From positions 1 to 47,061 of the forward strand of contig NZ_SJPW01000013.1 in NCBI RefSeq assembly GCF_007860125.1: a stretch of DNA of 47,061 nucleotides, given 5' to 3'. This DNA comes from Rubripirellula tenax. GTDB taxonomy: Bacteria; Planctomycetota; Planctomycetia; Pirellulales; Pirellulaceae. Both the position numbers and the translations under genes were made by a program. Below, piece after piece: positions 1 through 47,061 of this stretch. Position 1 is the first letter of the stretch. Each line of letters starts with the position of its first letter. The notes under the pieces were generated by a model, which did no database searches, had not been told where the DNA came from, and saw only the letters and a program-made list of their open reading frames with translations.

Positions 1-39
1 ATCGTTACGTTTCACTCACTCTTCAATAAATGAAGACAC

Positions 40-129
40 GACGAACCATCGATTGCACGGGAGATCGCGGGCTGCCGGTTTGGCAATGGTCAATCTTTCG
101 CGCGATCCCCGTGAATCGTGCCGTTACCC
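40..129 (+). other. attC site 1
   Basis: Left box GACGAAC, right box GTTACCC. Left arm CGATTGCACGGGAGATCGCG pairs with right arm CGCGATCCCCGTGAATCG, leaving G and A unpaired in the left arm. Confidence 0.8.
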
Positions 130-177
130 GACTAATGAAATCCGCAATCGAACGAACTTGATGCCGCATCTCCAACC

Positions 178-474
178 ATGACGCCCAAAGCTATCAACTC
201 CTGTCGCGACGGCATTGCCCGCATACTTTCGTCTCTGGAGACGCAAGCTGGGTATCCGTATGACACAGCACGCGAATTACTCTCGGTTGGAGAACTCAAG
301 GTCTGCTGCGAATTTGCTTGCGAGCACATCGCGGATGATAATCTGTTCGTGCCAAGCGACGTATCGAAGCTACTTGTAGAAATCTGCATTCGTCTCGGTG
401 TTGACCCGAACTACTATTTCTATCTTACTGACCACCTTACGACGTTCCCTGACCACACTCCAAAGGGCGGGTAA
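178..474 (+). CDS. Cassette protein, possibly MafI-family immunity-like
   Basis: A 98-residue acidic cytosolic protein with no signal peptide or membrane segment, first gene of the array. The middle (about residues 28-80) has the pattern ARELLSVGELKVCCEFACEH followed by a helix ending in IRLGVDPNYY. I recall this layout from MafI-type immunity proteins: a short helical repeat with the E-x-G-E-x-x-x-x-x-E-x-x-C core. That is a resemblance from memory, not proof. The stop codon lies inside the left box of attC site 2, which is typical of integron cassettes. No toxin partner is in the cassette, so an orphan immunity gene is possible. Otherwise the function is unknown. Confidence 0.6.
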   Translation: MTPKAINSCRDGIARILSSLETQAGYPYDTARELLSVGELKVCCEFACEHIADDNLFVPSDVSKLLVEICIRLGVDPNYYFYLTDHLTTFPDHTPKGG

Positions 475-558
475 CCATCCCGTGCACCGAAGGACGGCTT
501 GCGCGGTTTCACAAATGGAAAATCAATCGTCCGTCCTCGGTGACGGGTGCCGTTCTGC
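469..558 (+). other. attC site 2
   Basis: Left box GGGTAAC (its TAA is the stop of the preceding gene), right box GTTCTGC. Arms CCCGTGCACCGAAGGACGG and CCGTCCTCGGTGACGGG pair with unpaired G and A in the left arm. Confidence 0.85.
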
Positions 559-577
559 CATATGGATTCTGAGGACA

Positions 578-1009
578 ATGCTCGCTCGTGCTTGCAGACT
601 TTGCTTGACACTTTTGCTGACGGCCTTCACTGGTTGCAGTGGCGACGTCGCGTCCAACGTTCCCTCTAAGGACTTTGCGATTCGCGAGCTGCCTGACGAC
701 GCATCCGACATTCACTTTGCCCTCAATCCAGGCATTCGAAACCCAAACTCGTACTTTGAATTTACAACGTCGGAAACGGCGTTCCTTGCATGGGCTGCCC
801 ATCAACCAAACGTCGAGCGAGTGGACAAGCCACAATTCATCATCTACCGCTACTCAGACTATCCAGGTGAAACTGATGACCGTGGTTCAATCGTCGTGGA
901 CGACGGCTACCTGTTTGAATGGTATAATCCAAATGATGGCGACCATGGTGAACACATCGCGTATGACAGATCAACGGGACGTGCCTACTACTGGTCTCAC
1001 ATCTTCTGA
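578..1009 (+). CDS. Cassette-encoded putative lipoprotein
   Basis: I start this gene at ATG 578, because upstream in-frame codons run back through the attC site. The 143-residue product begins MLARACRLCLTLLLTAFTGC: a positive start, a leucine-rich core and a lipobox-like FTGC with the lipidated Cys at about residue 20. It is therefore probably exported and lipid-anchored. The rest is acidic and aromatic-rich, with FEFTTSETAFLAWAA and a C-terminal stretch rich in Y and D. I do not recognise a family. It sits alone in its cassette with an attC site directly after it. Exported or membrane products are common in cassette arrays. Confidence 0.65.
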   Translation: MLARACRLCLTLLLTAFTGCSGDVASNVPSKDFAIRELPDDASDIHFALNPGIRNPNSYFEFTTSETAFLAWAAHQPNVERVDKPQFIIYRYSDYPGETDDRGSIVVDDGYLFEWYNPNDGDHGEHIAYDRSTGRAYYWSHIF

Positions 1010-1021
1010 CACCCGAAAATT

Positions 1022-1113
1022 GCAGAACCATGGGATGCAACGGAGCGGCGGTGGCATGGTTTCTGGCGAGATCAATGTTCACTCCCGCCGCCCGCTGATC
1101 CCGGTCGTTCCCC
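1022..1113 (+). other. attC site 3
   Basis: Left box GCAGAAC, right box GTTCCCC. Arms GGGATGCAACGGAGCGGCGG and CCGCCGCCCGCTGATCCC pair with the same unpaired G and A as in the other sites. Confidence 0.85.
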
Positions 1114-1140
1114 GACTGACGTGAGCGTAGCCCCTCGTAG

Positions 1141-1491
1141 ATGACCGTAGCCGAATACACAGCGGAATGTGCTCGATGCCAACGCCGACTGGGGTGGCGC
1201 ATGGCAGCTGCAATCTCTGCGATGTTCGTTGCGATTGGGGCTGCAAACCTGGTCCGACTTTTCGATCCTGCCCTAGCGGACATCGTTGCACCGATCGTGA
1301 TGTTCGTCGTCGGATTCCCGGTCATGCTCCTTGGCTTCCACCACGCGGATCGAACCTATCTCAGATTCCCGGATTTGATTTGCCCCCACTGTCAAGGCAA
1401 CCTCTCCCGCGCAAAACACGTTATCATTGCCACTGGAAACTGTCCGTCGTGTGGTCGTCGCGTGCTATCAGACGATGCGATCGGCAATTGA
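1141..1491 (+). CDS. Cassette membrane protein with zinc-ribbon cysteine pairs
   Basis: A 116-residue protein. It has an N-terminal CxxC (CARC, about residue 11), two hydrophobic segments (about 21-40 and 48-68), then PHC and a C-terminal CPSCGRRVL pair. The CxxC knuckles look like a zinc ribbon on one side of a two-helix membrane anchor, similar in plan to small zinc-ribbon membrane proteins of unknown role. I cannot name a family. ATG 1141 is the first start after attC site 3, 28 bp past its GTT box. The gene is alone in its cassette and is followed by attC site 4. Confidence 0.65.
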   Translation: MTVAEYTAECARCQRRLGWRMAAAISAMFVAIGAANLVRLFDPALADIVAPIVMFVVGFPVMLLGFHHADRTYLRFPDLICPHCQGNLSRAKHVIIATGNCPSCGRRVLSDDAIGN

Positions 1492-1520
1492 ACGGCCATT
1501 TACATCAACTGCAAGAAAGC

Positions 1521-1612
1521 GGGGAACCATCGGTTGCAACGGAGTGGCGGTGGTGACCGTCTTGGCAATGGTTGAATCATTCGCCGCCACCCGCTGAACC
1601 GTAACGTTCGCC
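1521..1612 (+). other. attC site 4
   Basis: Left box GGGGAAC, right box GTTCGCC. Arms CGGTTGCAACGGAGTGGCGG and CCGCCACCCGCTGAACCG pair, leaving G and A unpaired on the left. Confidence 0.85.
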
Positions 1613-1659
1613 GACAAAAGGATAGAACATCCATCGACGATTCTAGCAACGTCCGCCCC

Positions 1660-1935
1660 GAAGATCTTCTCGACACAGTTTGTGATCGCGAGTCCTTCAT
1701 CGCCTTTGTTGAAGCGTTGGCAAGTGAGCGAGAGCGAGCACAACAGATTGAGCGGGAACACCCAAATCGCTACATCGTGGATGGGGCATTGGGCTGGATG
1801 AATGGCGACATTCAATCCTACTTGTACGCATCGCTCGACTACTTCGCCGAAGGACCGCTGAAAGATCCCCCTGCGACTGAGCCGAGCTGGAAAATGCTTG
1901 CCGAATTTCTCTGGTGCGGCAAAATCATCGAGTGA
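1660..1935 (+). CDS. DUF7660-like cassette protein, start codon unresolved
   Basis: The reading frame gives EDLLDTVCDRESFIAFVEAL at the N-terminus and ends PSWKMLAEFLWCGKIIE. This resembles small DUF7660-type proteins (from memory), whose N-terminus carries a similar DRESF...FV.AL helix and whose C-terminus ends in W..(F/L)A..L...K.YE. The frame is open back into attC site 4, but no ATG, GTG or TTG occurs between that site's GTT box and the conserved region. The first standard start is TTG 1717, which would remove most of the first helix. Either an unusual start is used or the cassette lost its start. The next gene begins 4 bp after the stop. Function unknown. Confidence 0.5.
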   Translation, partial: EDLLDTVCDRESFIAFVEALASERERAQQIEREHPNRYIVDGALGWMNGDIQSYLYASLDYFAEGPLKDPPATEPSWKMLAEFLWCGKIIE

Positions 1936-1938
1936 ACT

Positions 1939-2214
1939 GTGGATCAACCTCAACGGGAAACGAAGACTGTCGTCGAATTCTTGATGGAGGTCGTTGCGCC
2001 AATCGTTGGTTCCATTACGTTTGCTCTTTTTCTGAAATCGTGGTCGCCGCTCCCCACGTGGGCGTGCTTGCTCATTGCACTTCCAGTCGGCACAATACTT
2101 GGGTGGGGACTGATGCTTGCCGTCTTCTGGTCAATTGCATCAATCCTTGGGTCACGACAGCGTGACTGCGGCGAACCAAGCGATGAACCGAAGTCGCGGA
2201 GTCGTCGTTTTTGA
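1939..2214 (+). CDS. Small two-helix membrane protein in the same cassette
   Basis: A 91-residue protein from GTG 1939, four bases after the previous stop, so the two genes share cassette 4 and are probably co-translated. It has two clear hydrophobic segments (about residues 17-33 and 38-65) joined by a short Trp/Pro turn, then a short arginine- and glutamate-rich tail. The tail runs into attC site 5 and stops inside the site's central loop. No family is recognised. It could act with the preceding protein, but only the spacing supports that. Confidence 0.5.
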   Translation: MDQPQRETKTVVEFLMEVVAPIVGSITFALFLKSWSPLPTWACLLIALPVGTILGWGLMLAVFWSIASILGSRQRDCGEPSDEPKSRSRRF

Positions 2215-2260
2215 CAATGGAAAATCAATCGCCGCGACTCGGTTATCGCGGCCGTTCCGC
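2170..2260 (+). other. attC site 5
   Basis: Left box GGCGAAC, right box GTTCCGC. Arms CGATGAACCGAAGTCGCGG and CCGCGACTCGGTTATCG pair perfectly except for the extra G and A in the left arm. Confidence 0.85.
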
Positions 2261-2739
2261 CATGAAACCAATGCCCGTCATTGGCAATGCTGGAAGTCCA
2301 ACGCCTGAGTTGACGCTTGCCTGATGGCGCTGACATTGGTCGTTCGTTGGGCAACACGAGACTTGGACTGACGTGATGCTCGCTCGCTGGGCAAACTGAT
2401 GATTGGATCACTCCGCCACTGCAAACCGAATTGGCGGCTGATGCCGGACGACGTCAACCGATGCCAGCATTGGCGGCGACCGACAACCAACGCCTGACAA
2501 ATGGCAAAGTACCAAGTGCCGACTGAAAATCGCAGGACGGATTGACCCACGCCATGCGGAGCTTGGTAACATGAGTCCAACGGCGTCCGTTATTCAACGC
2601 GTCGCCAATCGTAAGAGGCGGAACAATACGATGCACCACAGTTTACTCGTTGTTGCGTCATGCCAACCGCAACTCAATACCAAGATCACTCCCACTGCCA
2701 ACTCAAACGAGATCGTCCGTAAACGGGGTGATCGTCAAC
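2254..2739 (+). repeat. Tandem cassette duplication, copy 1 (486 bp)
   Basis: This unit runs from the GTT box of attC site 5 to the base before the GTT box of attC site 6, and is followed head-to-tail by a near-identical copy. It has no convincing gene: only short frames on both strands, none with a recognisable product or a good ribosome site. It contains several short related words (for example GCCAGCATTGGCGG and GCTCGCTGGGCAAAC). It is an ORF-less cassette with its own attC. Confidence 0.85.
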
Positions 2740-2746
2740 GTTCCGC
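2618..2746 (+). other. attC site 6 (long form, 129 nt)
   Basis: Left box GCGGAAC, right box GTTCCGC. Arms CGATGCACCACAGTTTAC and GTAAACGGGGTGATCG pair around an unpaired G and a small internal loop. The central loop is longer than in the other sites. Confidence 0.7.
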
Positions 2747-3225
2747 CATGAAACCAATGCCCGTCATTGGCAATGCTGGAAGTCCAACGCCTGAGTTGAC
2801 GCTTGCCTGATGGCGCTGACATTGGTCGTTCGTTGGGCAACACGAGACTTCGACTAACGTGATGCTCGCTCGCTGGGCAAACTGATGATTGGATCACTCC
2901 GCCACTGCAAACCGAATTGGCGGCTGATGCCGGACGACGTCAACCGATGCCAGCATTGGCGGCGACCGACAACCAACGCCTGACAAATGGCAACGTACCA
3001 AGTGCCGACTGAAAATCGCAGGACGGATTGACCCACGCCATGCGGAGCTTGGTAACATGAGTCCAACGGCGTCCGTTATTCAACGCGTCGCCAATCGTAA
3101 GAGGCGGAACAATACGATGCACCACAGTTTACTCGTTGTTGCGTCATGCCAACCGCAACTCGATACCAAGATCACTCCCACTGCCAACTCAAACGAGATG
3201 GTCCGTAAACGCGGTGATCGTCAAC
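2740..3225 (+). repeat. Tandem cassette duplication, copy 2 (486 bp)
   Basis: Second copy, offset exactly 486 bp from copy 1, with only a handful of base differences: for example a T/G near the TGGCAAAGTACC word, and CAATACC changed to CGATACC. Like copy 1 it ends at a GTT box and has no convincing gene. Confidence 0.85.
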
Positions 3226-3232
3226 GTTCTCC
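3104..3232 (+). other. attC site 7 (long form, copy of site 6)
   Basis: Copy of site 6, 486 bp downstream, with right box GTTCTCC. One arm base differs (GGGG became GCGG), so the stem is almost unchanged. Confidence 0.7.
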
Positions 3233-3244
3233 GACTGAACACAA

Positions 3245-3766
3245 ATGCAACTCAATCTGCAAACTGACCGCAAGAAGATTCGACTCTACATCGAGCAACG
3301 GATTCGAGACTACCCCGACTATGTCAACGAAGGCCCCGGCGACGACGAGGCACCTATCTCGCTGATTACGGCTGCGTACTATGCGGCGCAATCGGGCTAC
3401 TTCATTCTGGTTTTCGATACGCGCCCAAACGCGGACCCTGACGGTGAATGGACGATCCATCACGCGGAAACTACGATGCTGAATTTCCCGAAATGGGCAA
3501 CCGTCTACGATGCGGTAGTTGACGGAAAAACGGCGACGATCCGAACCGAAGACGGTGCGTCGATTGTCGCGAAAAACAATGATATTGATCTTGACTTGAT
3601 TATCGGGCAAACAATTACACGCGTGGTAGAAGAATTGCGCGCGGAGGGCGCTTTCGATTCGTTGCCACTCGCACCTAGGGCATTCATCGTGGTAGAGGAA
3701 TTTGATGGAAACTACTTCTGGCCCGATTACAAGAAGCGTAAAACGCTGGGTCGTATCAAGCGATGA
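3245..3766 (+). CDS. Hypothetical cytosolic cassette protein
   Basis: A 173-residue protein starting 12 bp after the GTT box of attC site 7 and ending 4 bp before the left box of site 8, so it fills its cassette. There is no signal peptide or membrane segment. Visible stretches are an N-terminal basic helix (TDRKKIRLYIEQRI), a strand-rich middle (GYFILVFDTRP), an acidic region with two predicted strands, and a basic tail (YKKRKTLGRIKR). I do not recognise the family. The mix of strands and acidic loops would fit a small immunity or stress protein, but that is inference only. Confidence 0.65.
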   Translation: MQLNLQTDRKKIRLYIEQRIRDYPDYVNEGPGDDEAPISLITAAYYAAQSGYFILVFDTRPNADPDGEWTIHHAETTMLNFPKWATVYDAVVDGKTATIRTEDGASIVAKNNDIDLDLIIGQTITRVVEELRAEGAFDSLPLAPRAFIVVEEFDGNYFWPDYKKRKTLGRIKR

Positions 3767-3770
3767 AAGC

Positions 3771-3861
3771 GGAGAACCATGGGTTGCAACGAAGCCGGGC
3801 TTGCGCGATTCTACGAAGTGGTGAGTCCATCGTCCCGGCTCGCTGAACCCCGCCGTTATGC
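3771..3861 (+). other. attC site 8
   Basis: Left box GGAGAAC, right box GTTATGC. Arms GTTGCAACGAAGCCGGG and CCCGGCTCGCTGAAC pair, leaving G and A unpaired on the left. Confidence 0.85.
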
Positions 3862-3864
3862 CAC

Positions 3865-4317
3865 ATGAAGCCTGAAAATACATTTCCATTCGGCATCGAC
3901 TACGGTTGGATCGCGACTGACGCCAGTGGGCATCTTGCTGTATTTACAAATGCGGGTGAGGGGCCGATTCCCCGCTCCGCAATCATGGGTGACTATGCCT
4001 CAACATCTAACGTGGAACGACTCGTCAGAGAGCTTCCAGAGCACTGCGACGCGAAAATGCTCGTTGAAATGCCGATAACCGATTCGTTCGTGGGATTTGG
4101 CAAACGAGGGTTATATGCTTATGATTGGGGCGCAGCTTGGGATCGGGAACAGGAGTCTGGGTACGGACTTGTGTGCGTACCTTCAAGTCCGCTGTCAGTA
4201 GAAGACCTTAGGTCACCACTTGCGGCATGCGCCTTGGCGACTCTGATGCCAGATACAAAGTTTGGAGGCGACATTTTGGTCAACCCTGTGCGGCACCTTG
4301 ATTGTGTTGAGCCGTGA
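3865..4317 (+). CDS. Hypothetical cassette protein, FGIDYGWIA family
   Basis: A 150-residue cytosolic protein whose ATG is 4 bp after the GTT box of site 8. The N-terminus has FGIDYGWIATDASGHLAVF followed by AGEGPIP. This motif occurs, as I recall, in many small bacterial hypothetical proteins found in cassettes and near polymorphic toxin loci. The middle has FVGFGKRGLYAYDWGA. No catalytic residues can be assigned. An immunity-type role is possible but not shown. The stop is about 20 bp before attC site 9. Confidence 0.65.
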   Translation: MKPENTFPFGIDYGWIATDASGHLAVFTNAGEGPIPRSAIMGDYASTSNVERLVRELPEHCDAKMLVEMPITDSFVGFGKRGLYAYDWGAAWDREQESGYGLVCVPSSPLSVEDLRSPLAACALATLMPDTKFGGDILVNPVRHLDCVEP

Positions 4318-4338
4318 GTTAGGCTTTCGCGAGAAGTG

Positions 4339-4429
4339 GCATAACCAAGCCATGCACCGGAGTGGCGGTGGCCAGCGGACTTGAAATGGAAACTTTAATC
4401 CCGCCACCCGGTGATGGCGGTCGTTATCG
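4339..4429 (+). other. attC site 9
   Basis: Left box GCATAAC, right box GTTATCG. Arms CCATGCACCGGAGTGGCGG and CCGCCACCCGGTGATGG pair with the unpaired G and A. Confidence 0.85.
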
Positions 4430-4865
4430 CACTGAACTAGAACACGCGGTTGTTTTGAACGAACGTTAGCTTCGGTCGCGCGGATTTGAGTTTTTGCTTC
4501 TAACCGTAACTTAACTGCTCGACTCAGCTTGATTGATTGACTGGAATGCAATTCCTCCGACACAATTGATTCACTTTGGTCACGTTGATCGTCGCGAAAA
4601 CAACACTTGGTCCTCGGGGCAATCCGTCACCGACATGGCCGAAGGCTGCACGAACAAATGATCTGGCCGCACAAACAACCGTCACTGCAACCCAATCCGT
4701 CGCCAACACAACACATACATTTGCGCCGCGATCGTGTTGATTGCACGCGGCAAGACGGCACGCCATGGGTTCGGCGATTCGCTTGATGCGCGGTCAGCAG
4801 CGCGGTAAGATGCGCTCATCGGTGACCGCACGTTGGAGGTCACGTTTTCGCCGCTGCAAATTTGG
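4430..4865 (+). other. ORF-less cassette body
   Basis: About 440 bp between attC sites 9 and 10 with no plus-strand gene. A minus-strand frame (4524-4766, 80 codons) has no recognisable product or ribosome site. I see no RNA gene or promoter I can name. It may carry a regulatory RNA or promoter, or be decayed. Confidence 0.5.
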
Positions 4866-4956
4866 CGATAACCACGCCATGCACACGGAGCACGGCTTGC
4901 GAGGTTTTACAAATGGATGCCAAACTCTCCGTGCCCGGTGATGGCAACCGTTCTGC
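4866..4956 (+). other. attC site 10
   Basis: Left box CGATAAC, right box GTTCTGC. Arms GCCATGCACACGGAGCACGG and CCGTGCCCGGTGATGGC pair with the unpaired G and A on the left. Confidence 0.8.
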
Positions 4957-4993
4957 CACTGAACCATCGTGTCGATTACTTGGCATCTCCCTC

Positions 4994-5377
4994 ATGTTCA
5001 TCAATCCAATGTGGGATCACGAATCCCAGCGAATCGGCAAACAGAGGTGCACGCCGAACGGATACACGCTTCATGGCATTTCAGATTTGATTGGCTTCAT
5101 CGCGATCATCTGTCTGTTTGGCATTCCATTCTATCTCGTGTACGCAGGCATTCGCGGTCACTTCACATGGGGCATGCTCTGGCTGCTTGCAGTACCATTC
5201 GTAATCGCAATCGTTGGCAACATCATGCACAGCTACTCGTGGCATTTGGCTAAGAAACGACAATTCAAATACGACTACGAAAAATGCGTTTCTACGTGGG
5301 TCGACGAATCGGGCAATCAACAGTCCTACAAATACGGTGTCGATGCGGGCAAATCCGATCACTCTGACGTGAAATGA
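4994..5377 (+). CDS. Cassette-encoded two-helix membrane protein
   Basis: I start at ATG 4994; ATG 5009 is an equally plausible in-frame start, and codons further upstream lie in attC site 10. The product of about 127 residues has two hydrophobic segments (about 31-52 and 58-77) joined by a short charged turn, then a lysine- and tyrosine-rich tail. The N-terminal WDHESQRIGKQRCTPNGYTL and SDLIGF resemble small planctomycete membrane proteins of unknown function that I recall. It is alone in its cassette and followed by attC site 11. Confidence 0.6.
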   Translation: MFINPMWDHESQRIGKQRCTPNGYTLHGISDLIGFIAIICLFGIPFYLVYAGIRGHFTWGMLWLLAVPFVIAIVGNIMHSYSWHLAKKRQFKYDYEKCVSTWVDESGNQQSYKYGVDAGKSDHSDVK

Positions 5378-5406
5378 ATGTCGGTCAAACGTCACGCGTA
5401 ATCGTG

Positions 5407-5496
5407 GCAGAACAATCCAATGCACCCGAGCGGCGAAGTCGGGCGTTTTCAAATGGACAATCTCTCGTCGCCGCCGGGTGATTGGTGACGTTATCG
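5407..5496 (+). other. attC site 11
   Basis: Left box GCAGAAC, right box GTTATCG. Arms CCAATGCACCCGAGCGGCGA and TCGCCGCCGGGTGATTGG pair with the unpaired G and A. Confidence 0.85.
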
Positions 5497-5862
5497 GACT
5501 GACTCCTCAGCTGCTCCGCGTGTTTGCTTGCACAAACGAGTGCTGCAACGCTTGGTTTTTGGTGCGTCTTTCGGCTCTTGCGTTAGTTGCTCGCCGATTC
5601 AAACGCCTTAATCCTCCGTTGGCGATTGCCACACCCCACGCCGCTCGCAACCCTCGATGTTGCTCGCTGTTGTCGTTTGCTGATCCAACGACGACGTTTT
5701 CCATTCTTCGTTTAACGTCTGCAAGCACCGTCGGATGACAATGCACGTTTACTTGCCGACCCGGTTAACGCCCGATTGCTTGCCGCGTGAACCAGCGCCC
5801 GCTAAACTGTGGCGGCGTGGCAACCGCTGCCCGATGCTCGAGCAATGCCCGTTCGTAAATGC
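5497..5862 (+). repeat. ORF-less cassette, paralogue A
   Basis: This cassette body is closely similar to 6424-6787: both share the run from CCGCGTGTTTGCTTGCACAA through GTTAGTTGCTCGCCGATTCA to the TTTACTTGCCGACCCG word. No plus-strand gene is present. A minus-strand frame (5507-5746) is partly shared with the paralogue but is cut by a stop there, so I do not call it a gene. Confidence 0.7.
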
Positions 5863-5952
5863 CGATAACCAACACATGCACCGGAGTGGCGGTGGTCACG
5901 TTTCTTTGGAATCACGTCAATCGCCGCCACCCGGTGATGTGAACCGTTCTCT
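5863..5952 (+). other. attC site 12
   Basis: Left box CGATAAC, right box GTTCTCT. Arms ACATGCACCGGAGTGGCGG and CCGCCACCCGGTGATGT pair with the unpaired G and A. Confidence 0.85.
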
Positions 5953-5959
5953 GACCATT

Positions 5960-6235
5960 GCGATGGCTTCCAGGACGGACCGGGGCTAAACGATGCGCTT
6001 GCATTGGCGGCTTCAACACACGAACTTTGTTGAAGCAGAAGGAACTAAACGACGCGCTCGACAGCACGGATTCTCCGATGAAACTTGATTGATGATGCTT
6101 TTAATGAACCGCTTCCAGTACGACGGGAGCTAAACGATGCGCTCGGCAAAACAGATTCTCCGATGAAACTTGCTTGATGATGCCTTTTGTAAACCGCTTC
6201 CAGTGCAACGGTAGCTAAACGATGCGCTAGCAGAT
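5960..6235 (+). repeat. Short tandem repeats of about 85 bp inside a cassette
   Basis: The words GCTAAACGATGCGCT, GATTCTCCGATGAAACTTG and CCGCTTCCAGT recur at about 85-bp spacing (CTAAACGA at about 5986, 6045, 6131 and 6214). The copies differ by scattered substitutions. No gene covers them. This is the body of the cassette between attC sites 12 and 13. Confidence 0.7.
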
Positions 6236-6334
6236 GGACTCGTAAAATCCCAATGTTATCGACTCTAGGTATTTAACCCCGGAAATAGAAGCAGAAATCG
6301 GTTATACTCCAAACTTGGGTACACTGGGTTCGTC

Positions 6335-6423
6335 AGAGAACCATGCGTTCAACCAAAGCCGCCGAGCTTGTCCAACTTACTAAACTGCGTTACCCGGCGG
6401 CTTGGTTAACGCTCACGTTATCG
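6335..6423 (+). other. attC site 13
   Basis: Left box AGAGAAC, right box GTTATCG. Arms GCGTTCAACCAAAGCCGCCG and CGGCGGCTTGGTTAACGC pair. Here the unpaired bases are C and A. Confidence 0.8.
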
Positions 6424-6787
6424 GACTGACTCCGCAGATGTTCCGCGTGTTTGCTTGCACAAACGATTGCTGCAACGCTTGGTTTTAGGTGCGTCTTTTG
6501 GCTCTTGCGTTAGTTGCTCGCCGATTCAAACGCCTTAATCCTTCGTTGGCGATTTGCAGAGCCCACGCCGCTCGCATTCCTTGATAGTGTTCACTGTTGT
6601 CGTTTGCTGAACCAGCGTGAACGTTTTCGATCCTTCGTTTACCGTCTGCTGGGCCCGTTGGATGCAATGCCCGTTTACTTGCCGACCCGATCAACGCCCA
6701 ATTGCTTGCCGCCCGAACCAATGCCCGTTAAGCTGTGGCGACGTGGTCGTGACTGCCCGGCACTCGATCAACGCCCGTCCATAATAC
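6424..6787 (+). repeat. ORF-less cassette, paralogue B
   Basis: Diverged copy of 5497-5862 separated from it by one other cassette. It starts right after the GTTATCG box with the same GACTGACTCC word as paralogue A, so the similarity begins at the cassette border. Confidence 0.7.
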
Positions 6788-7093
6788 CGATAACCATGCC
6801 ATCGCTTTACGCTTGCTTGTCAAGCGGCAGTGACGATTGGCGGCAAGCGAGCCGATGTTCAAGGACTCGGTTCAAGAAGCCCGGTGGATGGCTTTGGGAT
6901 TTGCTTCAGGGGCGCAGCAACGATCGCCGGCACGCCGCGTCCGTTTGACCTCGATGAGGTGCCAGTAATTGCACCGGAGAGAGTGAATCGTTGGGTTTCA
7001 CTGGATCATTCGAGGCTTTAGATTGGCTTTGGCGTTGTTGGGGCGGTGGTCACGCGTTCTTGAAGTCACGTCAATCGCCTCCACCCGGGTGAA
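6788..7093 (+). other. Split or rearranged attC site with about 235 bp between its halves
   Basis: The left end of an attC (box CGATAAC then CATGCCAT) is at 6788-6802. The matching inner and right part (GGCGGTGGTCACG up to CGCCTCCACCCGGGTGA) appears only at about 7041-7091. The intervening bases have no attC character; a 63-codon frame at 6830-7021 has no recognisable product. This marks the right-hand end of the cassette array. Confidence 0.55.
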
Positions 7094-7427
7094 CGCCGTG
7101 GGGTGATGGCGGGCTGACCGTTTCTAATGGCGACCTAGCTTGACTCTCAGTCGGTCGAGACCTATCTACTGCTATTCGGGTGTAATTCATTGGTGCGTCG
7201 CAAGCTGACCGCTCCTTCGCAGCGGCTTCCATTCGCATTTTTTGCGTCCAAACACGTAGCTCAGGAGCCACGGCTGTTTCCAATTGTGTCGCTTGCTCAA
7301 GAACACCCTGATGCTTCAGACGGCGTCGCTGGACGGCCTAAATTTCGCACCATCTCGCGCTACATCTACGTGACGGTGGCACTGTAGCCACCGTTGTTAC
7401 CTTTCTTCCAACTCTTTGGAGACGTTT
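7094..7427 (+). other. Junction region between cassette array and AAA module
   Basis: About 330 bp without a convincing gene. A 65-codon frame (7190-7387) has no recognisable product. The last part contains the ribosome site (TTGGAGA) of the DUF1257 gene. No terminal repeat or attachment site was identified. Confidence 0.4.
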
Positions 7428-7796
7428 ATGTCGCATGTGGTGCAAATTAAGACTCAGGTTCGGGACGCTGCGGCGGTTCGGGCTGGTTGCTCTCGACTGG
7501 GGCTCGATGCGCCGGTTGAGGGCGAAGTGAAGTTGTTCAGTGAGACCGTGAACGGGCTCGCTGTTCGATTGAAAGACTGGCGGTACCCGGTTGTGTTTGA
7601 TCTCACGACGGGTGAGTCCAAATTCGACAACTACCAGGGCCGATGGGGCCGGCAGGGTCGCTTGGACGAGTTCCTACAGGCCTATGCGGTTGAGAAAACA
7701 AAGATCGAAGCTCGCCGCAAAGGCTATTCGGTGGCCGAACATCGTCTTGCCGATGGTTCCATCAAAGTATCGTTGACCGTCGGAGGTGCGTCTTGA
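7428..7796 (+). CDS. DUF1257 (Ycf35-like) protein
   Basis: A 122-residue protein from ATG 7428, with GGAG seven bases upstream; an in-frame TTG at 7416 is less likely. The start MSHVVQIKTQVRDAAAVRAG, the centre WRYPVVFDLTTGESKFDNY and GRWG...L.EFLQAYAVEK are the DUF1257/Ycf35 pattern. The family is known from cyanobacteria and chloroplasts and has no settled function. Here it is first in a compact operon: its stop overlaps the TTG start of a DUF2997 gene, and a Ycf46-like AAA ATPase follows. The same three families sit together in other genomes, so they probably act together. Confidence 0.85.
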   Translation: MSHVVQIKTQVRDAAAVRAGCSRLGLDAPVEGEVKLFSETVNGLAVRLKDWRYPVVFDLTTGESKFDNYQGRWGRQGRLDEFLQAYAVEKTKIEARRKGYSVAEHRLADGSIKVSLTVGGAS

Positions 7797-7987
7797 AGAC
7801 CATCGACGTGGTCGTCTCGCCCGTGGGTGCTACTCGCGTCGAGACGAATGGATTCACCGGCGATCAATGCCGGCAAGCCAGTGCGTTCCTGGAACAGGCC
7901 CTCGGGCTGGCTCAGAACGAACGACTTAAGGCGGACTTCTACAAAACCGAAGTCCGCGATCAACAACAAGCCCGGCAGTCGTCTTAG
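7793..7987 (+). CDS. DUF2997 protein
   Basis: A 64-residue protein starting at TTG 7793, overlapping the previous stop (TTGA) with GGAGG eight bases upstream, so translation is coupled. The sequence VVVSPVGATRVETNGFTGDQC followed by a helix fits DUF2997, the small partner found next to DUF1257/Ycf35. Its coding region includes a perfect 9-bp hairpin (7931-7957). A terminator-like hairpin starts in its last codons. The biochemical role of this family is unknown. Confidence 0.8.
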   Translation: MKTIDVVVSPVGATRVETNGFTGDQCRQASAFLEQALGLAQNERLKADFYKTEVRDQQQARQSS

Positions 7988-8010
7988 CACGCTGACCGGG
8001 CTTTTCTTTT
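7968..8010 (+). terminator. Terminator or attenuator hairpin before the AAA gene
   Basis: AAGCCCGG at 7968-7975 pairs with CCGGGCTT at 7996-8003, followed by TTCTTTT. It overlaps the end of the DUF2997 gene and lies 37 bp before the AAA ATPase start, so it could adjust the ratio of the two products. Confidence 0.75.
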
Positions 8011-8046
8011 GGGTTCACCACACTTTGTCCGAGGAGGACACACACA

Positions 8047-9531
8047 ATGAAACTAATACAACGAATGAACGAACTGATCCGAGCCTGTTTTGCCGGTATC
8101 TGGATCCAGTCGCACGAACACCTCGACGCCATCGCCGAACTGTCATCGATGTGCCGTGACGAAGATTGGCGGTTGGCGGTTTGGGACGTCGACCAAGGAC
8201 TGCGGCACCCCAACGGATCGGCGATCGATGTTGAGGTCGCCGATCCGTTGGCGGCGGTCCGTGCGGTGTCGTCGATGGCAGCGGACGATACGCCGTCGTT
8301 GCTGGTGCTGCCCAACTTCCACCGCTTCATCGGTTCGGCCGAGATCGTGCAAGCGATCAGTCGAGCAGTGAACGAAGGCAAACAGCATCGCACGTTTGTC
8401 GTGATCCTGAGTCCGGTGATTCAGGTACCGGTGGAACTTGAAAAGCTGTTCATCGTGATCGAGCACCCGATGCCCGACCGCGAACAGCTCTCTCGAATCG
8501 CTGCCGGGATCGCAACGGAAACGAACGAGATGCCGACGGGCCGCGAACTGGATGACGTCCTCGATGCAGCAGCGGGACTGTCCCGTTATGAAGCCGAAGG
8601 TGCGTTTAGTTTGTCGCTGGTTCGTGATGGTCGTCTGACGCCTGATTCGATCTGGGAACTGAAGACCCAAGCGGTGAAAAAGTCGGGACTGCTGAGCCTG
8701 CACCGTGGTGGTCAAAACTTCGGTGCCATCGGCGGCCTTGATACACTCAAAGCGTTCACGCGGCGAGCACTCGTTCATCGCGGCCGATCTGGTATTCAGC
8801 CTCGCCCCCGCGGAGTGATGTTGCTGTCACCGCCCGGTTGTGGCAAGAGCGAGTTTTGCAAATGCGTGGGCGTTGAAGTCGGCCGTCCGGTATTGATTCT
8901 GGACGTCGGCAGCTTGATGGGTTCGCTCGTCGGTCAGTCCGAAGAGCGGACTCGTCAGGCACTCGCTATCGTTGACGCCATGGCACCCTGTGTGCTTATG
9001 ATCGATGAAGTCGAGAAGGCGTTTGCGGGTGCCAGCGGCGGCGGCAACGACAGCGGCGTGTCGTCACGGATGTTCGGCACGTTCTTGTCGTGGCTCAATG
9101 ATCACGACTCGGACGTGTTCGTGGTTTGCACGGCCAACGACGTGGCGAAGTTACCGCCTGAGTTCAGTCGAGCCGAACGATTCGACGGTGTGTTCTTTGT
9201 CGATCTGCCGGGCCGGACGCAGAAGGACGAGATCTGGCGTCTGTATGTCGATCGGTTTGGATTGGATGCAAGTGATCCCAAGCCGAGTGACGACCAGTGG
9301 ACCGGTGCCGAGATCAAGTCGTGTTGCCGATTGGCCTCACTGCTGGATGTCTCGTTGGTTCAGGCTGCTGAGAACGTCGTGCCAGTCGCGGTGACTTCAT
9401 CCGAGTCGGTCGAACGCTTGCGGCGTTGGGCAGATGGTCGATGTCTGTCAGCTGAACAGCCCGGCGTCTATCGGTCGGCTACCAAAGCGACACGCCGACG
9501 CGGTGTGTCGACGAAGCCGTCGATCAACTGA
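8047..9531 (+). CDS. Ycf46-like AAA ATPase
   Basis: A 494-residue protein from ATG 8047 with GAGGAGGA upstream. The first about 230 residues match the N-terminal part of Ycf46-type ATPases, including LLVLPNFHRFIGSAEIVQAI, which keeps the Walker-B-like strand of an inactive first AAA fold. The active AAA domain follows: Walker A PPGCGKS (about residue 262), Walker B CVLMIDEVEKAF, sensor 1 VVCTAND and the arginine finger region SRAERFDG. The C-terminus has the GAEIKSCCRLA lid helix. Such proteins are cytosolic ATP-driven remodelling enzymes; the substrate here is unknown. It is the catalytic core of the DUF1257/DUF2997 module. Confidence 0.85.
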   Translation: MKLIQRMNELIRACFAGIWIQSHEHLDAIAELSSMCRDEDWRLAVWDVDQGLRHPNGSAIDVEVADPLAAVRAVSSMAADDTPSLLVLPNFHRFIGSAEIVQAISRAVNEGKQHRTFVVILSPVIQVPVELEKLFIVIEHPMPDREQLSRIAAGIATETNEMPTGRELDDVLDAAAGLSRYEAEGAFSLSLVRDGRLTPDSIWELKTQAVKKSGLLSLHRGGQNFGAIGGLDTLKAFTRRALVHRGRSGIQPRPRGVMLLSPPGCGKSEFCKCVGVEVGRPVLILDVGSLMGSLVGQSEERTRQALAIVDAMAPCVLMIDEVEKAFAGASGGGNDSGVSSRMFGTFLSWLNDHDSDVFVVCTANDVAKLPPEFSRAERFDGVFFVDLPGRTQKDEIWRLYVDRFGLDASDPKPSDDQWTGAEIKSCCRLASLLDVSLVQAAENVVPVAVTSSESVERLRRWADGRCLSAEQPGVYRSATKATRRRGVSTKPSIN

Positions 9532-9617
9532 CAGCTCTTAAGCGTTGCGAAAGCCACTTGCTTAGGCCTGTGCCTGAGCTTTGGCACGACATGCAATTGC
9601 TTCATCGTTATCACCCG

Positions 9618-9649
9618 CAAGCCCGGTCGCTGTCAAAGCTACCGGGCTC
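9618..9649 (+). other. Hairpin downstream of the AAA gene
   Basis: AGCCCGGT pairs with ACCGGGCT around a 13-base loop. No long T run follows, so it may stabilise the transcript or act as a weak terminator. Confidence 0.5.
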
Positions 9650-9672
9650 ACTTCGTAATAGGAGCAACCTCT

Positions 9673-9849
9673 TTGACACCTTTACTTTTCGTTTGCTTGA
9701 CGCTTTCGTTTTCGCTGGCTGTTTCCTCACTGATGGTGTGGCAGTTGCGGCGGCAGCGACGTGGACTGCAAACGCTGATTCAAAAACTTGTACGGAAGGA
9801 GTTTCATCGTGACGGCGAAGACGCCCACGCTACTGATCGCGATCGGTAG
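9673..9849 (+). CDS. Small membrane protein overlapping the next gene
   Basis: A 58-residue frame from TTG 9673 with AGGAG upstream. The first 25 residues are hydrophobic (LLFVCLTLSFSLAVSSLMVW), followed by an arginine-rich helix (LRRQRRGLQTLIQKLVRK), so it is probably a single-pass inner membrane protein with a basic cytoplasmic tail. Its last 13 codons overlap the start of the lipoprotein gene in another frame, which suggests coupling. No family is recognised. The ribosome site and residue pattern support a real gene, but it could be a chance frame. Confidence 0.45.
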   Translation: MTPLLFVCLTLSFSLAVSSLMVWQLRRQRRGLQTLIQKLVRKEFHRDGEDAHATDRDR

Positions 9850-10219
9850 CCTGATCGTGATCGGTTGTGGCCCAAGCGGCCGAGACCTGAGCGACCAACA
9901 GTGGCTCGAAATGCAGAGCGACATGCAGCAAGAACGAGCCGAGGTTGGTCAACAGCGGGACCAACTCGAAACGGATCGTCGCGAGTGGGACCAGCGTGAA
10001 CGGAGCGATTCCATCTTGGCGGCCGTGATCGCATCAGGCGGTCTGTTGCTGGCGTGCGGACTGCCACTGTTGGTGGTCGCGATTCTGCTCTGGCCGCGTC
10101 CATCCGAGTCAAGTAGCGAAGCCGTCTGCGACGTGTTGCTCGAAGAAGTCGTGCTGCATGCGTCGAACTCAGACGCTCCAAGGCTGGAAAGCACCGGCGA
10201 GCCACCCGAGATCGCTTGA
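9809..10219 (+). CDS. Putative lipoprotein with coiled coil and membrane segment
   Basis: I start at GTG 9809, preceded by GGAAGGAG at good spacing; an in-frame TTG at 9788 is weaker. The N-terminus TLLIAIGSLIVIGCGPSG has a lipobox VIGC with Cys at about residue 20. A charged coiled coil (about residues 31-68, rich in E, Q and R) and a second hydrophobic segment LAAVIASGGLLLACGLPLLVVAILLW (about 72-98, listed in two parts) follow, then an acidic tail. A similar gene sits at this place in comparable planctomycete modules as I recall. The function is unknown. Confidence 0.6.
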   Translation: MTAKTPTLLIAIGSLIVIGCGPSGRDLSDQQWLEMQSDMQQERAEVGQQRDQLETDRREWDQRERSDSILAAVIASGGLLLACGLPLLVVAILLWPRPSESSSEAVCDVLLEEVVLHASNSDAPRLESTGEPPEIA

Positions 10220-10290
10220 CGTGAATGGCGACGGGTTACATGTGACTCCGGGCAACCGCGAGTCTTTGACAGAACGTTTTGACATTTCCA

Positions 10291-10330
10291 ACGCCCCGCC
10301 GGATGTATGCCGGCGGGGCGTTGTTCTTTT
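10291..10330 (+). terminator. Rho-independent terminator-like hairpin
   Basis: CGCCCCGCCGG pairs with CCGGCGGGGCG around ATGTATG and is followed by TTGTTCTTTT. It lies between the lipoprotein gene and the 322-residue gene, so these may be separate transcripts or joined by read-through. Confidence 0.85.
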
Positions 10331-10357
10331 ACTACACTCACATCGGAAGATTGAACC

Positions 10358-11326
10358 ATGACTCTCGATACATTGACGATGCCAACGCTCTCCGAAGGAA
10401 CGACGGCGACGACGGAAAACACTTCGGTAGGCCAGCGACTGCAAGATGAAACCACGGCCGTACGACTGAAGATCCATTGGCCTGGCGTTCGCAAGACGCT
10501 TAGCCAAGACCAAACCCGACAAGCAGCCGGCACGTTCGATGCTGACATCAAGTCGGTATCAGCCTCGAAGAAGTTACTGGACACGGGACACCCTGCTTTT
10601 CGGGCCGCGTCCACGGTTCGCAAACAGGCAGCGGACTACTGGAAGAACCACACGCTGCCGTATGTCGAACCCGGCATGAGGCTGATTCGGCGTCGCGACG
10701 TGGCCGCTTTCGATGTGCACATGACAACGGTGCGTGCCGAGTTGGCCGAAGCGGTCGAGCAACTCGAACGCCACTACGACGAGATGATCGACCAGGCACG
10801 CGAGCGTCTGGGCGACCTGTTCGATGCGGGCGATTACTCGTCGAACCTTCGCGAACAGTTCGGCATCGAGTGGGACTATCCCAGTTGTGATCCGCCGGAG
10901 TACTTGCTGCGGGTCAGTCCGCAGTTGTATTACAGCGAGTGTGCCCGGGTGCAAACTCGGTTCGACGAAGCGGTTCAGTTGGCCGAGCAAGCGTTCGCCG
11001 ACGAGCTCGGACAATTGGTCAGCCATTTGGCCGAACGATTGAACGGCCAGAACGATGGATCGCCGAAGGTGTTTCGTGATTCGGCGGTGACCAACTTGCT
11101 CGAGTTCTTTGAGCGATTTCAGCGACTGAACATCCGCAGCGATGAGGGATTGGATCGATTGGTAGCGGATGCTCGCGGCATCGTTGCCGGCATACAGCCT
11201 CAAGACCTGCGAGAACGACCGGGGATCCGCGAGCACATCGCTGGCGAGTTGACGCGGGTAGAAGCCTCGCTGGACGGTTGGATGACGGATCGTCCGCGTC
11301 GCAGCATCCTGCGTCGGTCACGGTGA
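10358..11326 (+). CDS. Phage-like hypothetical protein, possibly DUF3150-like
   Basis: A 322-residue soluble helical protein. After a Thr-rich start, the core has VSASKKLLDTGHPAFRAAS and VRKQAADYWKNHTLPY, then GMRLIRRRDVAAFDVHM and long amphipathic helices. I recall this layout from DUF3150-type proteins of phage-related and planctomycete elements, which often lie near AAA ATPases. That is a memory match only. No catalytic motif is visible. The stop overlaps the GTG start of the next gene (GTGA), so the two are coupled. Confidence 0.6.
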   Translation: MTLDTLTMPTLSEGTTATTENTSVGQRLQDETTAVRLKIHWPGVRKTLSQDQTRQAAGTFDADIKSVSASKKLLDTGHPAFRAASTVRKQAADYWKNHTLPYVEPGMRLIRRRDVAAFDVHMTTVRAELAEAVEQLERHYDEMIDQARERLGDLFDAGDYSSNLREQFGIEWDYPSCDPPEYLLRVSPQLYYSECARVQTRFDEAVQLAEQAFADELGQLVSHLAERLNGQNDGSPKVFRDSAVTNLLEFFERFQRLNIRSDEGLDRLVADARGIVAGIQPQDLRERPGIREHIAGELTRVEASLDGWMTDRPRRSILRRSR

Positions 11327-11574
11327 CAGCTCTGGACGTCGTCATCAATGCAAGCGGCGACGTGCGGATGATCTATCAGGAGGAGATCGATCCCCATTCG
11401 CTAGGCCAACCCACCATTCGCCGCGGTTCCCATGTGGAACCAACGGCGAATGGCAGCTGGACGGCCGATCTGTCGCCCGTCAGCGGACCCGTTCTGGGGC
11501 CGTTCAAGACACGATCGTTGGCACTAGCTGCCGAGATCGACTGGCTCCATCAACACTGGCTCTTGCCCAACTGA
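11323..11574 (+). CDS. Small hypothetical protein of the AAA module
   Basis: An 83-residue protein starting at GTG 11323, overlapping the previous stop. Visible features are a strand-rich N-terminus (DVVINASGDVRMIYQEEID), then SHVEPTANGSWTADLSPV and a C-terminal helix with SLALAAEIDWLHQHWL. The pattern fits a small family found in the same operon position in related genomes as I recall. No function is known. A perfect 10-bp hairpin follows the stop. Confidence 0.65.
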   Translation: MTALDVVINASGDVRMIYQEEIDPHSLGQPTIRRGSHVEPTANGSWTADLSPVSGPVLGPFKTRSLALAAEIDWLHQHWLLPN

Positions 11575-11592
11575 TGAGCTTCCCATACCAAT

Positions 11593-11615
11593 GTGCCGGT
11601 GACGTTCACCGGCAC
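11593..11615 (+). other. Perfect 10-bp hairpin between two genes
   Basis: GTGCCGGTGA and TCACCGGCAC are perfect complements around CGT. There is no T run directly after, so it is a processing or stability hairpin or a weak terminator. Confidence 0.6.
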
Positions 11616-11647
11616 GCCCTTACGCCTGAATCCCAAAAGAAAATTCC

Positions 11648-12094
11648 ATGAATATCCCCAAGATCACGGTCGGTCTGCAGCAAAAGATCGGCCAACCGAA
11701 TTTCGGTAGCATCGGTGCCAGCTGCGTCGTCGAGGTCCAGCTCGACCCGTTCGAATCCGAAGACGGCGAAGCGATCGAGCAGCGGGTGCGTCAAGCATTC
11801 GCCCGCTGCCGCCGCAGCATCGACGACGAGCTCCGAATGCTATCGCCGGCGACGGCCAAAGGTCCCGGCTGTGAGGCCGGAAACAAGTCACCGTCACCAG
11901 TCAGCCGCCCTCGAGGCCACCGTCCGGCAACCGACAAGCAGATCCGAGCGATACAAACGATCGCTGGAAAGCAGGGCATCATGTTGGCCAGTGAATTACA
12001 GGCCCGCTTCCACGTCACGTCACCGGATCAACTGTCGATCAGCCAGGCCAGTGCCCTGATTGATGCCATGAAAGAAACCGAAGCGGCCGTCTAA
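11648..12094 (+). CDS. Phage-like hypothetical protein with C-terminal DKQIRAI domain
   Basis: A 148-residue protein. The N-terminal about 60 residues are strand-rich, then an acidic to basic helix (IEQRVRQAFARCRRSI), a proline- and serine-rich linker, and a C-terminal about 50-residue domain starting ATDKQIRAIQTIAGKQGIML. This C-terminal domain resembles the tail seen on several phage recombination and DNA-binding proteins (my recollection), so a nucleic-acid role is possible. It is the last gene of the module and a strong terminator follows within 25 bp. Confidence 0.6.
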   Translation: MNIPKITVGLQQKIGQPNFGSIGASCVVEVQLDPFESEDGEAIEQRVRQAFARCRRSIDDELRMLSPATAKGPGCEAGNKSPSPVSRPRGHRPATDKQIRAIQTIAGKQGIMLASELQARFHVTSPDQLSISQASALIDAMKETEAAV

Positions 12095-12115
12095 CCGACC
12101 CGCCACTCAATCGAT

Positions 12116-12148
12116 CGCAGTGCCCTCACCGGCACTGCGACCTTTTTT
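12116..12148 (+). terminator. Strong rho-independent terminator ending the AAA module
   Basis: CGCAGTGCC pairs with GGCACTGCG around CTCACC, followed by ACC and six T. It sits just after the last gene of the module. Confidence 0.9.
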
Positions 12149-12347
12149 AGCCCCCAGCTCTTCAAGTAGGCTTCGAAGTTCTGCCGAATTGAGGTGCTCG
12201 CGAACGCAGTCAGCAAACATCGAGGCTGAGGTGGTGGATTTCGTGGTGCTTTTATATTCGGCACCAAAAACCCCCGCAATTCCCGCGTCGGGGAAGTCCT
12301 GCCGGGGGAGCTCGTCGTCAAGGTACTAACCTGATGACACCCTAGTT
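12149..12347 (+). other. Non-coding stretch between two terminators
   Basis: No convincing gene on either strand. A minus-strand frame of 76 codons (12091-12321) reads through the terminator and has no recognisable product. Confidence 0.5.
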
Positions 12348-12385
12348 AACGCCCGTATGTCAGAGATGACACGCGGGCGTTTTTT
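12348..12385 (+). terminator. Second terminator-like hairpin
   Basis: AACGCCCG pairs with CGGGCGTT, with an inner TGTCA/TGACA helix, followed by a T run to 12385. It has no gene directly upstream, so it may mark the end of a lost gene. Confidence 0.75.
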
Positions 12386-12699
12386 CGTTTCTGGCCGCGT
12401 TTTTTGCGGGCATCGCGGATGTCTCTGGCCGCACGGCGATCTCTCCAGTTTGCACCCGTCTCGTGTCAGAGACGTTTGTGAACCGCCGGTTCTCATGCGA
12501 GACCCAGCTTTTCGCCGCGGATTCTCTCTGTCTCTCTGATTAACAGAGACAAATGGTTAACAGCCCGTTTTGCTTCGTCATCTCGGACGTGAACCGGGTA
12601 GGTATATCTCGGTGAAGCACTTTTTCTTCCGGGGTCTTGGGCTGGGCGATTGATCGCAGGCGGGGACACGGGCACACGTTCTCTTACGGAGGCGGGCCT
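12386..12699 (+). other. Leader region of the recombinase operon
   Basis: About 310 bp without a gene. It carries several GTCTC/GAGAC words, including GTCTCT...AGAGAC around 12525-12551, and GGTTAAC at 12554. The ribosome site ACGGAGG at 12685-12691 precedes the TTG start of the next gene. A promoter is likely but I cannot assign -35/-10 boxes with confidence. Confidence 0.4.
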
Positions 12700-12957
12700 T
12701 TGTCTGCGACGAATTCCATTGTTGAACTGACGGCGGCCGAGCGACGCGCTCGGGTGGCCGCGATTCTGGCCGGCGGGTTGGTCCGGCTCAAACGCCGCGG
12801 CGCATTGGCAGTCGGCGAAGCGACCGACGCAAGCGGAGGCGAGACTTCTCTTTCGATCTCGGATGATCCGCTCGCATCGCGGCTTGAGTCTCTTGGCGAC
12901 ATCAGGCTGACTGATCTCGATGGTCAACAAGTCCGAGATCCCCGAGAAGTGAGATGA
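12700..12957 (+). CDS. Small element-borne protein, tandem paralogue 1
   Basis: An 85-residue protein from TTG 12700; a GGAGG site lies eight bases before this start. The core ERRARVAAILAGGLVRLKRR is nearly repeated in the next gene (NRVSEILAGGLVRLNHR), so the two are tandem paralogues. The rest is low-complexity and polar. Such small genes precede DUF2924 and recombinase genes in planctomycete integrative elements as I recall. The stop is 1 bp before the next ATG. Function unknown; the helical core could bind a protein partner. Confidence 0.6.
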   Translation: MSATNSIVELTAAERRARVAAILAGGLVRLKRRGALAVGEATDASGGETSLSISDDPLASRLESLGDIRLTDLDGQQVRDPREVR

Positions 12958-12958
12958 A

Positions 12959-13192
12959 ATGATGAGTGCTGCGAAAAATTTGGATGAGCGTGTGCTGGAA
13001 GAGCAACGAATGAATCGCGTGTCGGAAATTTTGGCCGGCGGTTTGGTTCGGCTGAACCATCGCGGGACGTTGGCGATCCGCGATGGCGATGATGCAAACG
13101 CGGGCGAAACTTCTTTGCCAATATCGACCGACTCGCCGGCATCTCGGCTTGAGGCGTCGGCGGAATCAGGGCTGACTGTCCACGACGGTTAA
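12959..13192 (+). CDS. Small element-borne protein, tandem paralogue 2
   Basis: A 77-residue protein starting at ATG 12959, with a second Met at 12962. It shares the ILAGGLVRL core, the GETSLPIS stretch (GETSLSIS in paralogue 1) and the ASRLE motif with the preceding gene, so one arose by duplication. It lies 36 bp before the DUF2924 gene. The spacer before that gene (CAAGTCCGAGAT) also repeats the one after paralogue 1, which supports duplication of a whole unit. Confidence 0.6.
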   Translation: MMSAAKNLDERVLEEQRMNRVSEILAGGLVRLNHRGTLAIRDGDDANAGETSLPISTDSPASRLEASAESGLTVHDG

Positions 13193-13228
13193 CAAGTCCG
13201 AGATTCCCGAGAAGGAGGGTTCCAAACG

Positions 13229-13750
13229 ATGTCCTTGAACATCAACAAAGAAGTCCGTGCGATGGAAAAACGATCCGTTCGCGAACTTCGCAAACAGTAC
13301 GCCGACGTGTTCGGCGAAGGCACGAATGCATCGAACAAGCCTTGGCTGATCAAGCGGATCGCTTGGCGGATGCAGTCGAACATCGAGGGCGACATTTCGC
13401 AGCGCGCTCGAGATCGAGCAGGCGAGATTGCCAACGATGCCGACGTTCGGATGACGCCGCCGCCGGAAGGTTCGTCGGCTGGCGCGGCAACCGCGACGTT
13501 GAGGCCGGCTCGAAGCGGCGAGCGAACCAAGACGGTGAAGGTCTGCATGCCGGTCGACGATCGTTTGCCACCGCCGGGCACAACGCTGACTCGAAAATAC
13601 AAGGGTCAGATGTATCAAGTGACGGTCTTGCCGGTCGGGTTTGACTTCGATGGCGAGGTCTACAAATCGCTGACGGCGGTCGCGAAAGCGATCACGGGCC
13701 AGCACTGCAATGGATTCACCTTCTTCAAACTCGGGAAGCCACAACAATGA
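13229..13750 (+). CDS. DUF2924 protein
   Basis: A 173-residue protein from ATG 13229 with GGAGGG upstream. [19 protein letters not shown] and [14 protein letters not shown] at the N-terminus, then a linker and [19 protein letters not shown] with [20 protein letters not shown] at the C-terminus, give the typical DUF2924 layout. These proteins almost always sit directly before a serine recombinase, as here, where the stop overlaps its ATG (ATGA). They are thought to bind DNA or assist the recombinase, but no activity is established. The protein looks intact although its partner recombinase is broken. Confidence 0.85.
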
Positions 13751-14931
13751 AGCGAAACGAAAACAAGACGATCCGTTGTGCGATCTACACTCGGAAGTCG
13801 ACCGAAGAAGGGCTTGAGCAAGAATTCAATTCGCTCGACGCCCAACGCGAATCCGGTGAAGCCTACATCGCCAGCCAGATGCACGAAGGTTGGACGTGCG
13901 TGCCGACGCGGTACGACGACGGCGGGTACACCGGCGGCAACATGGACCGGCCGGCGTTGAAGCAACTGATGGCGGACATCGAGGCCGGCAAGATCGACTG
14001 CGTTGTTGTCTACAAGGTGGACCGGCTCAGTCGATCCTTGCTGGACTTTTCTCGGATGATGGAAAAGTTCGATAACGCCGGCGTGTCGTTCGTGTCGGTG
14101 ACGCAGCAGTTCAACACGACTTGCAGCATGGGACGGTTGACGCTGAACATCCTGCTTTCGTTCGCACAATTTGAACGCGAGATCATTTCCGAACGGACTC
14201 GGGACAAGATCGCGGCTTCACGTCGGAAGGGAAAATGGTCCGGCGGCATGCCGCTGCTTGGCTACGGCGTCGATGCCGACACTTCAAAGTTGGTCGTCGA
14301 TCCGGACGAGGCGAAACGTGTTCGGGCAATCTTTGACCTCAGTAATTTTCTCGCAAAGCCGAGGGTGGTTGAGGACGACGAGCCTGCCCCGGAGCCGCCT
14401 CCCGTCGTCGTTGATCCGGGCGTCCTTCCTGATCGTTTGCTTCGCGTGCCCGGCTTCGTCAACGAGGTCATGGACCATTGCCTCGACACAGCACCGTACC
14501 CGAACCCGGTGATGGCGTTCTGCGGAGCGTTGTCGCTGCTGGCCATGCTCGCCGGCCGCCGCGTGCGTGACCCCGGCGACAACCGCACGAACCTCTATCT
14601 GCTGCCCGAACCCGTACCTCCAGTGTGGCCCGACGACTATCCGCCCGGCACGCCCGACCCCGGCCCGCGACCGCCCTGGTGGCCCGACGATGCGATCTGG
14701 CCGCCGCAACCGGAAACACCGGGCGTCATTGAGGTTCCGCCGTCACCACACATTTGGCCGCGACTGCCGCCCGACCATCCCTACCACGTCCCACCCGGCT
14801 ACTCCGCGCCCGACAACCTGCCACCCGGTCACCCCGGCGAGTCTTATCCAGGCATGCCCGACTACCCCGTCGTTCACCCCGGCGACTGGGGCGATGACTG
14901 GCCGAGCTATCCCGGCTTGTACGACGATTGA
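13747..14931 (+). CDS. In-frame chimera: serine recombinase catalytic domain, DUF3987-like piece, proline-rich tail
   Basis: A 394-residue frame made of three unrelated parts. Residues 1-197 are a large serine recombinase catalytic domain: [19 protein letters not shown] with the nucleophile Ser, YKVDRLSRS, and [11 protein letters not shown]. It stops where the recombinase DNA-binding part should begin. Residues about 200-283 ([19 protein letters not shown], then RKVRD-like [16 protein letters not shown]) look like the start of a DUF3987 primase/helicase-type protein, cut before its Walker A. The last about 108 residues are a Pro/Asp/Trp/Tyr-rich tail (PPGTPDP, PPWWPDD), as on some phage structural proteins. 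The frame stays open across both joins. Without the DNA-binding domain it is unlikely to recombine DNA. Confidence 0.75.
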
Positions 14932-14960
14932 AATTCGTAGTCACGCCAACGCTTCAACAA

Positions 14961-14990
14961 ACAAGCCAGCATTAAGCTGGCTTGTTTCGT
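14961..14990. terminator. Bidirectional terminator hairpin
   Basis: ACAAGCCAGC pairs with GCTGGCTTGT around ATTAA, followed by TTCGTTT on the plus strand and preceded by A-rich bases for the minus strand. It sits between convergent genes. Confidence 0.8.
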
Positions 14991-15000
14991 TTGACATCGC

Positions 15001-15660
15001 CTATATTCGATGGGCAATTGCACTCGCACCGACATGGTTCTTCACGCGGGTTCCAAAATCCCTGAGATATTCTCTTGAGACTCGGGAGAAATGAACCTTC
15101 GCGGCAATGATATCCAGCGTGAAATCGTTCAGCTTGTGGGAAACAAACTCATCCTTCTTGATGCAAACTTTAAGGATTCGCTCTAGGTGCCGAATCGGCA
15201 GGTTTCCATGCACGATCAGTACTTTAGGACGGATCGCGTTGAGCAAGTAATCAAACACAACTGTGTCCGCGCGTTGACTTGGTGTCAGATCTCTCTGATC
15301 CTTGGAGTAGTGATGAGACATGTTCATCTCCATGCACCTGAGTGGTTGCAGTAATTCACAGAGCTCTTCAATACGATTCCGCGTTGGTGTTCTCTTTCCT
15401 TTGTTGAGCCGACGATGCTCGGCAAGCCACCCAACCTTATCACAACCAAGCTTCTTCGCGTCCCAATAGGGCCAGAATGGGGTAAGCGTGCCTGGATTGA
15501 TCCCAGCCTGCACAACTTCGCAACCTATCGGTGAACCATCGCACATGAACGGGCGACAGGTTGCATCTTCACCTGTAAGTCTTCGGACTTGCCGGTCAAT
15601 TTCGCGGATTGACGTCATTGGATCTGCTGTCCCTTTCGTTCTCGCTGCAACATGATTCAA
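15001..15660 (-). CDS. Uracil-DNA glycosylase-superfamily-like protein
   Basis: A 219-residue protein on the minus strand; a second in-frame Met lies 14 codons in (at 15618). The sequence CEVVQAGINPGTLTPFWPYW has the strand plus GINPG loop typical of UDG-fold proteins. Further on come NKGKRTPTRNRIEELCELL and the strand RPKVLIVHGN, where UDG-like enzymes have their C-terminal active-site strand. This suggests a divergent member of the superfamily; I recall such genes in planctomycetes. Whether it has glycosylase activity is unknown. It is convergent with the chimera gene and divergent from the tRNA array. Confidence 0.55.
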   Translation of the reverse strand: MNHVAARTKGTADPMTSIREIDRQVRRLTGEDATCRPFMCDGSPIGCEVVQAGINPGTLTPFWPYWDAKKLGCDKVGWLAEHRRLNKGKRTPTRNRIEELCELLQPLRCMEMNMSHHYSKDQRDLTPSQRADTVVFDYLLNAIRPKVLIVHGNLPIRHLERILKVCIKKDEFVSHKLNDFTLDIIAAKVHFSRVSREYLRDFGTRVKNHVGASAIAHRI

Positions 15661-16049
15661 AAGACACCGTTCGCCTTTTCAAGTGAGATGAAAGTATAGT
15701 CTGCGCCCCACACCGCGGTTTCCCCACACGACGCGGTTAATAAGTACTTCTTGGATTTCTTGACGTTTGGTGAAATAGAGTCACGGTCTCGCGCATCTCC
15801 ATTTTTGTGAAAGCGAGATTTTACGTGAACCATCGTGACGCGAAAGCGTCTATCTACCTGAACTACAAGTCACATTCACAGACGAGCGAGTAACGAGCTT
15901 TCTGATGTTATCAAGAACCGAATCCAGTCGACTCGAACAGATACACGAAGGCAATGCGTTCGGCGGGCAACCGTTGAATACAGATAATGCCCCGGCGTAT
16001 CCGCGTCTGATGTGACACTCGCTTTCAAAAGCGAACGACTTCTTCATGA
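15661..16049. other. Non-coding region before the tRNA array
   Basis: About 390 bp without a convincing gene. A minus-strand 65-codon frame (15850-16047) has no recognisable product. The promoter of the tRNA array and that of the minus-strand gene should lie here, but I cannot place -35/-10 boxes reliably. Confidence 0.4.
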
Positions 16050-16084
16050 AGGCTCGGTGTCACCAAGACATCGAGCCTTTTTTC
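16050..16084 (+). terminator. Strong terminator just upstream of the tRNA array
   Basis: AGGCTCGGTGTC pairs with GACATCGAGCCT (one G-T pair) around ACCAA and is followed by five to six T. It ends 43 bp before the first tRNA, so it may insulate the array or act as an attenuator. Confidence 0.85.
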
Positions 16085-16126
16085 GTGCCTGCATCGAACG
16101 GGCAACTCCAACAACGAACTCAATTT

Positions 16127-16198
16127 GGGCTGGTAGCTGAGACGGTCTAGCGGCGGTCTGAAGAACCGCAGACGAGGATTCGAGCGCCTCCCGGCCCA
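16127..16198 (+). tRNA. tRNA-Phe(GAA)
   Basis: Acceptor GGGCTGG/CCGGCCC, anticodon stem GCGGT/ACCGC, loop CTGAAGA, discriminator A. First gene of the array. CCA is not encoded here or in any tRNA of the array. Confidence 0.9.
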
Positions 16199-16255
16199 CT
16201 GACAAGGAAGATATGCGCCGACAGCAACGGCTGCGGCGATCGAAGCAAAACAACA

Positions 16256-16330
16256 TCGGATACAGGCGCAGATGGAAGCACGCCTGCTTTGGGAGCAGGA
16301 GGGTCTCGGTTCGACTCCGAGGTGTCCGAC
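16256..16330 (+). tRNA. tRNA-Pro(TGG)
   Basis: Acceptor TCGGATA/TGTCCGA, anticodon stem CCTGC/GCAGG, loop TTTGGGA. T-arm CTCGG/CCGAG is intact. Confidence 0.85.
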
Positions 16331-16348
16331 TTTTTGAAACGACAACAT

Positions 16349-16420
16349 GGTAGTCGAGGGCTGGTCGCCCAAATCCGCCTGATACGCGGGTCGCGCTGAG
16401 TTCGATCCTCGGGGCTACCA
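16349..16420 (+). tRNA. tRNA-Ile(GAT)
   Basis: Acceptor GGTAGTC/GGCTACC, D stem GGGC/GCCC, anticodon loop CTGATAC, T stem CTGAG/CTCGG, discriminator A. Confidence 0.8.
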
Positions 16421-16509
16421 CTTGAAGTAGGTCACAGGTTTCAGGTCACAGGGATCAGGTAAACGAATCATGCAGACACTTTTGAAACGCATAGCCGCGA
16501 TTGAACATC

Positions 16510-16606
16510 GGGGCTGTGGTGTAACTGGCAGCATGTCGGGCTTCGGGCACCGACGCAGGACGCGTTGGTCGTCGTGTAGGTGAGAGTTCGATCCTCTCCG
16601 GCCCCA
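16510..16606 (+). tRNA. Irregular 97-nt tRNA, isotype undetermined
   Basis: Acceptor GGGGCTG/CGGCCCC and T-arm GAGAG/CTCTC are good. The anticodon stem GTCGG/CCGAC encloses ten bases (GCTTCGGGCA) instead of seven, and about 27 bases lie before the T-arm, including a hairpin ACGC/GCGT. If the A of the loop is bulged, the anticodon would be TCG (Arg). It may be inactive or have a special role. Confidence 0.55.
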
Positions 16607-16617
16607 TCGCTACACAT

Positions 16618-16690
16618 CGGCGTGTAGCTCAGGGGTAAGAGCGGCGTCCTTATAAGGCGACGGTCGCGGGTTCAATTCCCGCCACGCCGA
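16618..16690 (+). tRNA. tRNA-Ile(TAT), probable
   Basis: Acceptor CGGCGTG/CACGCCG, D stem GCTC/GAGC, loop CTTATAA giving TAT, T stem GCGGG/CCCGC. The outermost anticodon-stem pair is G-A. Confidence 0.75.
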
Positions 16691-16714
16691 CTGAAACGAA
16701 ACAACGACGACAGA

Positions 16715-16789
16715 TGGGATTGTGGCAGACAAGGTAATGCATCGGACTCTTAATCCGAGCGATGTGAGTTCGATTCTCACCGATCCCAC
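16715..16789 (+). tRNA. tRNA-Lys(CTT)
   Basis: Acceptor TGGGATT/GATCCCA, anticodon stem TCGGA/TCCGA, loop CTCTTAA, T stem GTGAG/CTCAC. Confidence 0.85.
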
Positions 16790-16807
16790 TTGAGAACTTT
16801 TGAAACA

Positions 16808-16881
16808 AGCACTGATGGTCTAACGGCAAGACTCCTCCGTCGCGAGCGGGGTGATGCGGGTTCGATTCCGGCTCGGTGCTC
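16808..16881 (+). tRNA. tRNA, isotype uncertain (GCG or CGC)
   Basis: Acceptor AGCACTG/CGGTGCT and D stem GGTC/GACT are clear. By spacing the anticodon stem is CTCCG/CGGGG with loop TCGCGAG (GCG, Arg, but C at position 33). A one-base shift keeps T33 and gives CGC (Ala) with a worse stem. The T stem has one mismatch. Confidence 0.55.
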
Positions 16882-16934
16882 TTGAGACGCTTCGGCGTTA
16901 TTGATCTTTGACAATTTGGTAGTGATGCATTTTT

Positions 16935-17005
16935 GCGCCCATGGTGTAGTGGTAACCCATCTGCTTGCCATGCAGGAAATGCGAGTTCGATTCTCGCTGG
17001 GCGCT
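16935..17005 (+). tRNA. tRNA-Gly(GCC)
   Basis: Acceptor GCGCCCA/TGGGCGC, anticodon loop TTGCCAT, T stem GCGAG/CTCGC, discriminator T. Confidence 0.9.
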
Positions 17006-17013
17006 TTGCAAAA

Positions 17014-17085
17014 TCCGGTGTGGCCCAATGGTAAGGCGGCTCCCTGTTAAGGAGACGAGTGATGGTACGAGTCCATCCGCCGGAG
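17014..17085 (+). tRNA. tRNA-Asn(GTT)
   Basis: Acceptor TCCGGTG/CGCCGGA, anticodon stem CTCC/GGAG, loop CTGTTAA, discriminator G. Confidence 0.9.
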
Positions 17086-17107
17086 CTCTTGTTTTTTCAG
17101 TAAACAC

Positions 17108-17179
17108 GTGTCCTTGGCCGATCGGCTAAGGCGTCGGACTTCCAATCCGAGCAGGCGGGTTCGATTCCCGCAGGACACT
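17108..17179 (+). tRNA. tRNA-Gly(TCC)
   Basis: Acceptor GTGTCCT/AGGACAC, anticodon stem TCGGA/TCCGA, loop CTTCCAA, T stem GCGGG/CCCGC. Confidence 0.9.
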
Positions 17180-17203
17180 CTTCCGAGATGCTCACGATGT
17201 CAC

Positions 17204-17275
17204 TCGGGTGTCGGCTAACGGTAAGCCAGCTGCCTTTGAAGCAGTGGTATGTAGGTTCGATTCCTTCCGCCCGTG
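17204..17275 (+). tRNA. tRNA-Gln(TTG)
   Basis: Acceptor TCGGGTG/CGCCCGT with an open first pair, D stem GGCT/AGCC, loop CTTTGAA, discriminator G. Confidence 0.85.
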
Positions 17276-17295
17276 CTGTTGATGAAAGACCAAAC

Positions 17296-17370
17296 GCCGG
17301 AGTAGCAGTTGTTGGTCGCTGCACCTCGCTCTGAACGAGGAGTTCATTGGTTCGATTCCAGTCTCCGGTG
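17296..17370 (+). tRNA. tRNA-Gln(CTG)
   Basis: Acceptor GCCGGAG/CTCCGGT, D stem GCAG/CTGC, anticodon stem CCTCG/CGAGG, loop CTCTGAA. The next tRNA begins two bases later. Confidence 0.9.
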
Positions 17371-17372
17371 CT

Positions 17373-17446
17373 GTGGCCGTCCTGTATTGGTTTCAGGAAC
17401 TTCGCTGTGAACGAAGTCCATGTCGGTTCAATTCCGATCGGTCACC
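17373..17446 (+). tRNA. tRNA-His(GTG)
   Basis: Acceptor GTGGCCG/CGGTCAC, D stem TCCTG/CAGGA, loop CTGTGAA, discrimin ator C as usual for His. The base before position 1 is T, so G-1 is not encoded. Confidence 0.9.
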
Positions 17447-17463
17447 CTCGCGTGAACATTTTC

Positions 17464-17536
17464 GGTGGCAATTTCCTCTGGGAAGGAAGCTTGATTGTCT
17501 ATCAAGTCGTTGCGGGTTCGACTCCCGTTGCCATCG
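17464..17536 (+). tRNA. tRNA-Asp(GTC)
   Basis: Acceptor GGTGGCA/TGCCATC, anticodon stem CTTGA/TCAAG, loop TTGTCTA, T stem GCGGG/CCCGT, discriminator G. Confidence 0.9.
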
Positions 17537-17543
17537 CTTTCAA

Positions 17544-17615
17544 GCCGCATTCGACTACTGGCTAGGTCGGCTGCTTCTCAGGCAGCAGGAAGGAGATCGA
17601 AACTCCTATGCGGTA
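17544..17615 (+). tRNA. tRNA-Glu(CTC)
   Basis: Acceptor GCCGCAT/ATGCGGT, anticodon stem GCTGC/GCAGC, loop TTCTCAG. T stem AGGAG/CTCCT with an unusual loop ATCGAAA. Confidence 0.8.
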
Positions 17616-17640
17616 CTCGCTTCGATCGAAGCAACAAAAC

Positions 17641-17715
17641 GGCGTGGTAGATTCTGTTGGCAGAATCGTCTGGTTTTCATCCAGGAGTCCGCGGGTTCGA
17701 TTCCTGCTCACGTCA
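17641..17715 (+). tRNA. tRNA-Glu(TTC)
   Basis: Acceptor GGCGTGG/TCACGTC with three G-T pairs, D stem GATTC/GAATC, anticodon stem TCTGG/CCAGG, loop TTTTCAT. Confidence 0.85.
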
Positions 17716-17735
17716 CTGCGTTCAATAACGCAGTA

Positions 17736-17821
17736 CGGAAGTCACCCGGCCGGATGAGGACACTGTTTTGAAAACAGCTGCGGTAAAAAACCGTTGTGGG
17801 TTCGAGTCCCACGGCTTCCGC
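17736..17821 (+). tRNA. tRNA-Ser(TGA)
   Basis: Acceptor CGGAAGT/GCTTCCG, loop TTTGAAA, long variable arm CGG...CCG as expected for Ser, T stem GTGGG/CCCAC. Confidence 0.9.
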
Positions 17822-17837
17822 TTGTTTGATGAAATCT

Positions 17838-17924
17838 TGGGAGCGTTTCCACACGGGAGACTGTAAATCTTCTGCCTTTAATTGTGTGGTAGTCGGCGAG
17901 AGGTGCGATTCCTTGCGTTCCCAC
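17838..17924 (+). tRNA. tRNA-Tyr(GTA)
   Basis: Acceptor TGGGAGC/GTTCCCA, anticodon stem GGAGA/TCTTC, loop CTGTAAA, long variable region as expected for bacterial Tyr. The D arm is very short. Confidence 0.8.
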
Positions 17925-17943
17925 TTGTTTTGAAAACTTTCAC

Positions 17944-18014
17944 ACGTCTCTGGTGTAACGGTAGCACTGCTGATTCCAAACCAGTTAGTCAGGGTTCAAA
18001 TCCTTGGGGACGTG
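17944..18014 (+). tRNA. tRNA-Trp(CCA)
   Basis: Acceptor ACGTCTC/GGGACGT, loop TTCCAAA, T stem CAGGG/CCTTG, discriminator G. One A-C mismatch closes the anticodon stem. Confidence 0.85.
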
Positions 18015-18033
18015 CTCTTCGGATCGACAACAT

Positions 18034-18105
18034 GGTCCTGTGGTCCAACGGCGACGACACCTGTTTTACACGCAGGACACGATGGTTCGATTCCATCCGG
18101 GACTA
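18034..18105 (+). tRNA. tRNA-Val(TAC)
   Basis: Acceptor GGTCCTG/CGGGACT, anticodon stem CCTGT/GCAGG, loop TTTACAC, T stem GATGG/CCATC, discriminator A. Confidence 0.9.
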
Positions 18106-18155
18106 CTGCTGGCGTCACGGTGACGCTGGCCCGCACCTAACGAAGGAGAACGACG

Positions 18156-18425
18156 ATGTCCAGAAATGTGAAGTACGTGCAATGTGCGATGAGACGCAAC
18201 ATCGTCGGCGGATCCGTGCGAACGACATCGTACATCCCTCAAGAGTTTGCGAAAGTCGGCCGCGTGCTGAGGCTAAAAGACGACAACGTCGGCTGGGTCG
18301 ATGGCTGGGTGGTCGAGTGCGTCGGTGACGCGATCGTCGAAGGCGACCAAATTCCTGACTCGCACAAGGCGATTAAGAACCATCGCAAGTCGACCGGCGA
18401 CAGTACTCCGCGACTGCATGCATAA
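18156..18425 (+). CDS. Small phage-type protein inside the tRNA array
   Basis: An 89-residue protein from ATG 18156 with AAGGAG at good distance. The pattern KYVQCAMRRN...TTSYIPQEFAKVGRVLRLKDDN followed by GWVVECVG (quoted in parts) resembles a small protein family of phages and phage-like elements that I recall. It is basic at the start and acidic at the end, with no membrane segment. It lies between tRNA-Val and a Leu-like tRNA, in the same direction, and is followed by a perfect 12-bp hairpin. Genes inside a tRNA array are a sign of phage origin. Function unknown. Confidence 0.65.
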   Translation: MSRNVKYVQCAMRRNIVGGSVRTTSYIPQEFAKVGRVLRLKDDNVGWVDGWVVECVGDAIVEGDQIPDSHKAIKNHRKSTGDSTPRLHA

Positions 18426-18440
18426 CACGTTGGCAGCCAA

Positions 18441-18470
18441 GGGAAGGACGCGGTCGGTCGCGTCCTTCCC
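18441..18470 (+). terminator. Perfect 12-bp hairpin after the small phage-type gene
   Basis: GGGAAGGACGCG and CGCGTCCTTCCC pair perfectly around GTCGGT. There is no T run, so it may be a processing or stability element rather than a classic terminator. Confidence 0.6.
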
Positions 18471-18489
18471 AACGGCACCAGCGATCAAC

Positions 18490-18563
18490 GCCTAGATACG
18501 CCAACCGGCCGAGCGGCTCGCCTTTAATCCGAGTGTTTGCAGGTTCGACTCCTGCTCTGGGCA
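18490..18563 (+). tRNA. tRNA-Leu-like, anticodon TTA by position (or TAA if shifted)
   Basis: Acceptor GCCTAGA/TCTGGGC, T stem GCAGG/CCTGC, and D region TACGC..ACCGGC like the Leu(CAA) gene nearby. The anticodon stem CTCGC/CCGAG has a C-C closing pair around loop CTTTAAT, which gives TTA (would read the stop codon UAA). A one-base shift gives TAA (Leu). Variable loop only five bases. Confidence 0.6.
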
Positions 18564-18649
18564 CTAGCAGAAGTTTGAAGAGTGAAGTTTGAAACATCCG
18601 ACGCGAACCATTTTCACCATTAACCCTTCACTCCTCTAACTTCATTCAT

Positions 18650-18720
18650 GGGGCGCTCGTCCAACGGGAAGACGTCTGTTTTGCACGCAGAAAATCGGGG
18701 TTCGATTCCCCGGTGCTCCA
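18650..18720 (+). tRNA. tRNA-Ala(TGC)
   Basis: Acceptor GGGGCGC/GTGCTCC includes the G3-T70 wobble typical of Ala; loop TTTGCAC, T stem CGGGG/CCCCG, discriminator A. Confidence 0.9.
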
Positions 18721-18732
18721 CTTTTCACAATC

Positions 18733-18804
18733 GCTGAGGTAGGCCAACGGCGAGCCGCTTGTCTTAGGAACAAGTGCTTGCGGGTTCGACTCCCGCCCTC
18801 AGTA
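18733..18804 (+). tRNA. tRNA-Leu(TAG) with short variable loop
   Basis: Acceptor GCTGAGG/CCTCAGT, anticodon stem CTTGT/ACAAG, loop CTTAGGA, T stem GCGGG/CCCGC. The variable loop is TGCTT, without the long arm usual for bacterial Leu. Confidence 0.8.
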
Positions 18805-18816
18805 CTGATTCAACAT

Positions 18817-18890
18817 GCTGTGGTACGCAAACCGGCAAAGCGGCGAATTTCAAACGTTCGTGTTTGAGGGTTCGACTCCCTCCCGCAGTA
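18817..18890 (+). tRNA. tRNA-Leu(CAA) with short variable loop
   Basis: Acceptor GCTGTGG/CCGCAGT, anticodon stem CGAAT/GTTCG, loop TTCAAAC, T stem GAGGG/CCCTC. Variable loop TGTTT is again short. Confidence 0.8.
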
Positions 18891-18956
18891 TTTGACGAGT
18901 CTTGAGTCGCGAGGACAAGCTCAGGACTCATCGCTCAAGACTCACATCTCCAACGA

Positions 18957-19024
18957 TGCGGGTGAGCCAGGCTCAGCCGGGCCTCATAAGCCTGGACCGT
19001 CGGGTGCGACCCCCGAACCCGCTA
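18957..19024 (+). tRNA. tRNA-Met(CAT)
   Basis: Acceptor TGCGGGT/ACCCGCT with an open T-T first pair (an open first pair is an initiator trait), anticodon stem CGGGC/GCCTG, loop CTCATAA, T stem TCGGG/CCCGA with loop TGCGACC. Only 68 nt. Initiator, elongator or Ile2 identity is not settled. Confidence 0.75.
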
Positions 19025-19114
19025 CTGAAATAGCTGTTAGCAAATGGCGTTTAGCTGTTAGCCCAGACTGAAGAAGCTAATCGCTAAACGCCAATAGCTA
19101 ATCGCTTCTTCAAC

Positions 19115-19187
19115 GATCGCGTGGTCCAGCGGCGAAGACGGCTGCGTGACAAGCAGGAGGCCGATGGTTCGATTCCATCCGTGATGT
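19115..19187 (+). tRNA. tRNA-Val(GAC)
   Basis: Acceptor GATCGCG/CGTGATG with an open first pair, anticodon stem CTGC/GCAG, loop GTGACAA, T stem GATGG/CCATC. Confidence 0.75.
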
Positions 19188-19200
19188 GCTTTTCAATGAT

Positions 19201-19271
19201 GGTCTGTAAGTGTTGCGGCAGCACGCGTCTGTGGTATGGACGAAGACCGGGTTCAATTCCCGGACGGACCT
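19201..19271 (+). tRNA. tRNA-Thr(GGT)
   Basis: Acceptor GGTCTGT/ACGGACC, D stem GTG/CAC, anticodon stem CGTCT/GGACG, loop GTGGTAT, T stem CCGGG/CCCGG. Confidence 0.85.
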
Positions 19272-19288
19272 CTCGCAATTCTCGTTTA

Positions 19289-19376
19289 CGGAAGGCAGCC
19301 GGATACGGTTTGCCGGGCCGCACCGCTAACGCGTGCCACCTTCGGGTGATGTGGGTTCGACTCCCTCGCCTTCCGC
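19289..19376 (+). tRNA. tRNA-Ser(GCT), anticodon placement uncertain
   Basis: Acceptor CGGAAGG/CCTTCCG and discriminator C match the Ser(TGA) gene of this array, and there is a long variable arm CACC...GGTG. The anticodon stem GCAC/GTGC encloses CGCTAACGC, so GCT is likely, but the loop is two bases too long. Confidence 0.65.
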
Positions 19377-19389
19377 TTGTTAACGAAAC

Positions 19390-19461
19390 GGCTCGATGGT
19401 GAAACGGACATCATCTCTGGCTTCTAACCAGAAGTTCCGGGTTCGATTCCTGGTCGGGCTA
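19390..19461 (+). tRNA. tRNA-Arg(TCT)
   Basis: Acceptor GGCTCGA/TCGGGCT, anticodon stem TCTGG/CCAGA, loop CTTCTAA, T stem CCGGG/CCTGG. Confidence 0.9.
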
Positions 19462-19479
19462 CTGATGCGAACAAAGCCA

Positions 19480-19553
19480 GCCGACGTGGCTCGATGTAGA
19501 AAGGCAACGCTCTTGTAAAGCGACCCATGCTGGTGCGAACCCAGTCGTCGGCT
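19480..19553 (+). tRNA. tRNA-Thr(TGT)
   Basis: Acceptor GCCGACG/CGTCGGC, anticodon stem CGCT/AGCG, loop CTTGTAA, T stem GCTGG/CCAGT with loop TGCGAAC. Confidence 0.85.
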
Positions 19554-19578
19554 CTTGTGACTAGGTAGTCAACCAAAT

Positions 19579-19650
19579 GACTCGCGGGTGTGCTGGACAG
19601 CATGGCAGTCTTCGAAACTGTCGGACCAGGTTCGATTCCTGGGCGGGTTA
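19579..19650 (+). tRNA. tRNA-Arg(TCG)
   Basis: Acceptor GACTCGC/GCGGGTT, anticodon stem GCAGT/ACTGT, loop CTTCGAA, T stem CCAGG/CCTGG. Confidence 0.85.
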
Positions 19651-19658
19651 CTCAAAAT

Positions 19659-19731
19659 GTTCTCGGAGTGTGCCGGACTAGCACGCGACTTTGCGAAGGT
19701 CGTAGACCAGGTTCGATTCCTGGCGAGAGCA
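19659..19731 (+). tRNA. tRNA-Arg(GCG)
   Basis: Acceptor GTTCTCG/CGAGAGC, D stem GTGT/GCAC, anticodon stem CGACT/GGTCG, loop TTGCGAA, T stem CCAGG/CCTGG. Confidence 0.9.
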
Positions 19732-19772
19732 CTTGTTGTTGAAGATCGAAACCTCAAACACGGAGCAGACCG

Positions 19773-19992
19773 ATGCGATACGAACACGACGACGAGCGAT
19801 ATGACGAAGCCCACTGCTTTCGAGCCGATGAGTAAACGCCGCCGCGGCTACCCGTCCGAAACGAAAGTCAAACACGGAGTCCGAATCATCCAAGGCAAGC
19901 TGCTCGAGGAAAAGCTCGGTCGCAACGACCTATGCCCATGCGGCAGCGGTCAGCGGTTCAAACGTTGTTGCCTGCGATCGGGCCGTCTGTGA
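19773..19992 (+). CDS. SEC-C motif protein with overlapping 20-codon leader
   Basis: The SEC-C frame ends at 19992 and carries [20 protein letters not shown], the classic zinc-binding SEC-C signature, near its C-terminus. Start candidates are ATG 19801 and ATG 19829. A second frame from ATG 19773, with GGAG nine bases upstream, encodes [20 protein letters not shown] and stops at 19835. That stop lies across the ATG at 19829, so it could be a coupled leader peptide, or the N-terminus of one longer gene split by a frameshift. Small SEC-C proteins like this are, as I recall, typical passengers of planctomycete tRNA arrays. SEC-C domains bind zinc, and proteins or ribosomes in other contexts; the role here is unknown. 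Confidence 0.7.
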
Positions 19993-20042
19993 TGGCGTCA
20001 ATCGCGACGACTACTTTTAGAGACGATGACTGAACGACACAC

Positions 20043-20063
20043 GCTCGCGGCAATCCCGCGAGC
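20043..20063 (+). other. Perfect 8-bp hairpin after the SEC-C gene
   Basis: GCTCGCGG pairs with CCGCGAGC around CAATC. It lies six bases before tRNA-Cys and could guide processing. Confidence 0.6.
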
Positions 20064-20068
20064 AACAA

Positions 20069-20139
20069 AACGCTGGAGCCAGATGGCTAGGCGGCCGGCT
20101 GCAACCCGGTTCAAGTGGGTTCGACTCCCACCAGCGTTT
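20069..20139 (+). tRNA. tRNA-Cys(GCA)
   Basis: Acceptor AACGCTG/CAGCGTT, D stem GCC/GGC, anticodon stem GCCGG/CCGGT, loop CTGCAAC, discriminator T as expected for Cys. Last conventionally ordered tRNA of the array. Confidence 0.9.
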
Positions 20140-20149
20140 CTGACAGATC

Positions 20150-20206
20150 GACTGCAGACTCGGATTACATCTTGAAAATGTGAAACATCTGAGTTGTCCC
20201 TTCGTC
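20150..20206 (+). ncRNA. RNA module copy 1, without tRNA
   Basis: GACTGC (20150), then ACTCGGAT (20158-20165) pairing with ATCTGAGT (20187-20194), TACAT directly after the first strand, and CTTCGTC at 20200-20206. The same order of elements occurs in the next two modules. The interior is a short ACAT/ATGT hairpin instead of a tRNA. Confidence 0.65.
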
Positions 20207-20231
20207 GATCCGTCTTCAACCAAATCACGGC

Positions 20232-20355
20232 GACTGCCGGTTCGGACTACATGGTGAGAGCGCGTCGCGATGCGACGAGGTCGCGGGTTCAAGTCCCGCC
20301 AGCGGACAAATGTTCGCGAGTAGCTCAGTAAACAACGTCTGACCAAATCTTCGTC
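20232..20355 (+). ncRNA. RNA module copy 2 with permuted tRNA (opened in the D loop)
   Basis: Module parts: GACTGCC, helix GGTT(C)GGAC/GTCTGACC (20239-20247 with 20337-20344), TACA, and CTTCGTC at 20349. Inside, the 3' part of a tRNA comes first: D loop end TGGTGA, GAGC, anticodon arm, T arm GCGGG/CCCGC, then GCGGACA. The 5' part TGTTCGC...TAGCTCAGT (20311-20329) follows. GCGGACA and TGTTCGC pair as an acceptor hairpin. Joining AGT to TGGTGA restores a normal D loop with GCTC/GAGC. By standard numbering the anticodon is GAT, but position 33 is C. The fit between acceptor and T arm is irregular. Confidence 0.65.
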
Positions 20356-20372
20356 GCCAACCGTTCACGATT

Positions 20373-20496
20373 GACTGCCTGATTGGACTACATCACCTCG
20401 ACTGTCGTGGGTTCGAGTCCCACCGAAGCGAACCTCGCGTTCGCTTCGTAGCTCAGTTGGTAGAGCATCGAATTTGTCTGATCGACCCACTTCGTC
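20373..20496 (+). ncRNA. RNA module copy 3 with permuted tRNA (opened in the anticodon loop)
   Basis: Module parts: GACTGCC, helix GATTGGAC/GTCTGATC (20381-20388 with 20476-20483), TACA, and CTTCGTC at 20490. Inside, the 3' half comes first: anticodon stem CTCGA, variable loop, T arm GTGGG/CCCAC, acceptor CGAAGCG. After the loop CTCGC comes the 5' half GTTCGCTTCG, TA, D arm GCTC/GAGC with loop AGTTGGTA, and TCGAA. The acceptor halves form a perfect 10-bp hairpin. TCGA pairs TCGA across the break. The anticodon depends on the unknown joining point; joining TTTG to CAC would give TGC (Ala). Confidence 0.7.
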
Positions 20497-20550
20497 AATC
20501 GCGTTTTCCCTCGCGGACTCGCCAACGCAGTTCGGTGGACACGTACGCCG

Positions 20551-20802
20551 TCACGGCGCGCCTGTATCCGACTGTTGGCGAAGCGTGTATTCGGCGCGCG
20601 CCTTAAGCAGATTCAGCTCGTCGACCTGTTCCAGCAGAGCATCGAGTTCGGCAACTTCATCTTGGGAGAGTTCACCCTCAGAGTTGCGTCGAAGCAGTTC
20701 GTCGAGTCTTGATTGGGACCGTGGGGCAAGCATTGAACTTGCAAGCGCTTCCAAGCCGGACGTGCTGACGGTTGGCAATATCTTCGACTCGTTTGACATC
20801 AC
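20551..20802 (-). CDS. Small conserved acidic protein
   Basis: An 83-residue minus-strand protein beginning MMSNESKILPTVSTSGLEAL. The C-terminal half, LLRRNSEGELSQDEVAELDA and then LLEQVDELNLLKARAEYTL, is a charged helix pattern I recall from small proteins widespread in planctomycetes and cyanobacteria, sometimes beside toxin genes. No partner is visible here. The start may be the first or second Met. It is divergent from the DUF1559 gene and faces the end of the tRNA array. Function unknown. Confidence 0.7.
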   Translation of the reverse strand: MMSNESKILPTVSTSGLEALASSMLAPRSQSRLDELLRRNSEGELSQDEVAELDALLEQVDELNLLKARAEYTLRQQSDTGAP

Positions 20803-21184
20803 TCGCTCCGAATAAGACGCATATCCAACGTAGAAACAGGATAGCAGTTTGTGCTAACTCGGCTCTACCGCGAAAATCGGGTGTCCCAAACCGTGCAAAA
20901 AGCGGTGTTTTCGTCCATCTTCGCTAACCGTTTTGCCCGCCGTCCTGCAGGCAAATTTTGAGGCTTGGTCCAAATACTCCGGCATCAACCTCCAGGTAAA
21001 GTGATTGCTCTGTGGACTTACCACCGACCGGGCTCAGTTTACCGAAATCCGTGAACGCTATTTGCAACCAGAAACATGCTGATTGTCCGACATCAAGAAA
21101 TTTCGTCGATTTTTGGTAATCGCGGGATCAACGGTAGTTACTAGGCAAACGGTTTGTTTCCCGCTCGCACAGCGACTTTCAAAT
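20803..21184. other. Intergenic region between small gene and DUF1559 gene
   Basis: About 380 bp holding the divergent promoters of the two flanking genes. A possible upstream in-frame extension of the DUF1559 gene begins at 21083 but does not look like a leader. No repeats or RNA genes seen. Confidence 0.4.
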
Positions 21185-22384
21185 ATGTCTGCTCCGAATC
21201 CTCGACGCGCTCTCACATTGATTGAGTTGCTGGTTGTGATTGCGATTATCGGCGTTTTGGTTGGCATCCTTCTGCCAGCAGTGCAAGCGGCACGGGAAGC
21301 CGCTCGGCGGATGAGCTGCAGCAATAATTTTAAGCAGATTGGAGTTGCGATCCACAATTATCACGCAGCCTACAATAAACTTCCAATGCAGATTGGCGGT
21401 ACTTTTCATCCACGAGACAACGCGACCTATGCCGGAGCCAATCGGAATCGTGCTACCAATCAGTTCAATCTTGGTTTCCTGGTTGGACTGACTCCCTATC
21501 TCGAGCAGCAATCGCTTTGGGAGCAGATCAGCAACCCCTATGCGTTTGATGTCGATGGCGAAACCGTGATTTCACCGGCGTGGCCTGCGATGGGGCCGGA
21601 GCCTTCCGAACCAACCTATGGGCCATGGAGCAGAGAGATTCCAACGCTTCGGTGCCCAAGTGATCCGGGGACCGGTTTGCCTTCGCTTGGACGCACGAAC
21701 TACGCCGCTTGCTATGGCGACAGTACTGATTGGGTCGAAACGGGATACTGGCGGTGGGATGGTGGCTCCAGTGGTTGGATCTCAGACGTGTTACAGGCAA
21801 CGAGAGCCAACGGGTCCTGTCGTGGTGTTTTTGTCCCGCGAAAATTCACGGCCTTTAAAGATGTCCAAGATGGCCTTTCCAACACGATTGCCTGCGGAGA
21901 AATCGCTACCGATCTGGGGGATCGCGATGTGCGAACGACACCGCACTTGTTCACAGGCTGGGGACCGGTCGGCGTCCATAGCAACCCACGGGTCTGCCAG
22001 CCCGATCGCGATCCCAATCGCCCTCGGTTTTGGAGTGTGGGTTTTACGAACATTGGAGCTCCCGAGAATCGGCGAGGTTATAGTTGGGCCAATGGCGGTC
22101 CGCTTTATTCAGGATTCAACACGACTTTGCCGCCTAACAACGAGATTTGCTTGGGGGCAGATCATTCTTCAGGCGGTCACGCACCGGCGAGTAGTCGGCA
22201 CGCGGGTGGCGTTCATGTTCTGATGACCGATGGCGCTGTCAAGTTTGTTAGCGAATCGATCGAAGCCGGCGATGACACTGCACCCGTAGTTACTTCCGCT
22301 AATGCGGGACGGCCAAGCCCGTATGGACTTTGGGGATCGCTTGGAACACGCGCATCGCACGAAGTGATCAAGGAGGAGTTTTAG
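21185..22384 (+). CDS. DUF1559 protein with type IV pilin-like N-terminus
   Basis: A 399-residue protein from ATG 21185; an in-frame ATG at 21083 would add 34 residues before the pilin motif and is unlikely. The N-terminus RRALTLIELLVVIAIIGVLV is a prepilin cleavage and methylation motif, followed by LLPAVQAAREAARRMSCSNN, the typical DUF1559 continuation. The C-terminus has SSRHAGGVHVLMTDGAVKFVS, matching the family's H-x-G-G..V...DG.V.F ending. DUF1559 proteins exist in dozens of copies in planctomycetes and are thought to be pseudopilin-like surface or secretion proteins. A palindromic element and a sigma factor gene follow. Confidence 0.9.
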   Translation: MSAPNPRRALTLIELLVVIAIIGVLVGILLPAVQAAREAARRMSCSNNFKQIGVAIHNYHAAYNKLPMQIGGTFHPRDNATYAGANRNRATNQFNLGFLVGLTPYLEQQSLWEQISNPYAFDVDGETVISPAWPAMGPEPSEPTYGPWSREIPTLRCPSDPGTGLPSLGRTNYAACYGDSTDWVETGYWRWDGGSSGWISDVLQATRANGSCRGVFVPRKFTAFKDVQDGLSNTIACGEIATDLGDRDVRTTPHLFTGWGPVGVHSNPRVCQPDRDPNRPRFWSVGFTNIGAPENRRGYSWANGGPLYSGFNTTLPPNNEICLGADHSSGGHAPASSRHAGGVHVLMTDGAVKFVSESIEAGDDTAPVVTSANAGRPSPYGLWGSLGTRASHEVIKEEF

Positions 22385-22412
22385 CCGCAACCCGCTGCGT
22401 CAAACTCACGTG

Positions 22413-22481
22413 CGTAGCGAAACTCGTCAAGAGTTTCGACCGCCAGGGGAATCGCCGAAAGCCTTGACAACTTTCTTTACG
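22413..22481 (+). repeat. Palindromic element copy 1 (intergenic, degenerate)
   Basis: Left arm GTAGCGAAACTCGTCAAGAG is well kept, the right arm (GCCGAAAGCCTTGACAACTT) is decayed. It lies between the DUF1559 and sigma factor genes. Confidence 0.75.
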
Positions 22482-22501
22482 GGTCAGCTATCTGACGTTC
22501 C

Positions 22502-23038
22502 ATGGAAAACAAGGATCAACAATACGATCGTTTTATGTCGCTCTTTGTGGGCACTGAGCGAGCGATTAGAGGGTACGTACGTTCGTTGCTTCCGTCGAGT
22601 CAGGACGTCGATGATCTGATGCAGAATATTGGTCTGGCGTGCTGGCACAAGTTCAATGAATTTGACCTGGAGGGATCGAGCCAAGATTTTGTCCGGTGGT
22701 GTTGTGTAATCTCTCGGTTCGAAGTGTTGCGGTTTCGACGCTCACGGGCCAGAGATCGATTGGTTTTGAGTGAAGAGGTGATCACATTGCTTGCTGTCGA
22801 GGCAGAAGATCGGTTGCAGCGGAGTGAGACGGAACGACAAGCACTGAAGCATTGTCTACAAAAGTTAAACGAGCCTGAACGACGCCTGCTGCTGAGCATT
22901 CACACGCGAGGCGATTCGATCTCGCGAATCGCTGCGGAATCGAACGTAAAAGCCCGTCAACTCTACAGCAAATTGAACGCACTCAGAGACTTAGTTGCCG
23001 ATTGCGTACGCGCGTCGATGGCTCAAGGGGAAGCATAA
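22502..23038 (+). CDS. ECF-type RNA polymerase sigma factor
   Basis: A 178-residue protein. Region 2 is visible in RYVRSLLPSSQDVDDLMQNI-like sequence (here RGYVRSLLPSS then DVDDLMQNIGLACWHKF) and SRFEVLRFRRSRARDR. Region 4 lies in EPERRLLLSIHTRGDSISRI with a helix-turn-helix ending at QLYSKLNALR. This is the sigma subgroup common in Rhodopirellula-like planctomycetes, paired with FecR proteins. The FecR-like gene starts 2 bp after this stop, so sigma and regulator are co-translated. It probably controls the sulfatase/cytochrome genes downstream. Confidence 0.85.
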   Translation: MENKDQQYDRFMSLFVGTERAIRGYVRSLLPSSQDVDDLMQNIGLACWHKFNEFDLEGSSQDFVRWCCVISRFEVLRFRRSRARDRLVLSEEVITLLAVEAEDRLQRSETERQALKHCLQKLNEPERRLLLSIHTRGDSISRIAAESNVKARQLYSKLNALRDLVADCVRASMAQGEA

Positions 23039-23039
23039 A

Positions 23040-24368
23040 ATGAATCGCTCGATTGAATCGCTGGCTCGTGCCTATCAAGACCAGACTCTCAGTGAGGACG
23101 ACGTAAGAGAGTTGGATCAACTTCTCAAGACGAACGCTGGGGCTCGTGAAATCTTCCTGCGCGAAACTAATCTGATTGCCACGCTCGAAGATATTGCATG
23201 TGATGAAGTAGCCGAGTTGCCAACGGTTACCATGCTTTCACTGCCGAGGCAGCTACATGATGAAACGTCTCAGGCGAGCCCTCTACGATGGACGATGGCC
23301 GCCGGTTGGTTCGTGGCGACTGCGGCCGTAGTACTGTTGATGGCGAGCCTTTACTCGATTTCGAATCCAGTAGACAAAGCGATCGCGACGATCGTCGGTC
23401 TCAGCGGACCTTCGCAATGGACAGGTGATGGCGGGCAAGTCCGAAGCGATCTCACGATCGGAATGCAGTTGCCGGGCGGAACGATTGATGGCCTGTCACC
23501 AGAGTCTTGGTTTGCCCTGGAGTTCACCGACGGCTCGACAGTCAGAACGTCTGGGAATTCAATGCTTGCCTACTCAGAGGTTAGACAGAAGGTGCTTCAT
23601 CTGAAGTCGGGCAACCTGTCGGCAGATGTCGCGCCGCAACCGGATGGCCGTCCGATGCTGATCCATACTCGATCTGCCGTTCTCGAAGTCATTGGAACAA
23701 GCTTTGACGTCGATGCCGATCTCGCTTCGACGGCGCTGAATGTCACCGAGGGAATGGTGCGCGTCAAGCGACTCAGTGACGGCCGTCAGGTCGAGGTGCC
23801 CGCGCAGCACCAGGTTGTCGCCGCAGCGGACCACGATTTGAGCGTCAATCAAATATCGCGCGTTGCCTACCAATGGCGCAGTCGACTCGAAGAGGGAGCG
23901 AGTCGTACGTTTGGTCGCTGGCTTCCTGCCATGGGTGATGCGGGGCCGCTGCTGCATTGCATTCCCTACATGACCAAGGATGGGCGAACGATCTACACGT
24001 CCTCGTTTCAAGTCACGGCAGCCGAAGGCGCACCCATCATGACCAGCGATCGGTCGATCGTCTCAGTGAGGGGCCGTCTTGATCGCGCCACTGACCTTTA
24101 CGTTGGCATGTCACTGAAAACGGAAGACGGCACCTTTGCCGGCAGATTCCAGGTTGTATTGCCGAGTGAACAATTCCAAGGGCAAGAAGTGTTTGAGATC
24201 AGTTTGCCCCTCGAGGATTTCACGCTCGACCCGTCACTGGCCTCGATGAAACGGGAGTTTGCCAAGTCAGCGAGTGATTTGGTTGTCGATACCGTTTGGT
24301 GTCATACGCTCTATGTACCGGTCGGGTTAGCGGTCGCCACCATTGAACTGGCGGAGCGGGCTGAATGA
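23040..24368 (+). CDS. FecR-domain transmembrane regulator
   Basis: A 442-residue protein from ATG 23040. The cytoplasmic N-terminus has SLARAYQDQTLSEDDVRELD, the sigma-regulator start typical of this group. A membrane helix at about residues 84-103 (GWFVATAAVVLLMASLYSIS) is followed by a periplasmic FecR domain: DGSTVRTSGNSMLAYSE, VLHLKSGNLSADV, HTRSAVLEVIGTSFDVD, NVTEGMVRVKR. The C-terminal about 150 residues look like a strand-rich extra domain. It likely binds the upstream sigma factor and senses a periplasmic signal. Its stop overlaps the ATG of the sulfatase gene. Confidence 0.85.
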   Translation: MNRSIESLARAYQDQTLSEDDVRELDQLLKTNAGAREIFLRETNLIATLEDIACDEVAELPTVTMLSLPRQLHDETSQASPLRWTMAAGWFVATAAVVLLMASLYSISNPVDKAIATIVGLSGPSQWTGDGGQVRSDLTIGMQLPGGTIDGLSPESWFALEFTDGSTVRTSGNSMLAYSEVRQKVLHLKSGNLSADVAPQPDGRPMLIHTRSAVLEVIGTSFDVDADLASTALNVTEGMVRVKRLSDGRQVEVPAQHQVVAAADHDLSVNQISRVAYQWRSRLEEGASRTFGRWLPAMGDAGPLLHCIPYMTKDGRTIYTSSFQVTAAEGAPIMTSDRSIVSVRGRLDRATDLYVGMSLKTEDGTFAGRFQVVLPSEQFQGQEVFEISLPLEDFTLDPSLASMKREFAKSASDLVVDTVWCHTLYVPVGLAVATIELAERAE

Positions 24369-26506
24369 TCGGAAAAACCTACTCTCGTAGCGAAACTCGT
24401 CAAGACTTTCGGCAATCAAACTTGCGTCCGACCGCGCCGAAACTCTTGACGAGTTTCGCTACGCTGTGTGTGTTGCTCGCTTCAAATATCTCGCTCGCCG
24501 AATCGCGTCTTCCAAACGTTGTTGTGCTGCTCTCGGACGACCTTGGGTGGAAAGATATCAGTTGCTTTGGCGGGCCCGTCCGGACGCCAACGTTGGATCG
24601 ACTGGCCAGCGAAGGAATGCGATTTACCGACTTTTACTCGGGAGCAGCTGTCTGTTCGCCTTCACGAGCCGTCTTGCTCACGGGGCGAACAAATCTTCGC
24701 TGTGGTATCTATAGCTGGATCAACGACAACGACCAACGGATCCATCTTCCCAAAAGCGAGGTGACGATAGCGGAGTTGCTGAAGGCTGAAGGTTATGCGA
24801 CGGCTCATTTCGGTAAGTGGCATTTAGGGATGCCGACGGCGAAGTATCCGGATAAGCCGACTCCATCGGATCACGGCTTTGATTATTGGTTTGCGACGGC
24901 CAACAATGCGGGACCAAGCCATCGGAACCCAAAGAACTTCATTCGCGACGGTAAGAAGGTGGGAGAGCTCGAGGGCTACTCTTGTGATCTGGTTGTCACC
25001 GAAGCCGCGGGTTGGCTCGACCGCCGTTCTAACAAGGAAGTGCCGTTCTTTCTGAATGTGTGGTTTCATGAACCTCACGCGCCGCTCGCCGCACCAGACG
25101 ACCTCGTCCAGCAATACGGAGAAGAATCCGACCCGGCGGCAGTTTACTCGGCGACGGTTGCGAATACCGATCGGGCGATCAAACGGTTGCTCGAAAAGCT
25201 TCACGACGTCGAGGAGCCCGATAATACCATTATTATTTATGCCTCCGATAATGGCAGCTACCGAAGTGACCGTGTCGGAGATCTTCGAGGGATCAAGGGT
25301 TCCAACTACGAAGGCGGAATTCGAGTTCCTGGGGTTTTTCATTGGCCGGGTCACATCGCGGCCGGGGCCGTGACGAGTGAACCGGCAGGACTGGTTGATC
25401 TCGTCCCAACTGTCTGTGGATTGATTGGTATCCAGCCGCCACAGGTACATCTCGACGGAACCGATCTGTCTGATCTGTTGACCGGAAAATCCGAAAAAGT
25501 TGCGAGAGATCAGCCGTTGTTCTGGGGTGAGCCACTTGGCGGTCCGCCGTTTGCAATTCGTGACGGACGCTACTCGATGGTTGCCTATCGCGAGGGTGAA
25601 GTTCCCAAAGATCAGCAGGCGATTGCTTCCATCAAAGCGAGGATTGAAGCGACGCTGCGGACCAAGGGGATTTTCGAGACGGAAACACGGGGAAGCTCAT
25701 TCGAAGCAAAGCTTTTCGAAGGGTTTTCTGATCGGGAAGTAGAAACGCTCCGTGGACAGTTCATCCAATTGAATCAATTTCATGAGTCCTGGATTCCGGC
25801 AATCAAGCAATCCAAACTAACAAGGTTCGAGCTCTACGACTTGGTGGAGGATCCTTCGCAGAAGCGGGAGTTGTCAGTTCGCTTGCCCCAAGTTCACTAC
25901 CGCCTCAAATCGAAAATTCAGCAATTGGCTTCCGATGCTTTGCAGGAAGCGTTCGATTGGTCGTCGAGCGAAGCGGCACCGGGGGAAGGGGAGCAGTCCA
26001 AGGCTCACATTCATCGCCTCGAATCCTTATTTCGCTCACCTTTTGACGCATTTCTGTATGTCAATCGGATTCCGGCCAAGACCGAGTCGGGTGAAACTCA
26101 TGGCGACTTGGCCGGCCGCATTTTGGGTCGGCTGGCAAACCAAGAAGGAAGGATTCTGATCAAGCTTCCGCCGAGAATGAATCGCCTGGCATACGAGGGA
26201 TTCAAGATCGCATTGGAAAGCGACACAGCTCTTCATTCCGGACGCTGCTTTTCCTGTCATCACCTACCCGATCTTGGTGATCTGGTGGCGAACCCGCCAA
26301 TTCCTTCCCTGCGCAATCGTTCGATATCGCCCGATCAGTTGCGAGAAGTGATGAGCAGTGATGCTCATCGTGAGATTCGGCTCGACGACGAAGACTTGCA
26401 ACGTTTGCACGCCCTGTTGCAGACACTGACCGATGTTCCGGATGAGAACTTCCGGGATTTGATACTCAAGGCCACTGTACTGGATACCTCCGGAGATTCT
26501 GAATGA
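24365..26506 (+). CDS. Sulfatase with C-terminal haem-binding motif
   Basis: A 713-residue exported enzyme; the ATG overlaps the FecR stop (ATGA). The sulfatase core shows PNVVVLLSDDLGWKDISCFG, the formylglycine motif CSPSR (Cys97), GKWHLG, and the metal residues of the ASDNG loop. It should hydrolyse sulfate esters in the periplasm, probably of sulfated polysaccharides. After about residue 560 comes a domain ending with CFSCHH (about 630), a c-type haem motif, unusual on a sulfatase. The N-terminus is odd: codons 8-34 are encoded by a palindromic element, and part of the predicted signal peptide (KLLTSFATLCVLLASNISLA) comes from it. Confidence 0.85.
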   Translation: MIGKTYSRSETRQDFRQSNLRPTAPKLLTSFATLCVLLASNISLAESRLPNVVVLLSDDLGWKDISCFGGPVRTPTLDRLASEGMRFTDFYSGAAVCSPSRAVLLTGRTNLRCGIYSWINDNDQRIHLPKSEVTIAELLKAEGYATAHFGKWHLGMPTAKYPDKPTPSDHGFDYWFATANNAGPSHRNPKNFIRDGKKVGELEGYSCDLVVTEAAGWLDRRSNKEVPFFLNVWFHEPHAPLAAPDDLVQQYGEESDPAAVYSATVANTDRAIKRLLEKLHDVEEPDNTIIIYASDNGSYRSDRVGDLRGIKGSNYEGGIRVPGVFHWPGHIAAGAVTSEPAGLVDLVPTVCGLIGIQPPQVHLDGTDLSDLLTGKSEKVARDQPLFWGEPLGGPPFAIRDGRYSMVAYREGEVPKDQQAIASIKARIEATLRTKGIFETETRGSSFEAKLFEGFSDREVETLRGQFIQLNQFHESWIPAIKQSKLTRFELYDLVEDPSQKRELSVRLPQVHYRLKSKIQQLASDALQEAFDWSSSEAAPGEGEQSKAHIHRLESLFRSPFDAFLYVNRIPAKTESGETHGDLAGRILGRLANQEGRILIKLPPRMNRLAYEGFKIALESDTALHSGRCFSCHHLPDLGDLVANPPIPSLRNRSISPDQLREVMSSDAHREIRLDDEDLQRLHALLQTLTDVPDENFRDLILKATVLDTSGDSE
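24386..24463 (+). repeat. Palindromic element copy 2 (translated inside the sulfatase gene)
   Basis: Arms CGTAGCGAAACTCGTCAAGA and CTCTTGACGAGTTTCGCTACG form an imperfect inverted repeat. The frame reads SRSETRQDFR at the left arm and KLLTSFAT at the right arm. Confidence 0.85.
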
Positions 26507-28986
26507 TTCGCTTGAACCCTTTGCTATTGCTAATGTTGATCACCGGCTGGGGCGGTGCCTGTTCACTCAGCTCACTCGCCGCCGATGTCACGGGGCATTC
26601 GATTCGTGGCCGTGTCGTCGATGTATCGAACGATGGTGTTGAAGGCGTGATGGTATCTGCGATCGACGACGAACAGCGAAAATGGACGTCCGTCTTCACT
26701 CAAAAAGACGGCTCGTTTGCAATTTCCGGATTGAGGAAGGTCGAACATAACATCCGCGCTCGGCTGATGGGGCTTTCCGACGAGTGGTTCAGCGGTATCG
26801 TCGCCGGCACGGAAGATATGGTGATTCAAACGCGGCCGGCAGTCGGAAAAGAATTGGAATTACAGCGTCCGGCCAGCAGCGCCATGAGCATGCTTGCCTT
26901 TGACGACCCGCGTGACAAATTGAATTTCAAAATGATGTGTGCCTACTGTCACCAAGTTGGAACAGTCGGCTTTCGCACTCCGGAAGAGCCTGTCGATTGG
27001 GAAACGATGCTGCGGCGAATGGATGGGTTTGGGGGGCTGTACCCACATACCCAGTCAACCATCATCGGGCGGCTGATGGCGACCTACAAAGACAACGCCG
27101 TTGAGAAGTGGCCAACCTTTGTTCCGCCGCCTGCTCCAACGGGACTTGCGGCTGCCGCAACGATCACGATGTGGGAGATGGATGAACCGCTGCAGGGTTC
27201 TTTTCATGATTTGGAAGTTGGTCGCGATGGGCGAGTTTATGCGGTCAACATCAGCAGGCACCGGATGATCGCCTTGGATCCAGATACTGGAGAGCAAACG
27301 CCGTACGAGTTTCCACCACGAACCTACGCGCCGCATTCGATCGAAACCGCAAACGATGGCAGCCTCTGGACCACCATGTGCGCGAGCGGCCAGATGGTTC
27401 GCTTCGACATCGAGACACATGACTTTGAGGTCTATAGCAGTGCCGAGGCTCCCAAAAAACGTGGCGACTATCCTCATACGCTACGAATCAATCCCAAGGA
27501 CCCCGAAGGCTTGATTTGGTACACCGATGCGGGTTCCAATTCTTGCTTTTCAATCCATCCCACGACACACGTGGTCAAGGAATACAAGCTGCTTGATGCC
27601 GGCCAGGCAATCGGCGCGGGCCGCGGTGAGTCGCGGGGGATTACACCCTACGGTTTGGATTTCTCGCCCGTCGACGGCATGATTTGGTATTCCAAATTGA
27701 ATGGAAATCGAATCGGCAGAATCGACCCCAAGGCGGAGGATGGTGCGATCAAGGAATGGAATCCTCCATTTCGCGGTCCTCGACGTTTGCACGTTGCGCC
27801 CGATGGGATGGTTTGGGTTCCCGGATTTGGTTCGGGTGTATTTGGCAAGTTTGATCCGAATACCGAAGTATGGACTGTGTATGAATTACCCGACGCAGAG
27901 AACCAAATACCTTATGCGCTGAACGTTGACAAAGAAGGCATCGTTTGGATTTGCGGTACCGGAAATGACACGATTAATCGTTTTGATCCGAAAACAGAAA
28001 CGCTAGTCGAGTTCCGATTGCCGACGCGAGTTTCCTACACACGCGAAATCGAGTTCGACGACGAGGGGAATATCTGGACCAGCACCTCGGGGCCTGCGAC
28101 GCATATGGAACGTGGTGTCGGTGCAGTGATCCGAATCTCGCTGCCGAAATCATTGCCTGAAGACGGCGGGATCCAACTTGCCGGCAAAACGTACGAGCGC
28201 AACCACGACGTCGGCAATCTGGCAACGGCTCCAGAGACGAAAAGGCAACCCGACAATTCGGCACTGCTCATGAAAATTGCCGGAATGGAACTGCCCAAAC
28301 CTTACGTACCGAAGCAACATCAGCAGTACGTCGATACGATGTTGGCGAGCATGTCGGAACACCGACGTGGTCGAGCCAATCGGTTGTGGAATGAGTTTCG
28401 ACAAGCGAATCCGGACAAAATGAACGATGGAAGAATATTCATACGAATTATCGACTACGTGGCCAACGAGACGATTGCTCCAATGTCCGATCGGCGTTTC
28501 ATCACGAAGTGGCAATTTCACAACTTCGGATCGGCCCCAGATCAAGTGAGCGGTCGATCGCCCGAAAATGGCAAACTCGTCTTTGAGCAAGCAGCCTGTA
28601 GTCGCTGTCACACGATCGCCGGACAGGGTTCCAAATACGGCCCAGACCTAACCGACGTCACTAAGCGATTCCAAGGAAGCAAGCTGCTAAAACAAATTGT
28701 CGCTCCCTCCAGCGAGATCCACAAAGAGTTCCAGACACAGATGATCTTGGTGGACGACGGGCGACTGTTGACGGGAGTGGTGATTGAAGAAAACGAGGAT
28801 CAGCTTCGTTTGCTGCCTAACCTGCTCAAACCCGATAAAATGGAAGCGATTGCCAAATCATCGATCGAGCAGCGCCGGGTAGCCGACGTCTCGAGCATGC
28901 CTGAAGGGCTGCTGGACACATTCACGATCGAAGAGATATTTGACCTGCTCGCATTCCTGCAATCTCGGCATGAGACAGGCGAATGA
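26503..28986 (+). CDS. Streptogramin lyase-like propeller protein with two cytochrome motifs
   Basis: An 827-residue exported protein; the ATG overlaps the previous stop. Signal peptide (about 1-27), then a CarboxypepD-reg-like fold (SIRGRVVDVSNDGVEGVMVS), a haem motif CAYCH (about 147), and a Vgb-type beta propeller (about 215-560) with repeated DG.VW..., IGRIDPK and VNISRHRMIALDPDTG blades. A C-terminal cytochrome domain has CSRCHTIAGQGSKYGPDLTD (about 703) and the family ending DGRLLTGVV...LAFLQS. It probably moves electrons or binds a sugar or peptide in the periplasm. It belongs to the operon driven by the sigma/FecR pair. Confidence 0.85.
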   Translation: MIRLNPLLLLMLITGWGGACSLSSLAADVTGHSIRGRVVDVSNDGVEGVMVSAIDDEQRKWTSVFTQKDGSFAISGLRKVEHNIRARLMGLSDEWFSGIVAGTEDMVIQTRPAVGKELELQRPASSAMSMLAFDDPRDKLNFKMMCAYCHQVGTVGFRTPEEPVDWETMLRRMDGFGGLYPHTQSTIIGRLMATYKDNAVEKWPTFVPPPAPTGLAAAATITMWEMDEPLQGSFHDLEVGRDGRVYAVNISRHRMIALDPDTGEQTPYEFPPRTYAPHSIETANDGSLWTTMCASGQMVRFDIETHDFEVYSSAEAPKKRGDYPHTLRINPKDPEGLIWYTDAGSNSCFSIHPTTHVVKEYKLLDAGQAIGAGRGESRGITPYGLDFSPVDGMIWYSKLNGNRIGRIDPKAEDGAIKEWNPPFRGPRRLHVAPDGMVWVPGFGSGVFGKFDPNTEVWTVYELPDAENQIPYALNVDKEGIVWICGTGNDTINRFDPKTETLVEFRLPTRVSYTREIEFDDEGNIWTSTSGPATHMERGVGAVIRISLPKSLPEDGGIQLAGKTYERNHDVGNLATAPETKRQPDNSALLMKIAGMELPKPYVPKQHQQYVDTMLASMSEHRRGRANRLWNEFRQANPDKMNDGRIFIRIIDYVANETIAPMSDRRFITKWQFHNFGSAPDQVSGRSPENGKLVFEQAACSRCHTIAGQGSKYGPDLTDVTKRFQGSKLLKQIVAPSSEIHKEFQTQMILVDDGRLLTGVVIEENEDQLRLLPNLLKPDKMEAIAKSSIEQRRVADVSSMPEGLLDTFTIEEIFDLLAFLQSRHETGE

Positions 28987-29002
28987 CACTGGTGGCTAAC
29001 CA

Positions 29003-31600
29003 ATGAGAGTATCGATACCACATTGTGCATCCGTCAATGTCGGAGCTGCGATCGCGCTCGTGCTTTTTATGCCGGGATTCAACTCTGCGAATGATCTGAG
29101 CCGCGGGTTGAACTCCTTCATCCAAGAATCGTGTCTCAGTTGCCATGACTCGAATACCGAAACCCGTCTCGACTTCACTTCGCTTGGCTACGACCTGGAA
29201 AACGATCAGGTTTTTCGAAAATGGGTTCACATTTTTGATCGCGTTGAGCGCGGAGAAATGCCGCCGGTAACGGAGGCTGCGCCGAGTGAAGAATCTCGTT
29301 CAGCCGCGCTGTCGCTACTCGAAACCGAACTCACACGTGTCAATCGTAGATCGCAACAGACACTCGGACGAGTTCCCTCACGTCGACTCAGTCGTCAGGA
29401 ATACGAACATACGCTTCATGATTTACTTGGCATTGGTGGCAACTTGGCGAAGCATCTGCCGCCGGAGAACGAATCGGGAGCGTTTGATGTGATCGCGGCG
29501 ACTCAGGAGATGTCGAGTGTTCACGTACGAAGTCTACTGATGGCAGCGGACCTTGCATTGGACGAGGCGATTCAGTTGGGACGGAAGCCACCGATGGCGG
29601 AACGGGAAATCGATTATTTCAATTCTCCCTATATTCAAATGTGGGTCGATCGGCCAGTTCGCCAAGGCGGTGGGACGATTTTCAAAACGGATCACGACGT
29701 CGTCACTTTTCGAGGTGAGAACTTCGTCTTTCGTTCTGACACGAACGGATTTCGGCCGCCGGTGGCGGGCCAGTATCGCGTTGCGATAACGGCTGCAGCA
29801 CATCAACCACGGTCTTCCATCACGGTAAGTCTCAAACGCCAGAATGACCAACAGGGCGAGAGCGAGTTGCTTGAGGCATGGGATCTTGCGGGATCGGACT
29901 ATCGAGAAGTGGAAACAATCACCTACTTGCGTCCAGACGATTCCATTTACGTCAGCGCTGACGAATTGGAGCCTGCACTCGACGGCGGCGTTATCTACAA
30001 CTCACAACCGGCGAATACCTACGGTGGCGAGGGGGTCAAGATCCGACGCGTCACCGTCGAAGGTCCGTTGGAAAAAAGTTGGCCGCCGGAGCGCACACGA
30101 AAGTTGTTTTCCGGAGTTGAGTGGCAGGCCCGTAGCGAAAGTCGTCAAGACTTTCCAAACAACCGCAAAAACGACAAGGGAACGACCGAAAGTCTTGACG
30201 ACTTTCGCTACTACGATCCAGTGCTCACGCGACCGCCGATCGAGCATGTCCGAGCGGTTGTCGCGGAGTTGGCTCCGAGGGCATTTCGCCGGAAGGTAAG
30301 CGACCAGGAGATCGATGCACTGGTATCGCTTGCCAAGCCCAGCCTTGACGAGGGCCGTGATTTCGTTGATTCGGTTCGGATCCCTCTTCGAGCCATCTTG
30401 GTTTCGCCCCAGTTGCTTTTCCTTGATAATCAAACAAAACGTAGCGAAAGTCGTCAAGACTTTCGGCCAACCTCCTCACACACCGAGCCCGCCGAAACTC
30501 TTGACGAGTTTCGCTACGAGAACGCGAAGAAAATCACGGACGATGCCCTTGCTAGCCGTCTTTCCTATTTCCTATGGCGAAGTCTTCCTGATGAAGAATT
30601 AGCCAAGCTCGCTACCGAAGGTCAGTTGTCGGATTCAATAACGCTGACTGCCCAAGTCGATCGAATGCTGGATGATCCAAAAGGTGACCGATTTGTGGAC
30701 GAGTTCCTTGATCAATGGTTAGAGCTTGACCGTATCGACGTGACGACTCCCGATGCCTATTTGTATCCCGAGTACGACGACGTTTTACGGCGAGCCATGT
30801 TGGCGGAAACGCGTGAGTTTTTCGCACATCTGATCGATGAAAATCGAAGCGTCGAAAACTTGATCGACTCAGACTTCACGTTTCTCAATCGCCGCCTCGC
30901 GGAACACTATGGCATCATTGGTGTGGAAAGCGAGACGATGCGAAAGGTCAAGCTTGATCCGACGAGCGTTCGCGGCGGTATTCTGACGCACGCTTCGATT
31001 GCCAAAGTGACCGCAAACGGAACCGTCACGACACCGGTTAAACGCGGCAATTTTGTTTTGACCAATCTTCTAGGTCTTCCTCCCAATCCTCCTCCGCCAA
31101 GCGTCGGTTCGATTGAACCAGACACGCGTGGCGCAACGACCATTCGCGAGACACTTGAGAAACATCAAAAGCTCGAAGCTTGTGCCGTCTGTCATCAACG
31201 GATTGATCCGCCCGGGTTTGCACTGGAGTGCCTTGATCCAGTGGGGGGATTTCGAGATCGCTACCGCAATAGCAAAGGCGTCAAGCGAGAGATCAGCGCC
31301 GGGCTTCGATTCCTACACAAGGACTACGAACTAGGACTTCCGGTGGATACGTCAGGTGTTACAGCGGATGGCTTTGAGTTCGACGACCTTCGTGAGTACA
31401 AGCATCAGTTGCAAAAATCGACCGAACAGGTTGCCCGTAACGTTCTGTCGAAGCTCATTGCATTTTCGACTGGTGCAGAAATAGAGTTTGCCGACCGCGA
31501 AGAGATCGAACGAATCCTGCAGGAGACACGCGAGGATGGATATCCACTCCGAAGTCTCATTCATCAATTGGTCGCAAGCCACATTTTTAGGAACCGATAA
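29003..31600 (+). CDS. DUF1587/DUF1595/DUF1592/DUF1588/DUF1585 cytochrome-type protein
   Basis: An 865-residue exported protein. An N-terminal haem motif CLSCH (about 44) is followed by DUF1587 (RRLSRQEYEHTLHDLLGI), DUF1595 (RAFRRKVSDQEIDALVSLA), DUF1592 (DALASRLSYFLWRSLPDEEL), DUF1588 (VRGGILTHASIAKVTANG and CAVCHQRIDPPG, second haem motif) and DUF1585 (LSKLIAFSTGAEIEFADREE). This planctomycete family travels with DUF1552 genes, as here, where the stop TAA shares its last base with the next ATG. The exact reaction is unknown. Two palindromic elements are translated in frame between domains (about residues 377-404 and 480-506), so the protein carries extra loops. Confidence 0.9.
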   Translation: MRVSIPHCASVNVGAAIALVLFMPGFNSANDLSRGLNSFIQESCLSCHDSNTETRLDFTSLGYDLENDQVFRKWVHIFDRVERGEMPPVTEAAPSEESRSAALSLLETELTRVNRRSQQTLGRVPSRRLSRQEYEHTLHDLLGIGGNLAKHLPPENESGAFDVIAATQEMSSVHVRSLLMAADLALDEAIQLGRKPPMAEREIDYFNSPYIQMWVDRPVRQGGGTIFKTDHDVVTFRGENFVFRSDTNGFRPPVAGQYRVAITAAAHQPRSSITVSLKRQNDQQGESELLEAWDLAGSDYREVETITYLRPDDSIYVSADELEPALDGGVIYNSQPANTYGGEGVKIRRVTVEGPLEKSWPPERTRKLFSGVEWQARSESRQDFPNNRKNDKGTTESLDDFRYYDPVLTRPPIEHVRAVVAELAPRAFRRKVSDQEIDALVSLAKPSLDEGRDFVDSVRIPLRAILVSPQLLFLDNQTKRSESRQDFRPTSSHTEPAETLDEFRYENAKKITDDALASRLSYFLWRSLPDEELAKLATEGQLSDSITLTAQVDRMLDDPKGDRFVDEFLDQWLELDRIDVTTPDAYLYPEYDDVLRRAMLAETREFFAHLIDENRSVENLIDSDFTFLNRRLAEHYGIIGVESETMRKVKLDPTSVRGGILTHASIAKVTANGTVTTPVKRGNFVLTNLLGLPPNPPPPSVGSIEPDTRGATTIRETLEKHQKLEACAVCHQRIDPPGFALECLDPVGGFRDRYRNSKGVKREISAGLRFLHKDYELGLPVDTSGVTADGFEFDDLREYKHQLQKSTEQVARNVLSKLIAFSTGAEIEFADREEIERILQETREDGYPLRSLIHQLVASHIFRNR
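30131..30215 (+). repeat. Palindromic element copy 3 (translated inside DUF1592-type gene)
   Basis: Arms CGTAGCGAAAGTCGTCAAGA and GTCTTGACGACTTTCGCTAC. The frame reads ARSESRQDF at the left arm and ESLDDFRYY at the right arm, between the carbohydrate-binding-like region and DUF1595. Confidence 0.85.
30440..30518 (+). repeat. Palindromic element copy 4 (translated inside the same gene)
   Basis: Arms CGTAGCGAAAGTCGTCAAGA and CTCTTGACGAGTTTCGCTACG. The frame reads RSESRQDFR at the left arm and ETLDEFRY at the right arm, between DUF1595 and DUF1592. Confidence 0.85.
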
Positions 31601-32862
31601 TGCACACTCCCCTCTCTCGCCGCGCTGCACTCAAGGCATCTGGAATCGCGATCGCACTTCCGCTGCTCGACTCAATGAATCGCGCGGTCGGTCGTGAAGT
31701 TGTATTACCGCCCAAACGAATGGTCACCATTTGCAACACGCTGGGATTGCATCCACCGTCATTGTTTCCAAAAACGCCGGGCAGCGATTACGACAGCACC
31801 GAGTACCTCGATTTGCTAAAAGATCATCGCAACGACTTCACGCTTTTCGCCGGCCTATCGCATCCCGACCAAAACGGAAAGCAACCGCATGACACGGAAA
31901 TGACCTGGTTGACGGCGGCTCGCAATCCTGGTTTGGGTGGCTTTAAGAATTCCATTTCGGTTGACCAGTATGCTGCCGCGAATCTTGGTTATGCGACCCG
32001 ATTCCCGTCGATTTCTCTGAGTAGCAATACGCAGAAAAGCCAGTCTTACACAAGCAACGGTGTGATGATTCCGGCTCAGGACAGGCCATCGACTGTGTTC
32101 GCGAAGTTGTTCCTTGACGGCAGCCCCGAGGAGGTGCGCCGCAGTCGCCAGAGTTTGGCAGACGGACGCAGCATTCTCGATAGTGTCGCCGAGCAGACCC
32201 GAGCACTCAATCGACAAACAAGTGCGAGCGATCGGCGACAGTTGGACGAATACTTTGATTCCATCCGCGCGGCGGAAGCTGACTTACTGGAAGCCGATGC
32301 ATGGCTCGATCGGCCGAAACCTGAGGTCGATGAAAATCCACCGCAGGATATCTCGGATGCGGCGGACCTGATCGGCCGAGCGCGAACGTTGATGAATCTC
32401 GTTCCACTGTGTCTGCAAACCGACTCGTCGCGGATTATCACCGTCGTCATCCAGGATCACTTGGTGGTTCCCAAGATCGATGGTGTCACGGCGGAGCATC
32501 ACAACTTGTCGCACCACGGGCAAGACCTGGAGAAAATCAAACAGCTCAAAATTATCGAAACCGAAATCCTCAAGTGCTTTGCCGATTTCTTATCACGGAT
32601 GACGCGAGCTTCTGAAGCGGATGGTCGATTACTGGATCAAACTTCGGTGCTGTTTGGGAGCAATCTTGGCAACGCCAACGCACACAACCCCAGCAATCTG
32701 CCCATTATCCTTGCTGGCGGTGGATACCGTCATGGACGATACGTGGCCTATGACAAATTGAACAACACGCCTTTGTGCAATCTGTTTGTCAACGTTCTAA
32801 ACAACATTGGAATCGAGACAGACACATTTGGCACCAGTACGGGAACACTAGAAATCCCGTAG
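31600..32862 (+). CDS. DUF1552 protein
   Basis: A 420-residue protein with a twin-arginine-like start (SRRAALKASGIAIALPLLDS), so it is probably exported folded. Family features include PPKRMVTICNTLGLHPPSLF, the HNLSHHGQD stretch and GSNLGNANAHNPSNLPIILA, which are typical of DUF1552 proteins and their sulfatase-like or metal-binding fold. They occur next to DUF1592-type genes, and the two products are thought to work together in the periplasm. The stop codon TAG is the start of a palindromic element (ATCCCGTAG), so the present C-terminus EIP may have been set by that insertion. Confidence 0.9.
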   Translation: MHTPLSRRAALKASGIAIALPLLDSMNRAVGREVVLPPKRMVTICNTLGLHPPSLFPKTPGSDYDSTEYLDLLKDHRNDFTLFAGLSHPDQNGKQPHDTEMTWLTAARNPGLGGFKNSISVDQYAAANLGYATRFPSISLSSNTQKSQSYTSNGVMIPAQDRPSTVFAKLFLDGSPEEVRRSRQSLADGRSILDSVAEQTRALNRQTSASDRRQLDEYFDSIRAAEADLLEADAWLDRPKPEVDENPPQDISDAADLIGRARTLMNLVPLCLQTDSSRIITVVIQDHLVVPKIDGVTAEHHNLSHHGQDLEKIKQLKIIETEILKCFADFLSRMTRASEADGRLLDQTSVLFGSNLGNANAHNPSNLPIILAGGGYRHGRYVAYDKLNNTPLCNLFVNVLNNIGIETDTFGTSTGTLEIP

Positions 32863-32931
32863 CGAAAGTCGTCAAGACTTTCGGCCGACCCAACCCGCAA
32901 TCAACCGAAACTCTTGACGAGTTTCGCAACG
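32858..32931 (+). repeat. Palindromic element copy 5 (overlaps a stop codon)
   Basis: Arms CGTAGCGAAAGTCGTCAAGA and CTCTTGACGAGTTTCGCAACG. The TAG inside its first bases terminates the DUF1552 gene; the rest is intergenic. Confidence 0.85.
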
Positions 32932-32947
32932 TCACCTGATACCAAAC

Positions 32948-34276
32948 ATGAAAAACGAATCCGCCCTGAACGCATGCCTTCTACTGCTTCTCTTCCAGGT
33001 ATTCGCCTTCGGTGATTCCTTCGCGGACAACTGGCCTCAGTGGCGAGGCCCCGATGCCACGGGTGTTTCTCGGATCGCCAATCCGCCGGTTGAGTGGAGT
33101 GAAGACAAGAACATTAAGTGGAAGGTTGCGATCGAGGGTCGAGGAACTTCAACGCCGATCATTTGGAACGAGAAGGTCTTTATCTTGACGGCAATCAACA
33201 CCGGGGTGAAAGACCCATCCATTCCCGACCCAGAGGACCAGCCCAAGACAAACTTCTTCGACATCAAGCTTCCCAACGCCCAGCACGCTTTTATCGTGGT
33301 GTGCCTCGACCGGAATACCGGGAAAGAATTGTGGCGTCAAGTTGCCGCGACAAAGATCCCCCACGAGGGAGCGCACAACGACAACGATTTTGCGTCGTCG
33401 TCACCGACAACCGATGGCCAGCGTTTGTATTGCTGGTTCGGATCGGCCGGGATGTTTTGCTATGACCTTGATGGCAGGAAGCTTTGGGAGAGAGATCTGG
33501 GCGAAGCCAAGGTTGGTTCCAGTCTTGGTGAAGGCTGCTCACCCGTATTGCATGACGGTAAGCTGGTGATCGTTCGCGATCATGCTGGCCAAAGCACCAT
33601 CGAGGTGCTTGATGCGACAACTGGCAACACACTTTGGAAGCGAGAGCGAGATGAAGGCAACGCTTGGGCGACACCGCGCGTGATCCAGCATAGCGGCAAA
33701 ACGCAAGTCATTACCGCGGCATCCGGCGCGGTTCGCAGCTACGACCTCGAGTCAGGCGAGATCATTTGGCAATGCAGCGGTCTGACTGGAAATGTGATTC
33801 CATGCCCTGTGGTGGACGGCGACTACGTGATCTGCATGAGCGGCTATGAAGGCTATGCCGCGATGGCGATTCCGCTGACTGAGACCGGCGATACTTCCGC
33901 CAGCGAAAAGATTCTCTGGAAACAGGATCGTGGTACGCCCTACATCCCATCACCGTTACTTTACGATGGGTTGCTCTACTACAACCAATCCAACCAGTCG
34001 ATCTTAACTTGCCTTGATTCAAAAACAGGTGAAGTTGTCTTCGGCCCCGAACGGCTCGGCCAACTCTCAAACATTTACGCGTCTCCAGTCGGCGCCGCCG
34101 GTCGCGTGTACATCGTCGGCCGCAATGGAACGACCATGGTGCTTGATCGCTCCCCACAGTGCAAGGTGCTCGCGACCAACGAACTCGATGAGCGTTTCGA
34201 CGCCTCACCCGCCTTGGCCGGCAAGCAGCTGTTTCTCCGCGGCGCAACCTATTTGTATTGCATAGAGAAAAACTGA
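32948..34276 (+). CDS. Secreted PQQ-type beta-propeller protein
   Basis: A 442-residue exported protein: signal peptide (about 1-26), then NWPQWRGPDATGVSRI, the usual start of planctomycete PQQ-like propeller proteins. Repeats of LDRNTGKELWRQ, YDLDGRKLWER, DATTGNTLWKRE, YDLESGEIIW and LDSKTGEVVFG are W-motif blades of a BamB/quinoprotein-like propeller. No dehydrogenase catalytic part is clear, so it may bind a substrate or act as a scaffold. It follows the DUF1552 gene after a palindromic element and may be the last gene of the operon. Confidence 0.85.
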   Translation: MKNESALNACLLLLLFQVFAFGDSFADNWPQWRGPDATGVSRIANPPVEWSEDKNIKWKVAIEGRGTSTPIIWNEKVFILTAINTGVKDPSIPDPEDQPKTNFFDIKLPNAQHAFIVVCLDRNTGKELWRQVAATKIPHEGAHNDNDFASSSPTTDGQRLYCWFGSAGMFCYDLDGRKLWERDLGEAKVGSSLGEGCSPVLHDGKLVIVRDHAGQSTIEVLDATTGNTLWKRERDEGNAWATPRVIQHSGKTQVITAASGAVRSYDLESGEIIWQCSGLTGNVIPCPVVDGDYVICMSGYEGYAAMAIPLTETGDTSASEKILWKQDRGTPYIPSPLLYDGLLYYNQSNQSILTCLDSKTGEVVFGPERLGQLSNIYASPVGAAGRVYIVGRNGTTMVLDRSPQCKVLATNELDERFDASPALAGKQLFLRGATYLYCIEKN

Positions 34277-34568
34277 ATGAGTGTTGCTAAAGACAGTTCG
34301 CTTGTCCGGATGCTAACCCGTGGGGGCAAAAACCTCGAATGAACATTTCGGCCGTTGAAAATCGTGTTCGCATGGGTAGATGGGGAGCGACTCTCGGTCG
34401 AGTTTGAGTACATCGCAACGCCTCAGCTCTCGCGCGAGCGGGCTTATTTGTTCGGCAACGTCGCGAACATGCTAGCCGTCATTGCAACACATTGCCGCTC
34501 AATCACTTGCGGAGATGTTAGCGTAGAAGCGGCTACCACCCGAGCGGTTTGAGGGAGGTTCGGTTTGC
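34277..34568. other. Region between PQQ gene and IS remnant
   Basis: About 290 bp. A 65-codon frame from TTG 34355 (IVFAWVDGERLSVEFEYIAT) has no family I recognise and overlaps the scar region, so I do not call it. No terminator or repeat is clear. Confidence 0.35.
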
Positions 34569-35150
34569 TCAGGCAGCGTGCCGGTACGACAGCAGGTGGC
34601 CGCCGAGTTGCAAATCACAGACGACGTTGTCTTTGCTGAACTTGATCGGCACCGTGACCGCGTCGTCGCGAATCGGCGGTAGATGATCGCGGGATGAATG
34701 GCCGCGGCGTTGGTTGTACCAGCTTTGCGTGGTGCGAAGAATTCCGTTGAACACCCATTCGCCGCAGCTCTTGCAAGATCTTCTTGTAGCCAAAACCGGT
34801 TTCTTTGCGGATCCCAAGGATGGTCTCGCGAACGTCTTCAACAACCTTCGGCCGCCCCCACCCTTCTTCGCAGACTTCTTCGCGGGCGCCGGTGTGTCAT
34901 CTTCCATCTTCCGAACCCAGCGTCAGAACGTCGAATACGAGACGATGGTCATCACATCCTTGATCTTCCCGCCCAGCTTCTTGCCGTGTTTGACCAGCGT
35001 GTTTCTTTCACGATTGTCCAGCGTGACGCGACCAGGTAACTTCGAGCGTAGGATCTCGTCCTCCGCCTTCAGGTAGCGAATCTGCTGGGCCAGTTCCTGC
35101 CGCGTCAGCGAAGCTAGCAGTGTCAAAAGCGGGTGGACAATGTTCGCCAT
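34569..35150 (-). pseudogene. Decayed IS integrase (transposase) gene
   Basis: On the minus strand the gene starts MANIVHPLLTLLASLTRQEL, then AQQIRYLKAEDEILRSKLPG and MTIVSYSTF. This is the N-terminal helix-turn-helix part of the integrase-type transposases common in Rhodopirellula. A frameshift follows, then KVVEDVRETILGIRKETGFG in another frame. The last piece DNVVCDLQLGGHLLSYRHAA matches the usual C-terminal end, but the DDE catalytic core (about 200 residues) is missing. It is therefore an internally deleted, frameshifted remnant and cannot transpose by itself. Confidence 0.75.
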
Positions 35151-35485
35151 CGTGCGACCAAAAGCCTCGCAAATCCGAGGACAATCGGAGTGGCAGAGTA
35201 TTTGTACCCCGCCGAAGCGACGAGCCTACCGGCGGATCCGATTCCCGCAATCCAATCTAGCCCTCCGCCACGTAACTTCGCCGGCTTCGGCACCGCCAAG
35301 ACCCGACAACCGTCACGTCTTTTCACGCAGCGAGTGTCGGCGATCCATGTCTCACTTCGTGCTAATCCGTTAACGCCACGAACAAACAGCGAACGGGTTA
35401 ACACATGCTGTTAACCGAGCCAGCATCTAAACGCCCAAGCGTTGGGACCGAATAGACCAACCGAAGAATCAGTTTCGCCCGCAAG
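35151..35485. other. Scar region between IS remnant and AAA fragment
   Basis: About 335 bp with only unconvincing frames. It holds the palindrome GGTTAAC..GTTAACC at 35396-35416. It may be the upstream flank of the IS remnant plus debris of deletions. Confidence 0.4.
35396..35416. repeat. Palindrome GGTTAAC-N7-GTTAACC
   Basis: Perfect 7-bp inverted repeat with spacer ACATGCT. A near-identical palindrome is at 39219-39240. Confidence 0.6.
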
Positions 35486-36196
35486 TCACGCTGTGACAAA
35501 GGTTTGCTCAATTCCACGAAACAGAGAATCGGCAGAAACTGAGTTGTGTACAGGGAGGTTTGTGGCGTGGTGTCGGCATGGCCGCAACCCTCGGGCTCGG
35601 TCAAACACTTGGTGCCACATTTGTTCGGGCGTGTAGTACTGATGACTCAGGCTTTGAACGTACAAACTCGACACCGAAAGCTCCTTGACCAACGCGCGAA
35701 CGCAGTGCGTCTTGCCGTTTCCGGGCGGTCCAATCAGCAAAGCACCGCGACGCCAAGAAATCCCTAGGCGATTGTACCGATCCTCGGATTGCAAGAATGC
35801 GTTGAAGTCGTCGCGGATGGTCGCCTTCAAATCATCCGCCAGAACGAGGTCCTCAAATGAAGCTGACTGCGTGGCATTGTAGAGAGCCTCGCTGCGGTTC
35901 CATCGCCCACCTGAGAACACCAGGATCGCGTTGCCGGGAGCATGCGTCTTACGACTGACATCCAGGATGAACTCCTCGGCAATCTCAATGGACTCGGCAA
36001 TGACCCAGTCGCGGTTGTCGCCGCCACAGCTATTCTCCCATTCCAAGTGAACGATCGAGAGGCGATGGTTTTTCCAGTTGACGGACCAAGTCGCTTGATC
36101 CTACGACGTGTAGAGTTGATCAAATTCCTCACCGCCCCAGTAGCGATACGATCCCGGACGAGGCGTCTTGTCGGGACTGAGTTCACAGAGATTCAT
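35486..36196 (-). pseudogene. Broken BCS1-like AAA ATPase gene
   Basis: Minus-strand remnant. From ATG 36196 it reads MNLCELSPDKTPRPGSYRYW and GGEEFDQLYTS, then hits an in-frame TAG (36101-36103). It continues in the same frame with DQATWSVNWKNHRLSIVHLE and GNAILVFSGGRWNRSEALY. The Walker A GPPGNGKTHCVRALV is present. It breaks off after YTPEQMWHQVFDRARGLRPC, before Walker B, and runs into unrelated sequence. It is a 5' fragment of an AAA ATPase with one stop mutation and a lost second half. Its 5' end abuts a headless WD40 gene on the other strand. Confidence 0.7.
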
Positions 36197-37981
36197 TCTC
36201 GAAAACTGTTCCACCGATTGATCGTTGGCGGAGCAAGTCAAACGGTTTCCATTCTCGATGCCAAAACACTGCAAACGATTCAAACGCTGCACGGGCATGA
36301 CGAAGCGGTGTGCTCCGTGCATTTCCGCGCTGACCGCTTGCAAGCGGTTTCCTGTGATCGCGGCGGTAGCGTGAAAGTTTGGAGTCTTGAGACCGAACAA
36401 GGCATGGCGGAACTACCGAGTGAGACCGAGCAAATCGCTGACGCTTGCTTTAGCCCCTCAGGCGATTGGCTTGCATGCGCCGAGGGAGTGTTCTGGGGAC
36501 GTGAAAATCCAGGCGTGCTTGAGGTTTGGAATACGCATACCGGTCAGAGGAGTAAATTGGCGGCGCACACTGCCGGCGTTTTTGGTGTGGCGTTTCTTCC
36601 CGGTAAAAAGCAACTAGTCTCAGTCGGTGCGGATGGAGCAGCGATCGTTTGGGATTTGGAAAAAAAGGCACCTGTGAAAACGTTCGACGCGGAAACGCCG
36701 TTGCGATCGGTGAGCGTGTCAAACGATGGACAATGGATGGTAACGGGTGGGGAACAAGGACAGGTGATACTTTGGAACTTACACAGTGGCAGTAGGGAAC
36801 AGGTATTTACATTAAGAAATCGCTGGACCGAATCAGTAGCGATTTCAGCGAATGGTTTGCTTGTGACCGGAGCTGATGGCTTGCATTGCAAGGTATGGAA
36901 GCGAACCAGCGGTGAAGTGCTCTTGCATGTGGAGCATCCAGACCTACGAGCGGTCGTTTTCAATCATGCCGGCACAGAACTGGCCATCGGAACTGCACGA
37001 AATGTCCAGATTTACGACACCTATGGTTGGGAAAAGCTTACTGACATGATCGCTCATCGTGGACCGATCGTAGGACTGGCCTTTGGCCCCGATGATGGAA
37101 CTCTGGCCAGTCGAGCAGAAGATGGAACCGTCAAGCTTTGGGATTTGGCCACCATGCAGTCGATGCTAACCCTCAACGCCAACTCCCGCAGCCATCATCG
37201 TAACGCTCCGGTGTTCAGTCCGTCCGGTGATCTCATATTTGCCGATCATCCTCAGGATAGTGGCGCCGTGAGACTGTGGAGCACGCGCGGCCCGATCGTG
37301 CCGCCAAAAGTGGTCGACGGTGATGGAATGGTTCGCCGCATCAGCGAATCATTTTCGATCTACCAGCAATGGAGCGAAGCTTACTTAAGGTATGAAAGAG
37401 TACTCACTGTCGATCCTAAACATCCGGGAGCACGAATCGACGCTGCCTACGTTGCCTATATGCTTGGCGACGCAGAAAAATACAACCACCAGGCAACAGC
37501 AGCTTTTGCGCTTGCGCGTGAGTTGCCTGAAACGGAAGTACGACAACGTGGCCGTTTGGTACGTGTCGCTTGTCTCATGCCTGGTGCCGTCGATGATCTC
37601 GATGAAGCCATTAAAATCTCTACGGACGCATGGCAACAATACAAGACGATTTACGACGGACTTGCCTTGCTGTTTGCCCTAATGCGTGCGGAACGAAATG
37701 AAGAGCTGCTGGAACGCTCAGGAGAAGTGGAAAAGGTTGCACATCCGAAATTTGGTCCAGATATCAGTATCGTTTCCCATTTCAAATCCATAGCGATGTT
37801 TCGCTTGGGGAACATGGACGAAGCGAACGAAATGCTTGCGAAGGGAAATGAGGCTTTCACTCGAGGAATGCCCCGCATTGGAACTGGAAATAAAATCCCC
37901 ACAGGTTACTTCGATTGGTTCGTTGCCGCGATCGCAGCCAAAAAGGAAGCGAATCAAGTTGCTTCAGAACTCCCTCATTGA
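36190..37981 (+). pseudogene. 5'-truncated WD40-repeat gene (C-terminal part of a larger protein)
   Basis: The frame is open from 35942, but up to about 36190 it only reads the antisense of the AAA fragment. Real WD40 sequence starts with LFHRLIVGGASQTVSILDAK. Seven or more blades follow (GGSVKVWSLETEQ, GVLEVWNTHTGQ, DGAAIVWDLEKKA, GQVILWNLHSG, GTVKLWDLATMQ), then a helical C-terminal domain with tetratricopeptide-like helices (YLRYERVLTVDPKHPGARID). In planctomycetes such parts belong to large Ser/Thr kinase or PQQ-like WD40 proteins, so the missing N-terminus probably held a kinase domain. The whole may be untranslated today. Confidence 0.6.
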
Positions 37982-38159
37982 CAGTCTGCAGTCTCTATCG
38001 AGACGTTCTGCTTGGAAACTTGGAAGACGTTTTCATTGGCAGACACTCGCGAAATCACTTTGAATCGTCGCCGCTGTTTTCGAGACGTCATAGCACAGAG
38101 CGCATCGTAGAAAAACATTAATCTCACAATTCCGGAGTTTCCGAACTATTTGGTACTAT

Positions 38160-39104
38160 TTGGTGCAAGTGACGCGATTCAATGTTGACCTTAGCCGCCC
38201 GTGTCAAACATGTATCAAAGACGATCTCCAAGCTAGTGGCTCATACCGATCACGTGGACGATTGCATGAAACAACGCGCCAGCGGTGCTGCGCCGTTCGA
38301 AGCACACATGAGCAACGAGGGTGCGAGCGAGTTATCCGAGGAAAGTTCCGCTTCCAATTCTCGCTCCGAGGCTTGCTGCTTTTAATGCCGCTGACTGCGA
38401 TCGGCATCATTGGCTTTCAAGTGGCAACAGGCCCAAGTCTCGATCGACGGCTACTCCGAGCGTTGAAGGCAGACCGAACCCTGGCAACTAAGTTTTACCT
38501 CCTCTTGGGAGCCGATCCCGATGAAGGACATGGAGTTTCAAGCTACGATGGCAATGCATTGCATTGGGCAGCGTTCCGAGGAGACGACCTCGATGTCAAG
38601 AATTTGCTTGAGGCTGGAGCCACCGTGAACTGTTATGAGAAAGACGGATTTACACCAATCGTCTATGCGGCCAACAAGGGGCATTGGGAAATCGTCAAGA
38701 TGCTCGTCGACACGGGTGCGGACCACCGCCAGACGGGAGCCGATGGCCAACGAGTTGTCGACTATGCGATGGAAGCTGGGCGACAAGATATCGTCAAACT
38801 GCTGACCAGCGAATCGTTTCCATCGAACTATTGGACCGTCGAAACGCGGGTTACCGCGCTGGATACGGGCGACGATGGCCTGCCGTGCAATCGTCTCTGG
38901 CAAGTTTATCGAACAGACCTTGGAAGTCCCGACAATCGCTGGGCCTATTCTGCTGGAGTGAGACGCTTTACCTCGATGAAAGAAACCGACGCAGAAGGAA
39001 ATGATCAAACGATACGCGGTGTTACGTCGATCCGGATTGCGGACGACCAGAACTGGATCGAAGTCACCTTTGTCGACGGGACAGTGACACGCATGCCATT
39101 GTAA
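38160..39104 (+). CDS. Ankyrin-repeat membrane protein
   Basis: The convincing part starts near residue 60 with GKFRFQFSLRGLLLLMPLTA, a basic stretch followed by a membrane helix. Three ankyrin repeats follow: NALHWAAFRGDDLDVKNLLE, FTPIVYAANKGHWEIVKMLV and QRVVDYAMEAGRQDIVKLL. The C-terminal about 90 residues are strand-rich with a conserved look (VYRTDLGSPDNRWAYSAGVR). The start is unclear: no ATG precedes the helix in frame. TTG 38160 is the far upstream choice, TTG at about 38262 another, and the first codons look unlike coding sequence. A start-site mutation is possible. Function unknown. Confidence 0.6.
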   Translation: MVQVTRFNVDLSRPCQTCIKDDLQASGSYRSRGRLHETTRQRCCAVRSTHEQRGCERVIRGKFRFQFSLRGLLLLMPLTAIGIIGFQVATGPSLDRRLLRALKADRTLATKFYLLLGADPDEGHGVSSYDGNALHWAAFRGDDLDVKNLLEAGATVNCYEKDGFTPIVYAANKGHWEIVKMLVDTGADHRQTGADGQRVVDYAMEAGRQDIVKLLTSESFPSNYWTVETRVTALDTGDDGLPCNRLWQVYRTDLGSPDNRWAYSAGVRRFTSMKETDAEGNDQTIRGVTSIRIADDQNWIEVTFVDGTVTRMPL

Positions 39105-39471
39105 GTCGCTAAGCGATGTATGATAATTCGTTTTCGTCGTGCGTAGTGCCTATGTACAGTTGGGCACGCGCTGTAACCGGGAGGCAATTTGTCTTTCGCC
39201 AAGAACCGAAAGCCCTCCGGTTAACACCCCGCTGTTAACCGACCGTTCCGAATTTCGCGAGCGTCCCATCCGCAAAAGCGATTGACCGAGCCCAACCGAT
39301 TTGCTGCAATCCCTTTGAAAACAATGCGTTAGCGGGTTTCCCAAACCGAGACTCTTTCCGGAGAGCGTTGGGTTCGGGGAGGATATTCCATCCCCTGACC
39401 GGGAAGCCGTATCCAGAGAACCGACTGTCCATCTTTCGCGAACCAAGAACCGGCGTCGGTGGATCTTTGGT
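39105..39471. other. Intergenic region with palindrome and open frame before next gene
   Basis: No separate gene. The frame of the next gene is open back to about 39323 and reads FGEDIPSPDREAVSRE and SRTKNRRRWIFGV before the GTG at 39472. No start codon exists in that stretch, so the N-terminus may have been cut. The palindrome at 39219-39240 lies here. Confidence 0.45.
39219..39240. repeat. Palindrome GGTTAAC-N8-GTTAACC
   Basis: Inverted repeat with spacer ACCCCGCT, extended to CGGTTAAC/GTTAACCG at 39218-39241. Second instance of the palindrome at 35396. Confidence 0.6.
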
Positions 39472-41007
39472 GTGACGACCGTTGCTGCTGCGACGCTGGT
39501 ATTGCTGATTCATTTCAGCATGACATCCGTTAGCTTGGCCGATGTCGCTCAAGCGGTCAGCCGAAAGCCGTGGATTCACATGACGCTGCGTGGAACGGCC
39601 AAAGGGACTGCGGAACGTGAAGAGGAAGTTTGGTACTCGCCGATTCGCAACGTGTCGGCAACTCGGCACAACGAATGGACGAAATTCAGTGACCATACTC
39701 TCAGGGTCTTCTATTCCTACGAAGCTACCGAACGCGTGTTGTACCGGGTTCCGGAATTCGACAAAGGGCAACAGAGCCGACTAGCTGATTTCGTCGAAGC
39801 CTTTTCCTTGCTGCTAGCGAATGGTTCGGCACCGGACGACCCGCTAGCGAAACTGGAATTCCTGGGAGAGCGTCGTGATGGCTTAACGGTCGAGAATCAA
39901 AAAACGCAAAAGGTCACAGAGACTGGTCGCGAATGGCTGGACTACACACTGACGCTAATAATTCAGGGCATGGAGCAGCCGATCAAGGTCTTGTTTCGAG
40001 TCGATCCGATTTCAAAGCTGCCGCACCTTGGTCGCGCCACCGGACAGCAAAACGGCCAATCGTTTTCGATGGAGGCTACATTCGATTATCCGGAAACAGG
40101 GCCTGAGGACATCTACGCGATGGGCGTTCCTCGAGATGCGAAATTGGTTGATCGAGTTCCGAAGGATGATTTGGCCAGATTGATTGCGGGCGTCGCAGCA
40201 GGACGTGTGCGGTTCGACGACTTTCGCGCCGTGGTTGTACATACTCATGGAAAGGGGCCTTCGTGGAGAAACCACCAGGTCGAGGTCGTTCACCGCAAAG
40301 GAAATCGCATCCGTCGTGACTTTGGGTTCTTTGAGGTAGACCCAGTCGAACCGCCGCAAGATGCTGACATGAGAAAATGGTGGACCGGGCGCGCGAAAGA
40401 AGCCCAGTACCAACCAGCCAGTATTGCGATTGCCGGAGTCGAACGGATGTTCGATGTGCGGACGATCAATCAGCCCGATGGAAGCCAGCGTCGGGAAGCG
40501 GTTGCTGGACGACCCCTGGGAACAGGGATTGATGCTGAGCAATGGATACCTTCCTTCTATACGCTCACGCCAGACTACGCAGGTCGTCCTCCGCTGGGCG
40601 TCCCGAGCCAGAACAAGGAGGCGATCATCGAGCCCGATCGAGGTGATGGCCCAGAAGGGACCGTGTTGCTGCGAGTTGCTACCAGTGGTCGCTCGGACTC
40701 TGCGTCGAATCCAGCGGACAACAAAAAGCGTGCGTTGCCTGGAGGATGGCGATTCTGGATTGACCCGGATCGTGAACACTTGGTGATGCGGTGGGACATG
40801 CACGGAATGTCTCATATAGTCGAGTCTGTCGCCCAATCGCCCAAAGGTCGCTGGTATCCAACTCGCGTGCGTCGTACATCTTCACGTCCCAAAGCCGGGG
40901 ATGACATCACAGAATTCTACGTTGAGTTCGATGTGGAGATTCCTGACGCATTGTTTGATCTGGAAAAGCCATTGCCGGTGGAAGAGCTGTTTCCGAAGTC
41001 AAAATAG
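39472..41007 (+). CDS. Hypothetical anchored periplasmic protein
   Basis: A 511-residue protein from GTG 39472. Residues 1-22 are hydrophobic (TTVAAATLVLLIHFSMTSVS) and follow an upstream basic stretch (KNRRRWIFG) that is in frame but lacks a start codon. This suggests a type II membrane anchor whose cytoplasmic N-terminus is missing. The rest is periplasmic and strand-rich: ISRKPWIHMTLRG-like start, VLYRVPEFDKGQQSRL, PIKVLFRVDPISKLPHLGRA, GWRFWIDPDREHLVMRWDMH. Similar proteins accompany sigma factors in planctomycetes in my recollection (LolA-like region), but I cannot assign a function. The next gene follows after about 110 bp. Confidence 0.6.
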   Translation: MTTVAAATLVLLIHFSMTSVSLADVAQAVSRKPWIHMTLRGTAKGTAEREEEVWYSPIRNVSATRHNEWTKFSDHTLRVFYSYEATERVLYRVPEFDKGQQSRLADFVEAFSLLLANGSAPDDPLAKLEFLGERRDGLTVENQKTQKVTETGREWLDYTLTLIIQGMEQPIKVLFRVDPISKLPHLGRATGQQNGQSFSMEATFDYPETGPEDIYAMGVPRDAKLVDRVPKDDLARLIAGVAAGRVRFDDFRAVVVHTHGKGPSWRNHQVEVVHRKGNRIRRDFGFFEVDPVEPPQDADMRKWWTGRAKEAQYQPASIAIAGVERMFDVRTINQPDGSQRREAVAGRPLGTGIDAEQWIPSFYTLTPDYAGRPPLGVPSQNKEAIIEPDRGDGPEGTVLLRVATSGRSDSASNPADNKKRALPGGWRFWIDPDREHLVMRWDMHGMSHIVESVAQSPKGRWYPTRVRRTSSRPKAGDDITEFYVEFDVEIPDALFDLEKPLPVEELFPKSK

Positions 41008-41115
41008 GCGGCAGGCTCGAACGGCTTAAGGAAATTTCAAAATAGGGCGCACCATCAATCGCTCGACAGGCTCCGAATAGTTTGACATACGGCAAATTTT
41101 AAGAGGGAAATTCAG

Positions 41116-44100
41116 ATGACATCAAACACACCCATTCTGGCACTTCGGTTTGCCTTCTTGCTGGCCGTTGCCGTGTTTCTGGTTGTCAGCAAAAATGCGG
41201 TGTTTGCTCAGCAGCGATATCAGGCGATGTCGCTGAGCTTGCTGACCGAACTGCCAGAGCGGGACGGGGTTGCATCGCAAACTGCTTCGCAGCAGAAACC
41301 AAGTAGAGGCGAGTTGAAGCTCGCGGACGAAGCAAGGATCTCGCCGCCGTTTGCCTTCAATCGTGACGACAAATACGCGGCTCCCGATTTCGAGGCATTC
41401 TTTCCAGATGATCCAGAGGGAGGAAAACAGCTCGATGCGTTATTCAGCGGCTTGTTGGGTGGACATCACAAGCCGGAAGACGTTTTGGCCGCGATTCGCC
41501 AGGGACTCCGGCACACTCAGGTTTATCACAGCCAGGTGTTGGCTCAGGTCGGTGGATTCGTATGGGGCGTCAAACAGCAAAACCCGCAAGCGATCGAGTT
41601 GTTGTACCACGCTTCGGACGTTCGCGGGCCAGTGTCAAACGAAGGGATGTATTACGGGCTGACGGTACTGAAAAAACATCCGCTGAATGTCGTCCGAACG
41701 CTCGTCAATAATTACGAGCAATATGGTGGCCAGATGCAACGCCGGATCGGCTGTGGGCTGGAGACGTATGGTGGTTCATCGCAGTTTTCTGAAAAACTGG
41801 ATCAGTTGCTTGAGCAATCGAATAAGCTCGGTGACAACGCTGTGATCGCCGCGTTGGAATTGCACGAAAAAGCCGTAGGTAAGCGATCACCCAGAATCGG
41901 CTCGCTTGCCAATCGCGGAAGGTTTGTCGTCGCGTTTACGCACCAAGACGTGCAGGGCGATCAGGAATTGCGTGAGCATCTGGAACGCTGTGTTGAGGCG
42001 AAGATGATCCTGTCCTTCGTAACGCGAATCGACCACGGAAAACACGTGGGTGTTTGCCTGCTGCAAGGCATCGGTGCGCGAGATCGAATGATCGAAAAGC
42101 TGGACGCCGATCCACGGACAGAGCTCACATTCAACGAGACCTTTTCTCCCATGGTGTTGAAAGTTCGGCAGCTCCGCGATTTAGCAGAGTTTCTGCCCAA
42201 TGGCCTGCCCAGCGGAGCCAAGCCGCCTTATGCGCCACCGCCAGCGAGTGAGTCCTTCGCGTACAACGCAACCGACGGCTATCGGCCACCAGACTACGAG
42301 AACTTCTTCCCCAACGATGAAGCGGCAGGCCGACGACTCGAAGAGCTGTACAAAAACCGAGAGACCACCGAACTGACAGCACGACAACAACTTGAGATCT
42401 TCCGCGACGGACTCAAGACAGCCAACAATGGTGCCAGGATGTGTGGATGGGTGGCGTCAATTGCTGGCTGGCCGGAGGACCCGTTAGCGAAAGAGATTTT
42501 CTATCACGCCGCCGACCCGAAATCTCCTGACATGCTCAGGCGTTTCGCTGTCGACGCTGGCTTGAGCGGCAATTGGAATATGCCGCCAAACGTTCTGCGA
42601 TTGTTCGCGGAACTTATCGTAACTGCTCCCCAGGACCCACGATACGCGAACAACCGAAGCAGTGAAATCGCTGGAGTACTGAAGACAGACCATCAGAAAC
42701 TGGCCGTCGCAGCGCATCTCGACAAAGCTCTTGAACAGCACGAGAACTACCTGCCCGACAAACTCGCCCGGCTTACAGCAGCCTACGAGCAATTGACGCA
42801 GCGCAAGCCATCGAGCTACGAAGCGTATGCCGACAAAGGCGACTTCTTCGTCGCGTTCTCGCACAACTCCAACGACTTGCCGGCTGCGGTTTCTGAGTTT
42901 TGTGATGAGTTCTTTACGGGCAAGCCGTACTTTGTGCGATCCGTTGTCGGCACAGTCGGGAAGATGCGGTCGACTGCGTTCGCGATCGTGAGCGGGCATC
43001 GTGGTATGACGCAGTGCGTGGAAGACTTGTTAAAGAACAAGCAGCTTTCAATCGTGTTTGCTGGACCGTTAACATTGCTCGACGCCTCACCTGAGTGGAA
43101 GGCGACTATCCAGGGTGAGACTGCCACAACCTGGACTCCCGAGGAATATGCCGATGCGTTTGGACATCTCTATCGAACGCTGGGCAGCGAATATGCGCAC
43201 TTTGACGTCAAGCAGATCGACTGGATAGCCGTTGGTAAGGAACTGCTACCTCGCAGCAAAATGTTGAAATCAGGCGAGGAGTTTTGTCTGCGTTGCCAGG
43301 AATTGGTTGCCAGGCTTGAGGACAGTCACGCCTACCTAATGCCGGGCAAACTGCAACCGACGTCTGCTCCAGTGCCGCTCTTTGATCCCGGCTTCGCCTG
43401 TCTGTTGGACGCCGATGGACGCCCCATTGTGTATCACGTCGATCGTCAATCTTCAGCAGATCAAGTGGGGCTGAAAGTCGGCAGCGTGGTAACGCATGTG
43501 GGCGAAATTGAGGCTGGCGAGCTGTTGGAACAAATCACAAAACAGACCAAACGCTACTCAGGTTACTCCAGCGATCGATACTTGAAATACCACGCCGCCC
43601 AGTGGATTGGCCGGCAGCGGGAGAAGGGTGCGCCGGTAAGACTGCGTGTTATAACCCCCGGCGGTGACGAAGCTGAACTGCGCATGGTTGCAGACCAAGG
43701 TGTCCGGTACCTGCCACGCTTGCCCGTTCCGATCGATGACATCCAAGATTCCGCCAGCGTGGCTTGGAAGCGACTCGATGAGGAAACCGGATATATCTAC
43801 GTTCGTCGGATTCGCAATGACCTGATCGCTCAACTCGACGGGGCAGTCAAGGAGTTGAGCGATTGCGAAGGGTTGGTCATCGATGTGCGAGGAAACAGTG
43901 GTGGCGGATTTGATGCAGCACGATCGTTCCGCAACTTCGATCTGACGGATACGGCTGAACCTGATCGCCGCCGGTTTTCGGGGCCGATCGCTGTTTTGAT
44001 CGACTCGCGATGCATCAGCGCCGGCGAAGGCTGGGCAAGTTGGTTTCGAGCGAACGGCCGCGCCAAGTTCTTCGGCACCACCACGGCAGGCGCCTCGTCT

Positions 44101-44304
44101 CGAAAGAAAACCATTGACGTTCTCGGCGGCGCGTACCGCGTGATCTACAGCGTCAAACCCTATCGCGGTTTCCTTGACCGTCCCATCGAACGGCTAGGCA
44201 TCGAACCCGATGTCGTTGTGCATCACACGGCGGAGTCGATCTCACAAAGTAAAGATCAAGTTCTCATGGCGGCCCGTCGGTATCTTGCAAAAGAAAAAGA
44301 ATAG
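41116..44304 (+). CDS. Large S41-family serine protease with duplicated N-terminal domain
   Basis: A 1062-residue exported protein: signal peptide (about 1-31) ending AVFAQQ. A roughly 270-residue domain occurs twice (about 75-350 and 390-630); both copies start with FAFNRDDKYAAPDFEAFFPD or FAYNATDGYRPPDYENFFPN. They look helical, with LGDNAVIAALELHEKAVG-like repeats. The C-terminal part has a PDZ-like region (about 770-830, QVGLKVGSVVTHVGEIEAGE) and an S41 protease domain: LVIDVRGNSGGGFDAARSF, LIDSRCISAGEGWASWF with the likely catalytic Ser at about 967, and FFGTTTAGASSRK. It should cut proteins in the periplasm, like tail-specific proteases. The double N-terminal module may bind the substrate. 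Confidence 0.8.
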   Translation: MTSNTPILALRFAFLLAVAVFLVVSKNAVFAQQRYQAMSLSLLTELPERDGVASQTASQQKPSRGELKLADEARISPPFAFNRDDKYAAPDFEAFFPDDPEGGKQLDALFSGLLGGHHKPEDVLAAIRQGLRHTQVYHSQVLAQVGGFVWGVKQQNPQAIELLYHASDVRGPVSNEGMYYGLTVLKKHPLNVVRTLVNNYEQYGGQMQRRIGCGLETYGGSSQFSEKLDQLLEQSNKLGDNAVIAALELHEKAVGKRSPRIGSLANRGRFVVAFTHQDVQGDQELREHLERCVEAKMILSFVTRIDHGKHVGVCLLQGIGARDRMIEKLDADPRTELTFNETFSPMVLKVRQLRDLAEFLPNGLPSGAKPPYAPPPASESFAYNATDGYRPPDYENFFPNDEAAGRRLEELYKNRETTELTARQQLEIFRDGLKTANNGARMCGWVASIAGWPEDPLAKEIFYHAADPKSPDMLRRFAVDAGLSGNWNMPPNVLRLFAELIVTAPQDPRYANNRSSEIAGVLKTDHQKLAVAAHLDKALEQHENYLPDKLARLTAAYEQLTQRKPSSYEAYADKGDFFVAFSHNSNDLPAAVSEFCDEFFTGKPYFVRSVVGTVGKMRSTAFAIVSGHRGMTQCVEDLLKNKQLSIVFAGPLTLLDASPEWKATIQGETATTWTPEEYADAFGHLYRTLGSEYAHFDVKQIDWIAVGKELLPRSKMLKSGEEFCLRCQELVARLEDSHAYLMPGKLQPTSAPVPLFDPGFACLLDADGRPIVYHVDRQSSADQVGLKVGSVVTHVGEIEAGELLEQITKQTKRYSGYSSDRYLKYHAAQWIGRQREKGAPVRLRVITPGGDEAELRMVADQGVRYLPRLPVPIDDIQDSASVAWKRLDEETGYIYVRRIRNDLIAQLDGAVKELSDCEGLVIDVRGNSGGGFDAARSFRNFDLTDTAEPDRRRFSGPIAVLIDSRCISAGEGWASWFRANGRAKFFGTTTAGASSRKKTIDVLGGAYRVIYSVKPYRGFLDRPIERLGIEPDVVVHHTAESISQSKDQVLMAARRYLAKEKE

Positions 44305-44319
44305 TTCCCTTCGCGATTT

Positions 44320-45072
44320 GTGACCTACACGAAAGAATGGTGTAAACACGGCATGAGAATCGCTCAACGACTCACACCGACGCTGCTCTATTGGCTACTC
44401 GTTTGCGTGGCCTTTGGACTTGGTTTGGCCGTTCCCGCAATTCTCCAGTGGACGGGAATGCAGCAAAGTCGGACGCCGCCGCTCGTTCCTGCAACTGCCA
44501 TCGCTTTCGTCATCGCAGGTCTGGCGGTTTGCCTCTCGCTCACCTACCTACCGATCCAACAAAGCGAACTCGATGCCGAACCAAGTCGACCGATTCGTTT
44601 TGACTTGCGCACGTCGCTATTAATGACGATGGTAGCGGCCATCATCATCGCCGCCCTCGTCAAATTCACGACCGTGGTGAGCGGTGTGCTGTTCGTTTCC
44701 GCGTTGATCTACACAATTCGAGTCGCCGTGCGAGATTCTCGCTTTCGCTTGCCAATCGGCGTTCTGTTTGGCTGCATGTATCTTCCATATGCATGGCTCG
44801 TTGGGCACATGGAGCTTGGTCGGTTGTGGATCGCATTGCTGTGGATGCCCAGCGCGATGCCAACGCTACTCCCCGCAGGATTTATCTCGCACTTGTTGGG
44901 GCAGCGAATGCCGGAGGCCTTCTGGCTAGCAATTTTGCTGACAACCACCGAGCTGCTCGTCGGGACATGGATCATCCGGCTGGGTCCCAAATGCACGATC
45001 ACGTTTCTCGTCTTTGTCTTGCTCACTGCACTGTTCAGTTCGTTCGCGTTTCGCTGCGCGGTGCTGGCGTAG
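44320..45072 (+). CDS. Multi-pass membrane protein
   Basis: A 250-residue protein with six to seven hydrophobic helices (for example LLYWLLVCVAFGLGLAVPAI, LMTMVAAIIIAALVKF, LPIGVLFGCMYLPYAWLVGH, FWLAILLTTTELLVGTWII). The start is GTG 44320 or ATG 44353; the latter gives a better membrane-protein start (MRIAQRLTPTLLYW). No transport or enzyme motif is visible. It follows the protease gene by 15 bp and may be co-transcribed. Function unknown. Confidence 0.7.
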   Translation: MTYTKEWCKHGMRIAQRLTPTLLYWLLVCVAFGLGLAVPAILQWTGMQQSRTPPLVPATAIAFVIAGLAVCLSLTYLPIQQSELDAEPSRPIRFDLRTSLLMTMVAAIIIAALVKFTTVVSGVLFVSALIYTIRVAVRDSRFRLPIGVLFGCMYLPYAWLVGHMELGRLWIALLWMPSAMPTLLPAGFISHLLGQRMPEAFWLAILLTTTELLVGTWIIRLGPKCTITFLVFVLLTALFSSFAFRCAVLA

Positions 45073-45225
45073 AAACGGAAAGGCAAAATAGCCTCGAGTT
45101 GGCAAGGAGTTTTGGCGAAACTCCGGTGGGCGAGCCGAGCTGTGCAGATGTCTTACCTGACAGTTTCAGAAGTTTTCTGACAGAATGCTGCTGGGGATGT
45201 GTTAGTCCCTGTAGGAGACCATTTT

Positions 45226-45825
45226 GTGAGCGAATTCCCTGAAACACGTGACAGCCTGCTGGTGCAGGTTCGAGACCCCGGAAATCGGGATGCGTGGGAG
45301 CGGTTCGCCTCAATTTATCGGCCCGTCATCGTGCGAATCGCTGTGTCGCGCGGATTGCAACACGCGGACGCGCAGGATTTGTCACAGCAGGTGTTGATGG
45401 CGGTCGCGGGAGCTGTCGGCGATTGGGAAAAACGTGACGAATCGACGAAGTTTCGTCATTGGCTCAGCCGCGTCACGAAGAATGCGATTCTGAATGCCCT
45501 GTTGCGGACGCCCAGAGATCAAGCCGCAGGTGGGTCGTCTGTTGAGAATCTCTTGCAGGAAATCGTTGATCCCGATGGAGCCACGACGGCGCTGATTGAA
45601 ACCGAATACCGCCGCGAACTCTACCAGCGAGCCGCGAACACCGTACGCGTTGAATTTCGCCCCGAATCATGGCAAGCATTTGAAATGTCGGTTTCGGGCA
45701 ACGTGTCGATCGAAGAAGTCGCCAAAGCGTTTGGCAAAAGCATCGGCGCAATCTATACCGCTCGCAGCCGAATCATGTTTCGACTCAGCGAAGTGATTTC
45801 AGAACTTGAGGAACAGAATCAATGA
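45226..45825 (+). CDS. ECF-type sigma factor paired with a Ser/Thr kinase
   Basis: A 199-residue protein from GTG 45226 with AGGAG upstream. It starts SEFPETRDSLLVQVRDPGNR then DAWERFASIYRPVI, with region 2 in VSRGLQHADAQDLSQQVLMA and region 4 in EFRPESWQAFEMSVSGNVSI plus EEVAKAFGKSIGAIYTARSR. This is the planctomycete ECF group encoded directly before Ser/Thr kinases. The stop overlaps the kinase ATG (ATGA), so expression is coupled. The kinase or its anti-sigma-like zinc motif probably controls the factor. Confidence 0.9.
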   Translation: MSEFPETRDSLLVQVRDPGNRDAWERFASIYRPVIVRIAVSRGLQHADAQDLSQQVLMAVAGAVGDWEKRDESTKFRHWLSRVTKNAILNALLRTPRDQAAGGSSVENLLQEIVDPDGATTALIETEYRRELYQRAANTVRVEFRPESWQAFEMSVSGNVSIEEVAKAFGKSIGAIYTARSRIMFRLSEVISELEEQNQ

Positions 45826-47061
45826 CCAACACACAATCACTGTGCATCACGCCCGACTATTTCCTCGCGTTCCTACGCGGGCGGCTCAGTGATCGTGAAG
45901 ACAGCGAATTGCAATGTCACTTGGATACGTGCGAGTCGTGTCGACTGCGATTGGAGACCACAGCCGCCGACGCGCCTGCTTGGAAAGAAGCTGAGCGATT
46001 CTTGGGAGCAACTTCCGAGCGACATTCCGATGACGATTTGTCGGTTGATAGCGTGAGTCGGACGTCACTACAGATCGAACAAGTACTCCAGTCGCTCGGC
46101 CCCACCGACGACCCACAATCGCTCGGTCGCATTGGCGGCTATGAAGTCACGGGGGTGATTGGCGCGGGCGGGATGGGCGTGGTGCTGAAAGCTCATGAGC
46201 GGGCGCTCGATCGCATTGTGGCCATCAAAGTGATGGCTCCCCATCTCGCCAGCAGCGGGTCGGCTCGCAAGCGGTTTGCTCGGGAAGCCAAAGCGGCCGC
46301 AGCGGTCATCCACCCCAATGTGATCGCCATTCACGGCGTATCGAACGAAGGTTCCCTTCCGTATCTGGTGATGCCATTCGTGGGCGGCGATTCGTTGCAA
46401 AAGCGACTGGATCATGATGGTCCACTAACGACGACCGAAGTGTTGCGAGTCGGCAGTCAGATCGCCGCTGGTCTGGCAGCAGCCCACGGCCAAGGTCTCG
46501 TTCACCGTGACATCAAACCCGCCAACATCTTGTTGGACAACGGGGTCGAACGTGTCTCAATCACTGATTTTGGACTCGCCCGCGCCGTCGACGACGCAGC
46601 GATGACTCGCACCGGTGTCATTGCTGGCACCCCGCAGTTCATGTCCCCCGAACAATCGCGAGGCGAATCCATCGACCACCGCAGCGATCTATTCAGCCTT
46701 GGCAGCGTGCTGTACGCATTGTGTACCGGACGCGCTCCCTTCCGAGCGGAAACAAGTTACGGAGTCCTGCGCCGCATCACCGATGACGAGCCAAAACCGA
46801 TTCGTGAAATCAACGCTGACATTCCCGAGTGGTTGTGCGCGATCATTAGCAAACTGATGTCAAAGCTGGCCGAAGACCGCCACGCATCAGCGGACGAAGT
46901 CGCCGAACTACTCGAAGACTGCCTCGCCCACGTTCAGCAACCAACGACCGTTCCTTTGCCGAAAGCGATGGAGATGAATTCGATGCAAAATCGCATGAAC
47001 TTAGTTCCGAGCCAAAACAAGCCTGCGTTTCTTTCAGTGGGCCTGGCGTTGGCAATTATCC
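45822..47061 (+). CDS. Ser/Thr protein kinase with N-terminal zinc-finger motif (cut by window end)
   Basis: The frame stays open to the window end (at least 413 residues). The N-terminus has C32-H33-x3-C37-x2-C40 (LQCHLDTCESCR), an anti-sigma-like zinc motif. The kinase domain follows: GVIGAGGMGVVLKAH (about 112), the lysine in VAIKVM (about 134), HRDIKPANILL (about 228), DFGLARA and GTPQFMSPEQ. After about residue 380 comes a linker and, at the very end, a hydrophobic stretch (FLSVGLALAII), probably the start of a membrane helix. This gives a membrane-bound kinase with a cytoplasmic sensor of the sigma factor encoded just before it. Confidence 0.9.
   Translation, partial: MTNTQSLCITPDYFLAFLRGRLSDREDSELQCHLDTCESCRLRLETTAADAPAWKEAERFLGATSERHSDDDLSVDSVSRTSLQIEQVLQSLGPTDDPQSLGRIGGYEVTGVIGAGGMGVVLKAHERALDRIVAIKVMAPHLASSGSARKRFAREAKAAAAVIHPNVIAIHGVSNEGSLPYLVMPFVGGDSLQKRLDHDGPLTTTEVLRVGSQIAAGLAAAHGQGLVHRDIKPANILLDNGVERVSITDFGLARAVDDAAMTRTGVIAGTPQFMSPEQSRGESIDHRSDLFSLGSVLYALCTGRAPFRAETSYGVLRRITDDEPKPIREINADIPEWLCAIISKLMSKLAEDRHASADEVAELLEDCLAHVQQPTTVPLPKAMEMNSMQNRMNLVPSQNKPAFLSVGLALAII

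Follow-up and report, generated by a model that had tools for sequence, protein, structure and literature searches.

Probable YrlA-type Y RNAs with tRNA-like modules at the end of a planctomycete tRNA array

In the permuted tRNA genes of algae and of an archaeon, the 3' half comes first and the 5' half second, an acceptor hairpin stands between them, and the outer ends are joined, so that a tRNA is made. Another RNA with which the present locus can be compared is bacterial YrlA. PMC8394870 and PMC7790460 describe YrlA as a basal stem, bound by Rsr, to which a mimic of three tRNA arms (D, T and acceptor) is attached. In the same papers, it is linked to PNPase within RYPER and, in certain bacteria, encoded alongside rsr and rtcBA.

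The stretch analyzed here, designated 'the window', is an entire contig of 47,061 bases (C13) of an 8.0 Mb genome (G000). Just behind a tRNA array, it holds two elements which the initial annotation described as permuted tRNA genes. We consider it most likely that both are Ro-protein-binding Y RNAs, and not tRNA genes. With a probability of about 0.93, both belong to the YrlA kind of Y RNA and act unjoined; together with a YrlB-like unit that precedes them, they make up the three units at the end of the array. What could have been the first bacterial permuted tRNA gene would thereby be explained away.

Three units behind the tRNA array

The predicted features of this part of the window are the following:

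16127..20140, + strand: tRNA array, 29 ARAGORN calls, 22 of them above the Rfam tRNA cut-off
20069..20140, + strand: tRNA-Cys(GCA), final gene of the array (ARAGORN), 5 bases 5' of the YrlB-like unit
20146..20210, + strand: YrlB-like Y RNA, stem GATCGAC/GTCGATC, GGATTACAT motif, short hairpin
20229..20358, + strand: YrlA-like Y RNA 1 ('unit 1'), stem GGCGAC/GTCGCC, inserted in the D loop of a tRNA-like module
20368..20501, + strand: YrlA-like Y RNA 2 ('unit 2'), stem CGATTGAC/GTCAATCG and second helix, the stem inserted in the anticodon stem
20368..20393, + strand: 5' strand of the Ro-type stem of unit 2, CGATTGAC TGCC TGATT GGAC TACAT, with covariation across units
20407..20466, + strand: tRNA-like module of unit 2 (T arm, acceptor-stem hairpin, D arm)
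20476..20501, + strand: 3' strand of the Ro-type stem of unit 2, GTCTGATCGACCCACTTC GTCAATCG, with covariation across units

The arms and the order in which the initial annotation had placed them, with a 3' tRNA part ahead of a 5' part in both copies, are correct, and this shape is conserved. In unit 2, the T arm GTGGG-TTCGAGT-CCCAC is followed by CGAAGCGAAC, the loop CTCGC and GTTCGCTTCG, whose 10 bp are present in the predicted fold; the D arm TAGCTCAGTTGGTAGAGC comes after this acceptor hairpin, and TCG(A) and (T)CGA stand at the outer ends of the halves. The 'anticodon stem' that these ends were said to form has only 3 to 4 bp. In unit 1, the T arm GCGGG/CCCGC, the strands GCGGACA and TGTTCGC (6 of 7 pairs in the predicted fold) and the break in the D loop were all recovered, and a GC hairpin without an anticodon loop stands where an anticodon arm would be expected. 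What had been overlooked lies outside the described halves: CGATTGAC pairs with GTCAATCG, and GGCGAC with GTCGCC.

The further claim that the transcripts are opened and closed into tRNAs is not supported: at the outer ends there is a stem like that of Y RNAs, and both window copies lack a normal anticodon loop of 7 nt. Run in linear mode, ARAGORN called no tRNA in the two window copies. Among the tRNA-like cargos enclosed by such stems, it called 66 of 108 after virtual rejoining and 0 of 118 unaltered; both window units are among the 66, with at least one of the trims tried. The anticodons that it assigned to the rejoined window units (gat, taken from the GC hairpin, and tc, tta and tt, once each) are not credible. 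A complete anticodon arm with U33 is absent from these rejoined units, which have the 3 to 4 bp stub or the GC hairpin instead. The Ro60-like gene that lies beside such units in relatives also speaks against a need for joining, as does the description of YrlA as a basal stem with a tRNA-arm mimic in PMC8394870.

A default Rfam scan of the window yielded no Y-RNA call, because none of the three matches located there reaches its curated cut-off; they are found in permissive mode. Unit 2 then matched YrlA over all 114 positions (20368-20504; 48.9 bits, E 4.2e-10, below the gathering value of 69), unit 1 matched YrlA weakly (20251-20363; 17.3 bits, E 0.58), and the short unit matched YrlB (20150-20216; 22.9 bits, E 0.029, below the gathering value of 97). 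A permissive scan of five sister loci gave ten YrlA matches of 26.8 to 52 bits, nine of them full length and 0 above the cut-off. The GAC-TGCC / TTC-GTC junction aligns with the YrlA consensus, and two traits that characterize YrlA are present: a conserved stem made of the 5' and 3' ends, which in YrlA is the Ro site, and a T/acceptor/D-arm module.

A covariance model, R1, was derived from 30 Planctomycetota units. It scored 116.5 bits on unit 2, which is itself a row of the training set, 52.3 bits (E 2e-10) on unit 1, which is absent from it, and 32.2 bits (E 1.7e-5) on the YrlB-like unit. The same model scored 61.4 bits on a Rhizobium etli plasmid RNA (L301:6757-6866), which with 98.4 bits is itself above the Rfam cut-off for YrlA, and 86 bits on the neighbor of this RNA. 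A model is thus shared with an accepted YrlA, and since R1 finds the R. etli YrlA, the planctomycete units are tied to accepted Y RNAs. Weak R1 matches (E <= 0.001, in 177 of 392 genomes) include ordinary neighboring tRNAs, such as window 18737-18881 at 36.5 bits; for this reason only matches of at least 64 bits were counted, a line that was set after viewing the list. As for folding energy, the z value was -2.81 for the YrlB-like unit, -2.72 for unit 2 and -1.24 for unit 1, for which 21 of 200 shuffles folded equally well.

The genome has three tRNA arrays, on C4, C13 (the window) and C9. More tRNA genes exist beyond the window array, which is redundant. The C4 array is accompanied by five scanner units (see below) and a full-length ro gene; that of the window has three units, and no ro gene was found on its contig. 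The window and C4 stretches are 92% identical. A copy of unit 1 is included in this stretch on C4, and the differences between the two copies of unit 2, compared by eye, mostly preserve pairing in the stem and acceptor. For another C4 unit (L250:6301-6448), 35 of 200 shuffles fold equally well and the predicted structure deviates from the consensus. Ro protein for the window units would have to be supplied from C4, or else the window copy would be decaying.

Several observations concern the arrays themselves. Beside the third array (G000:C9:8598-10873), a 139-codon ro fragment covering profile positions 2-140 lies on the opposite strand. Several tRNAs differ between the C4 and window arrays, as called by ARAGORN. 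Within the window array are an 89-residue protein matching phrog_25356 and a 54-residue SEC-C motif protein (18156-18422 and 19828-19989), as well as a tRNA with a TTA anticodon that ARAGORN names 'Stop' (18490-18564). On its 5' side (13229-14928), genes for a DUF2924 protein and a resolvase/integrase-type recombinase suggest a mobile element.

Recurrence, covariation and the Ro protein

A BLAST search with 20210-20500 gave matches over most of the query in C4 and in four genomes of the same genus (G021, G018, G011 and G004). A script describing the succession of T arm, acceptor 3' strand, loop, acceptor 5' strand and D arm retrieved similar units, amid chance hits, in many of 20 loci. The recurring units share the flanks NNNNGAC-TGCC-NNNNN-GGAN-TACAT (5') and N'TCTGRYCA-NN-ACTTC-GTCNNNN (3'). 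A scanner based on these flanks, and blind to the cargo, detected 100 units in 30 stretches (362,688 bases), compared to a single one when an equal amount of reversed sequence was scanned as a control; the YrlB-like unit of the window is among the units that it reports. Over the loci supplied to it next, it returned 200 distinct units, some of them false since many of these loci were chance pattern hits: 119 were tRNA-like (with a T loop), 46 short, 17 carried a 23S motif and 18 were of other content. The named records with matching loci belong to Planctomycetota, for example Neorhodopirellula pilleata and Rubripirellula obstinata. In several relatives too, tRNA-Cys adjoins such a unit (for example L250, L251, L254, L262 and L270-L273, from ARAGORN and the scanner).

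Thirty tRNA-like units were aligned, out of 39 available that had been chosen by their T-loop and D-arm motifs. Over 37 named pairs, 93.9% of the cells were standard pairs, and 22 of the 37 pairs had changes on both sides; 0 of 500 shuffles were as high, and slid versions also fell far short. The scanner demands at least five pairs of the outermost helix and favors the closing base of the second helix; it does not demand pairs in the T stem, acceptor or anticodon stem. Nor does it impose pairing at the two positions that follow the closing base in the second helix, where standard pairs were present in 184 and at least 179 of the 200 units. The closing-base combinations were GGAG-CTCT (124 units), GGAC-GTCT (43), GGAT-ATCT (13) and GGAA-TTCT (7). 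The outer ends pair in every cargo class, units free of tRNA parts included, although this pairing is partly a search criterion. Because of the covariation and of the unselected pairs of the second helix, we conclude that the outer ends pair with each other and are not ends awaiting joining. The covariation across related genomes also opposes the possibility, raised in the initial annotation, that the fragments are remains of two ordinary tRNAs.

The Ro family domain TROVE (PF05731) was matched in 24 of 99 genomes, G000 among them, and above the cut-off in 20 of the 24. The G000 protein (563 residues, encoded on C4) is above the Pfam cut-offs for both TROVE and vWA_Ro60, and failed that of the NCBIfam Rsr equivalog (78.3 of 900 bits); it is a divergent Ro-like protein, not classed as an Rsr equivalog. 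Its AF2 model (pLDDT 77.9, pTM 0.75) was compared with PDB, and all 12 matches at E <= 0.001 are Ro60, Rsr or TROVE structures (2nvo, E 4.5e-16).

Among 392 genomes of the phylum, 39 had a Ro match at E < 1e-150 and 38 had a unit of at least 64 bits with R1. Both were present in 34 genomes, in 31 of which they lie on one contig, at most about 3 kb apart. Strong units were thus found in 34 of the 39 Ro-bearing genomes, compared to 4 of the 353 others, counts in which related genomes are not independent. The five genomes with Ro and no 64-bit unit are G188 (59 bits), G287 (49 bits), G107, G360 and G297; the four with a unit and no strong Ro match are G402, G285, G349 and G455, the last having a weak one. 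In 29 stretches picked by TROVE hits or flank patterns (L250-L278), all had a Ro-like open reading frame, and 24 had scanner units, with ro located downstream of them. Of the other five, L264, L265 and L275 gained units with R1, and L258, which has a canonical-type Ro, gained none; the fifth, L269, starts 62 bases before its reading frame. Co-encoding of Ro60/Rsr with the units is therefore observed in relatives and on C4.

On plasmids of Methylosinus, R. etli and R. leguminosarum, a Ro protein about 40% identical to the planctomycete one is encoded after rtcR. In Methylosinus and R. leguminosarum, RtcB follows after a gap of 0.7 to 0.8 kb, in which YrlA matches are located; in R. etli, the YrlA RNAs come directly after the TROVE gene, and the gene at the place of RtcB is annotated as hypothetical. 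Ro-like genes are also present in 349 phage records; a blastn search of phage records with unit 2 gave no match. In Myxococcus phage Mx1 (L303, 5001-6650), such a gene lies amid phage tRNA genes, and its product shares 37% identity with the planctomycete Ro protein. Three IMG/VR contigs listed as viral (L212 11851-12113, L210 3935-5362 and L207 10827-10957) carry Y-RNA-like sequences scoring 46 to 125 bits with R1.

Modules enclosed by the stem

Unit-bearing loci hold 2 to 8 scanner units, and 22 of the 29 stretches have 1 to 32 ARAGORN tRNAs, the other 7 having none. In the tRNA mimics, the stem enters at the anticodon stem, as in unit 2, or at the D loop, as in unit 1; a unit of the D-loop type is also present in R. 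etli, as read by eye. A third placement leaves a minihelix of T arm and acceptor (for example L250:6071-6188, fold z -3.85). In several modules, a hairpin remains whose loop could pass for an anticodon loop (CAT, TCT, TCC, CTT and, in the L250 unit that begins at 6448, CAG).

Other units contain an anticodon-arm-like hairpin alone (L130, L095, L022, L132, L270, L278, L131 and others). This was the case for 16 of 38 short units of 14 to 44 bases, compared to 1.1 expected from shuffles; a separate count dropped eight loci as false. Their anticodons were GTT (5), GTG (2), GTC (2), GTA (1), GCG (2) and four others once each. Ten of the 16 are thus GUN anticodons, those of Asn, His, Asp and Tyr, the queuosine set. 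In L095, the only such unit that was folded, the hairpin is missing from the minimum-energy structure.

A last class resembles 23S rRNA, in a region that we take to be helices 69-71, with the Ro-type stem in the loop or 5' strand of helix 69 (L272:6460-6642, L081:134-350, L048:543-719, L111:6174-6352 and others). The module starts with GACGGTCCTAAGGTAGCGA in many units and with CGTAACTATGACGGTCCTAAGGTAGCGA in L272 and L081, compared to CCTAACTATGAGGGTCCTAAGGTAGCGA in the 23S rRNA of G000. Among 22 such cargos, chosen by a GGTAGC-type motif and including one false unit (L100:6-197), the heads of 20 matched the G000 23S better than the best of 20 shuffles (the exceptions being L100 and L155), at a place that was partly preset by the selection. 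The tails did so in 3 of the 22, with none landing on the 5' strand of helix 69 and no significant match there. The case for mimicry is therefore built on the head, together with complementation of the helix, since the cargo's 3' end can provide the second strand of a helix-69-like stem. Twelve of the 22 cargos were aligned as A3 and seven others as A4; in the RNAalifold consensus of A3, three of the five helix-69-like pairs (columns 35-39 with 147-151) had changed on both sides. The minimum-energy fold of L048:543-719 keeps the outer stem and lacks the helix-69-like one. Rfam matched no family in four 23S-like units of the five loci scanned. The commonest 23S-type start pattern was found in 5 of the 392 genomes with up to 2 mismatches allowed. 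A 23S-type pattern gave 0 exact matches in IMG/VR. No rRNA-like or anticodon-arm Y RNA was found in print in a literature check that was partial and weak.

Proposed function, alternatives and known systems

The 5' and 3' ends of each RNA pair into a two-helix stem, which by analogy with YrlA would be the site for the Ro60/Rsr ring, and the loop of this stem carries a module that folds as a permuted tRNA. The order would be permuted on account of where the stem enters the tRNA shape: it takes the place of part of the anticodon arm in 20368-20501 and lies within the D loop in 20229-20358. Such an RNA would function unaltered, with neither circularization nor a mature tRNA. Most likely, again by analogy, Ro and the module would tether or steer a PNPase-like exoribonuclease, or other tRNA-handling enzymes, toward structured RNA. 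The variety of modules fits several Ro-guided decay specificities, or else a role as decoys for tRNA- and rRNA-cleaving or -modifying enzymes. A broader and more speculative reading, which we propose tentatively, is that of a Ro-linked library of Y RNAs, where one stem is grafted into mimics of translation RNAs (two or more sites in tRNA, anticodon arms of the GUN type, minihelices of acceptor and T arm, 23S helix 69-71) and is accompanied by a spare set of tRNAs; such a library may bait or block the enzymes by which translation RNAs are cut or modified, or give Ro-guided decay several specificities.

Functional permuted tRNA genes, processed in the red-algal manner, in which the outer ends are joined while RNase P, together with a 3' nuclease, opens the acceptor loop, would account for the permuted order, for the ARAGORN calls in rejoined cargos, both window units included, for the plausible anticodon loops of some relatives, and for the presence of RtcB in all 14 planctomycete genomes examined. 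We regard this as very improbable, given that the same stem encloses short hairpins and 23S-like pieces, that the ends pair in all cargo classes, and that implausible anticodons, an Rfam YrlA match and a ro neighbor all speak against it. A self-processing or RtcB-closed circular pre-tRNA was rejected, as the flanks pair mutually and enclose non-tRNA cargo as well, and as permissive Rfam scanning gave YrlA; so was a small ribozyme in the flanks, none having appeared in permissive Rfam scans of part of the window and five loci. Equally improbable is that the elements are functionless broken remains of two tandem tRNAs. Their position at the end of the array, the window copy without ro and the folding of unit 1, which barely surpasses shuffles, would agree with decay, but cross-genome covariation, conserved flanks outside the tRNA parts, a C4 copy in which pairing is mostly preserved and the adjacency of ro in other families argue against it.

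A different question is what the elements do if they are Y RNAs. Instead of steering PNPase, they may be mimics tied to Ro and offered as decoys or baits to RNA-cleaving or RNA-modifying enzymes, a possibility that we hold to be real, though less probable than not. The excess of anticodon-arm hairpins with a majority of GUN anticodons, the modules resembling helix 69 of 23S, the adjoining spare array and the Ro-like genes of phages point in this direction. In PMC7790460, competitive inhibition of an anticodon nuclease is put forward as one possibility for the YrlA module, whereas YrlA itself is reported to be no substrate, which goes against a bait. No nuclease or nuclease gene was identified, the window units have no anticodon loop, and L095 folds without its hairpin. 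Under either function, the elements remain Y RNAs, and the results suggest that the effector modules of Y RNAs extend beyond the tRNA mimic to rRNA-like and anticodon-arm-like versions, located beside spare tRNAs. The targets of bacterial Ro-Y RNA particles thereby become a directly testable question.

Compared with the permuted tRNA genes of algae and of an archaeon, the units have in common the 3' half placed before the 5' half and the acceptor hairpin between them, and they differ in their outer ends, which here form a conserved Y-RNA-type stem. They resemble the rsr-yrlBA-rtcBA RNA repair operon, as given in PMC7790460, in that a Ro gene goes with YrlB and YrlA; unlike in this operon, rtcB lies away from ro in 13 of 14 planctomycete genomes (in G039, it is about 0.6 kb distant). 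The short unit at 20146-20210 is like YrlB (RF02565) by its GGAUUACAU motif, with a weak match (E 0.029), whereas in L270 and L271 the unit at the same place behind tRNA-Cys holds an anticodon-arm-like hairpin. With YrlA (RF02553), the units share a basal stem of the kind that serves Rsr/Ro60, the permuted tRNA-like module and, in relatives, an adjoining TROVE gene. They depart from it in scoring below the curated cut-off, in being clustered (2 to 8 scanner units), in often following a tRNA array rather than sitting in an rtcBA operon, and in having modules that include anticodon hairpins, a D-loop insertion, minihelices and 23S-like pieces. The kind of RNA is therefore already known, YrlA being a described tRNA mimic; what is apparently new is that planctomycetes have as many as eight Y RNAs clustered next to ro and a redundant tRNA array, with the stem grafted at various places.
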